Below are positions 1 to 36,618 of a stretch of 36,618 bases of DNA, in pieces. Made by a program: the position numbers and the translations under genes. Source of the stretch: Candidatus Hermodarchaeota archaeon. Its GTDB lineage: Archaea > Asgardarchaeota > Hermodarchaeia > Hermodarchaeales > Hermodarchaeaceae. The stretch is taken from assembly GCA_016839365.1 (NCBI GenBank), contig JAEOUH010000028.1:1-36618 (forward strand), read 5' to 3'. Position 1 is the stretch's first letter; the number at the start of each line of letters is the position of its first letter. A model generated the notes under the pieces. The model did no database searches, had not been told where the DNA came from, and saw only the letters and a list, made by a program, of their open reading frames with translations.

Positions 1-129
1 GGTGCCCGTGGAGAGATCATCAAAGCCCCGCACACGAACCCGCTGCCGAAGTAGGGCATCCACCAGATGGCTGCCCACGAAGCCTGCCGCACCCGTTACT
101 AGCACCGTCCGCCGTGGATCTGTCGTCAT
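1..129 (-). CDS. NAD-dependent epimerase/dehydratase, 5' end only (extended SDR)
   Basis: The minus strand opens at an ATG ending at 129 and reads 43 codons off the window edge without a stop. Residues 9-20 contain the Rossmann motif TGAAGFVG (extended-SDR TGxxGxxG), followed by the helix SHLVDALL and then DDLSTG, typical of UDP-glucose 4-epimerase and related nucleotide-sugar epimerases/dehydratases. Such enzymes make sugar donors for glycans, which fits the glycosyltransferases and flippase a few kilobases away. A G-rich stretch just upstream of the start and tandem TATA-like copies at 167-183 support this start. The catalytic YxxxK lies outside the window, so the exact reaction cannot be named. 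Confidence 0.85.
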   Translation of the reverse strand, partial: MTTDPRRTVLVTGAAGFVGSHLVDALLRQRVRVRGFDDLSTGT

Positions 130-166
130 GGGGTCCCCCCAGCCTCTGCCCCTTCCCTCCTGCACC

Positions 167-183
167 CTTTATGCTTTATGCTT
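167..183 (-). promoter_or_regulatory. TATA-like promoter of the epimerase gene
   Basis: On the minus strand this reads GCATAAAGCATAAAG, two overlapping TATA-like copies 38-54 bases upstream of the epimerase ATG. This leaves room for a short leader containing the G-rich ribosome-binding stretch. Confidence 0.4.
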
Positions 184-216
184 GTCCCCGCCAGAAAGGG
201 ATAAGGTAAGCAGCAA

Positions 217-228
217 CGCTTAAAAGGC
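217..228 (+). promoter_or_regulatory. TATA box for uS19
   Basis: GCTTAAAAGG is a good archaeal TATA element. A start about 25 bases downstream (near 250) would give a leader of roughly 30 nt before the ATG at 279. Confidence 0.45.
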
Positions 229-278
229 AGGATTCGCACCCACCACCTACTCCTCAACCGTACATGAGGTCGCCGATC

Positions 279-683
279 ATGGTCAAAAAATTCACTTACC
301 GCGGATTCGAACTCGACGAGCTGCAACGCATGCCCATGGACCAGTTCATCAACCTGCTCCCCGCCCGGCAACGCCGCAGCCTCAAACGCGGCCTACCCCC
401 CCGCCAAAAGAAGCTCCTCGAACGCCTCCGCAAAACCCGCCAACAGATGGGCCGAGGCAACCCCCCCATGATCCGCACCCACAACCGCGACATGATCATC
501 CTCCCCGAAATGGTCGGCCTCACCCTCGGCATCCACAACGGCAAAGAATTCCTCCCCCTCGACATCAAAGTCGAACACATCGGCCACTACCTCGGCGAAT
601 ACGCCCCCACCAACAAAGCCGTCCGCCACGGCAACCCCGGCATCGGCGCCACACGCGGAAGCCAATATGTACCCCTTAAATAA
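279..683 (+). CDS. rps19: Small ribosomal subunit protein uS19
   Basis: 134-aa uS19, which sits in the head of the 30S subunit next to 16S rRNA and the tRNA/uS13 region. It opens [13 protein letters not shown] and continues with [51 protein letters not shown] and the terminal [12 protein letters not shown], all archaeal/eukaryotic S19 hallmarks at the usual length. An ATG at 264 is also in frame, but GAGGT at 266-270 lies 8 bases before the ATG at 279, so the shorter form is chosen. Codons strongly prefer C at third positions, as expected of a highly expressed gene. It stands alone rather than inside an S10-type operon, flanked by its own TATA box and terminator. Confidence 0.96.
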
Positions 684-703
684 GGTTTTTGCCTAATTAT
701 TAT

Positions 704-738
704 AATTAAGAATTATTATTTTAATTCTTAATTTTTTT
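704..738 (+). terminator. Hairpin plus T-run terminator after uS19
   Basis: A perfect 12-bp inverted repeat (704-715 with 722-733, AATTAAGAATTA and its complement) has a 6-nt loop and runs into seven T residues (732-738). It lies 21 bases after the uS19 stop. The minus-strand gene ending at 785 converges on it, so it may act for both. Confidence 0.7.
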
Positions 739-784
739 AGTAAGTTAAACTGATATTATGAATTGCTTCGTCATAGGGGGGTGG

Positions 785-2695
785 TCAAGGTTCACTGAGC
801 TGAATTTGGCCTAAGTGGGAGTAGTCATTTAGATCGTGGAAGCTGAGGATAGCTGGTGAGATGGTGTAGAGCACATCGTTGATGTACAGTGACCGGGTGA
901 TGAAGTGTGAACCCCACTGGTAATATTCATCTTGGAGTACTGTGGGGTCCTCGATGTGTGTAATTCGGTGGTGAAGTTCAATGGTTGCGGATTCGGGGTC
1001 GAGATAGAAGATGTAGGCCCCTTGCCAGACGATCTCGCCAAACTCATAGGGGGGATGAGTATTATTGTCTGGGTACTCTGCTAGTAGTACTGGTATTACT
1101 AAGAGTTGTAGGTCCGAATGATAAAGAACTGCATGATGGTCGTCTAGGGCGGGGGATTCTGTACCGCGTACGCCAAGAATCATCTTAGCGCTTTCTTCAG
1201 GTGTGTAGGGATCTGTGGTGTTAAATAAGCTAAGTTTTAGTCCTTGGTAATACCACCAGTTTTCGGTTTCAGAGGCTTGGACGTCTTTTCCGATACCTAA
1301 TAGCTGGTTACCTCCTAGCGGGTGAAGGTAATCAGAGTATCCGGGAATTATCAGTTCCCCTTGGAGTTTGGGTGTGGTGGGATTGGAAAGGTCAATGACA
1401 AAGAGGGGATCCGTTTGCCAGAAGGTCACAAGGAAACATACCGTGGCTTGGAATCGCACAGAGTAGATGCTTTCACCGGGCGCTAAACCTTCGAGAAGTC
1501 CAACAATGGTGAGGGTTTGGTCAAGGACATAGACGTTGCTGACCTGTGTCCATGTTCTCTCAAACAAGGTCGGAGGTGAGGTTTCTATCTGCCTTGTTGT
1601 AGCCACGCGAAGGTGGTCTGCATATTCGTCAAGGGCAAACTGGTTAATTAGTAAACCTGGAACCGCTCCGCTGGCTTCATATGATACCTGCCCCTCATGG
1701 ATGGCAAAGCGGTGTATTGCCGTGGAAGGACCTGAAATGGCGTTACTGCGGAAGGTGAAACGCGATACAGCCAGATACAGATTGACCAAGGATGAATAGA
1801 TCGTGCAAGTGCCTGTTCCGCCCAAGAAGGTTTCAATGGCTGGAGGAGTTTCAGGATTGCTGATGTCAAGAGCTATAATGTGATAGTAGCAGAATCCATA
1901 ATCATAGGATTGAGGATCATAATAGATGGCCTGAGCGGGGATAGTGTGGGTAAAACTTCCTATTTCGATTGATGGCAACAAGATGTTCTCCTGGGGTATC
2001 CCCTCACTCGCAAGGAGGTAAAGATAATTGTCAATGAGACGTGCACTGACGTAATAGTCATCAAGGCTGATTCGTTGAAGTAAGGTAATGGAAGTAGGTT
2101 GAGAAACATCATACACTTCAAGAATAACTTCAAAAGGGTTCCATTCGGGTTCTTGAGTAATGACTTGGCTAATCACGGCCAGCCTTGATGTATCCCAAAG
2201 AAACAAAACAAGAGGTGTTCCTTCGGGATCAATCCAACTGACGATTTGCGCTGTGTCCGCAGGGTACGCTTTTACAACGGCAATCTTCTCTTCTGCAATC
2301 GTGTAGATGTAGGTTCCATCTGTCTTAACAATATCTGGCTCATCAACACCTTCAACTTGGACATTTGTGGTCGAGTACCCTGCTGTGCCTTGCAATCCTC
2401 GGGGCGTATCTCCTGCTGAAAATGTAATCACATCCTCTAATCCCCACCAATAGCCTTGTGGTGGATGATGGCTTTGCACATACCAAGTCAATTCACTATA
2501 TGACCGAAAACGATGTAATTGAACAGGGGAATTAATTTGAGAACCCAAGTAAAGTCCGGTTACCGCGAATCCGCCTACAATCATTGATAATAAAAACAAG
2601 ACTCTTAATGAGGGAACTCGGAATTTCCTTAACCATCTAGCCCCAAATCGGGTCCTTATACGAGACATACACTTACTTCTTATTATCTGGGTCAT
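785..2695 (-). CDS. Membrane-anchored secreted beta-propeller protein
   Basis: About 636 aa. A basic N-terminus (RIRTRFGARWLRK) precedes one hydrophobic anchor near residues 32-50, so the rest should be outside the cell. The signature TNVQVEGVDEPDIVKTDG (near residues 111-127) followed by repeated YDVSQPTS / VYVLDQ / IDLSNPTTP blades matches the archaeal secreted beta-propeller family (Pfam Beta_propel, distantly WD40-like). The family has no assigned substrate; surface binding or adhesion is the usual guess. Three starts are possible: TTG at 2734, ATG at 2695 and ATG at 2668. None has a clear ribosome-binding site; the longest ATG form is listed and 2668 gives a more typical signal anchor. 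Confidence 0.85.
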   Translation of the reverse strand: MTQIIRSKCMSRIRTRFGARWLRKFRVPSLRVLFLLSMIVGGFAVTGLYLGSQINSPVQLHRFRSYSELTWYVQSHHPPQGYWWGLEDVITFSAGDTPRGLQGTAGYSTTNVQVEGVDEPDIVKTDGTYIYTIAEEKIAVVKAYPADTAQIVSWIDPEGTPLVLFLWDTSRLAVISQVITQEPEWNPFEVILEVYDVSQPTSITLLQRISLDDYYVSARLIDNYLYLLASEGIPQENILLPSIEIGSFTHTIPAQAIYYDPQSYDYGFCYYHIIALDISNPETPPAIETFLGGTGTCTIYSSLVNLYLAVSRFTFRSNAISGPSTAIHRFAIHEGQVSYEASGAVPGLLINQFALDEYADHLRVATTRQIETSPPTLFERTWTQVSNVYVLDQTLTIVGLLEGLAPGESIYSVRFQATVCFLVTFWQTDPLFVIDLSNPTTPKLQGELIIPGYSDYLHPLGGNQLLGIGKDVQASETENWWYYQGLKLSLFNTTDPYTPEESAKMILGVRGTESPALDDHHAVLYHSDLQLLVIPVLLAEYPDNNTHPPYEFGEIVWQGAYIFYLDPESATIELHHRITHIEDPTVLQDEYYQWGSHFITRSLYINDVLYTISPAILSFHDLNDYSHLGQIQLSEP

Positions 2696-2737
2696 TAATC
2701 TAAACTTTAGAACACGAAAATTCAGAGTGTTCAATGA

Positions 2738-2932
2738 TTTAGGACACTCAGATTTCCAACGATATGGGTTTGGGTTGGTGTCACGTTATGGCCCGAATGT
2801 TTTTTTGAAGCTGGTGTTGCAGGGATTGGTGGGGATCAGTATCCGGTATATGTTGTGAATCAGAAGGCAAAGCTGGTGAAGCAAAGAGTATTTGATCACG
2901 TCGTAAAAGGGCGGTATCGGTTGGCTGGGTAG
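2738..2932 (+). other. Gene-free stretch with an open but startless reading frame (possible coding remnant)
   Basis: The 303 bases between the beta-propeller start (2695) and the FKBP stop (2999) contain no clear gene. One plus-strand frame stays open from 2738 to a TAG at 2930-2932. Its last 40 codons look protein-like (GIGGDQYPVYVVN then KLVKQRVFDHVVKGRYR), but the frame has no ATG. A second frame over 2734-2860 also looks plausible. This may be the tail of a decayed gene; no family was recognised. Confidence 0.25.
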
Positions 2933-2998
2933 GATTTCGATTTGAGTGTGTAACTTTTGGGTAGTGGTCTTAGGAGGTCGAGAAATTAGGGTTACTGG

Positions 2999-3805
2999 CT
3001 AGCTTGAGGGTGTGGTGTCTTTAGCAGCGACTTGCCATTCTTCGGTGAAGAAGACTTTGGTGTATTTGTCTTTCAAGTGGGTTTCGATGTCATGGGTGAG
3101 GCCGAGTTTCCAGATTTGGAGAGATTGGTTGAGGAGGAGGCGTGGGTCGGCTTTGATGGCGATGGTGACGGTTTTGCCTTTGGTGGTGACGGTGAGGGAT
3201 TCTTTGTCGACGCCGGTGAAGCGGCGGTAGAGGAAGGCTTCGAGTTTGTCTTTGGCGCTGGTGAGGCGTTTGGTGACGGTGATATCGTATTCGATGGTGT
3301 GGCCTGCGAGCATGGGGTTGAAGTCGACGGTGACGCGGCCGCCGCCGACGTGGCGGATGGTGCCGGATTGGTTGCCGATGGTGACGCGCATGCCGCGGAC
3401 GAGTTTCTTGTCGGTTTTGATGCGGGCGCGGGGGATGATGCGGACTTGTTGGGAATCACGGAGTCCGAAGGCTTGTTGAGGTTCTAAGGTGACATGTTTA
3501 CTTTCGCCGACGTGCATACCGATGAGGGCATCATCAACGCCGGGGACCATCCAGCCCTGACCGACGATGAGGAGGCGAGGACCGTAGGTGTCTTGTTCGT
3601 CGTAGACGTCTTCGGCTCGGGCGATGTCTTCTTTGGTAGTGTCGAAGAGGCGGTGATCTTCTTGGGTATACCCGACAAAATCAGCTAAAATGAAGTCCCC
3701 TGCTTTGATGGAGGTGGGAGGAGCAGCTTTCTTTGTGGGGGGTTTTGGTTTGGCTTTGGGTTTGGTTGTTTTTGTGGTCTTTTTCGGGGTTTTGGGTTTG
3801 GACAC
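2999..3805 (-). CDS. FKBP-type peptidyl-prolyl isomerase, long SlyD-like form with basic tail
   Basis: 268 aa. Residues 1-32 form a Lys/Pro/Thr/Ala tail (MSKPKTPKKTTKTTKPK). The FKBP domain follows (about 34-190), with an insert-in-flap segment as in SlyD. Visible elements are DFVGYTQEDHRLFDTT, GQGWMVPGVDDALIGM, GESKHVTLEPQQAFG and VDFNPMLAGHTIEYDI, the last matching the archaeal/SlyD LAGxxL core. A C-terminal domain of about 75 aa is as in other long archaeal FKBPs, which act as prolyl isomerases and chaperones. The basic tail is unusual. The start follows a good TATA box at 3851-3860. Codons favour G/C at third positions. Confidence 0.92.
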   Translation of the reverse strand: MSKPKTPKKTTKTTKPKAKPKPPTKKAAPPTSIKAGDFILADFVGYTQEDHRLFDTTKEDIARAEDVYDEQDTYGPRLLIVGQGWMVPGVDDALIGMHVGESKHVTLEPQQAFGLRDSQQVRIIPRARIKTDKKLVRGMRVTIGNQSGTIRHVGGGRVTVDFNPMLAGHTIEYDITVTKRLTSAKDKLEAFLYRRFTGVDKESLTVTTKGKTVTIAIKADPRLLLNQSLQIWKLGLTHDIETHLKDKYTKVFFTEEWQVAAKDTTPSS

Positions 3806-3849
3806 GTCGGTTCACCTTGCCAAATGGTACATGTATCAGGCTTGTCCAA

Positions 3850-3861
3850 GCTTTTATAACA
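3850..3861 (-). promoter_or_regulatory. TATA box for the FKBP gene
   Basis: The minus strand reads GTTATAAAAGC, a near-consensus archaeal TATA box. Transcription would start near 3827, about 20 nt before the ATG at 3805. Confidence 0.55.
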
Positions 3862-3887
3862 ATTCCGTTGATTAGCCTATTTCGTTG

Positions 3888-5072
3888 ATGTGTGTGGTGG
3901 TAGCATCCGTGAAGATCTTGATGGTGGTTGAATCACACGGAAAACGGGCGGGTGGTGGACCCCGTTATTGGGCTCAGCTGAGTCAGGGGCTAATACAACG
4001 AGGACATGAGGTCATCATTGTGAGTGGGACTCCTGAGGATGATGAATTTGCGTCTCCGAATACGGTGGGATTATTGCCGGTGGGTTCGAACCTGCGAAGC
4101 CGGTCGGTTTCAACGTTATTTCGTCGATTCCTGTTTAGACGAAGATACGGATCACTGGTGCAAGAATTTGCACGCGAGTGGCAACCGGACATCATACATA
4201 CAGTGCAGCCCATCGCGTCAGAAGCCGCCCTACGTGCGGGGGAGGAATTGGGGGTGCCTGTTGTCGTGTCAGTGTTATCCCATGTGGAGGCACAGTGGTC
4301 ACGGTTGGAGCGGGGAACCGGTCGTGCCCGGCTGTTTCGATTCTTAGAAGCCCGGGCGCTCCAACAACCTTTTACTCGGATAATTTGTTTAACTCATCGC
4401 TCAGAGGAGGTGCTGGTCCAGGAGGGGGTGCCACGAGAGCGGATTGTGTATGTGCCCCATGCTGTTGATGTGTCTAGGTTTCGTTCGGGTGTGGAGCCAA
4501 AGTTACGTAAGCAGCAGAATTTATCGAAGGATGCGTTTGTGATTGGGTATGCGGGAGCTTTGACCGCGGATAAGGGCTTTGATAAGTTACTGGAGGCAGT
4601 AATCCGGTCACAGCCCGTGGACCAGTTGCATTTAATGGTGGCTGGAGAAGCGGTGGGGTATCAGCGGTGGATGGAATTAACCAAAGGCGAAGGTGCAAAG
4701 AAGTTTCACTTTCTTGGGCGTCTTGATCATGGAGAGATGCCCGCGTTTATGGCGTCGTTGGATTTGTTTGTGATTCCTTCTCTAACCGAAACCCTACCCA
4801 CTTCATTGTTGGAAGCCTTAGCCACGGGTACACCGGTGATGGCTTCAGCAGTCGGTGGCGTGGCTGAATTTTTACAAAGCGATTGGGGGATTACCATGGA
4901 GTCTCCAGAACCCGAGGCGATTGCTGAGATCCTGGAAAGTTGGTTACCTCGGCGCACAGAGTTGCAAACGATGGGGAGCCGTGGTCAAGCGTATGTTCAT
5001 GAACACCATAATTGGAACCGTACGACTGAACTGACCGAAGGAGTGTATCTCTCATGTCTGGAGCAACCGTAG
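3888..5072 (+). CDS. Glycosyltransferase family 4
   Basis: About 394 aa with the GT-B double Rossmann layout. The N-terminal acceptor half begins VKILMVVESHGKRAGGGPR; the C-terminal donor half has GYAGALTADKGFDKLLEAV, a VPHAVDVSRF linker, and the GT4 retaining motif ETLPTSLLE (E-x7-E) within LFVIPSLTETLPTSLLEAL. GT4 enzymes move sugar from a nucleotide or lipid donor at the cytoplasmic membrane face. The downstream flippase gene overlaps it by 19 bases, so the two are surely one operon and likely build and export the same glycan. The GTG at 3909, giving a classic xKILMVVE start after a GGTGG stretch, is an alternative start. Confidence 0.9.
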   Translation: MCVVVASVKILMVVESHGKRAGGGPRYWAQLSQGLIQRGHEVIIVSGTPEDDEFASPNTVGLLPVGSNLRSRSVSTLFRRFLFRRRYGSLVQEFAREWQPDIIHTVQPIASEAALRAGEELGVPVVVSVLSHVEAQWSRLERGTGRARLFRFLEARALQQPFTRIICLTHRSEEVLVQEGVPRERIVYVPHAVDVSRFRSGVEPKLRKQQNLSKDAFVIGYAGALTADKGFDKLLEAVIRSQPVDQLHLMVAGEAVGYQRWMELTKGEGAKKFHFLGRLDHGEMPAFMASLDLFVIPSLTETLPTSLLEALATGTPVMASAVGGVAEFLQSDWGITMESPEPEAIAEILESWLPRRTELQTMGSRGQAYVHEHHNWNRTTELTEGVYLSCLEQP

Positions 5073-6679
5073 AATCAGAGGGAAGTAGCCCGTCTGATCG
5101 GTTTGCCCAAAATATCGTGGCAGAAACCACCACAATTGTGGTGGTAATCCTGTTTGGTATCGTGTCTTCGATTCTGATTGTGCGTGGATTGCCACAGACA
5201 CCGGTCTATGAATTTTATCTTTTTATTTTGGTGTTCACGTGGGTGAATATCCTCATCCCCTTGGGGACCATGGGGATGGATGTGACTTTACGAAGACATG
5301 TCCCTGAGGTAGTCAGTACCCGATCTTCAGCGTTGACGCGCATCATCGGTGTAGCCGTGTTGACAGCCATTGTCACTGGTTTGGGTATCATTGCTGTGAT
5401 GTATGTGTTGGTGGCGCTTTTACCACCGGACTTCTTTGTGCCTGGTTATGCGGTTCCGTTTCTCCAACTAGCCCTCTGGACTGTAGTCTTAACAGCCATT
5501 AGCACCGTGATGCAGGGAGCCTTTCGGGGGATGCAGGAAATGCGATATTGCACCTTTGCTATGGGGTTGTATCATGGGGTGTATGTTGCAGGTCTAGCTA
5601 TCCTGTTTCTGACCGGTATTATGACTTTATTACACGTAATCTTGGTGAACTTTGCGGCATCCGGATTAACAATCGCTTATGAGGCCGGAGTGTTACAACG
5701 ACTTTTTCGAAAGTATCGTAGTGACACGATAGGGGAAGCAAGGGTTGCTTCTATCCGACCAATGGCGTCGACAGCATCACAAGCACTGGTACTTGCCCTT
5801 CTGGGAACCATATTGCTTTATGTACCGATTCTTATTGCCAATATACATCGCACCTCCGATGTGGTTTTGGCAGGGTTGGGATTAGCGTTAAGTGTGGCTG
5901 TTTGGATTCAGCAGGGATTATCGGCTCCTTTTCGGGTGTTGATGCCACGGGCTGCTGGTGATGCGGCACAACGTGCGTGGACCACAATTAAAGAGTATAT
6001 GAGCCGAGCTTGGAAATTTGGTGTGCTACTAGCCGCCTTCGTTGCGGTGGTTTCAGTCTTTTTTGCGGCACCTGTTTTGATTGTGATGTTTGGCACTGAA
6101 GGTATGGTCGCGTTGCCGTTTTTTGTGCTTATGATCGGGAGTTTTCTCATTTATCCATTGATTGTGATGTTTTCAGACACGTTGATTGGGTTGGGGCGTA
6201 TCCGTTCCGTTCTGGCCACTACGGCGGTGTGGACTGTGGTGGTTTTGATAGTGTTGTGGTTTCTTACTCCCGTTTGGCGGGAAGTGGTGGTGGCGCTGAT
6301 TTGGTTGGTGGTCATTCCCTTTTTTGGCGTGTTTTTGGTATTGTATCAGCGACAGACAGAATCGCGTGTGGAGTTGGGGTTCCTTCCCAAGACCTTGGGT
6401 GTATTAGTGATTGTGGCGCTGTGCACGTTTGGGATTATGTGGATTGGATCTGTGGTCATCACAGTCGGGGGGCTTGCTGGCGTGGTTTCGTGGTTATTCC
6501 AGATAGGACTCATTCTAACTGCTGTTCCGTTGGCGATTGTGTATCTGTGGATGCTGATTCGGGGTCGAGTACTTGATGCAGGTGATACATTCGCGTTGCT
6601 TCGGATGAGTGAAGAACTTCATCCAATCTCACGACCAGTCTCGTGGCTTGTCGAACGAATGAGCCGCCGCAATGACTGA
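5054..6679 (+). CDS. Polysaccharide/lipid-linked oligosaccharide flippase (MATE-like, Wzx type)
   Basis: 541 aa, about 12-14 hydrophobic helices throughout, no soluble domain. The conserved N-terminal portion (NIVAETTTIVVVILFG, then PLGTMGMDVTLRRHVPE) resembles the polysaccharide biosynthesis/export family, which flips lipid-linked glycans across the membrane. The ATG lies inside the preceding glycosyltransferase gene (19-base overlap), indicating translational coupling. The C-terminal tail carries charged cytoplasmic residues. Substrate cannot be read from the sequence; the neighbours suggest a surface or N-glycan precursor. Confidence 0.85.
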   Translation: MSGATVESEGSSPSDRFAQNIVAETTTIVVVILFGIVSSILIVRGLPQTPVYEFYLFILVFTWVNILIPLGTMGMDVTLRRHVPEVVSTRSSALTRIIGVAVLTAIVTGLGIIAVMYVLVALLPPDFFVPGYAVPFLQLALWTVVLTAISTVMQGAFRGMQEMRYCTFAMGLYHGVYVAGLAILFLTGIMTLLHVILVNFAASGLTIAYEAGVLQRLFRKYRSDTIGEARVASIRPMASTASQALVLALLGTILLYVPILIANIHRTSDVVLAGLGLALSVAVWIQQGLSAPFRVLMPRAAGDAAQRAWTTIKEYMSRAWKFGVLLAAFVAVVSVFFAAPVLIVMFGTEGMVALPFFVLMIGSFLIYPLIVMFSDTLIGLGRIRSVLATTAVWTVVVLIVLWFLTPVWREVVVALIWLVVIPFFGVFLVLYQRQTESRVELGFLPKTLGVLVIVALCTFGIMWIGSVVITVGGLAGVVSWLFQIGLILTAVPLAIVYLWMLIRGRVLDAGDTFALLRMSEELHPISRPVSWLVERMSRRND

Positions 6680-6694
6680 CACTTGTGGGTTCTA

Positions 6695-7864
6695 TTATTG
6701 GAGAATCTTGTAATATACGGCTTCAAGTGTTCGAGTGGTTGCTTCGCGAGTGAAAGTGTCCATCAACCGCCTCCGACCCGCTTTACCTAGTTCTTCGCGT
6801 AGGTGGGGATTTTGTATCAATCGGATCAATGCGTGTGCAAGCGTTGGGGCATCAGAGGGCGGAACCAAGAGGCCGGTTTTGTCATGCCGGACCACATAGG
6901 GTATACCTCCTACCCTAGTGGCGACCACTGGTTTTTCCTGGGCCATGGCTTCCAACTGAACGACTCCGAAGGCTTCTGATCGTGACCGCGATGGTAATAC
7001 GAAGATATCACAGGCGGTATATGCGTCGCGAAGCCGTCGACGTGACAAGACTCCAAGAAAGTGTACCGCACCTGAGAGGCCTAATTGGGTGCTAAGAGTC
7101 TTGAGAGTAGGCATCAGTGGACCTGATCCAGCTAAAGCTAGGTGGACCTGGGAGTTCTGTTGGTGAACTTGCTTGAAGGCATGGAGTAAGGTGTGCAAAT
7201 CTTTGTAGGGCACTAAGCGTCCCACAAAGAGCAGGAGTGTTGTGTTTGGTTTGAAGTTGAAGCTTTCTTTGGCTTGATGTGGGCTGAGTCTGGATTTGAG
7301 AAAGAATGGATCGACCGTTGCAGGGATTACGGTGGTCTTGTGGAGGAAATCCTGTAAGAATAGTGAAGTGTTCCGATAGAGAGGTGAGGTGACGATGAGC
7401 TGTTGTGCGATGGATGCGACACGTCGACAGGCACGTCGATAGATTTGGTCCAGCCACGTGCGGAAAAAGGGCGTGTTGGCTGCGATATCGCTGATCAGGG
7501 CGTCAGCATGATAGGTGACCACTAGGGGGATCTTCGTTAGTTGACTTGCGAAGGCGGTGATGTCGACTGTCATGGGAGAGTTAATGTGAGCATGAAGGAT
7601 ATCATATCGCTGTCGAGTTAAGGCACGTAAGAGGCTAGGGAGAAGAGGGAAATTAAAAGGGCGGGCGATTGCACGAAGCCGGTGAATATGGATACCCTCA
7701 TATTGCTCAGAAGTGGGAGTATGGGGCACTTTAGCCGTGTAGACTTTGAGGGTGTGCCCGGCATCAACGAGCCCCTTTGCCAAGTTGTATGCGTAGGTTT
7801 CTAAGCCTCCGATAACAGGGTGAAAATCATGGACCACCTGTGTGATGTGTAATCGACGGGTCAT
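6695..7864 (-). CDS. Glycosyltransferase family 4
   Basis: 389 aa GT-B enzyme. The N-terminus reads ITQVVHDFHPVIGGLETYA, the typical glycine-rich acceptor-domain opening. The C-terminal donor domain has LLLFVGRLVPYKDLHTLL and the retaining E-x7-E motif in EAFGVVQLE, followed by KPVVATRVGGIPYVV and TGLLVPPSD. It converges on the flippase gene (15-base gap) and belongs to the same glycan block. It is only distantly similar to the GT4 at 3888-5072, so the two probably add different sugars. Acceptor and donor are not inferable. Confidence 0.92.
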   Translation of the reverse strand: MTRRLHITQVVHDFHPVIGGLETYAYNLAKGLVDAGHTLKVYTAKVPHTPTSEQYEGIHIHRLRAIARPFNFPLLPSLLRALTRQRYDILHAHINSPMTVDITAFASQLTKIPLVVTYHADALISDIAANTPFFRTWLDQIYRRACRRVASIAQQLIVTSPLYRNTSLFLQDFLHKTTVIPATVDPFFLKSRLSPHQAKESFNFKPNTTLLLFVGRLVPYKDLHTLLHAFKQVHQQNSQVHLALAGSGPLMPTLKTLSTQLGLSGAVHFLGVLSRRRLRDAYTACDIFVLPSRSRSEAFGVVQLEAMAQEKPVVATRVGGIPYVVRHDKTGLLVPPSDAPTLAHALIRLIQNPHLREELGKAGRRRLMDTFTREATTRTLEAVYYKILQ

Positions 7865-7884
7865 GTCCTTTCACCCAAACCGAT

Positions 7885-8388
7885 TCAGAGTCCTGTGACA
7901 TTCATGGGTAGATGGACCCAAAGGCCCCGGCCTAATGGCTCGCGGATCCAAACAATCTCGTTCGCTGTTGGGTCATAGCGCCATAATTCAAAGGTCAAGC
8001 GATAATTGATTCCCGGAGTAGTCATATTAAGGGTTACTGGGAAACGCCAGGTTCCGCCATTGGGGACAAGTCTTTCGAATTGCTGAAGGGTGGGCGCAGA
8101 GGAGGGAGTGGTGGCGGTGGTCATGGTGGTCTCGTTGGCGAGTTTCATGCGCACATATAGGTACTGGACGACACCCATATAGTTGGACACTTCAATATTC
8201 AGGGTAATATTGGTGTTCACAGTGACATTGGTAGGGTAGGGTCCTGCTTGCATATCTTCATTGAGCATGGCAATTGAGGGAGTGGGTTCAGCAGGGGGCA
8301 GAAACCATACCGACACCAAGAGTGAGCCAGTGGCTAAGACAATGCCAAACATGATGATGGTGAGGATTGTTTGAGTGAATTTTCTCAT
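7885..8388 (-). CDS. Membrane-anchored extracellular domain resembling the C-terminal half of DUF1616 proteins
   Basis: 167 aa. One N-terminal hydrophobic segment (about residues 8-30, TILTIIMFGIVLATGSLLVS) is followed by a beta-rich domain with several N-x-S/T sites and a C-terminal run FELWRYDPTANEIVWIREP. Full-length archaeal DUF1616 proteins have a multi-TM N-terminal part and an exported domain of this kind. Here the TM part appears to be the separate plus-strand gene at 8973-9635. The ATG overlaps the stop of the upstream gene by 4 bases, so translation is coupled. The assignment is by resemblance, not by an unambiguous motif. Confidence 0.6.
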   Translation of the reverse strand: MRKFTQTILTIIMFGIVLATGSLLVSVWFLPPAEPTPSIAMLNEDMQAGPYPTNVTVNTNITLNIEVSNYMGVVQYLYVRMKLANETTMTTATTPSSAPTLQQFERLVPNGGTWRFPVTLNMTTPGINYRLTFELWRYDPTANEIVWIREPLGRGLWVHLPMNVTGL

Positions 8389-8924
8389 GATTGTTCCTCC
8401 TCCTCATCATCGGGAAGCCGGATTTCCAATTGTAAAAATTCGCGCTGTTTCTGTTTACGGTACTGCTGCCAACGGCTAAGGGCAAAGTAACTTGCAAGAA
8501 TTGAAATTAGAATGACAGCAAAGATAAACACGATTTGGGCCTGAACTTGTGCAGTGGTTGTGACACCGCGCAGATAGGCTTCGTTGCTCACGGCGTTTGC
8601 GGTGGATTCTGCATTTTCAGCCAATGTGATAGCTGTGGCATAGTCTGCTGCCGTGTAGGCGTTGCGGGCTTGGTTCAGCTCTGTGATAGCGCCATTAAGT
8701 GTTCCGATGAGATCGGTAATCGATGAACCAGCGTTATCGGCGAAGACCAGGTTGATATAAGCGGCATTGATGGCGCTTTGTGCTGTGTCAATGGCCTGCA
8801 GTGCCTGGCTGGGCTGGGAATGGGTCGCAGCGACGGGAGATATTCTAAACCCTTGCAAAAATAGCCCTTGGCTCATTGCTAGAAGAGGGATAACCAAGAT
8901 CAAAACGAAATAGCGACGCTGCAT
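8385..8924 (-). CDS. Exported helical protein with C-terminal membrane anchor
   Basis: 179 aa. It has a signal-peptide-like N-terminus (FVLILVIPLLAMSQGLFLQG), an Ala/Asn-rich helical ectodomain (about 40-135) likely to fold as a helical hairpin, a TM segment (about 136-156, IVFIFAVILISILASYFAL) and a charged cytoplasmic tail ending DDEEEEQS. No enzyme motif is visible. This architecture is common in archaeal envelope proteins near glycan and S-layer genes. Together with 7885-8388 (4-base overlap) it forms a two-gene unit; the DUF1616-like TM gene is transcribed divergently from 8973. Confidence 0.7.
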   Translation of the reverse strand: MQRRYFVLILVIPLLAMSQGLFLQGFRISPVAATHSQPSQALQAIDTAQSAINAAYINLVFADNAGSSITDLIGTLNGAITELNQARNAYTAADYATAITLAENAESTANAVSNEAYLRGVTTTAQVQAQIVFIFAVILISILASYFALSRWQQYRKQKQREFLQLEIRLPDDEEEEQS

Positions 8925-8972
8925 ATGATTCGAGAGAATAGGGGACTCAAAGGTTAAAAGAATCTTTGCTTA

Positions 8973-9635
8973 ATGATGACCGCGGATGGACTCTTCATGC
9001 TGCTTCGTGAAAAAGACACCTATGTTCCCGAAACCGTTAGAGAACTAATCCTCGAAGCGCTTCGCAGTCGCCGTTTTTCCACCGTCCAGGAAGTTGTGGC
9101 GGACCTGAAAACCAAAGGGGTGCCAGAAGAGGTAACAACCCGCATGATTAAGGACCTTGCTCAAGAAGGGCAACTGCTTTTGAACTTGCCTGGCGCTTCT
9201 GATGGAACCGTGATGACACCTGTAGCAAACCTTTGGGCCTATTTGCGCAGTACGCTGGCGTTGGATCTGTGGGTCACTTTACTTTTATTGGTGCTTGGGG
9301 TCGCAACGGTCTTTTTCATCCCTGTGGAGATGTTTCCTGCAGTGGTGTTGCGGTGGATATTTGGAGGGTTACTGCTGGTTTTTGTGCCCGGATTTGGATT
9401 TATTCGTGCTCTGTTCCCCTTTGAACGCTTTATTGACCGCTGGGAAAGGCTTGCGCTCTCGTGTGGCTTAAGCATTGCTTTGGCGGTGTTGGTGGCTTTT
9501 GGCTTGAATTTTACTCCATTTGGGATTACCCTTGTTCCCACGACCATTGTGCTTGCTGTGATTACCGTGCTGAGTATTTTGATTGCCACCGTCCGGCGGG
9601 CACGTGTTCTCATCGCTTCCAGTCCCAGTGAATAA
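8973..9635 (+). CDS. DUF1616-type membrane protein (N-terminal four-TM part)
   Basis: 220 aa. A soluble helical region (about 1-75, with YVPETVRELILEAL and VQEVVADLKTKGV, winged-helix-like) precedes four TM helices. The pair RWIFGGLLLVFVPGFGF and ERLALSCGLSIALAVLVAFG is the recognisable DUF1616 core. These proteins accompany glycan and envelope genes in archaea, but their function is unknown. The usual exported C-terminal domain is missing; a candidate is encoded divergently at 7885-8388. A TATA-like GGTTAAAAG at 8951-8959 lies so close to the ATG at 8973 that a leaderless start at the ATG at 8997 is also possible. Confidence 0.75.
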   Translation: MMTADGLFMLLREKDTYVPETVRELILEALRSRRFSTVQEVVADLKTKGVPEEVTTRMIKDLAQEGQLLLNLPGASDGTVMTPVANLWAYLRSTLALDLWVTLLLLVLGVATVFFIPVEMFPAVVLRWIFGGLLLVFVPGFGFIRALFPFERFIDRWERLALSCGLSIALAVLVAFGLNFTPFGITLVPTTIVLAVITVLSILIATVRRARVLIASSPSE

Positions 9636-9644
9636 ACTGAGCCT

Positions 9645-10706
9645 TTAGAGAGCTTTGAGGTTCTTGACAAGACAATCGGGAGGACATGCACCCTTTTTGA
9701 TACGATAGTGTGGACATATGACTGAGCCTGGAGGGATAACTGCGCCGGTGTCAAGAATGGCCCCGTCACCAATGATGGTGTACTTGTCTAGTGTTAACGC
9801 TTTCCCGATGATGGCACCATGACCAACGATTGACTGGTGAATGGTTACCTCTGCGCCAATGATGGCATCATCGAATATGACCGCGTTGGAGATCTTTGTA
9901 TTGTTGCCTATAGTGACGTGGTTGCCAATAGTGACATCGGAGGCAATCTGAGCTGAAGAGGCGATTTTCGTGTCTTCTCCGATCTGTGGCGTTTTTCCGA
10001 TTTTTCCACGCAGGGCATGGTGGGCTTCAAGGAAGGAGGCGGGGGTACCAGTGTCAACCCAGATTCCGTGGTGTTCCCAACCGTAGACGGGAGCGGATTG
10101 GCAAAGTTGAGGGAATACGTCGTATTCGATTGACACTTCTTGATCAGGGGGAATCTGTTCCAGGATGGTGGAATCGAGTACATAACAGCCCGCGTTGATA
10201 AGATTACTGGGGGCTTGACGGGGAGGTGGTTTTTCAACAAATTGGTGTATTTGTCCATTGGTGGTGATATCAACGACTCCATAACGACTAGGATCTTCGA
10301 CACGATACAAGGCAATCGTGGCCACGGCTTGGTGTTCTTGGTGATATTGGAGCATATGATTATATGCCATATCCGAGACAATATCACCGTTTAAAACGAG
10401 AAACCGTTCAACGTCTTGTAAGTAGGGTTCAGCGTGTTTTATCGCCCCCGCGGTTCCCAGGGGTTGGGGTTCAACAGAAAAGTGCAAGGTCACCTCGGAG
10501 TTGGCGCTATTCTCAAGCCCGCTTCGGAGTTGCTCAGTATTATAGCCGGTTGCTAGGATAACCTCATTGATTCCTGATTTGGTGAGTTGACTGATGATGT
10601 ACCCGATGAGTGTGGATTCGGCAAGGGGGAGGAGTTGTTTGGGGCGCGTACACGTTAGGGAGCGGAGGCGTGTACCAAATCCGCCGGCAAGGATGAGGGC
10701 TTTCAT
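9645..10706 (-). CDS. Sugar-phosphate nucleotidyltransferase with left-handed beta-helix domain
   Basis: 353 aa. The N-terminal pyrophosphorylase domain (about 1-235) has the nucleotide-binding signature LILAGGFGTRLRSLTCTRPK, then VLNGDIV, the FVEKPP strand and INAGCYVLD. The C-terminal third is made of hexapeptide repeats (SAQIASDVTIGNHVTIGN...), forming a left-handed beta-helix as in GlmU-like and GDP-mannose pyrophosphorylase-like enzymes. It activates a sugar-1-phosphate to an NDP-sugar for the neighbouring glycosyltransferases. Whether the product is dTDP-glucose, GDP-mannose or UDP-GlcNAc cannot be decided from motifs alone. It has its own TATA box. Confidence 0.92.
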   Translation of the reverse strand: MKALILAGGFGTRLRSLTCTRPKQLLPLAESTLIGYIISQLTKSGINEVILATGYNTEQLRSGLENSANSEVTLHFSVEPQPLGTAGAIKHAEPYLQDVERFLVLNGDIVSDMAYNHMLQYHQEHQAVATIALYRVEDPSRYGVVDITTNGQIHQFVEKPPPRQAPSNLINAGCYVLDSTILEQIPPDQEVSIEYDVFPQLCQSAPVYGWEHHGIWVDTGTPASFLEAHHALRGKIGKTPQIGEDTKIASSAQIASDVTIGNHVTIGNNTKISNAVIFDDAIIGAEVTIHQSIVGHGAIIGKALTLDKYTIIGDGAILDTGAVIPPGSVICPHYRIKKGACPPDCLVKNLKAL

Positions 10707-10741
10707 TGGTTTTCTTCCGAGATTTGTTTTGGATTGTGAGC

Positions 10742-10757
10742 CATAAGTATTTATGTG
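10742..10757 (-). promoter_or_regulatory. TATA box for the nucleotidyltransferase gene
   Basis: The minus strand reads CATAAATACTTATGG about 40 bases upstream of the ATG at 10706, a good position for an archaeal TATA element with a short leader. Confidence 0.4.
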
Positions 10758-10863
10758 GTTGGTGATTCATCTGTTCTAAGGATTGGGCTGCCTGTGGGTA
10801 AGACTTAAGAATAAAGCCTTATCAAGGCAGTCGCATATTCCCTATCATAAGGGGTAACCGATT

Positions 10864-11202
10864 ATGGCACGAGATAAAATCTATGGTTTCCTCATTCTCC
10901 TCTTCGCGATTCTAGTTCTACTTTATTACACCTATTGGGCATTAATCTATCCTTTCATGTTCTACACAGTCTATCCATCCTTCACGGGAGCATTTCCTGA
11001 TCTTTCTGGTCATCCGTGGTATCCATTCTTCGGCTGGATTCCAGTTCTGGCGGAGCCCTATTGGGCTGTGGCAATTCCGATATGGCTGGCGATTGTGCTT
11101 GTACTCTTCATTGTGGCTTGGATTGGTTGGACCATGCTTACGACTCCACCCCCGATTCCCCTTGAAGAAATTGAGGAAGAAGAGGAAGCAAAAGAAGAGT
11201 AA
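10864..11202 (+). CDS. Small two-TM membrane protein with acidic tail
   Basis: 112 aa. Two hydrophobic segments (about 7-33 and 68-94) flank a Trp/Tyr/Pro-rich loop (GHPWYPFFGWIPVLAEPYW). The C-terminus is highly acidic (EEIEEEEEAKEE). An AGGGGT stretch lies about 9 bases before the ATG and CTTAAGAATA at 10804-10813 is a possible TATA box. A hairpin terminator follows at 11227. I do not recognise a family; the acidic tail should be cytoplasmic. HypC lies convergent downstream but nothing links the two. Confidence 0.75.
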   Translation: MARDKIYGFLILLFAILVLLYYTYWALIYPFMFYTVYPSFTGAFPDLSGHPWYPFFGWIPVLAEPYWAVAIPIWLAIVLVLFIVAWIGWTMLTTPPPIPLEEIEEEEEAKEE

Positions 11203-11226
11203 ACCACAAACCGTCGAGCATCGGCT

Positions 11227-11262
11227 GTCTCCCAAGTGGGAGACAACCCTTCTTTCTTTTCC
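11227..11262 (+). terminator. Hairpin terminator between convergent genes
   Basis: GTCTCCC-aagt-GGGAGAC (11227-11244) is a perfect 7-bp stem with a 4-nt loop, followed by a pyrimidine-rich tract with T triplets. It sits 25 bases after the two-TM gene and before the HypC stop, so it may serve both directions. Confidence 0.55.
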
Positions 11263-11295
11263 CTGTCAACTGTCTGCCAAAAATATGAGTGAAGA

Positions 11296-11529
11296 TTAGG
11301 TTTCGGGAGGTTGATCGCCAGTCAAGACTTCGCGCCAGAGCTCGAGGCTTTCTTCGGCTTCTTTTCGATCCATTTTTTGGATGGCATAACCAGTATGAAC
11401 AATGACATAGTCTCCCGGCTCAAGCTTCTCTAAGAGGGCTATGGAGACGGAGCGTTTCACGCCACCGAAATCGACGATGGCAGTGTTGTCTTTTACGCTG
11501 ACCACCTGGGCAGGGATGGCAAGACACAT
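11296..11529 (-). CDS. hypC: Hydrogenase maturation chaperone HypC/HupF
   Basis: 77 aa. It starts MCLAIPAQV, the invariant HypC N-terminus whose Cys2, after Met removal, carries the Fe(CN)2CO precursor with HypD and docks on the [NiFe] hydrogenase large subunit. The OB-fold continues with AIVDFGGVKRSVSIALL and GDYVIVHTGYAIQKMD, ending with the family helix EAEESLELWREVL. An ATG 6 bases upstream (11535) is in frame, but only the ATG at 11529 places Cys at position 2, so it is chosen. No other hyp or hydrogenase gene is in the window. Confidence 0.95.
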   Translation of the reverse strand: MCLAIPAQVVSVKDNTAIVDFGGVKRSVSIALLEKLEPGDYVIVHTGYAIQKMDRKEAEESLELWREVLTGDQPPET

Positions 11530-11597
11530 GATCATTCACTGCATAGTGTGTGGAGGCGGATGCTTCTTAAGCATTCTTGCGTTGCTAGAAGAATAAC

Positions 11598-12563
11598 GTG
11601 ATTAGGGTGACGATCAGCGACGCCCACCGATTAGCTAAAAAGTATGGGTACAAAGCGTTCATGGTTGAGCGGTATCTAGCCCTCTTCAAGGACCAAACGG
11701 ACCAATTTCTTCAAGGAAATGACCAGGAGTTCCCTAAAGCCATTCGCGTGAACACGCTCGCAATACCGATTCCGGAGGAGAAAAAGCGGTTAGAAGCCAA
11801 GGGATTTGACTTGGCACCGATTGATGGGCTAGCGTATGCGTTCCATGTACTCGAGTCACCGTTGGCTTTGGGAGCGACAACCGAATATTTGTTGGGTCAC
11901 TATATGTTGCAGAGTCCAGCTTCGATGTGGGCTGTTGAAGTTTTAGGACCACGTGGTGACCAGCTGGTAGTAGATATGTGCGCGGCCCCCGGGGGTAAAA
12001 CAACGCTCGTTGCACAGTTGATGAAAAATCAAGGAGCCATTGTTGCGACGGATATCAGCCGTAACCGAATTCGAAGCCTTCGATCGAACCTATCACGAAT
12101 GCGGGTGGAAAACAGCTTGGTGATGCGGATGGATGCAGCCCAATTACCTGATTTGGGGTTACAAGCGGATGCTGTCCTGCTAGATGCTCCGTGCACCGGT
12201 GAGGGATTAATCCCCTTAGATCCATCGCGAAAACAGAGTCGAACCCCTGCCGATTACACAACCCTAGCCCAGGTTCAGCAGAAACTAATCGTTGCAGGAG
12301 CTAAGCTGCTCCGTAAGGGTGGCGTCCTGGTTTATTCAACATGTTCGTTTGCTCCTGAGGAAAATGAGGAAATCATTGATTTTGCCCTACAAGAGTGTTC
12401 TTTACGGATTATTTCGACGAATTTACCGTTTGGCGATTCCGGGTTAACCACCTTTTTTGGTCGCGAGGTTGATGCGTCGCTACGATTAGCCCGACGGTTT
12501 TATCCCTATAAGCATGGGATGGAGGGTTTCTTTATTTGCAAAATGGAAAAACAAGCCGCCTGA
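11598..12563 (+). CDS. NOL1/NOP2/Sun-family RNA cytosine-C5 methyltransferase
   Basis: 321 aa. The SAM-binding motif I DMCAAPGGKTT (around residue 131) is followed by ATDISRNR, the catalytic LLDAPCTGEG (motif IV cysteine, for release) and VYSTCSFAPEENE (motif VI nucleophilic cysteine). The N-terminal part (FPKAIRVNTL) is the family's RNA-recognition domain. Archaeal members of this size make m5C in tRNA (positions 48/49, Trm4 type) or rRNA; the target here is not decided. It starts at a GTG. The following PUA gene begins inside it (28-base overlap), suggesting a coupled methyltransferase/RNA-binding pair. Confidence 0.93.
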   Translation: MIRVTISDAHRLAKKYGYKAFMVERYLALFKDQTDQFLQGNDQEFPKAIRVNTLAIPIPEEKKRLEAKGFDLAPIDGLAYAFHVLESPLALGATTEYLLGHYMLQSPASMWAVEVLGPRGDQLVVDMCAAPGGKTTLVAQLMKNQGAIVATDISRNRIRSLRSNLSRMRVENSLVMRMDAAQLPDLGLQADAVLLDAPCTGEGLIPLDPSRKQSRTPADYTTLAQVQQKLIVAGAKLLRKGGVLVYSTCSFAPEENEEIIDFALQECSLRIISTNLPFGDSGLTTFFGREVDASLRLARRFYPYKHGMEGFFICKMEKQAA

Positions 12564-13078
12564 TCTTCGGTCCCCCAAGTGAGGAAGAAACTCGGCAAAT
12601 CCGCCAAGGCCTGGTTCCCTTTATCTCAGAGGAGGCTGTTAATCGCCTTCTTGAAAAGAACCGATTGCTTCTAGGAAGAGGACGACGCAACGAGGTTTTC
12701 GTCGTATCCTCCCCGTTATGGAAGCTCTATGAACAGGTCCTGCCCAGACATCCCTATTTTATCGGCATTTTTCTGGGGGAGCTCCGAAAAGGAGAACTTT
12801 TACCAAGCCTGCATGTTCTGAATTATTTGAGTAGCAATATCAGACCAGAAGCGAAAATCTTAGCAGATGATAAAGGTGAACAACGATTCTTGTATGGTCA
12901 CTCACTTGCAACATCTGAGTTTGTTGGTCAAGATCTGAGTTCCGTGAAGTCGGGATCAGTGGTTGTTTTAAATGCGAAGGGGGAGGGATTAGGCTACGGG
13001 CACTTGACGAAATCAGGAGTTAAGACGCAGGTCAAAAATCGACTAGACTTAGGCTGGTATCTTCGCCGTGGTCGCTAG
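12536..13078 (+). CDS. NIP7-like PUA-domain RNA-binding protein
   Basis: 180 aa. An N-terminal alpha/beta domain (RLIFGPPSEEETRQIRQGL) is followed by a C-terminal PUA domain (from about residue 100), with ILADDKGEQRFLYGHSL, GSVVVLNAKGEGLGYG and the terminal VKNRLDLGWYLRRG, a hallmark of archaeal NIP7/PUA proteins linked to rRNA processing. No ATG is available near the start; the TTG at 12536, inside the upstream methyltransferase gene, gives the usual family N-terminus. Overlap with an m5C methyltransferase suggests joint action in RNA maturation, an inference from context. Confidence 0.85.
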   Translation: MQNGKTSRLIFGPPSEEETRQIRQGLVPFISEEAVNRLLEKNRLLLGRGRRNEVFVVSSPLWKLYEQVLPRHPYFIGIFLGELRKGELLPSLHVLNYLSSNIRPEAKILADDKGEQRFLYGHSLATSEFVGQDLSSVKSGSVVVLNAKGEGLGYGHLTKSGVKTQVKNRLDLGWYLRRGR

Positions 13079-13161
13079 ACCGTCTTCTTGAATCTTATGT
13101 GGACTAGCCTGGTTAAGAAATGGATGGAGAAGTAGGGATTATGTGTGTGCCCCTTAGATGG

Positions 13162-13470
13162 TTAGCCAAAGAGGGCGCCAAGACCGGCTACTTCTTCAGG
13201 CTTTTCTTCCTCTTCTTCTTCTTTCTTGGGCTTCTTTTCTGCGGGCTTATCAGCTGGAGCAGCAGCAGGGGCGGCTGCGGGAGCCGCGGCAGCGATGGGG
13301 ACAGCTTTGATAGCCTCATCGATGTTGATGTCTTTGAGTGTGGCGACGAGGGCTTTGATACGGCCTTCATCGGGTGTTACGCCTGCGGCTTCGAGCACCT
13401 TGGTTAGACCGGCAGCGGAGACTTTTTTGCCCGCCTTGTGAAGGAGCATTGCACTGTATATGTATTCCAT
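13162..13470 (-). CDS. rpl12: Ribosomal stalk protein P1 (archaeal L12)
   Basis: 102 aa. An N-terminal dimerisation domain ([16 protein letters not shown], then [16 protein letters not shown]) is joined by an Ala/Pro hinge ([14 protein letters not shown]) to an acidic tail (KKEEEEEEK) ending GLGALFG, the peptide that binds translation factors aEF1A and aEF2. It is the distal gene of the uL11-uL1-uL10-P1 set. A TATA-like element at 13542-13555 and an 85-base gap after uL10 suggest an extra internal promoter, useful because P1 is needed in several copies per ribosome. GGAGG lies 11 bases before the ATG. Confidence 0.97.
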
Positions 13471-13541
13471 TTTTCGTTCGTCCTCCGTGTTTCTTGGGGA
13501 AGACAGGGGCGTTACCTGTGAGGGGGAACGCTCTGTTGTGG

Positions 13542-13555
13542 CGTATTTTAATCTT
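13542..13555 (-). promoter_or_regulatory. Internal TATA-like promoter for P1
   Basis: The minus strand reads AAGATTAAAATACGC between uL10 and P1, about 75 bases before the P1 ATG. The predicted leader can fold small hairpins (for example ACAGG with CCTGT at 13503-13519). Confidence 0.4.
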
Positions 13556-13575
13556 TTGTCTTCATTACACCAGGT

Positions 13576-14502
13576 TTAGTTCGGCAGGGCATCCGGATTC
13601 TTATTCCGGATTGCCTGCACAAGTGCAGTGGCACTTTGCTCTGCTTGCGCTAGGATTTGCTCAGTCGTTTCATCAGTGAGGATTGCAGCAAAGAGAGAAA
13701 GGCTTCGACTTTCTTGGACCACCTTCTGTAACAGGAATGGCAAAGTCTCTTCGCTGATATAGTTCGCTGTCAGGGCAAGCGCCAATGCCTCTTGACCAGC
13801 AATAGTAAGTTGATCGACCACGTCGCTTCTCGAAATTTTGAAGACATCCGCAGAGAGGATGAGCCCATTATCGTAAGCAACGACCAGATGGAGTACAATT
13901 TCGTATGGTTCTAGGCCTAGTCGGGATAAGACGAGGGCTTGTTCCCGAGAAACAGTTTCACCGGCTTTCACGATGACATGGTCTTGGGTAATCCAGATGG
14001 ATCCGCCTTGAATGCGAGTTTTGAGCCCCACTTGACCGAGCTCAGAGATCAGGGGTCCGGGTGGAAATCCAGTATTTCCAGCTTCGATTGTGATGTCGAT
14101 GGGGGAAACGGTTCCTGCCTTAGCTGGGGCTTTGGCTTTGTTTTGTTGGAGTAGATCGCTGAGTTCAAAGGGGCTAATGTCAGTGAAGGCAAAGGCACTG
14201 GACCCTACAACATAGGGGATAAGCTTATCAAGATTCTTTTTCTCGGTTGCCGCTTGCTCGAGGGCTCGGATCATTAGTGCATTCCGTGCCATGTGGATAT
14301 TGGCGGTGTCCCGGAGAACCTTTTTGATGGTTTGGAATTGTTTTGACCCAATCTGTTCGGTGCGAAGCAAAGAGATATAGTCATACTTTTTGAGCAGGGA
14401 CACGAGGTGAGCAACCTCAGCGAGCTTCGCTTTAGGAACGGGACGTCCTTTACTGGTATGGGGAACAGCAGCAGTTGGCGAAGATTCTTGTTTTGCACTC
14501 AT
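13576..14502 (-). CDS. rplP0: Ribosomal stalk base protein uL10 (P0) without the acidic C-terminal tail
   Basis: 308 aa. It anchors P1 dimers to 23S rRNA. After an unusual Ala/Pro/Lys leader of about 27 residues come the rRNA-binding domain (VSLLKKYDYISLLRTEQIG, RDTANIHMARNAL), the archaeal insertion domain (GNTGFPPGPLISELGQVGL, QGGSIWITQDHVIVKAGE) and the P1-binding helices (LPFLLQKVVQESRSLSLFAA to ALVQAIRNKN). It then stops at NPDALPN. Most archaeal P0 proteins continue into a Glu-rich linker ending like P1 (GLGALFG). The 85 bases after the stop do not encode such a tail in the same frame, so this is not a simple nonsense mutation. Confidence 0.95.
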   Translation of the reverse strand: MSAKQESSPTAAVPHTSKGRPVPKAKLAEVAHLVSLLKKYDYISLLRTEQIGSKQFQTIKKVLRDTANIHMARNALMIRALEQAATEKKNLDKLIPYVVGSSAFAFTDISPFELSDLLQQNKAKAPAKAGTVSPIDITIEAGNTGFPPGPLISELGQVGLKTRIQGGSIWITQDHVIVKAGETVSREQALVLSRLGLEPYEIVLHLVVAYDNGLILSADVFKISRSDVVDQLTIAGQEALALALTANYISEETLPFLLQKVVQESRSLSLFAAILTDETTEQILAQAEQSATALVQAIRNKNPDALPN

Positions 14503-14519
14503 AATGTGTCACCGTCTTG

Positions 14520-15170
14520 TTATATCTGAATCTGGAATGGGGGTCCCATAGTGGTTTTGGTGAAGATTTTGTCAATATTTTGCATACCGCGCTCAAGGTT
14601 CCTTTCAAGCGAGGTGACTACAGCTTGGATATTCTCAGCGACAATCTTGGGCTGCATCGATCGCTTACCAACTTTGGCTTGAACGACCAGGTTCTTGCGC
14701 ATTCGGAGTTTGACGGATGAAGAGAATTCTGAGAGGAGATTTGTGACGTCGGTGTCAGGAGAGACAGGGCGTGGCATCTTTCCACGTGGACCAAGAAAAG
14801 GACCCAAGACCCGACCTACGAGTGGCATCATATCAGCTTGAGCAATGAAAAAATCAATTTCCTCAGCTAATGCCTTTGCTGCATCCTTATTTGCCTCTAA
14901 CTGTTCGATATCTTCTACTTCCAAGACATGCGCTGCACCCGAATTTCGAGCGTTAAAAGCAAAATTTCCAGAACCTATAACCGCAACCTTGACACCCTGA
15001 CCGGTACTATGGGGGAGAGTGACATCAACATTGAGCTGTTTACCACCTTTTTTGAGGTCAATGCCCTTCAAGTTCACGATGACTTCCATGGCCTCTTCGA
15101 ACTTGCGCTTCTTCGACTGCGTTTGCGCTTCGCTGACCGCAGAGACAATATTGTCCAGCTTCAATGACAT
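14520..15170 (-). CDS. rpl1: Large ribosomal subunit protein uL1
   Basis: 216 aa, the family's usual archaeal length. It forms the L1 stalk and binds 23S rRNA helices 76-78; in archaea it can also repress its own operon by binding its mRNA. Motifs are DLKKGGKQLNVDVTLPHSTG, LVGRVLGPFLGPRGKMPRPV (the L1 signature) and KRSMQPKIVAENI. A GTG at 15182 is in frame, but AGGTGA lies 8 bases before the ATG at 15170, which is chosen. It starts 17 bases after the uL11 stop and ends 17 bases before the uL10 ATG. Confidence 0.97.
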   Translation of the reverse strand: MSLKLDNIVSAVSEAQTQSKKRKFEEAMEVIVNLKGIDLKKGGKQLNVDVTLPHSTGQGVKVAVIGSGNFAFNARNSGAAHVLEVEDIEQLEANKDAAKALAEEIDFFIAQADMMPLVGRVLGPFLGPRGKMPRPVSPDTDVTNLLSEFSSSVKLRMRKNLVVQAKVGKRSMQPKIVAENIQAVVTSLERNLERGMQNIDKIFTKTTMGPPFQIQI

Positions 15171-15187
15171 CCTTGATTTCACCTGGT

Positions 15188-15670
15188 TTATCCTTGTAGT
15201 TTATCGGCATGGGCGCCTTCATCAATTTCCTTTTGAACTGACCGGGCATCCATTCCATCCACAGTGACACCCATACTTACGCAAGTACCAAGTACCGATT
15301 TCACACGATTCGCAAGCGAACTACCCAACAGGTCATTCTCCTTTGCACGGGCAACCTTCACCACTTTATCAAAGGAAATGTCACCGGTGATTTCTGTCCC
15401 AGTTGCACCAGTACCCTTCTCAACACCCACCTCCTTGATAATCAACGCGGAGGTTGGAGGAAGACCGATGGTGATCTCAAATTCTTTGGTATCGTCATCC
15501 ACAACAATGGTGACCGGAACCTTCAGCCCTTTCAGGTCTTCTGTCTGCCTGTTGATTTCTTGGACAATCTGATACAAGTTAGCCCCGGTCGGTCCTAGGA
15601 TTGGGGCGATGGGGGGTCCAGCTGATGCTTTTCCGCCTTCTACGAGGGCTTCACAGATGACTTTGCCCAT
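15188..15670 (-). CDS. rpl11: Large ribosomal subunit protein uL11
   Basis: 160 aa. The N-terminal domain reads EGGKASAGPPIAPILGPTGA, and the C-terminal rRNA-binding domain has SALIIKEVGVEKG, KVVKVARAKENDLLG and VKSVLGTCVSMGVTVDG. It sits at the stalk base with uL10 and contacts the GTPase centre. First gene of the uL11-uL1-uL10-P1 operon. GAGGAG lies about 9 bases before the ATG, and a TATA element at 15716-15730 is about 25 bases upstream of the expected transcript start. Confidence 0.97.
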   Translation of the reverse strand: MGKVICEALVEGGKASAGPPIAPILGPTGANLYQIVQEINRQTEDLKGLKVPVTIVVDDDTKEFEITIGLPPTSALIIKEVGVEKGTGATGTEITGDISFDKVVKVARAKENDLLGSSLANRVKSVLGTCVSMGVTVDGMDARSVQKEIDEGAHADKLQG

Positions 15671-15715
15671 TGGTGGTTTCTCCTCTTGTATGGATTCAGC
15701 TCCTTGAACTTGAGG

Positions 15716-15730
15716 CAGTTTTTAAATGTT
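15716..15730 (-). promoter_or_regulatory. TATA box of the uL11-uL1-uL10-P1 operon
   Basis: The minus strand reads ACATTTAAAAACTG about 50 bases before the uL11 ATG. It lies between the uL11 gene and the stop of the small membrane gene at 15751. Confidence 0.5.
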
Positions 15731-15750
15731 CTGCTGCTACGCGGAGGAAT

Positions 15751-15975
15751 TCACTCTCGGCGACGAATGTAGTAGATGCCGAAGATGAGAATGCTGAGGA
15801 AAAATGCTAGATGTGCGAGGGCATAACCAATGATGATTGGTAATATGAAAGCTGGTCCAAGAAAGATGAGGGCAAGGACCATAAGGGAATTTGATAAGAT
15901 GAATCCTGCAAAGAGGATGAGAATGATCCACATTTCTTTTGAGAGCCGTTGTGATGACTGTTTGTGCTCATTCAT
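15751..15975 (-). CDS. Small two-TM membrane protein
   Basis: About 74 aa. A short polar N-terminus (MNEHKQSSQRLSKEM) is followed by two TM helices (WIILILFAGFILSNSLMVLA and IIIGYALAHLAFFLSILIFG) and a basic end, YYIRRRE. The frame is open far upstream, but AGGTG lies 8 bases before the ATG at 15975 and the upstream region encodes another gene in a different frame, so the short form is right. It follows the 55-aa protein gene at 16017-16184 by 41 bases on the same strand. No family recognised. Confidence 0.65.
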   Translation of the reverse strand: MNEHKQSSQRLSKEMWIILILFAGFILSNSLMVLALIFLGPAFILPIIIGYALAHLAFFLSILIFGIYYIRRRE

Positions 15976-16016
15976 CTGCATGACACCTGTTACGCTTTCT
16001 CCTGAAGGCTTCGATG

Positions 16017-16184
16017 CTAGCCATTTAGTAGTTTTGGTATGAGTTTGGGTTTTAGATATTTTGTGCAAAGCATGGCAGTGATTGCCATTAACAAGGTCAG
16101 AATTGCAAATGCAATAACTAAAGCTGAACGAAATATGAAGTATCGGGTAGTACCCCATTTCGTGAACAACCCTTCCTCAACCAT
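16017..16184 (-). CDS. 55-aa single-TM membrane protein
   Basis: A short gene read MVEEGLFTKWGTTRYFIFR, then one TM helix (about 21-40, ALVIAFAILTLLMAITAMLC) and a basic tail KPKLIPKLLNG. GAGGG lies 6 bases before the ATG and the minus strand has a TATA-like AAGTATTAATTA at 16218-16232, about 35-50 bases upstream. It leads a two-gene unit with the small membrane protein at 15751-15975. Its frame differs from the long open frame that spans this region on the same strand. No family recognised. Confidence 0.6.
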   Translation of the reverse strand: MVEEGLFTKWGTTRYFIFRSALVIAFAILTLLMAITAMLCTKYLKPKLIPKLLNG

Positions 16185-16344
16185 TATCTGCCCTCACTGA
16201 TTGCAAGTAATTCTGATAATTAATACTTATTTTCCTCTCTAATTATCTTCATTAATTTGACCAAAATGGGTAAATGGATAGTGCTTGTAAGAACGCACAA
16301 TAAGTTTTAATTATGACAGAATTAGTCTGACGTAGGGATACTCA

Positions 16345-16542
16345 ATGAGTCTTGGAGGCATTTTGAGTTTTGCTGCTGGTGGTGCATCGTTTGTGGTGGC
16401 CATTGGCTTTGTTGTGAGCGATGCGTTGCATGCGACGATTGGTGGGGGCTTCTTTTATGGAGCCTTATTTGGATTTCTTGCGTTCTTACTCATGGGTGTA
16501 GGATTATATGCCATCCTACGATCTTTGAACTCAGACAAGTAA
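16345..16542 (+). CDS. 65-aa two-TM membrane protein
   Basis: 65 aa, nearly all hydrophobic, with two helices (about 4-25, GILSFAAGGASFVVAIGFVV, and 37-58) joined by a short loop DALHATIGGG and ending RSLNSDK. AGGGA precedes the ATG by 7 bases and a TTTTAATTA element at 16303-16311 could serve as TATA box. Gly/Ala spacing suggests tightly packed helices. It is divergent from the two small membrane genes at 16017 and 15751. Function unknown. Confidence 0.65.
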   Translation: MSLGGILSFAAGGASFVVAIGFVVSDALHATIGGGFFYGALFGFLAFLLMGVGLYAILRSLNSDK

Positions 16543-16619
16543 GTTTCAGCTGAACAAGTAAAACTAATTGCTTCATGGAAAAGTCGAGCTGACCCAGGGG
16601 TGGAGTTGACACTACGTCG

Positions 16620-17120
16620 TTAGAGTTCGAGAAGTTCTTCTTCCTCTTCTTCGAGGTCTTCGGTAGGACGTCGTTCGACGATGCGGAGGAAATCGGCGTG
16701 GACCTTCACCGGAATGGGTGAGGGAGCCTCGAAGAGTTCGAGGGTGATTTCGTCCTTTGAGGTGTCGATACGCATGACGCGGGCACGTTCTCCCTTGAAG
16801 GGACCACCGGTGATTTCGACGATGGCGCCGATTTCGAGATCTTCGGTAGGGGGTCGGGGAACGAGGATGTGTTCGATTTCGTCGATGAGGATTTTACCAG
16901 GGATAATCCCCTTGATGTGGGGGATTCCGGCGATGGCGATCTCAACTTCCCGAGGACTACGCGCTTCAATAAAGATATACCCCTTCAGGGGTTCGGGGAC
17001 AAGAATGGCTTTGAGGTCGACTTGTCGTTTGCTAACTCGACCTGAGATGACGTGGGCAATACCCTTCTCTTGTCCGATGGTGGTTCTCACGATGTAAATG
17101 TTGGTCGTTTCCTCTGCCAT
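16620..17120 (-). CDS. spt5: Transcription elongation factor Spt5 (NusG family)
   Basis: 166 aa. The NGN domain (NIYIVRTTIGQEKGIAHVIS, LKGYIFIEARSPREVEIAI, IKGIIPG) binds the RNA polymerase clamp with Spt4. A single KOW domain follows (GAIVEITGGPFKGERARVM). Archaeal Spt5 usually ends here; this one adds a very acidic tail, DLEEEEEELLEL. It follows SecE by 41 bases, the conserved archaeal secE-spt5 pairing. Confidence 0.96.
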   Translation of the reverse strand: MAEETTNIYIVRTTIGQEKGIAHVISGRVSKRQVDLKAILVPEPLKGYIFIEARSPREVEIAIAGIPHIKGIIPGKILIDEIEHILVPRPPTEDLEIGAIVEITGGPFKGERARVMRIDTSKDEITLELFEAPSPIPVKVHADFLRIVERRPTEDLEEEEEELLEL

Positions 17121-17161
17121 TCAGTGCACATCCCTAATCTAGTATTCCTCAGTGTTTGATC

Positions 17162-17350
17162 TTAACCGCCAAAGGCGGCGGTGGTGACGACGGTCATGAT
17201 AAGGCGAATGATGTAGCCAACAGCTCCGATGACAAAGAGACCGAGCATACTGAGTTTGAATTGCATCCAGATTTCTTTGCGGGATGGTCGTTGGGAGAGC
17301 TGGGCGATGCGCTTTGTGTTTTCCCAGAATTGTGCTACACGCTGTGACAT
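17162..17350 (-). CDS. secE: Protein translocase subunit SecE (Sec61 gamma)
   Basis: 62 aa. It has an amphipathic helix (VAQFWENTKRIAQLSQRPSR) and one TM helix (about 33-55, KLSMLGLFVIGAVGYIIRLI), the standard archaeal/eukaryotic SecE/Sec61 gamma form that clamps the SecY channel. GGTGA lies 6 bases before the ATG. First gene of the secE-spt5 unit, with its own TATA box at 17400-17412. Confidence 0.95.
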   Translation of the reverse strand: MSQRVAQFWENTKRIAQLSQRPSRKEIWMQFKLSMLGLFVIGAVGYIIRLIMTVVTTAAFGG

Positions 17351-17399
17351 GTTTTTTCACCTAAAGTCAACTAGAGGTCTTGGGCAGTCTCATCTTTCC

Positions 17400-17412
17400 T
17401 CTCTTAATAAGT
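17400..17412 (-). promoter_or_regulatory. TATA box of secE-spt5
   Basis: The minus strand reads GACTTATTAAGAG about 50-60 bases before the secE ATG, between secE and the dtdA stop. Confidence 0.45.
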
Positions 17413-17440
17413 CTTTTCGCATTCGCACATCACCCTACGA

Positions 17441-18283
17441 CTACTCAGTCGCTTGCCGAATGAGATTGTGGATCCGTTCGACATGTAATCCCAAGGATTC
17501 GGCGATATTGATGACCTGCTCTCGTTGGTTTCCCTTCATTCCCTTCCAGTCTAAAGCGGCATAGGTGGGCTTGGGAGAGCTTCGTTCGATAGCATGGCTA
17601 ACAAGCGATTCAGATAGGTCATTTAAGTGATATTTGGGAATTACATGCGAGACTGCAAAGTCGGTTTCAAGATTTAGTCGTGTAAACCCTGGACAGTAAT
17701 GGGGACCACCGAAACCTAGTACGGCCAGATAGGGTGTCGAGTATCGCTGGGCAACGGATACTATTGTGCGTGCAACAATCTCGGCAGCAGTGGGATTTTG
17801 CCATTCTTGTTCAGTGCTGCCAATCTCGATATAGAGAACGGGCGTGGTATCAATGAAAGGACCGTGGTGAGTGGCTTCTAGTCCACATGCCCAGTTATGT
17901 AGTCCTAATCGATGTTGTTCGGAGCTGAGGGTGTGTAATGCGACTTTCATGGCGGATGGCGGTGCGATGCACAGGGTAGATGCTTTTCCTCCCAATTCTG
18001 CACCAGCCCAATTGCCTGGAATATGGGTAAGGAGCGCTGGTTGGAAAGCAGCGGATTTATGGCGGGAAGCAAAAATGAAAAGATCAGCAGAAAAATCATC
18101 GTCGAGGTTGTCAGAATGGATACTATCTTTTTCAAGAGTGACGAGGGAGAGCTGATCAAGTTGGTGGATTGCCTGGTTATCATATGTGTCAGACGTTTTG
18201 TTGAACGGATAGAGGTTGAGGAGCTGACGTTTGATGTTTTGAGCTGCGAGATCTTGCTGTGAACAGAAACAAATCACAGACAC
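17441..18283 (-). CDS. dtdA: D-aminoacyl-tRNA deacylase, archaeal/plant GEK1 type
   Basis: 280 aa. The enzyme hydrolyses D-amino acids from mischarged tRNA. Family motifs are PSAMKVALHTL, GLEATHHGPFIDTTPVLYIE, FGGPHYCPGFTRL and the C-terminal LDWKGMKGNQREQVINIAE; the conserved histidines and acidic residues would hold the metal site. The frame extends to a TTG at 18322, but GAGGT lies 8 bases before the GTG at 18283, leaving a 22-base gap after argF, so this start is chosen. It is probably co-transcribed with argF, though the functions are unrelated. Confidence 0.93.
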   Translation of the reverse strand: MSVICFCSQQDLAAQNIKRQLLNLYPFNKTSDTYDNQAIHQLDQLSLVTLEKDSIHSDNLDDDFSADLFIFASRHKSAAFQPALLTHIPGNWAGAELGGKASTLCIAPPSAMKVALHTLSSEQHRLGLHNWACGLEATHHGPFIDTTPVLYIEIGSTEQEWQNPTAAEIVARTIVSVAQRYSTPYLAVLGFGGPHYCPGFTRLNLETDFAVSHVIPKYHLNDLSESLVSHAIERSSPKPTYAALDWKGMKGNQREQVINIAESLGLHVERIHNLIRQATE

Positions 18284-18305
18284 GGTGCCTGACCTCGAAG
18301 AGATG

Positions 18306-19235
18306 TTAGAGGAGCAGGGCAAGAATGGCTTTTTCGGTATGGAGCCGATTCTCGGCTTGATCCCAGACTACACTATGAGGACCTTCGATGACGGCATCGG
18401 TGATTTCTTCATCCCGATGGGCTGGGAGACAATGCATCACTATACTGTGGGGAGCTGCAAGTTCAACCAAGGCTTCGTTTATCTGATAATCTGGTAGAAA
18501 AGCTGCAAGGCGTTTCTTGCGTTCTTCGTCTTGTCCCATTGACACGAACACATCGGTATACAACACATCCGCCTCCTCTACAGCAGCCTTCGGGTCATTG
18601 GTGAGTTCAAGCTGTGCCATATTCTCCTCGGCCCTTTCTCGAGCAAAAGCCGTGACTTCAGGGTTAGGTTCATATCCAGGTGGAGTGGCAACGGTGACTT
18701 CCAAGCCCATGGTTGCCCCGCCAATCATGAGAGACTGGCAGACATTGTTGCCATCACCGATGTAGACGAGTTTCAGCCCCTCTAGCTCATGGAGTTTCTC
18801 GCGGATAGTAAGTAGATCTGCAAGAGCCTGGCATGGATGATACATCGGAGTAAGTGCATTAATCACCGGAACGTCGCTATATTCGGCAAGTTCTACGACA
18901 TGCTCATGGTTAGTAGCCCGGATGACAATTCCGTGTAGATAACGGCTGAGCACTCGTGCTGTGTCCGCTATTGGTTCCCCGCGGCTGAGCTGTAATTCCT
19001 GTGAGCTCAGAAAGAGGGAATCACCCGATAATTCATTAACGGCTACTTCAAAGCTGACTCGCGTCCGGGTGGAGGGTCGTTCAAAGACCATACCCACGGA
19101 TCTTCCCAACAAGCTGGTCCCGAGTTCACCACGGTAGCGTTGCCGTTTCAAATCCGACGAAGTGTCAAGAATCAGCTGAATTTCTTCGCGAGTGAAGTCC
19201 TTTAGACTGAGCAGATGGCGCCCTTTTAGTTCCAT
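18306..19235 (-). CDS. argF: Ornithine carbamoyltransferase
   Basis: 309 aa, standard length. It joins carbamoyl phosphate and ornithine to citrulline in arginine synthesis. The carbamoyl-phosphate loop reads ERPSTRTRVSFE, then YHPCQALADLLT (HPxQ), the ornithine-side VYIGDGNNV and DVFVSMGQ (SMG loop), and the catalytic HCLPAHRDEEI. The frame extends 13 codons further to 19274, but ATG 19235 gives the normal N-terminus (MELKGRHLLSLKDFT). GTGAG lies 5 bases upstream. A TATA element at 19281-19292 separates it from ftsY. No other arginine gene is in the window. Confidence 0.97.
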   Translation of the reverse strand: MELKGRHLLSLKDFTREEIQLILDTSSDLKRQRYRGELGTSLLGRSVGMVFERPSTRTRVSFEVAVNELSGDSLFLSSQELQLSRGEPIADTARVLSRYLHGIVIRATNHEHVVELAEYSDVPVINALTPMYHPCQALADLLTIREKLHELEGLKLVYIGDGNNVCQSLMIGGATMGLEVTVATPPGYEPNPEVTAFARERAEENMAQLELTNDPKAAVEEADVLYTDVFVSMGQDEERKKRLAAFLPDYQINEALVELAAPHSIVMHCLPAHRDEEITDAVIEGPHSVVWDQAENRLHTEKAILALLL

Positions 19236-19280
19236 TTTTCTCACATACCGTAAGGAAATCGTTTGAACCTGCAAGCACTT

Positions 19281-19292
19281 CTACTTTTTAGC
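19281..19292 (-). promoter_or_regulatory. TATA box of argF-dtdA
   Basis: The minus strand reads GCTAAAAAGTAG between the ftsY stop and argF, 46-57 bases before the ATG. It implies argF-dtdA is a separate unit inside the minus-strand block. Confidence 0.45.
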
Positions 19293-19321
19293 CTTTGCGT
19301 CTCATAAAAAGAAGCTTAGAA

Positions 19322-20233
19322 CTAATCAGCAGGCACGATTTTTTGGGCGAACCATTCAGGATCGAAGGGCTCTAGATCAGAATATTCCTGCCCTACACCG
19401 ATAAAGATGATTGGTTTCCCAGTAGCGATGGCGATTGAGAGCGCAGCGCCACCTTTTGCATCGGCATCAACCTTTGTGAGAATGGCGGCATCGATTCCAA
19501 TCTCTTCATTGAATGTTTTTGCCTGCTCAATGGCATCATTTCCAGCAAGGGCGTCGCCAACAAAAATAACAAGGTCAGGTTCGGAAACCCGGTGGATTTT
19601 CTTGAGCTCGGCCATGAGGTTCTTGTCAGTTTGCATCCGACCTGCCGTGTCGATGAGCACCACATCGATTTTACGAGCCCGTGCATGACTAATAGCATCG
19701 AAGCCAACCGATGCGGAATCAGAACCATAAGGACGACTGATAACACGAACATTCAGCCGGTTGCCATGGGTTTGGAGCTGTTCGGCACTTCCAGCCCGAA
19801 AGGTGTCCCCACAAGCCAGCACAACCGAATAACCCTTCTTCTGAAACATGTAGGTTAGCTTGGCTATTGTAGTTGTTTTCCCCGTACCATTTACGCCCAA
19901 AAACATGAGCGTGAGGGGTTCCCCTTCCTTTTTCCGTTGCTCTAGCAGAGCAAACAGGTCCACAGGCGCCTCAGGAGTCAAAGCCTCTAAAATCGCCTCA
20001 TATAATGCTTCACGAATCGCACCTTTTTTACTTTGGAGGAGTCCGATTTGTTCACCCGTCAAGGTCTCTTTTAAGCGCTCATTGATTCGTTCAGTGGCCT
20101 CGTAAGCTACATCGTTTTCTAAGAGAGCTAGTTGAAGGTCTGAGAAAGCTGATTCAAAATTCTTTTCGCTAATCGATTTATGGGTGATCTTTTGGACGAA
20201 TCCATCGACTGCTTTACGAAGTCTTTCAAACAC
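19322..20233 (-). CDS. ftsY: Signal recognition particle receptor FtsY
   Basis: 303 aa. SRP GTPase that docks ribosome-SRP complexes at the membrane. An N-domain (FERLRKAVDGFVQKI, LQLALLENDVAYE) is followed by the G-domain: P-loop LGVNGTGKTTTIAKL, CGDTFRAGSAEQL, DTAGRMQTD, and TKVDADAKGG. VGDALAGNDAIEQA is the FtsY rather than Ffh version of this motif. It has only a short or no A-domain, typical of archaea. An ATG at 20257 is in frame, but the GTG at 20233 with GGGGG about 9 bases upstream gives the usual FERL start. It follows prefoldin alpha. Confidence 0.96.
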   Translation of the reverse strand: MFERLRKAVDGFVQKITHKSISEKNFESAFSDLQLALLENDVAYEATERINERLKETLTGEQIGLLQSKKGAIREALYEAILEALTPEAPVDLFALLEQRKKEGEPLTLMFLGVNGTGKTTTIAKLTYMFQKKGYSVVLACGDTFRAGSAEQLQTHGNRLNVRVISRPYGSDSASVGFDAISHARARKIDVVLIDTAGRMQTDKNLMAELKKIHRVSEPDLVIFVGDALAGNDAIEQAKTFNEEIGIDAAILTKVDADAKGGAALSIAIATGKPIIFIGVGQEYSDLEPFDPEWFAQKIVPAD

Positions 20234-20267
20234 CCATAATCCCCCGCTCCCATGCAAATCATGTCAG

Positions 20268-20711
20268 TTATTTTTGCTGCTGTTGCGCGGCTTGGATAAG
20301 TTGATTGAGTTGAGTACGATAGTCGTCCATTTTCGCTTGTACATTTTGCAGCTGTTCAGTTTGACGTTGAGCAATATCGGTGAGTTGTTTTTGTTGTTCC
20401 TCGAACCGTTTCAACGCATCGTTTATAGTTCGTTCCGCAGCAAAGCCGGCTCCGATTGAGGTTACTACATGCTTGGGATCAATGAGCTTCACGTAGAGAT
20501 GGGTCCCCGAGCCAATGTTGATCATGATTTCATCATTAGCTTCGTGGTTTTTCAACTCTTGAACTGCCATAGTTGTTTCAGCCAGGCGTTGCATTTGGAC
20601 TTCAATCATCTGGAGATTGTTTTGCCCTCGCGCGATTTCTTCTTCAAGGGCTTGGATAGCCATTATGAATTGTTGCGCCGTTTGCTCAGGGTTGGGAGGA
20701 GTTTTTGCCAT
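20268..20711 (-). CDS. pfdA: Prefoldin alpha subunit
   Basis: 147 aa. Two long coiled-coil helices flank a beta-hairpin core (INIGSGTHLYVKLIDPKHV, VTSIGAGFAAERTINDAL), the alpha-class pattern of the jellyfish-shaped chaperone that hands unfolded proteins to the thermosome. The C-terminus is Gln-rich (IQAAQQQQK). An in-frame TTG at 20729 exists; the ATG at 20711 is preceded by GGGGG at about 10 bases. Its position between LX and ftsY is conserved in many archaea. Confidence 0.95.
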   Translation of the reverse strand: MAKTPPNPEQTAQQFIMAIQALEEEIARGQNNLQMIEVQMQRLAETTMAVQELKNHEANDEIMINIGSGTHLYVKLIDPKHVVTSIGAGFAAERTINDALKRFEEQQKQLTDIAQRQTEQLQNVQAKMDDYRTQLNQLIQAAQQQQK

Positions 20712-20756
20712 TGTTTGTTCTTCCCCCAAGGGGTTGCTGGAAGCGCCTGTCAGGAC

Positions 20757-20990
20757 CTAATCGATCCCACTTAGCTTTCGAATAAGCAAGTTTTCGGCTT
20801 CCTCTGGTGCAATTACCGATATGTTTTCGATTTTGATTGCTGCACGTCGTACCCGGTGAAAAGAGCCTAAGAGCGAGTAGAGTTTTTCTCGGGCGTTGTC
20901 TTCGGTGACAGCACGGATTTCGTGAGAAAAGCGGTAATTCCGTTTATCTCGTGTGTAGGTGCCTTCTAGGTGATATATTTGCACTGACAT
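20757..20990 (-). CDS. rplX: Large ribosomal subunit protein eL20 (LX/L18Ae)
   Basis: 77 aa. It starts MSVQIYHLEGTYTRDKRNYR and contains REKLYSLLGSFHRVRR, matching archaeal LX, a short homologue of eukaryotic L18A. It opens the LX-pfdA-ftsY unit. A TATA box lies at 21037-21050, and AAGGCTGG precedes the ATG. Confidence 0.95.
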   Translation of the reverse strand: MSVQIYHLEGTYTRDKRNYRFSHEIRAVTEDNAREKLYSLLGSFHRVRRAAIKIENISVIAPEEAENLLIRKLSGID

Positions 20991-21036
20991 GACTACCAGC
21001 CTTGGTGAGGTATGCAGTGAACCACCGAATAGTCTG

Positions 21037-21050
21037 GGCTATTTTAACTC
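21037..21050 (-). promoter_or_regulatory. TATA box of LX-pfdA-ftsY
   Basis: The minus strand reads GAGTTAAAATAGCC, 47-60 bases upstream of the LX ATG. It overlaps a near-perfect inverted repeat (21044-21063) that could help end the upstream aIF6 transcript. Confidence 0.45.
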
Positions 21051-21071
21051 TTTCCAAAGTTAAGGTGAGTT

Positions 21072-21734
21072 CTAAAAGAAGGCTTCGGTGATACGCATGA
21101 GTTCGGGTCCAGTGGTCTCAAAACCTGCTGCGGCCGCTTTTAACGTGACGAGTAGCCCAATCGAGATATAAGGCACGCCACAGTTGATTGTGCCGATGTC
21201 GGTTTCTACAGAGAAGAATGAACCCAACCAGCCCAGTTCTTCTTCGGAAACATCCTTGTGAGCTAATAAACCCTTATTTGTGACAACACAAAAGGATCCC
21301 ACCAAATCAGATTCTGCGATCCGGCTAGCATCAACTTCTACATCGAGTGCATCACTAATGGTCTTCTGTTCGCTTTTTGAGAATGCAGTACTGACGAGGG
21401 CGGCATGATCGTTTGTTAAAATAAGATTGCCCAATGCAGTGAGTTTGGATTCCAATTGCACGATCGGGATGCCAAGTTTTTGTAGCGATTCGAGTTCTTC
21501 ATCCAGTACAATATGGGGGACAAGGAGGCCATTTTTGTTTCCGGCTGTGAGTATTCCGATGAGGGTACTCTGGCCAATGGTTGTCCTAATCGGCTCCTTT
21601 TCAAAGATTTGCGTTAGTCCATGGGTAGTCGTTTCACTGCTTGGACCTTGCAGCACCCAATTATCAGTGACGCGACAAAACGCACCAATATTGGAACTAC
21701 CATTGAAATCAAACCGTTTAATTCTACCACTCAT
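21072..21734 (-). CDS. aif6: Translation initiation factor aIF6 (anti-association factor)
   Basis: 220 aa, the pentameric repeat fold that binds the 50S subunit and blocks premature joining with 30S. Recognisable parts are GSSNIGAFCRVTDNWVL, GLLVPHIVLDEELESL, LGNLILTNDHAALVS, TNKGLLAHKDVSEEEL and NCGVPYISIGLLV. The start is the ATG at 21734; an in-frame GTG 12 bases upstream is less likely. It follows eL31 by 49 bases, the common archaeal eL39-eL31-aIF6 order. Confidence 0.97.
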   Translation of the reverse strand: MSGRIKRFDFNGSSNIGAFCRVTDNWVLQGPSSETTTHGLTQIFEKEPIRTTIGQSTLIGILTAGNKNGLLVPHIVLDEELESLQKLGIPIVQLESKLTALGNLILTNDHAALVSTAFSKSEQKTISDALDVEVDASRIAESDLVGSFCVVTNKGLLAHKDVSEEELGWLGSFFSVETDIGTINCGVPYISIGLLVTLKAAAAGFETTGPELMRITEAFF

Positions 21735-21783
21735 AAGGAAAGCCACACAGATTGGTTAACCCGTTGCGGAATGAAAAAGGGGG

Positions 21784-22110
21784 TCATTGCCCCTCAACTA
21801 AGAAGACCTTGACAAAGCCATCACGATCTTTGGTTGCGCGGACGCGAACCCGGCGTGGTGGCTTTTCTATTCCTCGGGTCCAAAGGTATTCGTTGAGAGC
21901 TGTGTCGATGGAGAGGTCGGCTTCATCGTCCAGTTTCATATGCCGAATGATAAAGGCTTTAACTAGATTGACAGCCCGTTTAGCTCGTCGTTTCCGAATG
22001 GCTTCATACGCCTTGCCTAGGGGAATCGTGTAGAGTCTTTCGACCACGATCTCTTCTGCAACATCGGGCACCCCGAGCTCTTCAGTTACTGTTTTGTCTT
22101 CTTCACTCAT
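21784..22110 (-). CDS. rpl31e: Large ribosomal subunit protein eL31
   Basis: 108 aa. An acidic 20-residue N-terminal extension precedes the family core ERLYTIPLGKAYEAIRKRRA, VNLVKAFIIRHMK and LWTRGIEKPPRRVRVRA. It sits near the peptide exit tunnel. It lies between eL39 (22-base gap) and aIF6. Confidence 0.96.
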   Translation of the reverse strand: MSEEDKTVTEELGVPDVAEEIVVERLYTIPLGKAYEAIRKRRAKRAVNLVKAFIIRHMKLDDEADLSIDTALNEYLWTRGIEKPPRRVRVRATKDRDGFVKVFLVEGQ

Positions 22111-22132
22111 CGCTGATACACTCCATTCATGC

Positions 22133-22288
22133 TTAGGGCTTCAATTTTGATTGGCGCCAATTCCGTCGCTTTGGATGGGTGCGGACCTTTCCGTTGGTCT
22201 TTACCATAATCCATGCGGGAACGCCGACATTGGACTTTAGTTGACGGCCAAGCCGTAATTTCTTAGCCAGGGGTTTGTTTCGAGCCAT
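22133..22288 (-). CDS. rpl39e: Large ribosomal subunit protein eL39
   Basis: 51 aa, exactly the family length. It starts [18 protein letters not shown], contains [20 protein letters not shown] and ends NWRQSKLKP. It lines the polypeptide exit tunnel. The open frame continues 13 codons upstream into the PDCD5 gene, but ATG 22288 gives the canonical protein. It lies 13 bases after the PDCD5 stop. Confidence 0.96.
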
Positions 22289-22301
22289 CGTTATCACCTT
22301 T

Positions 22302-22649
22302 TCATTTGAATTGGATTTTGGTGTCACGCTGTCGTCCTGCTACTTGGGCAAGCATTCTCTTCAGCGTCTTGTCAGTAATTGGAATCTCGGGTAATCGGTT
22401 TGCTGAGGCCAGTCGAATGAGGTCGTTTTCAATTTGTTCCGCAAACGAAGGTTTCACCATTCGCAGATTAGATAACCGTGCACGCGCCTCAGGTGAGAGA
22501 ATTTGCCGGAGAACTGCTGCCCGTTGGGCACGAATATCTGCCTCTTGAGCTGCTACTTGCTCCTCGACCATTGCCTGCTGTTGCAGTTCAGCTAATTTCC
22601 GTTTCCGCAGCTCATCCAATTCTTCTTCGCTCAACTGTGCTACCTCCAA
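22302..22649 (-). CDS. PDCD5/TFAR19-family DNA-binding protein
   Basis: 115 aa. A coiled helical N-terminus ([19 protein letters not shown]) leads into the PDCD5 core ([45 protein letters not shown]). Archaeal members are small helical, basic proteins that bind nucleic acid; their precise role is unsettled. It is typically placed between eS19 and eL39, as here (6-base gap after eS19). Confidence 0.95.
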
Positions 22650-22655
22650 TCCGTG

Positions 22656-23084
22656 TTATCCTGCATCCTCGGTTCGCATCATATGAGCCAACTTGTCGAG
22701 GAAGGACCGACCTTTGTTCGACAATCGTCGGCCTGTGCCTTTATCGTGTTCAACAAGACCAGCTTGTTCCAGCTGCTGGAGCGCGGTTCGAATAATGTTG
22801 CCGCTTCCCTTCCAGAAGTGATTGGGACGGACACCGCGTCGCTTTCGTCCGCCATAAGCTGTGCGAAGCCGGGCTACACCGCTGGGACCTTTCACATAGA
22901 GTCGACGAAGGATCGAGGCACAACGGATATACCACCAGTCCTCATTGATTGGTGGTTTCTCCTTGTGTGCACCGGTCTTGACGTATTGGGCCCATTCTGG
23001 CGGTGTGACTTCTTTTGCCTTCTTGAGCTCCTCAGCGATGCGAGGAATCAACTGATCTGCAGGAACATCATATACAGTAGACAC
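22656..23084 (-). CDS. rps19e: Small ribosomal subunit protein eS19
   Basis: 142 aa. It starts STVYDVPADQLIPRIAEELK and continues with PPEWAQYVKTGAHKE, DWWYIRCASILRRLYVKGP, YGGRKRRGVRPNHFWKGSGN and LSNKGRSFLDKLA. It is involved in 30S head maturation. The frame runs to a GTG at 23105, but GGGG at 8-11 bases before the GTG at 23084 and the conserved start favour the shorter form. Confidence 0.96.
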   Translation of the reverse strand: MSTVYDVPADQLIPRIAEELKKAKEVTPPEWAQYVKTGAHKEKPPINEDWWYIRCASILRRLYVKGPSGVARLRTAYGGRKRRGVRPNHFWKGSGNIIRTALQQLEQAGLVEHDKGTGRRLSNKGRSFLDKLAHMMRTEDAG

Positions 23085-23153
23085 GATAAAGACCCCACGG
23101 CGCACAGAGAAATTGACTCGCCGACGAGTCGGCTGAGATAGTCGATGAGCGCC

Positions 23154-23447
23154 TTAAAATTCTTTCGTAGTTACTTTGTTCTGTTTCCGCGAGGTTCGCC
23201 CTAGAACCACCACAAATCCTCGGCGTCCCCAGACCGCACTCGATGTTTTCGCCGCCAACTGTGCTACTAACTTGTCAATATCGTCAGAAGCTGACGAGGA
23301 TTTCAGGAATTTCACCTTGATGACCTTTTGCTTCTTCAGCTGGCGATTAACCTCTTCAATGATCCCAGCATCTAATCCATCTTTCCCGATACGGACCGCT
23401 GGTTTTTCTTCTGCCCAAATCCGGGCCAAATCAGCTTTGGTTGGCAT
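23154..23447 (-). CDS. YhbY/CRM-domain RNA-binding protein
   Basis: 97 aa with the single CRM (CRS1-YhbY) fold: KPAVRIGKDGLDAGIIEEVN, an invariant RIGKxGL-type opening, KKQKVIKVKFLKS, and the RNA-binding loop VWGRRGFVVVLGR (family GxxG/GRR). Such proteins bind rRNA precursors of the large subunit. It overlaps the Rnp4 stop by 17 bases, consistent with a joint role in RNA processing. Confidence 0.93.
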   Translation of the reverse strand: MPTKADLARIWAEEKPAVRIGKDGLDAGIIEEVNRQLKKQKVIKVKFLKSSSASDDIDKLVAQLAAKTSSAVWGRRGFVVVLGRTSRKQNKVTTKEF

Positions 23448-23778
23448 GCTTCACTCCTCGTTCCGATTCCCATATGACCTTCCGCCGGTTCCCACAAGTC
23501 AAACAGGTGATCACCACGGATTTACTCCGACCAGTATTGCGCAGCCGAATCCGCGCATTCACACCTGGTCGAAGATAGTTCTCGCAACGATGGCAATAAC
23601 GATGGCGAAACTCTCGGGGTATCCGGACTCGAGTACGCATCATGATGCGCCGAGCCGACTGCACATACCGTTGCGCCAAGGCAGGATCCGTTGCAGCTAC
23701 CGCTTCTGCCCTCAGGAATAAATTCCGGAGGTGCTGTAAAACAGTGGTTCGCCACCGACGGCTCCCGCGCACTCGCAT
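23431..23778 (-). CDS. rnp4: Ribonuclease P protein component 4 (Rpp21/Rpr2 family)
   Basis: 115 aa. Helical N-terminus (LQHLRNLFLRAEAVAA, ALAQRYVQSARRIMM), then IPREFRHRYC and a zinc ribbon with CHRC (Cys62, Cys65) and CLTC (Cys92, Cys95), the Rpp21 pattern. With Rpp29 it supports the specificity domain of RNase P RNA in 5' processing of tRNA. GAGGT lies 7 bases before the ATG. Directly upstream on the same strand (27 bases) is tRNA-Gly(GCC), a substrate of this enzyme. Confidence 0.94.
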   Translation of the reverse strand: MRVRGSRRWRTTVLQHLRNLFLRAEAVAATDPALAQRYVQSARRIMMRTRVRIPREFRHRYCHRCENYLRPGVNARIRLRNTGRSKSVVITCLTCGNRRKVIWESERGVKHANQS

Positions 23779-23808
23779 GTTGAACACCTCAAAAAATGGG
23801 TAGAATGG

Positions 23809-23880
23809 TGCGCTGTCCGGGATTTGAACCCGGGCACCCAGCGTGGCAGGCTGGAGTCCTAGCCACTAGACCAACAGCGC
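23809..23880 (-). tRNA. tRNA-Gly(GCC), no intron
   Basis: Cloverleaf: acceptor GCGCTGT with ACAGCGC, D stem GTCT/GGAC, anticodon stem CCAGC/GCTGG around loop CTGCCAC (anticodon GCC), T-arm CCGGG-TTCAAAT-CCCGG, discriminator A and CCA encoded at 23806-23808. The minus strand has a TATA-like AATAAAAAGGG at 23904-23914, about 27 bases upstream. It precedes rnp4 by 27 bases with a T6 tract between. Confidence 0.95.
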
Positions 23881-23903
23881 ACGAAAGCAGGTAAAAACCG
23901 CCA

Positions 23904-23914
23904 CCCTTTTTATT
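23904..23914 (-). promoter_or_regulatory. TATA box for tRNA-Gly(GCC)
   Basis: AATAAAAAGGG on the minus strand, 24-34 bases before the mature 5' end. It is probably also the promoter for the downstream rnp4 cluster, since no other TATA element fits between them. Confidence 0.5.
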
Positions 23915-23967
23915 GGTTTTGGCTACACCTCTCTCACCCATTGAAACCGGTCCACCAGCTTATGGAA

Positions 23968-23979
23968 AGACTTAAGCGA
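23968..23979 (+). promoter_or_regulatory. TATA box for tRNA-Gly(TCC)
   Basis: AGACTTAAGCGA about 30 bases before the mature tRNA 5' end at 24005. Confidence 0.4.
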
Positions 23980-24004
23980 GTCGACACCACCCCTGCCGAA
24001 TGAA

Positions 24005-24107
24005 GCGGTCGTGGTCTAGTGGTTAAGATATCGGCCTTCCACGCCGATTACCCGGGTTCGAACGCCAGCACATACCCCGTGGCTGACCGAACATCCCGGC
24101 GACCGCA
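24005..24107 (+). tRNA. tRNA-Gly(TCC) with a T-loop intron
   Basis: Acceptor GCGGTCG (24005-24011) pairs with CGACCGC (24100-24106); discriminator A at 24107, CCA encoded at 24108-24110. D stem GTCT/AGAT, anticodon stem TCGGC/GCCGA with loop CTTCCAC (anticodon TCC). The T-stem CCGGG/CCCGG is present, but the T-loop is interrupted after TTCGAA by 31 nt (24063-24093). Removing these gives TTCGAAT, a normal T-loop, and a 72-nt tRNA. A T6 run at 24117-24122 follows. Confidence 0.92.
24063..24093 (+). other. Non-canonical BHB intron in the tRNA-Gly(TCC) T-loop (59/60)
   Basis: Around the insert a strict bulge-helix-bulge forms: the T-stem as outer helix; 3' bulge CAT (24092-24094); central 4-bp helix TTCG (24057-24060) with CGAA (24088-24091); 5' bulge AAC (24061-24063); inner helix GCCAGC/GCTGAC with one C-A mismatch. 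Cutting after the second base of each bulge, the archaeal splicing endonuclease rule, removes exactly 24063-24093 and restores TTCGAAT. Confidence 0.88.
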
Positions 24108-24116
24108 CCATTTCTC

Positions 24117-24122
24117 TTTTTT
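24117..24122 (+). terminator. T6 terminator after tRNA-Gly(TCC)
   Basis: Six T residues in a pyrimidine-rich stretch, 7 bases after the encoded CCA; oligo-T tracts end archaeal transcription. Confidence 0.45.
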
Positions 24123-24258
24123 CACAAGTTTTTGATGTTTGGCGCGATTTTGTTTCAGATTTGATATAGATGAAAAGGCCATAGGGTTCGGAGACCCAGT
24201 TTACACAACTTTTAGCTTATTTATATTACTTTTTATCTATTTTTTCAAGGTAATACAA

Positions 24259-24290
24259 AACTTTATAAGGGATTATCGAATTATATAACT
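24259..24290 (+). promoter_or_regulatory. Two TATA-like elements upstream of the 24392 gene
   Basis: CTTTATAAGG (24261-24270) and AATTATATAAC (24279-24289) lie in an AT-rich stretch and would give leaders of about 100 or 80 nt. The rest of 24123-24258 is AT-rich; I see no gene or convincing RNA in it. Confidence 0.45.
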
Positions 24291-24314
24291 TGTTATCAAT
24301 GTTTCCCGTTCGCC

Positions 24315-24347
24315 CCAATAACGTTGGAGTCGACGTGGCTCCATTGG
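24315..24347 (+). promoter_or_regulatory. Hairpin in the mRNA leader of the 24392 gene
   Basis: CCAAT (24315-24319) pairs with ATTGG (24343-24347), and inside it GGAG (24326-24329) pairs with CTCC (24339-24342), separated by a 6-nt bulge AACGTT on one side only. The element sits in the predicted leader, 44 bases before the ATG. A regulatory role is inference. Confidence 0.35.
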
Positions 24348-24391
24348 AAACGATGGGGTGGGAGAGCTCATCTAATCGGAGGTAGAATCGT

Positions 24392-24787
24392 ATGGAAATT
24401 GAACAAATGGGGCAGGTCCCCCCTGTGGAAGTGCATGATTACCAACGGTTTCTGGCATTCGCCCGTCAAGCAGCGATAGTGACCTTTGAACCAGTCTATC
24501 ACGTGGCACCTTTCGAAGGTGATGTTGTGGGTAATCCTGCGCAGTGGCTACGAGCTTTAAGGTTGTATGCGATTGGCGTTGAGCTCAACGGGGTGCTCAT
24601 CACGTTGATGCACCGGATTGATTTCCCGCCTGCGAACCTGGACTTTGAGGAAGGCGTCTACGATTGTGTGGCCACGGAAGGGCGTGTTGCACAGATTGTG
24701 CAGGAGCTGCAAACCAAGTTCCAAGCTGTACCGGGTGCTCCAGATCAGCCATCTTTGCATGAGGAATGGGTGCGCACGCTACGATAG
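24392..24787 (+). CDS. Hypothetical 131-aa soluble protein
   Basis: 131 aa, no TM segment or signal peptide. The visible pattern is alpha/beta: FLAFARQAAIVTFEPVYHV, QWLRALRLYAIGVELNGVLI, then VYDCVATEGRVAQIVQELQ and LHEEWVRTLR. GGAGGT lies 8 bases before the ATG, a strong site, and two TATA elements lie upstream with a structured leader. It is sandwiched between tRNA genes. I do not recognise a family. Confidence 0.75.
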   Translation: MEIEQMGQVPPVEVHDYQRFLAFARQAAIVTFEPVYHVAPFEGDVVGNPAQWLRALRLYAIGVELNGVLITLMHRIDFPPANLDFEEGVYDCVATEGRVAQIVQELQTKFQAVPGAPDQPSLHEEWVRTLR

Positions 24788-24812
24788 CAGGTTGGGTCCG
24801 TGTCAAGGAAAA

Positions 24813-24823
24813 AGATATTAAGG
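24813..24823 (+). promoter_or_regulatory. TATA box of the tRNA-Val/tRNA-Phe pair
   Basis: AGATATTAAGG, 42-52 bases before the tRNA-Val 5' end, leaving a leader of about 20 nt for RNase P removal. Confidence 0.4.
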
Positions 24824-24864
24824 CGCGTGCCCGGAATCAGAGCCCGTGGAATACCCCTGGCTTA

Positions 24865-24938
24865 GGGCCGGTGGTCTAGTTGGTTATGACGCCGTCCTGA
24901 CACGGCGGAGGTCCCGTGTTCAAATCACGGCCGGCCCA
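24865..24938 (+). tRNA. tRNA-Val(GAC)
   Basis: Acceptor GGGCCGG/CCGGCCC, discriminator A at 24938, CCA encoded at 24939-24941. Anticodon stem CCGTC/GGCGG (one T-G pair) with loop CTGACAC, anticodon GAC. T-arm CCGTG-TTCAAAT-CACGG. The D stem has a T-T mismatch at 13:22. No intron. Only 5 bases separate the CCA from tRNA-Phe, so the two are one transcript. Confidence 0.93.
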
Positions 24939-24946
24939 CCACCTGT

Positions 24947-25056
24947 GCCGAGGTAGCTTAGCCCGGGAGTAGCCTGACCTGAGGGTTATGCGCTGCTATT
25001 CCGAAAGCGCGGGACTGAAGATCCCGTTGTCGTGTGTTCAAATCACGCCCTCGGCA
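24947..25056 (+). tRNA. tRNA-Phe(GAA) with a D-arm intron
   Basis: Acceptor GCCGAGG (24947-24953) pairs with CCTCGGC (25049-25055), discriminator A, CCA encoded at 25057-25059. Anticodon stem CGGGA/TCCCG with loop CTGAAGA (anticodon GAA). T-arm GTGTG-TTCAAAT-CACGC. Between acceptor and anticodon stem are 56 nt instead of about 20. Removing 36 nt leaves TA-GCTT-AGCCCGGGA-GAGC-G, a normal archaeal D-arm. Confidence 0.92.
24970..25005 (+). other. Non-canonical intron in the tRNA-Phe D-arm (about 22/23)
   Basis: Best fit: central helix CGGG (24964-24967) with TCCG (25000-25003, one G-T pair), 5' bulge AGT (24968-24970), 3' bulge AAA (25004-25006), inner pairing AGC/GCT. Cutting after the second base of each bulge removes 36 nt and restores a GCTT/GAGC D-stem. 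The outer helix is weak, so the motif is relaxed and the exact boundary could shift by a few bases. Confidence 0.7.
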
Positions 25057-25099
25057 CCACCCCTTTTGATTAGAGTGGTGAGTAGGCAAAGGAGGATTA

Positions 25100-25561
25100 T
25101 CAACCGAAAAGAAAGTCCATGAGAATCGCGAGGATGAGGGCGATAAGGGCGGCAGCGACGTTAGCGATGATGTATCCGACTAAATAGGCGATGCGAGCAA
25201 AAGGGGAGTAGGTGAATAACAGGAAATAGCCAAGGGTCCAGATGCCCAAGACGATAAACATAGCGAGTAAAAGGATTGCGAACCGACGCAGATACAGACG
25301 CCTAGGGCTAGCAGAGGGGGTGCCACGGGGAACCTGGTAGGGAAAGAAGCGCGAGGCAAGGAGTTCGGCGAGGATGGCTGTGGCGGCTGCTTGACCAAGA
25401 ACGACCCCGAGAGGAACGAGGGTCAGCACAATGGAGGAGATGATGGAATAGGTATAAGCGCCTAGAAAAGAGAGATAGACTTGAACTAGCCCGAAGATGC
25501 CAAGGGCGATGAGTAAGAGCGCTCCATCATCTAATGTTTTCCAATAATAGGCCTGTGACAT
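25100..25561 (-). CDS. Four-TM membrane protein
   Basis: About 153 aa. TM helices lie near residues 13-32, 35-58, 92-115 and 124-150 (for example LLLIALGIFGLVQVYLSFLG and VAAALIALILAILMDFLFG). A basic loop PSASPRRLYLRRF should be cytoplasmic. The frame continues 15 codons upstream, but GAGGG lies 8 bases before the ATG at 25561. No family recognised; it stands alone between tRNA genes. Confidence 0.7.
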   Translation of the reverse strand: MSQAYYWKTLDDGALLLIALGIFGLVQVYLSFLGAYTYSIISSIVLTLVPLGVVLGQAAATAILAELLASRFFPYQVPRGTPSASPRRLYLRRFAILLLAMFIVLGIWTLGYFLLFTYSPFARIAYLVGYIIANVAAALIALILAILMDFLFG

Positions 25562-25661
25562 ACAAGAACCCTCAAACGAGCTCGTCGGTGTGAGCCATTG
25601 GGACACCTCAGTAGGTATTAATGTTTTCTATGCAACCGACTATTACCTTAAAGAAAAATGG

Positions 25662-25763
25662 TGGACCGGCCGGGATTTGAACCCGGGGCCTCCGCCAGTT
25701 GGGGCTTCGCTCAAGTGGAGGGAAGCTTGCCAAGACGGCGATCTACCGCTGATCTACCGGCCC
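25662..25763 (-). tRNA. tRNA-Ala(GGC) with a 37/38 intron
   Basis: Acceptor GGGCCGG/CCGGTCC includes a G3-T70 pair, the universal alanine identity element. D stem GATC/GATC, anticodon stem CCGTC/GGCGG, spliced loop TTGGCAT (anticodon GGC), T-arm CCGGG-TTCAAAT-CCCGG, discriminator A, CCA encoded at 25659-25661. It begins 10 bases after the eL37 stop on the same strand, with no room for a promoter, so it is probably co-transcribed with the Sm-eL37 genes. Confidence 0.93.
25698..25727 (-). other. Canonical-position BHB intron in tRNA-Ala (37/38)
   Basis: 5' bulge CAA, central helix TTGG/CCCA with one T-C mismatch, inner helix GCTTC/GAAGC, 3' bulge ACT. Cleavage after the second bulge base removes 30 nt and yields loop TTGGCAT. 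Confidence 0.82.
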
Positions 25764-25773
25764 ATATAGGGAG

Positions 25774-25959
25774 TTAGGCGCGGCGGGTGCGCGTTAGGTC
25801 TTTTCGGGCCCAGCGGTATTGTCGAATACGGCTGGAGACACCGAACCCACAGGCAGCACATCGTTTCTTCCGAATGTGATAAGATCGGCGACCACAGCGC
25901 CGGCAGCGAATGTGAGTTTTCTTGTTCTTCTTTCCAAAAGAGGGTGTACCTTTACCCAT
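25774..25959 (-). CDS. rpl37e: Large ribosomal subunit protein eL37
   Basis: 61 aa. [19 protein letters not shown] leads into a zinc ribbon with Cys19, Cys22, Cys34 and Cys37 (CRRCG, CAACG), then [16 protein letters not shown]. The Sm-like protein gene lies 6 bases upstream on the same strand, the usual archaeal pairing; tRNA-Ala follows by 10 bases. Confidence 0.97.
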
Positions 25960-25965
25960 GGTTCA

Positions 25966-26226
25966 TCACTTGTTCTTTTTCTCTGTCTTCTTGTCAGGGG
26001 CTTTTCCTGAAGGCGAGAGGAATATGACATTGTCACCGCGAAGGATAACCGTCCCCAGTTCCTGGGGGGGTTGTTCGGTGAGATCTTCGGCATCATCGAG
26101 GATGAGGTTCAGATGCTGATCATATCCTCGGAGACGACCACGTAGTTCGCGATCCCCTTTCAACTTCACAAGGACTTGTGAGTTAAGAGACCGACCTAGT
26201 AAATCCATTGGACGATGTTCTGACAC
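25966..26226 (-). CDS. Sm-like RNA-binding protein (SmAP/LSm)
   Basis: 86 aa. Sm1 motif: SQVLVKLKGDRELRGRLRGY with DQHLNLILDDAED (the conserved Asp/Asn RNA-binding loop); Sm2: GTVILRGDNVIFLSP (RGDN). It should form a ring binding U-rich RNA. The C-terminus is Lys-rich. An ATG at 26208 is in frame, but AGGAG lies 8 bases before the GTG at 26226, so GTG is chosen. Confidence 0.95.
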   Translation of the reverse strand: MSEHRPMDLLGRSLNSQVLVKLKGDRELRGRLRGYDQHLNLILDDAEDLTEQPPQELGTVILRGDNVIFLSPSGKAPDKKTEKKNK

Positions 26227-26267
26227 GGTATAAGCTCCTGCCTGTGAATTGCAGTTGGCATGACGAA

Positions 26268-26282
26268 GAGACCTTAAAAAAG
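26268..26282 (+). promoter_or_regulatory. TATA box for the MCT-1-like/SepF/Trm5 genes
   Basis: GACCTTAAAAAAGTT between the divergent Sm-like gene and the ATG at 26316; a transcript start about 25 bases on would leave a short leader. The long oligo-A core reads both ways and may serve the Sm-like gene too. Confidence 0.4.
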
Positions 26283-26315
26283 TTTGCTACTCATTTAGGG
26301 AAGTGGTGTAGATCC

Positions 26316-26831
26316 ATGCGTATTAAACACCGGACCAAGTTACGAACCAAGGAACTCCGGCAGCTATTAGAAAACTTTTCCGAGCAGCCCAACTTCATCC
26401 ACCAGGCACTTCGCGACCCATCTTCAGGAAAAGTGTGGGTTGAGCGTGTAGTTTTAGATGACAAAACCAAGCTGTATTTTGTACAGAATGAATTATGGCT
26501 TGTGGACATGCAGAAAGAAGTGTATCCCGGATTGCCTGCGTTGATTTCTAAGAATATACAACTCCCCGAAGTTGTGGTTGATATGGGGGCGGTGCCATAC
26601 ATTGCAAACGGGGCGGATGTCATGACACCAGGAATCGTGAATCTGAACAACCAGCTCAATGTTGGTGATCTTGCCGTGATTATTGATCAGAAAAACCAAG
26701 TACCCTTGGCTGTTGGTCGGATGCTCCTTTCAGCTGAGGCAATTATAGCAGCGGATAAAGGGCGCGCCATCGAAACGCTCCATTATGTTGGTGACCAGTT
26801 GTGGAAGCTTGCCAAGGAGCTCTCCGAGTAA
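26316..26831 (+). CDS. MCT-1/Tma20-like PUA-domain protein
   Basis: About 171 aa. N-terminal domain IKHRTKLRTKELRQLLENF, then a C-terminal PUA domain with LPEVVVDMGAVPYIANGADV, MTPGIVNLNNQLNVGDLAV and AVGRMLLSAEA, the MCTS1/Tma20 pattern (VDxGAxxxxxxGAxxMxPG). In eukaryotes MCT-1 pairs with DENR or is part of eIF2D in ribosome recycling and re-initiation; archaeal members are presumed ribosome or tRNA binders. The frame is open from a TTG at 26208, but that stretch overlaps the divergent Sm-like gene and its promoter; ATG 26316 matches the family start. Confidence 0.88.
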   Translation: MRIKHRTKLRTKELRQLLENFSEQPNFIHQALRDPSSGKVWVERVVLDDKTKLYFVQNELWLVDMQKEVYPGLPALISKNIQLPEVVVDMGAVPYIANGADVMTPGIVNLNNQLNVGDLAVIIDQKNQVPLAVGRMLLSAEAIIAADKGRAIETLHYVGDQLWKLAKELSE

Positions 26832-26901
26832 CAGGGCGAAGGGTTTTTACAGTTCTCACAACTCATCCTTGGGTTGTAGAATTATCGGAGGATGATTAGG
26901 T

Positions 26902-27288
26902 TTGAGCCCATTTGGTCGAAAGAAAAAAGAAAAAGACGTCGCCGAGGATCTCAAAGTAGCTGCACCAAGCACGAGTTTGGAGGCAGCGTCCATGTTTGTC
27001 CGATTCATGGAATTAACGGGTTTAATGGACGTGACACCCATTTCGGAGGAAGTCCGCAAGGGCAACTTGGTTGTGATGGATGTGTCACCACTTGTTCAGC
27101 AGGGGACTGAATCCCAATTACAACTGCGACGTGCAGTGGAACAGCTTCGAGCGGTATGTATTAGCGTGGATGGCGACATTGGGCAACTTGGAAACCGCTA
27201 TGTCATCCTTACTCCAACCCGAGTGAAGATTTTCCGTGAAGCGCCAACAGAGGATGCTGATAAAAACAAGTCTCCTACGAAAAAGTAG
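26902..27288 (+). CDS. sepF: SepF-like cell division protein
   Basis: 128 aa. N-terminal SPFGRKKKEKD resembles the short membrane-targeting segment; the SepF core follows with EEVRKGNLVVMDVSPLVQQG, LRRAVEQLRAVCISVDGDIG and LGNRYVILTPTRVKIF. In archaea SepF anchors FtsZ to the membrane. No ftsZ is in this window. It starts at a TTG with GGAGG 10 bases upstream. It lies between the MCT-1-like gene and trm5 (9-base gap), so division and translation genes share a transcript. Confidence 0.92.
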   Translation: MSPFGRKKKEKDVAEDLKVAAPSTSLEAASMFVRFMELTGLMDVTPISEEVRKGNLVVMDVSPLVQQGTESQLQLRRAVEQLRAVCISVDGDIGQLGNRYVILTPTRVKIFREAPTEDADKNKSPTKK

Positions 27289-27297
27289 GCAGCGACA

Positions 27298-28380
27298 ATG
27301 AGAAAAGTGTGTATCCAGGTGGATCAGCGCCTGGGAGAACGGCTGCGCGTAATGCTAGTGGAGCGGGGGCTCCTCGATCCAGAATTTCCTATCACTAAGG
27401 AGGCAAACAAACTGTGTTTTCCTCTCCGCTACCAGCTTACTTCCGACGAATTACACGCCCTTGAACAAGAAACTATGACGCTCGCACAAATTGAACTAGA
27501 TCTCGAGGCCATTTCGCGAAAACCGACTGATCTCAAAGCAACGTTGCAAGGTACTCTCCCCGATGGATTACTCGATAAGATTCCACATTCCTTGGATATC
27601 ATCGGTGAGATTGCCGTCGTTGAGCTGGATACAGACCTAGTCCCTTATGAAGCTCACATAGGCGAGGCGATTATGATTATTAATTCACGGGTATCATCAG
27701 TGTATGCTAAGGAAGGAGGAGTTTCGGGAGTATGTCGCCTGCGCCCGCTTCGCTTGATTGCTGGCCAGGACCAAACTTACACTATACACACGGAATATGG
27801 AGTAAAACTCGCCATTGATGTCGTGCACACCTACTTCAGCCCGCGATTGGGTACAGAGCATGACCGAGTAACCCGCCAGGTGCAAGCTGGGGAGGTCATC
27901 GTGGACATGTTCACCGGAGTGGGGCCCTTTGCCCTTCTCGCTGCAAAACGTCAGTCGGTACAAGTATTTGCCATTGATGTGAATCCTCATGCCATCCAAT
28001 GTTTGAAAAAGAGCCTAGAGCTGAATAGCTTGGTTGGAGAAGTGGTGCCTTTAGTTGGGGACGCCCGAGCTATCATCGACGAGCAGCTTGTTCATAAAGC
28101 AAATCGGGTCATTATGAACCTTCCAAATGATGCCTTCTCGTTTCTCGACGCCGCTGTTACGGCATTGAACCCGAAGGGGGGCATTATTCACTTCTATGGC
28201 GTAACCTGCCAATCACTGCCTGAAGAAAAATTACAGTCAAACGTGTTGAACAGACTTGCGGACTTGGGTTGGAAGGCGATTGTCGGATATTCGCGTTCTG
28301 TTCGTCCAGCGGCACCCCATGAAGAGCAGATTGTGCTTGATCTTCATGTAGCTCCAGGGATAACAACGAGTGCCACCTGA
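27298..28380 (+). CDS. trm5: tRNA (guanine-37-N1)-methyltransferase Trm5
   Basis: 360 aa. Domain D1-like N-terminus, then HSLDIIGEIAVVELDTDL, VVHTYFSPRLGTEHDRV (Trm5 signature), SAM motif DMFTGVGPFALLAAK, VFAIDVNPHAI and MNLPNDAFSFLDAAV (the NLP catalytic loop). It makes m1G37 next to the anticodon, preventing +1 frameshifts. The length and domain order fit the archaeal b-type Trm5. Its last 37 bases overlap the end of the convergent DUF371 gene. Confidence 0.94.
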   Translation: MRKVCIQVDQRLGERLRVMLVERGLLDPEFPITKEANKLCFPLRYQLTSDELHALEQETMTLAQIELDLEAISRKPTDLKATLQGTLPDGLLDKIPHSLDIIGEIAVVELDTDLVPYEAHIGEAIMIINSRVSSVYAKEGGVSGVCRLRPLRLIAGQDQTYTIHTEYGVKLAIDVVHTYFSPRLGTEHDRVTRQVQAGEVIVDMFTGVGPFALLAAKRQSVQVFAIDVNPHAIQCLKKSLELNSLVGEVVPLVGDARAIIDEQLVHKANRVIMNLPNDAFSFLDAAVTALNPKGGIIHFYGVTCQSLPEEKLQSNVLNRLADLGWKAIVGYSRSVRPAAPHEEQIVLDLHVAPGITTSAT

Positions 28381-28790
28381 AGCACTGCATTGGGCTGTTG
28401 AAGTGATTCGATTAGTTGCCGGTTGAGATCCTTAGCCGATTTGTCGCAGCGAATAGCAATGGTTCTTTCATCAATGAAGGCACTTTTCCGCCAAACAAGT
28501 GAAGTTGGCGAGGTGAGTAAAAGGTGTGGAGACCCAAACCCTTGAACCTGGTCGGTGATTTCCCCCACTGAGAGGTGGGTGCGTACCTTTGTATCCACCC
28601 GTTTTAGAATGGCGCCAAGAAGATTATTGATGTCTTGGGCACTGTGAGAAGCATTCACTCCGATAATGCAGTCACCGCGAATGGATAGAGTGGAGCCTAA
28701 TGTCACCTCAAAGGTGGATGAATGAGTAGCTTGCACATTCACATGTCCTTGGGCACGAATGATGATTTGGACCAGTTTAGTAGGTGCCAT
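28344..28790 (-). CDS. DUF371-family protein
   Basis: 148 aa. IIIRAQGHVNVQATHSSTFE, SIRGDCIIGVNASHSAQDI and then SPTSLVWRKSAFIDERTIAI match the archaeal DUF371 family (GHpNvxatH, RGDCIIGV). The function is unknown; conserved His, Asp and Cys suggest ligand or metal binding. The frame continues upstream to 28955, but ATG 28790 fits the family and leaves the promoter region it shares with the divergent PCMT gene. The 3' end overlaps trm5 by 37 bases. Confidence 0.9.
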   Translation of the reverse strand: MAPTKLVQIIIRAQGHVNVQATHSSTFEVTLGSTLSIRGDCIIGVNASHSAQDINNLLGAILKRVDTKVRTHLSVGEITDQVQGFGSPHLLLTSPTSLVWRKSAFIDERTIAIRCDKSAKDLNRQLIESLQQPNAVLQVALVVIPGAT

Positions 28791-28848
28791 AGTGGGATAT
28801 TTAGTGGGGCAGGTACAAATAGTTTCAAAACGAGTGTTTCCATGTAGC
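28791..28848. promoter_or_regulatory. Divergent promoter region of DUF371 and PCMT
   Basis: A 58-base intergenic stretch with GATATTTAG (28796-28804) as a plausible TATA element for PCMT. On the other strand AACTATTTGT is the best candidate for DUF371. The two genes probably share this short region. Confidence 0.35.
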
Positions 28849-29556
28849 ATGGTGGGTGATGATACGTCTTCAGAAAATAGGGACGTGGTGGATAAGAATA
28901 AAGAGATTACTTTGAAGCGATTAGTGTCGTCCCGCACAGTTACAAAGGAAGACACGATTCGAGCGTATCAGGTAGTTCCCCGTGAACTCTTTGTACCTGA
29001 AAAACTTAGAACCGATGCCTATGTTGATACTCCCTTACCCATCGGTGAAGGACAAACCATTTCGGCAATTCATATGTGCTTAATCTACCTTGAACTCCTT
29101 GACCTTAAAGAAGGGTTGAAAGTTCTAGAGGTTGGTGGAGGGTCAGGGTATCATGCAGCATTGGTAGCAGAAGTTGTATCGCCTACAGGGAAGCCGTTAT
29201 CGGGGCATGTGTTCACAATTGAGCGCATACCAGCTCTTGTTGAGTTTGCAAAAACAAACCTCGAACGAGCCGGGTATAGTGATCGCGTTACAGTATTAGA
29301 AGGGGATGGAACCCTTGGGCACCCTGTGGAGGCCCCCTTTGATCGAATTATGGTGGCGGCTGCGGCTCCGGATATCCCCCCTTCGTTGATTGACCAGCTG
29401 AAACCAGAAGGAATCATGTTAATCCCTGTGGGTCGACAACAGTTTTGGCAAGAATTAACCGTTGTCACCAAGGATACGGAAGGCAACGCTAAGCAGCGCC
29501 GAAAAATGTCGGTTGCTTTTGTTCCCCTCATTGGCAAAGAGGGGTGGTCACCTTGA
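28849..29556 (+). CDS. pcm: Protein-L-isoaspartate O-methyltransferase
   Basis: About 235 aa. An N-terminal helical part (RAYQVVPRELFVPEKLR) precedes the substrate motif PLPIGEGQTISAIHMC, SAM motif I VLEVGGGSGYHAALVAEVV, post-I FTIERIPALVEFAKTNL, ILxxD-like FDRIMVAAAAPDIPPSLIDQ and LIPVGRQQFWQEL. It methylates isoaspartyl residues to start their repair. The frame is open from 28759, but that part overlaps DUF371; the ATG at 28849 is preferred. The acidic N-terminal 25 residues are variable in the family. Confidence 0.94.
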   Translation: MVGDDTSSENRDVVDKNKEITLKRLVSSRTVTKEDTIRAYQVVPRELFVPEKLRTDAYVDTPLPIGEGQTISAIHMCLIYLELLDLKEGLKVLEVGGGSGYHAALVAEVVSPTGKPLSGHVFTIERIPALVEFAKTNLERAGYSDRVTVLEGDGTLGHPVEAPFDRIMVAAAAPDIPPSLIDQLKPEGIMLIPVGRQQFWQELTVVTKDTEGNAKQRRKMSVAFVPLIGKEGWSP

Positions 29557-29563
29557 CCCGCAG

Positions 29564-30754
29564 CTACCCTGGTTTTCGAAGTTTCGCGATAAAATAGCCA
29601 GTAAGGCCATGGGTATCAGGGTAAATCCGTTGAACCTTTGTTTTCATTGTGGAATCCCCTGCTAGCCCCTTTGAACCGAGAAAGGGGATTTGCGATTCAA
29701 GGGTAAAATCGTAGGTGTCGATGAGGTATTGTATGTTCAGCTCATTTTCTTCGATCGTCAACGTACATGTGGAATATACCAATATTCCATCTGGACCAAG
29801 TGCAGAAACCGCTGAGTCGAGTATCATTCGTTGGTAGGAAGCGGTGCTCTGAATACGAGCCAGCGTGGTTTCATCATACAGTTTGGGTCGAACCCCAAGG
29901 GCTGTACAGGGTGGATCGACAAGAACACGATTAGCCTGTACCGTAGGGTGTTGGGCTACGAATTCTTTGGCTCGGCCCACAAAGGGTGTGATGCAGGTTA
30001 TTCCTAACCTTTCTGCTTCGGTGAGGAGTTGGGTTAATCGTCGCTCTGAGCGATCGACTGCGATGAGCTGACATTGATTGTTGACTAGTTGGGCGATATG
30101 AGTACTTTTACCACCGGGAGCTGCACAGAAATCGATTATCGTTTCCCCAGGTTTAGGTGCAAGGATTGGTGCTACCAGCATAGCGGAAAGGGATTGAGAG
30201 TAGAACAGCCCCTCTTGATGAGCTGTAAGGTCAACGATACTGGGCACATCGTAATAGGAATTGGTTATTCTGACGACGAGCCCATGTTTTTGTTCAGCTA
30301 GTTGTGAACTGGCTTGTTGTGCAATGCCACTCCCCACTATATGCCCTTTAGGATTGACCACTGTGACTAAATCTCCTTTAGCGAATCTGTTAAAGCGTTT
30401 AACTCCGGGTCGATAGAGGTGACTCCCAACCAGTACGTTTTCGCTACTGGTTTTATCTGCGACGATGATTATGTCGCGTTGAGGAATTGGGCCAGTGGGG
30501 GTAATCGGCAGGGCTACAGCATTCACACCATAGTCTGCAATGGTTGCGTTGACATTTTCTTCTTTGAGCCGATCAACGAGCTCTTCGTTGGTAGTTCGAA
30601 GGGTATTGGTACGGAGGTAGAAGAAATCGCCTGGTTTGCTTAATGCCATCGTTAGAGTCTGGGTGCGTTGCTTGCCAAAAAGGTCGATGAAATAGTTGTA
30701 GAGTTCGTCGCTAAATTCGGACGCTTGAGGGGGTGGACGGATTGAATTTCGCAC
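29564..30754 (-). CDS. NSUN6-like PUA-containing RNA cytosine-C5 methyltransferase
   Basis: 396 aa. An RNA-recognition part (PGDFFYLRTNTLRTTNEELV), an embedded PUA domain (about 105-185: GSHLYRPGVKRFNRFAKGD, GHIVGSGIAQQ) and a SAM domain with IDFCAAPGGKSTHIAQL, VDRSERR, VDPPCTALG (motif IV) and VYSTCTLTIEENE (motif VI). The internal PUA is the NSUN6 layout; an archaeal homologue methylates C72 of tRNA. It starts at a GTG and ends 7 bases from the convergent pcm stop. It is the second NSUN enzyme here and differs from that at 11598, which lacks the internal PUA. Confidence 0.93.
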   Translation of the reverse strand: MRNSIRPPPQASEFSDELYNYFIDLFGKQRTQTLTMALSKPGDFFYLRTNTLRTTNEELVDRLKEENVNATIADYGVNAVALPITPTGPIPQRDIIIVADKTSSENVLVGSHLYRPGVKRFNRFAKGDLVTVVNPKGHIVGSGIAQQASSQLAEQKHGLVVRITNSYYDVPSIVDLTAHQEGLFYSQSLSAMLVAPILAPKPGETIIDFCAAPGGKSTHIAQLVNNQCQLIAVDRSERRLTQLLTEAERLGITCITPFVGRAKEFVAQHPTVQANRVLVDPPCTALGVRPKLYDETTLARIQSTASYQRMILDSAVSALGPDGILVYSTCTLTIEENELNIQYLIDTYDFTLESQIPFLGSKGLAGDSTMKTKVQRIYPDTHGLTGYFIAKLRKPG

Positions 30755-30781
30755 AGTCTTTCAGCTCTAGCCTGTGGAGCA

Positions 30782-31705
30782 TTACACTTCCACAAAGAAG
30801 GTTCCTTTCGCGATGAGTTTTACCTTTCCGGACACTAAAACACTTGTAGGAACGTTTTCTCCGACTACTTCAGCGATGAGTTGACTGGGTCGGCGAATCT
30901 CATATCCTTGTTCGATGATGATAGGGGTACCTCGTGAAGGTCTACGTAGAAGGTCATGGTGGTCCACATAGGCACCGATGGGTCCGGCGGCGCTCCCTGT
31001 TGCTGGGTCTTCAAGGACTCCGACATCTGGGGCAAACATTCGAACATGCACATCTGAATCAGAGTGGACGGTGTCAGTGCTAAGGATCACGATCTTTGCA
31101 GTAGATTCATCCTCAAGTGTTTTCAGGATGAGCGGTCCATCGGGTTGGGCTTTTTGCACAGCTTCAAGTGAACTGAGGGGTACGATAAGGAAAGGGGTGC
31201 CCGTTGCGACATATTGCATCGGGTAGTCGGTTGATAGTGCAGACGCGGGAAGACCGATTGTTGCTGCGATTGCGTCCCGATTTTGTATTTCAGTCAGGAA
31301 TTGGGGTGCTGGTTGAATCATCCGGATGGTATCTGATGAGACGTATTCAACTGAGATTTTCCCAATTCCGAGCTCTAGGTTGGTCTGGGGGGCAGTTGAA
31401 TCCACTAGCCCAGTGTACTTTAACACAAAGGTGCTTCCAAGAGTAGGGTGACCTGCAAAGGGGATTTCTTGAGCGGGAGTGAAAATGCGTACTTTGAATG
31501 AACAATCTTTGAGGGTAGGCTTTTCAAAAAAAGTGGTTTCCGAGAAATTCATTTCTAGTGCAATGCCTTGCATTGTATCAGTTGATATTTGGGAATTAGC
31601 AGGAATATCCCAGAACGTGGCAAGCTGATTTCCACCAAAGGGGTGGCGATCATCGACAAAGACGCTGGTTTGAATGTATGGCAGTTCTTTCAAGCGCTTC
31701 ACCAT
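30782..31705 (-). CDS. PhzF-family isomerase-like protein
   Basis: 307 aa, two-lobed diaminopimelate-epimerase-like fold. Motifs: VFVDDRHPFGGNQLATF, EMNFSETTFFEKP (the catalytic Glu), RIFTPAQEIPFAGHPTLGS and, in the second lobe, VRMFAPDVGVLEDPATGSAA. Members act as isomerases on small carboxylic acids; the substrate of archaeal forms is unknown. It lies 27 bases downstream of the NSUN6-like start on the same strand; whether they form an operon is unclear. Confidence 0.92.
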   Translation of the reverse strand: MVKRLKELPYIQTSVFVDDRHPFGGNQLATFWDIPANSQISTDTMQGIALEMNFSETTFFEKPTLKDCSFKVRIFTPAQEIPFAGHPTLGSTFVLKYTGLVDSTAPQTNLELGIGKISVEYVSSDTIRMIQPAPQFLTEIQNRDAIAATIGLPASALSTDYPMQYVATGTPFLIVPLSSLEAVQKAQPDGPLILKTLEDESTAKIVILSTDTVHSDSDVHVRMFAPDVGVLEDPATGSAAGPIGAYVDHHDLLRRPSRGTPIIIEQGYEIRRPSQLIAEVVGENVPTSVLVSGKVKLIAKGTFFVEV

Positions 31706-31860
31706 GATGCCAGGTGTGTACGGCTCAAGAAAAGAGCTTTTCCTTTGGTAGCCTTGATTTCGAACACTGCAGAGATTCCGGGGGAGAAGAACTGTGCAGG
31801 AGCGTTTTTTTATACCCTTAATCCCAGGGGGTAAACGACATCAGAGTCTGGTGATTACCG

Positions 31861-32067
31861 ATGATTGAGTTCAACGCTAGCGTATTAGAGCAAAACTTGA
31901 TTCAACTTCCTGACTGGCTTATTGAAAGCGCAGGGCTCAAGCAAGGTGATGTACTTCGATTAGCAGTGCTTCACAAGGTCATCGTGCAGATGGCTGAGCA
32001 ACCGGCAAAGAAGAAGACCAAGAAATCGAAAACGACAGCCCCCACAGAACCGAAGAGCGAAACGTAA
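31861..32067 (+). CDS. AbrB-like swapped-hairpin protein with Lys-rich tail
   Basis: 68 aa. Residues 1-45 fit the AbrB/SpoVT DNA-binding hairpin pattern: NLIQLPDWLIESAGLKQGDV then LRLAVLHKVIVQM. The C-terminal 20 residues are basic and flexible (KKKTKKSKTT, then APTEPKSET). Such proteins bind DNA as dimers, as toxin-antitoxin or global regulators. No toxin gene lies next to it, so a free-standing DNA-binding protein is likelier. GGTGA lies 6 bases before the ATG and TTTTTATACCC (31806-31816) is a TATA candidate. Confidence 0.7.
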   Translation: MIEFNASVLEQNLIQLPDWLIESAGLKQGDVLRLAVLHKVIVQMAEQPAKKKTKKSKTTAPTEPKSET

Positions 32068-32084
32068 CACCACTCCTTTTGGAT

Positions 32085-33104
32085 TTAGTAACCACGCTCA
32101 ACATCAACAACGTTGATGAAGTCCTTTCGCCCTTTCGCAAAGCGGGTTATATTGTCAATCACTTCATCCCAGCGATCCAAGTCATCGAAAGGGGAAGCCG
32201 CATGGTGCGGGGAAAGCAGAATATTATCAAGTGAATGGAAAGGCTCTTCATAGGGATATTTGCGTCCGTTTTCATCGGGCCCGGGTTGGTATGTGTACCA
32301 CACGTCAATCGCCGCCCCAGCGATTTCTCTTTCTTTGAGAATCTGATAGAGTGCCTTTTGGTTGACGATAGCGCCCCGTGCAACGTTGACTACAATGCCC
32401 TTCTTTCCTAATCGCTTGAGCTCGTTGAAGCCGATGAGATCCTCAGTTTCAGTGGTCAACGGGAGTGCGATAATGAGGGTGTCAACTTTATCGAGAAACT
32501 CATTCAGTTGTGATGGCGTGTATCTTTGAATGGGGGTTGGGGTGGAGCTGTCCTGGTTTTCCCAGCTACGACGAAGAACTGCGAAAGTAACATCAAATCC
32601 TGAGAGAAGTTCATGGACCTTCTGGTTAATGGCCCCGTACCCAAGTAAGCCAATGACCCGTCCACTCATTGGTATATTTTTGGCATCCGCATCGCCCTTA
32701 CGCCATTCACCAGCCATCATCCAGTTGTGATGAGGGACGATGTTGTTCAGGATGGCAAGGAGCATGGCTACAACATGTTGAGCCACAAAGATGGCGTTGG
32801 AATGCCCATTTACTAATGTTATCCCATGGTGGCGACCAACTTCATTGAACCAGGGAACGAGGTGTTGCACCCCAGCACCTGGGAAGATGAAAAGTTTCAA
32901 CTGTTTTGCGCATTCAAGGAGGTCTGGTGAGGGGCGCCATCCAACAATGATCTGCGCTGATGGGGCGTATTTCAGGAATTCTGATTCATCGGCCTCCTCA
33001 GGAAATATAAGATTCAAATCTGGGAGCGGACTCAGGCGTTGGCGTAGACGTATTTGCAGTGGTTCAGGAACCTTCCAGAGAAATAGCACAGTGGCGTTAC
33101 TCAT
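32085..33104 (-). CDS. D-isomer-specific 2-hydroxyacid dehydrogenase
   Basis: 339 aa. The NAD-binding domain has VIGLLGYGAINQKVHELL (GxGxxxx). The substrate/catalytic parts are VNGHSNAIFVAQHVVAMLLA, NVARGAIVNQKAL (Arg) and LLSPHHAASPFDDLDRW (His). It probably reduces a 2-ketoacid or oxidises a 2-hydroxyacid with NAD(P)H; the exact substrate cannot be told. A long insert GPDENGRKYPYEEPFHSLDN precedes the His motif. It converges on the AbrB-like gene (17-base gap). Confidence 0.92.
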   Translation of the reverse strand: MSNATVLFLWKVPEPLQIRLRQRLSPLPDLNLIFPEEADESEFLKYAPSAQIIVGWRPSPDLLECAKQLKLFIFPGAGVQHLVPWFNEVGRHHGITLVNGHSNAIFVAQHVVAMLLAILNNIVPHHNWMMAGEWRKGDADAKNIPMSGRVIGLLGYGAINQKVHELLSGFDVTFAVLRRSWENQDSSTPTPIQRYTPSQLNEFLDKVDTLIIALPLTTETEDLIGFNELKRLGKKGIVVNVARGAIVNQKALYQILKEREIAGAAIDVWYTYQPGPDENGRKYPYEEPFHSLDNILLSPHHAASPFDDLDRWDEVIDNITRFAKGRKDFINVVDVERGY

Positions 33105-33190
33105 TGGAACTCACAGGGTCACATCCTCATCGAAGAATAAAACTGCACACGGTTTTACTAGATATCCAGAGAAACCGAAAAAGAGTATAC

Positions 33191-33224
33191 CATTCACCCG
33201 CTGTGCGTCCACAACGGGTGAATG
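33191..33224 (-). terminator. Perfect 10-bp hairpin downstream of the 50-aa gene
   Basis: CATTCACCCG (33191-33200) and CGGGTGAATG (33215-33224) are exact complements with a 14-nt loop. On the minus strand they lie about 60 bases after the stop of the 50-aa gene and run into ACTCTTTTTCGG, a T-rich stretch. A second small stem (GGGAC/GTCCC, about 33230-33247) lies between. It is probably the terminator of that gene. Confidence 0.5.
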
Positions 33225-33285
33225 ATACCGGGGACCCACTCAGTCCCACAGTAATCATCGTAAGGGTTACGGGTTCTGGTTGTGG

Positions 33286-33438
33286 CTACCATTTGGAGCC
33301 ACGACGAGAGGTCATAACCTTGTATGCGCGTTGATAGCCAGGTGTGGGATGGGGGTTGCGGCAGCCAAGAGCTGCACGTTCGCCGACAGAGATTCTGTCG
33401 AATTGAACTTTCTTTCCTTTCTTCTTAAAGAGTGCCAA
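33286..33438 (-). CDS. 50-aa highly basic small protein
   Basis: A short gene from a TTG at 33438: MALFKKKGKKVQFDRIS, then VGERAALGCRNPHPTPGYQ, ending SRRGSKW. About one quarter of its residues are Lys or Arg, so RNA or ribosome binding is plausible. Support for a real gene: AGGTGA 6 bases before the TTG, a TATA element GAATATATCTG 25-30 bases before a likely transcript start, and a hairpin/T-run after it. The N-terminus and PTPGY turn look structured. I recognise no family. Confidence 0.6.
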   Translation of the reverse strand: MALFKKKGKKVQFDRISVGERAALGCRNPHPTPGYQRAYKVMTSRRGSKW

Positions 33439-33483
33439 TGTAGTTCACCTGTGAGGGTGCTCTGAAGGAGTGAAGGAGTGGAG

Positions 33484-33498
33484 CACAGATATATTCAT
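33484..33498 (-). promoter_or_regulatory. TATA box of the 50-aa gene
   Basis: The minus strand reads ATGAATATATCTGTG, 46-60 bases before the TTG; a start near 33465 gives a leader of about 27 nt holding the AGGTGA site. Confidence 0.5.
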
Positions 33499-33619
33499 GG
33501 GAGCCGGCTAGTTACCAAATACTCCAAACTTCTCATGAAAACACGCTAAAGGCGAACCGTCAAGTTCAGTTTTTTCTAGTAACATCTTGTGACCTCAAAA
33601 AGTGAGCCCAAAAGGTGAG

Positions 33620-33632
33620 TCCGCCTTATATA
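33620..33632 (+). promoter_or_regulatory. Strong TATA box upstream of a 30-codon ORF
   Basis: CGCCTTATATAAC is close to the archaeal TATA consensus. The transcript would start near 33652, about 17 bases before the ATG at 33669. An inverted repeat GTGTCA/TGACAC (33638-33643 and 33658-33663) straddles the expected start site. Confidence 0.5.
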
Positions 33633-33668
33633 ACGCGGTGTCATATGCTTTCTTCGGTGACACGAAAA

Positions 33669-33761
33669 ATGCACAAAAATCGTTATCCTCAGGGCGCGGC
33701 CATGACCAAGACAGAAGCTGATCGCGTCAAGTACATCTATTGGTTTGCTTGCCGCAACTAG
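33669..33761 (+). CDS. Possible 30-aa microprotein or small RNA
   Basis: An ORF of 30 codons (MHKNRYPQGAAMTKTEADR, then VKYIYWFACRN) has GGTGA 8 bases before its ATG, a strong TATA box upstream and a long-stem terminator-like hairpin 23 bases after its stop. It is too short to judge by composition. The same stretch could instead be a structured small RNA of about 180 nt. No family recognised. Confidence 0.35.
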   Translation: MHKNRYPQGAAMTKTEADRVKYIYWFACRN

Positions 33762-33783
33762 GACCACTGTTACGCTTCATGAA

Positions 33784-33842
33784 CGTGCCCATAACTCTTG
33801 GGGCTCGGGCGATTGGGCACGGGTCCCCTTTTCTCTCTTTTC
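33784..33842 (+). terminator. Hairpin and pyrimidine-tract terminator
   Basis: CGTGCCCA (33784-33791) and TGGGCACG (33814-33821) pair perfectly around a 22-nt loop, followed by a C/T tract with TTTT and TTT runs (33829-33842). From here to 34104 (about 260 bases) I see no convincing gene. Confidence 0.5.
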
Positions 33843-34104
33843 TCTCATCCTCAATCGTGTTTATGGTGGTTATTTTGTGGGTTAAAGGTGTTGGACAATG
33901 GGTATGCTCATGAAACCTCGTGTAGCGCTCACTTAACAGAGAAACAGCAGAACGGACGACACTACCGGATTTCACGAGTTTTTCTGGAAGCTTGGCTGTG
34001 GCCTTTGACAATCTAAGTCCCCCGTAAAGGTTGTATCCGCTCAGTATCCTCGTTGTGTAGAAGAAGCTATTGGCTCAACAAAAGAATGAAGCAAAAGTGT
34101 TAGG

Positions 34105-34332
34105 CTAATCTCCTTTGTGTTTTTTGGGTTGTTTGGCTTTTTTCCAGAGAACGCCTGGACTATAGGCGCCTGGCATGCCAGCAAATCCGTGTGAGTCTCT
34201 AGTATGGGGAATGAAATTTGAATCTTGATTTCTTTCATCGGTAAAGGAGAGGGTTTCTTTGCGTTCGATCAGCCAGTCGGCCCATGACAGCTTCTCATTT
34301 GCTTCAATTTTTTTTAATTTCCGTTTTCCCAT
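34105..34332 (-). CDS. 75-aa basic small protein
   Basis: 75 aa. A basic amphipathic start (MGKRKLKKIEANEKLSWADW) is followed by a polar middle (SFTDERNQDSNFIPHTRDSH) and a basic end (VLWKKAKQPKKHKGD). No TM segment. The TATA-like ATTATATTATAGG at 34341-34353 is only about 15-20 bases before the ATG, suggesting a leaderless or very short leader transcript. No family recognised. Confidence 0.6.
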   Translation of the reverse strand: MGKRKLKKIEANEKLSWADWLIERKETLSFTDERNQDSNFIPHTRDSHGFAGMPGAYSPGVLWKKAKQPKKHKGD

Positions 34333-34335
34333 TGA

Positions 34336-34357
34336 CCCAACCTATAATATAATTGGG
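34336..34357. promoter_or_regulatory. Palindrome spanning the TATA region of divergent genes
   Basis: CCCAA (34336-34340) and TTGGG (34353-34357) flank the AT-rich core CTATAATATAA, which reads as a TATA element on both strands. The gene at 34105 (-) and the GNAT gene at 34416 (+) diverge from here. A repressor bound to the half-sites would cover both promoters; this is inference. Confidence 0.35.
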
Positions 34358-34415
34358 AACCGAGGAAGATAAACTCTACTAGTCACACCAAATGTTGTAA
34401 GAGCTGTGATGTCTG

Positions 34416-35030
34416 ATGCCAATTGAATATGAGCCCTGTTCTCTCTGCCAAAACCATGCGGAGTATTCCTGCTCACATTGCGGAGAGCTAGTTTGTGCAA
34501 ATGATGCGCGAATACGCGTCATCTGTACTAATTGTTTCTCACAGAAACATTGCGAGTATCGAATTCGTCAATCATTCAGTGATGATTTGGAGTCCCTTGA
34601 AGCGTTAGTGAGCTTGTTTTGGGGAGACCCGATGCAATTGATGTTTGATCAGCACTTCAAGGTGACTGAATACCCCGCCATAATCGCTGAAACTGATCAC
34701 GGAATAGGCGGGTTCATCTTCTACACGCCATTCAGAAAAGATGGGGTACTCATCATAGCATTAGGGGTCCTTCCGCAATTTCAAGGATGTGGAATTGGGA
34801 GAGATCTTGTTGCCCATGTTGAAAAAATGGCTAAAGAACAAGGGCGACAGCTGCTCTTTGTTATTACGACTAATGATAACCTACCAGCTCTTGCTTTCTA
34901 CCAGCGGATAGGTTTTCAATTGTTTGAGGTCATTCCGAATGTTGTTTCCCAGAAGCTGGGAGGTTCGTTTCCTGGATTTGCAACTATTCCCATTCGTGAT
35001 GAGCTCAGATTGCGGAAGCATGTGATTTAG
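34416..35030 (+). CDS. Zinc-finger plus GNAT acetyltransferase fusion
   Basis: 204 aa. Residues 8-46 form a cysteine-rich treble-type finger: Cys8/Cys11, Cys19/Cys22, Cys27 with Asp30, Cys37/Cys40 and His45/Cys46, a cross-braced B-box/HIT-like spacing. Residues about 55-175 are a GNAT domain with acetyl-CoA motif VLPQFQGCGIGRDL (Q-x-x-G-x-G), ITTNDNLPALAFYQRIGFQL and preceding strand HGIGGFIFYTPF. It would acetylate an amine; the finger may select a protein or nucleic-acid target. This domain pairing is uncommon. Confidence 0.8.
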   Translation: MPIEYEPCSLCQNHAEYSCSHCGELVCANDARIRVICTNCFSQKHCEYRIRQSFSDDLESLEALVSLFWGDPMQLMFDQHFKVTEYPAIIAETDHGIGGFIFYTPFRKDGVLIIALGVLPQFQGCGIGRDLVAHVEKMAKEQGRQLLFVITTNDNLPALAFYQRIGFQLFEVIPNVVSQKLGGSFPGFATIPIRDELRLRKHVI

Positions 35031-35128
35031 GTTCACCTTCGTGTTTCACAGTGCTTTCGTAGTGCTTACCCTTTGATTGTCAAAGTTTAAAGAGAGAAAT
35101 TTGGCAGGCTCATTCGGTTGAAGTACCT

Positions 35129-35586
35129 ATGACACAAATTGCACCCGAGCTCTTACCTTCGCTGAAACAGGCGCTGAAACAACCGGGGGTTCTATGATCC
35201 GGGAGTATTACAGCTATACAAGCGCGGTCAGTCATTTGGGCTAGTCGGCCGCTTGGATAAGATTTTAGAAATGCATATTCGTGGTTTTAAAGACGGCTTA
35301 GTCGAAGCAGAAATCGAAATATCCAGAGACTACTTTGAGCATCTTGGACCTAAATCGTGCCGATCTGCTCAATCAGAATTGGAGTCCATTCTAAGGGAAG
35401 AAGGGATTTTTTTTTACTCCCAGTTCACCATCAGATGAAACAGAGCGGGTAGAAATACCAAGTAAGCTGACCGAGTGGCGAAAAATACTTGGTCTAACAG
35501 CTCTCGGAATCTTCGCAGGGATACCGGTTGCCCTTGTCACCTCTGCCCTCATAAATCCAAAAGTGAAAGGGGCCGTTCAAAAGTAA
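35129..35586 (+). pseudogene. Frameshifted gene: soluble domain plus C-terminal TM anchor
   Basis: Three reading-frame pieces join into one protein if one base is dropped at each of two homopolymers. Piece 1 starts at ATG 35129 (MTQIAPELLPSLKQALKQPG); a G5 run (35185-35189) shifts to FYDPGVLQLYKRGQSF, VGRLDKILEMHIRGFKDG and SELESILREEGI; a T9 run (35407-35415) shifts to TPSSPSDETERVEIPSKL and a TM end GLTALGIFAGIPVALVTSAL, stop at 35586. The joined product is about 152 aa with a tail anchor. A TATA-like GTTTAAAGA lies upstream (near 35085). The breaks are either real decay or sequencing/assembly errors in homopolymers. No family recognised. Confidence 0.65.
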
Positions 35587-35813
35587 TTAAGAGCCTCCAT
35601 CCATATGCGGATTTTCGTAATTCTAGTCTTTCTGATTATACAGGGGAATTAAATTGACACCGACTTCCGGAATAACATGAGCAAACTCATCATTCTGAAT
35701 GTGCTCTTCGTGATCGCATTTGCTACCTTCTCTTAAAGCGGTATCAGACCTATCAGCACCAACAACGTATACCCGCTAGAAACAAGCTGCAACGGAATAG
35801 CACTGCCGTTAAA
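35587..35813. other. Gene-poor stretch with two tiny hydrophobic ORFs
   Basis: Two plus-strand mini-ORFs, 15 codons (MRIFVILVFLIIQGN, from 35604) and 20 codons (MSKLIILNVLFVIAFATFS, from 35677), are strongly hydrophobic, but neither has a clear ribosome-binding site. They may be chance or signal-peptide remnants. I see nothing else here. Confidence 0.25.
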
Positions 35814-36488
35814 TCAGCCTAGATGGTTGACAAACACGGTGTTCATGGTCGCAACAAGATCGTCGAGGGCAGAGCCGGGTTCTAGGAGGATGCCGTTTAA
35901 CCAGTTTTCATCACGAGATATAAAGTTCCAGTCAAAGGGATTGGTGGGATTTGGTGTGCCGGTATAGGTGCCATTGAGGAACACAATATGCCCTGTCGGG
36001 CTTTGTATCGTGAAGAGTTGAATCCAGGTCCCATCCGCATATAGAATGTCTAAGCCAAAGCCAACGGAGTACTGGAGATCATAGAGGGAGTCAGCGGAAG
36101 GCATGGTGGCGTTTAGTCCGGAATAGATGGCGTTGTTGATGTTTTGCACTTCGGCAAGAGTGGTGAGGAACCATGCTTCGTAGAATGTAATACTGCCAGG
36201 TCCCAGCGAGTCATTGAGGAAGGTGGCAGACACGTTCCATGCCCCTGCGAGATTCGGGATAAATAATGCGGCCATCAGTTCAGGATAGATGATATCAGAC
36301 GAATTGCCAAGGATTTGGACTGCTAGGATATCAGACGCTTTGTCTTCCATGAAGCTAGACAGAGCAGTGCCAGAGACTCCGTCATCAACCGGCGGACCAG
36401 GGATAAAGAAGCTGAAAATATAAGGAGATGCGAGAAGAAGGCCAAGTACGATTGGAATTGCTAACAGTCCTAACCATTTCTTATTCAT
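35814..36488 (-). CDS. Secreted or membrane-anchored protein of unknown function
   Basis: About 224 aa. N-terminal anchor KKWLGLLAIPIVLGLLLAS (residues 3-25) is followed by a Pro-rich stalk (FFIPGPPVDDG) and an exported domain with several N-x-S/T sites and no Cys (AWNVSATFLNDSLGPGSITF, YDLQYSVGFGLDILYADGTW). The frame is open 40 codons upstream, but GGTGA lies 6 bases before the ATG at 36488. No family recognised; its size and N-x-S/T sites suggest a surface protein that may be glycosylated. No gene is seen from 36489 to the window end. Confidence 0.7.
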   Translation of the reverse strand: MNKKWLGLLAIPIVLGLLLASPYIFSFFIPGPPVDDGVSGTALSSFMEDKASDILAVQILGNSSDIIYPELMAALFIPNLAGAWNVSATFLNDSLGPGSITFYEAWFLTTLAEVQNINNAIYSGLNATMPSADSLYDLQYSVGFGLDILYADGTWIQLFTIQSPTGHIVFLNGTYTGTPNPTNPFDWNFISRDENWLNGILLEPGSALDDLVATMNTVFVNHLG

Positions 36489-36618
36489 GAAACTCACCCT
36501 TTGAAACTCATTGGATTCTTTGCCTTGGTTGGTTATTATCCTATGGTTTTGAACACCTGATGATAAAGCGGACCAAGTTATATCCCCAACCGAAGCGGCA
36601 ATTCTCACTGTGATCTAC

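Follow-up and report, generated by a model that had tools for sequence, protein, structure and literature searches.

Position 59/60, in the T-loop, is one of the listed insertion points for introns of archaeal tRNAs (PMC4090602). The tRNA-Gly(UCC) gene that we describe here shares with these non-canonical introns the position, the size class, the bulge-helix-bulge (BHB) motif and a protein-based mode of splicing, which in our case is predicted from the genes present, and it differs from them in its host, the Asgard lineage Hermodarchaeota. Within the Asgard archaea, one report gives introns in 92-95% of the tRNA genes of Atabeyarchaeia and Freyarchaeia, often at non-canonical positions (PMC11291895); as in our genomes, non-canonical introns are many there, often several per tRNA, and the Hermodarchaeota are a different Asgard class.

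On the side of the enzyme, (alpha-beta)2 endonucleases cut both strict and relaxed motifs at various tRNA positions (PMC6379350), and in Aeropyrum pernix the residues K44-P45-R46 have been named in a loop that is described as specific to Crenarchaea (PMC6379350, PMC12397907). The endonuclease genes of our source genome are like the A. pernix system (PDB 3p1z; PMC6379350, PMC12397907) in the triad of the alpha subunit, in a K-P-[KR] loop and in having a second, non-catalytic-looking subunit; the EndA beta of the source genome resembles M. jannaschii EndA (1a79) more than it does A. pernix beta.

The literature that we searched, in which few subscription journals were covered, yielded no paper that treats the tRNA introns of Hermodarchaeota or T-loop introns in Thermoplasmata. 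Among archaea, the Asgard lineages are the nearest relatives of eukaryotes, and the type of their endonuclease and their intron load therefore bear on the origin of eukaryotic tRNA splicing. What this locus adds is the lineage, the probable repeated and exact losses of the intron, and a view of how broadly T-loop introns are spread across archaea.

Anatomy of the gene and its intron

The window is the whole stretch of DNA that we analysed, 36,618 nt of a Candidatus Hermodarchaeota archaeon genome (contig JAEOUH010000028.1), and all positions in Table 1 refer to it. A sequence-only reading of this DNA had proposed that tRNA-Gly(UCC) has intact acceptor, D, anticodon and T stems and a T-loop interrupted by a 31-nt intron with a strict BHB motif. 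Sequence and fold agree with that proposal in coordinates, length, motif and all of the stems.

Table 1. Features of the tRNA-Gly(UCC) locus in the window, with the basis of each call where one is given.
Feature	Position	Strand	Basis or remark
tRNA-Gly(UCC) gene	24005-24110	+	encoded CCA included; acceptor, D, anticodon and T stems intact
5' exon (acceptor 5' strand, D arm, anticodon arm)	24005-24062	+	ARAGORN cloverleaf of the spliced form
Anticodon TCC	24038-24040	+	within 5' exon
T-stem 5' strand CCGGG	24052-24056	+	within 5' exon
T-loop TTCGAA (5' exon part)	24057-24062	+	
Central BHB helix, exon strand TTCG	24057-24060	+	fold; pairs with 24088-24091
5' bulge AA/C	24061-24063	+	predicted cut after 24062
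Intron, 31 nt, CGCCAGCACATACCCCGTGGCTGACCGAACA, T-loop position 59/60	24063-24093	+	fold; exactly this stretch absent from intronless orthologues
Central BHB helix, intron strand CGAA	24088-24091	+	fold
3' bulge CA/T	24092-24094	+	predicted cut after 24093
3' exon (T60, T-stem CCCGG, acceptor CGACCGC, discriminator A, encoded CCA)	24094-24110	+	
BRE/TATA-like box GGAAAGACTTAAG, about 30 nt upstream	23964-23976	+	orthologue alignment; function inferred
tRNA-Gly(GCC), intronless divergent neighbour	23806-23880	-	marks orthology

Folding the whole precursor, a check that the same reading had suggested, gives a cloverleaf with an extended T-stem. The T-stem (CCGGG/CCCGG) continues directly into the 4-bp TTCG/CGAA helix, which lies between two 3-nt bulges (AAC and CAT) on opposite strands at the exon-intron borders, and below this strict BHB the intron body forms an imperfect hairpin. 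When the 31-nt insert is shuffled, the full central helix arises in 2.7% of cases, and the helix together with as many inner pairs in 0.16%. The fold energy of the precursor is unremarkable on its own (z = -1.78), and the case for an intron therefore rests on the motif and on the comparison with related genomes.

Excision at the predicted cuts leaves TTCGAA joined to T, and ARAGORN recognises the product as a perfect tRNA-Gly(tcc) of 75 nt including CCA. Before splicing, the gene has no ARAGORN match, even when introns are allowed, and the Rfam tRNA model gives a partial match only (33.3 bits), the end of which falls inside the intron; the warning that default tRNA finders could miss or mis-call the gene was thus justified. 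This is of practical value, as without splicing the genome would seem to lack that tRNA. A self-splicing group I or group II intron is ruled out by size, the insert having 31 nt where a catalytic core takes hundreds of nucleotides, and no Rfam intron family has a match within the window. The insert is a real archaeal-type BHB intron; its place, the T-loop, is unusual but has been seen before.

Orthologous loci with and without the intron

We compared the source genome (G000) with seven relatives from the same Hermodarchaeota family (G001-G007), in which the gene was found by DNA similarity and not by a motif search. In four of the relatives (G001, G005, G006 and G007) this site is occupied by an insert of 30-31 nt whose body has diverged and whose BHB is kept. 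In the other three (G002, G003 and G004) there is no insert and the locus reads TTCGAATCCCGG; their junction, GGGTTCGAATCCCGG, is exactly the predicted spliced sequence, so that the insert is absent to the base. The T-loop intron of tRNA-Gly(UCC) is thus kept by five of the eight family genomes, and natural intronless genes agree with ARAGORN that cutting by the endonuclease rule restores TTCGAAT, as had been claimed. That this is one locus follows from its surroundings, since G000-G004 all retain the pair formed with the divergent tRNA-Gly(GCC), and the protein genes on the flanks are shared as well. An upstream box of the GGAAA-CTTAAG type is similar in intron-bearing and intronless orthologues when these are aligned. 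At the level of sequence, the orthologue comparison is strong evidence for reading the insert as an intron, and having both forms of the gene at one locus provides a clean natural test of intron loss.

Loss or gain of the intron

To place the intronless genomes we used a tree built from 15 proteins of the window (3283 columns, a paralogue-contaminated gene having been removed); an earlier tree of 10 genes was discarded, as paralogue matches of one methyltransferase (31-34% identity) had distorted it. The 15-protein tree groups G000 with G002, and G001 with the pair G003 and G004. The two single-loss trees that we tried, in which the three intronless genomes are united, are rejected by the AU test (p = 3e-5 and 5e-5), and the next best tree, which is not rejected (AU p = 0.07), likewise requires two losses. 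With single loss rejected, two or more exact losses of the intron within the genus are probable. The sister genus carries the intron as well, and it was probably present in the common ancestor of the family.

A different history, with the intron and its splicing mechanism unchanged, is repeated gain at one site, in G000, in G001 and in the sister genus. T-loop introns do recur at the same site in many tRNAs and lineages, and the G000 intron taken alone shows no clear similarity to its counterparts in G001, G006 and G007 (p = 0.08-0.13; p = 0.12 for G000 and G001). The G000 and G005 introns, however, are similar beyond shuffles (none of 1000 reached their similarity), as are most of the orthologue pairs, and repeated gain needs three events where loss needs two. 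We regard repeated gain as unlikely, if still worth keeping in view, and prefer repeated loss. Exact loss suggests that a DNA copy of the mature tRNA took the place of the gene, a route that we infer only.

Transposition of introns between tRNA genes was also considered, by comparing 32 T-loop intron cores with shuffles. Orthologous introns resemble each other; across tRNA types a mild excess (mean z about 1.8) is confined to Gly(UCC) with Gly(CCC) and to Gly(UCC) with Leu(UAG), a likeness too weak for a claim of transfer.

T-loop introns in other tRNAs and other archaea

Searching for the motif and then checking for a T-stem gives 31 T-loop introns in the eight family genomes, spread over six tRNA types: Gly(UCC), Gly(CCC), Lys(CUU), Arg(CCU), Leu(UAG) and Leu(CAA, assigned by eye). 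Before the T-stem check, the pattern has 54 matches and a reversed control pattern about 20. All four central pairs are present in 29 of the 31 introns and three of four in the other two, a count that is descriptive and not proof, since the search itself demands most of the central pairs; the exception is the Gly(UCC) set, which came from DNA similarity. No convincing T-loop intron was seen in family tRNAs with TTCAAAT loops.

The tRNA-Leu whose anticodon we read by eye as CAA has its T-loop intron in all eight genomes (for example G000:C27:10495-10532; loci L230, L232, L233, L235, L237 and L242-L244) and apparently one or two introns more. ARAGORN gives no match to it even after T-loop splicing.

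The sequence-only reading had held that T-loop introns are uncommon and known notably from Thermoproteales. This view has to be revised: a pattern scan of GTDB species genomes returned at least 116 matching stretches, mostly from Thermoplasmata, Asgard archaea and DPANN. About 103 of the 116 matches listed give a tRNA in ARAGORN after splicing, a lenient count in that ARAGORN was allowed a further intron; one match, in Saccharopolyspora, is clearly false. Among the matches listed, 30 are from Thermoplasmata and 17 from Woesearchaeota, and others are from further DPANN, from Thaumarchaeota and from the Asgard classes Hermod, Jord, Sigyn, Heimdall, Thor, Loki, Hel, Njord, Odin and Baldr. Judged by these matches, T-loop introns are common, being widespread across many archaeal groups, and the Gly(UCC) intron is of the ordinary archaeal kind, set in a position and a lineage that have been described less often.

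An apparent bacterial case, a Gly(UCC) gene with a T-loop intron in the 'Deltaproteobacteria' chromosome CP070735.1, was rejected. There (CP070735.1:1688001-1696000) the tRNA-Gly pair sits on a Hermodarchaeota-like piece that ends at a run of N, beyond which other genes follow, and the scaffold is probably a chimeric MAG assembly.

Splicing machinery and the proposed route

The source genome has two EndA genes and encodes RtcB, so that both an endonuclease and a ligase are of host origin. EndA alpha (186 aa, contig C43) can be aligned over almost its whole length with its A. pernix counterpart (3p1z; 6e-46) and keeps the Y/H/K triad; its loop, GFYGKPLGIRKPK (GIRKPK), places K-P-K against A. 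pernix K44-P45-R46. EndA beta (196 aa, C19:54932-55522) has no His at the expected catalytic position. With the triad in alpha and not in beta, and a specificity loop in which the conserved Lys precedes Pro/Val and Lys/Arg, here Pro and Lys, the predicted enzyme is an (alpha-beta)2 endonuclease, which answers the question of subunit type raised by the sequence-only reading. That reading had also taken the intron to imply an endonuclease of broad specificity. The implication does not hold, as a strict BHB needs none at any tRNA position, and because the motif here is strict a specificity-loop enzyme is not strictly needed for the Gly(UCC) intron; a loop-bearing enzyme is nevertheless predicted to be encoded.

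EndA was found in all 58 relatives searched, in two copies in most, and each of the 20 Asgard alpha subunits that we sampled (L178-L197) has the triad and the Lys equivalent to K44. The signature of the 'Crenarchaea-specific loop' (Lys, then Pro and Lys/Arg) is conserved across these Asgard subunits, an observation that may already have been published elsewhere. The EndA beta gene adjoins a tRNA-Arg(CCU) gene with a T-loop intron of its own (G000:C19:54932-55600), in some genomes with a second intron, and six of the eight family members (G000, G003-G007) share this arrangement.

In the route that we propose, the gene would be transcribed as a precursor containing the 31-nt T-loop intron, in which the T-stem would stack directly on the TTCG/CGAA helix to form the strict BHB. 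The (alpha-beta)2 endonuclease, assembled from both subunits, would cut each 3-nt bulge between its second and third bases, and RtcB would join the exons to give TTCGAAT in a normal tRNA reading GGA codons. We hold this reading with high confidence: the genome's single known tRNA-Gly(UCC) gene would yield a precursor spliced in this way, and its intron, probably ancestral to the family, has probably undergone exact loss on two or more occasions in the genus. A broader idea is offered tentatively, at somewhat less than even chance: that a recurrent copy-back route acts on archaeal tRNA introns in an intron-rich lineage with a loop-bearing (alpha-beta)2 endonuclease, having removed the same T-loop intron base for base at least twice independently in a genus where up to six tRNA types still have T-loop introns at the one position.

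It is also conceivable that the insert inactivated the gene, leaving a decayed relic while another tRNA reads GGA codons, and with the source genome 83.7% complete a second copy might be missing from it. Exactly one Gly(UCC) gene was found in each of the eight genomes, however, in a tRNA inventory that comes from searches and may be incomplete. A second intact copy, which had been named in advance as grounds for abandoning the splicing interpretation, was found neither in the source genome nor in its seven relatives, family MAGs that are 74-86% complete and from any one of which a copy could be missing. The stems of the gene are all intact, its upstream box recurs in the orthologues, and in four relatives an insert at this position retains the splicing motif although the body of the intron has diverged, all of which makes a relic very improbable.

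An assembly or sequencing artefact deserves even less credence: every family genome is a fragmented MAG, but the arrangement is present in independent MAGs of two genera, in six tRNA types of the family and in many other archaea. Just as implausible is a functional tRNA that keeps an enlarged T-loop, the insert never being removed, for which we found no supporting evidence and against which stand the disturbance that it would bring to the contact of D-loop and T-loop, the varying length and sequence of an insert whose cut-site motif is kept, and its precise absence from three orthologues.

Other tRNA genes in the window

Further tRNA genes lie close by. tRNA-Val(GAC) (24865-24941, + strand) looks perfect in ARAGORN and is absent from the Rfam tRNA scan (at gathering score) and from the whole-genome tRNA search. 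tRNA-Phe(GAA) (24947-25059, + strand) has a 36-nt intron in the D arm (24970-25005), probably at 22/23 and with a relaxed BHB, and ARAGORN recognises this gene when it is spliced and not when unspliced. In tRNA-Ala(GGC) (25662-25763, - strand) the intron, of about 30 nt, is at the canonical position 37/38.
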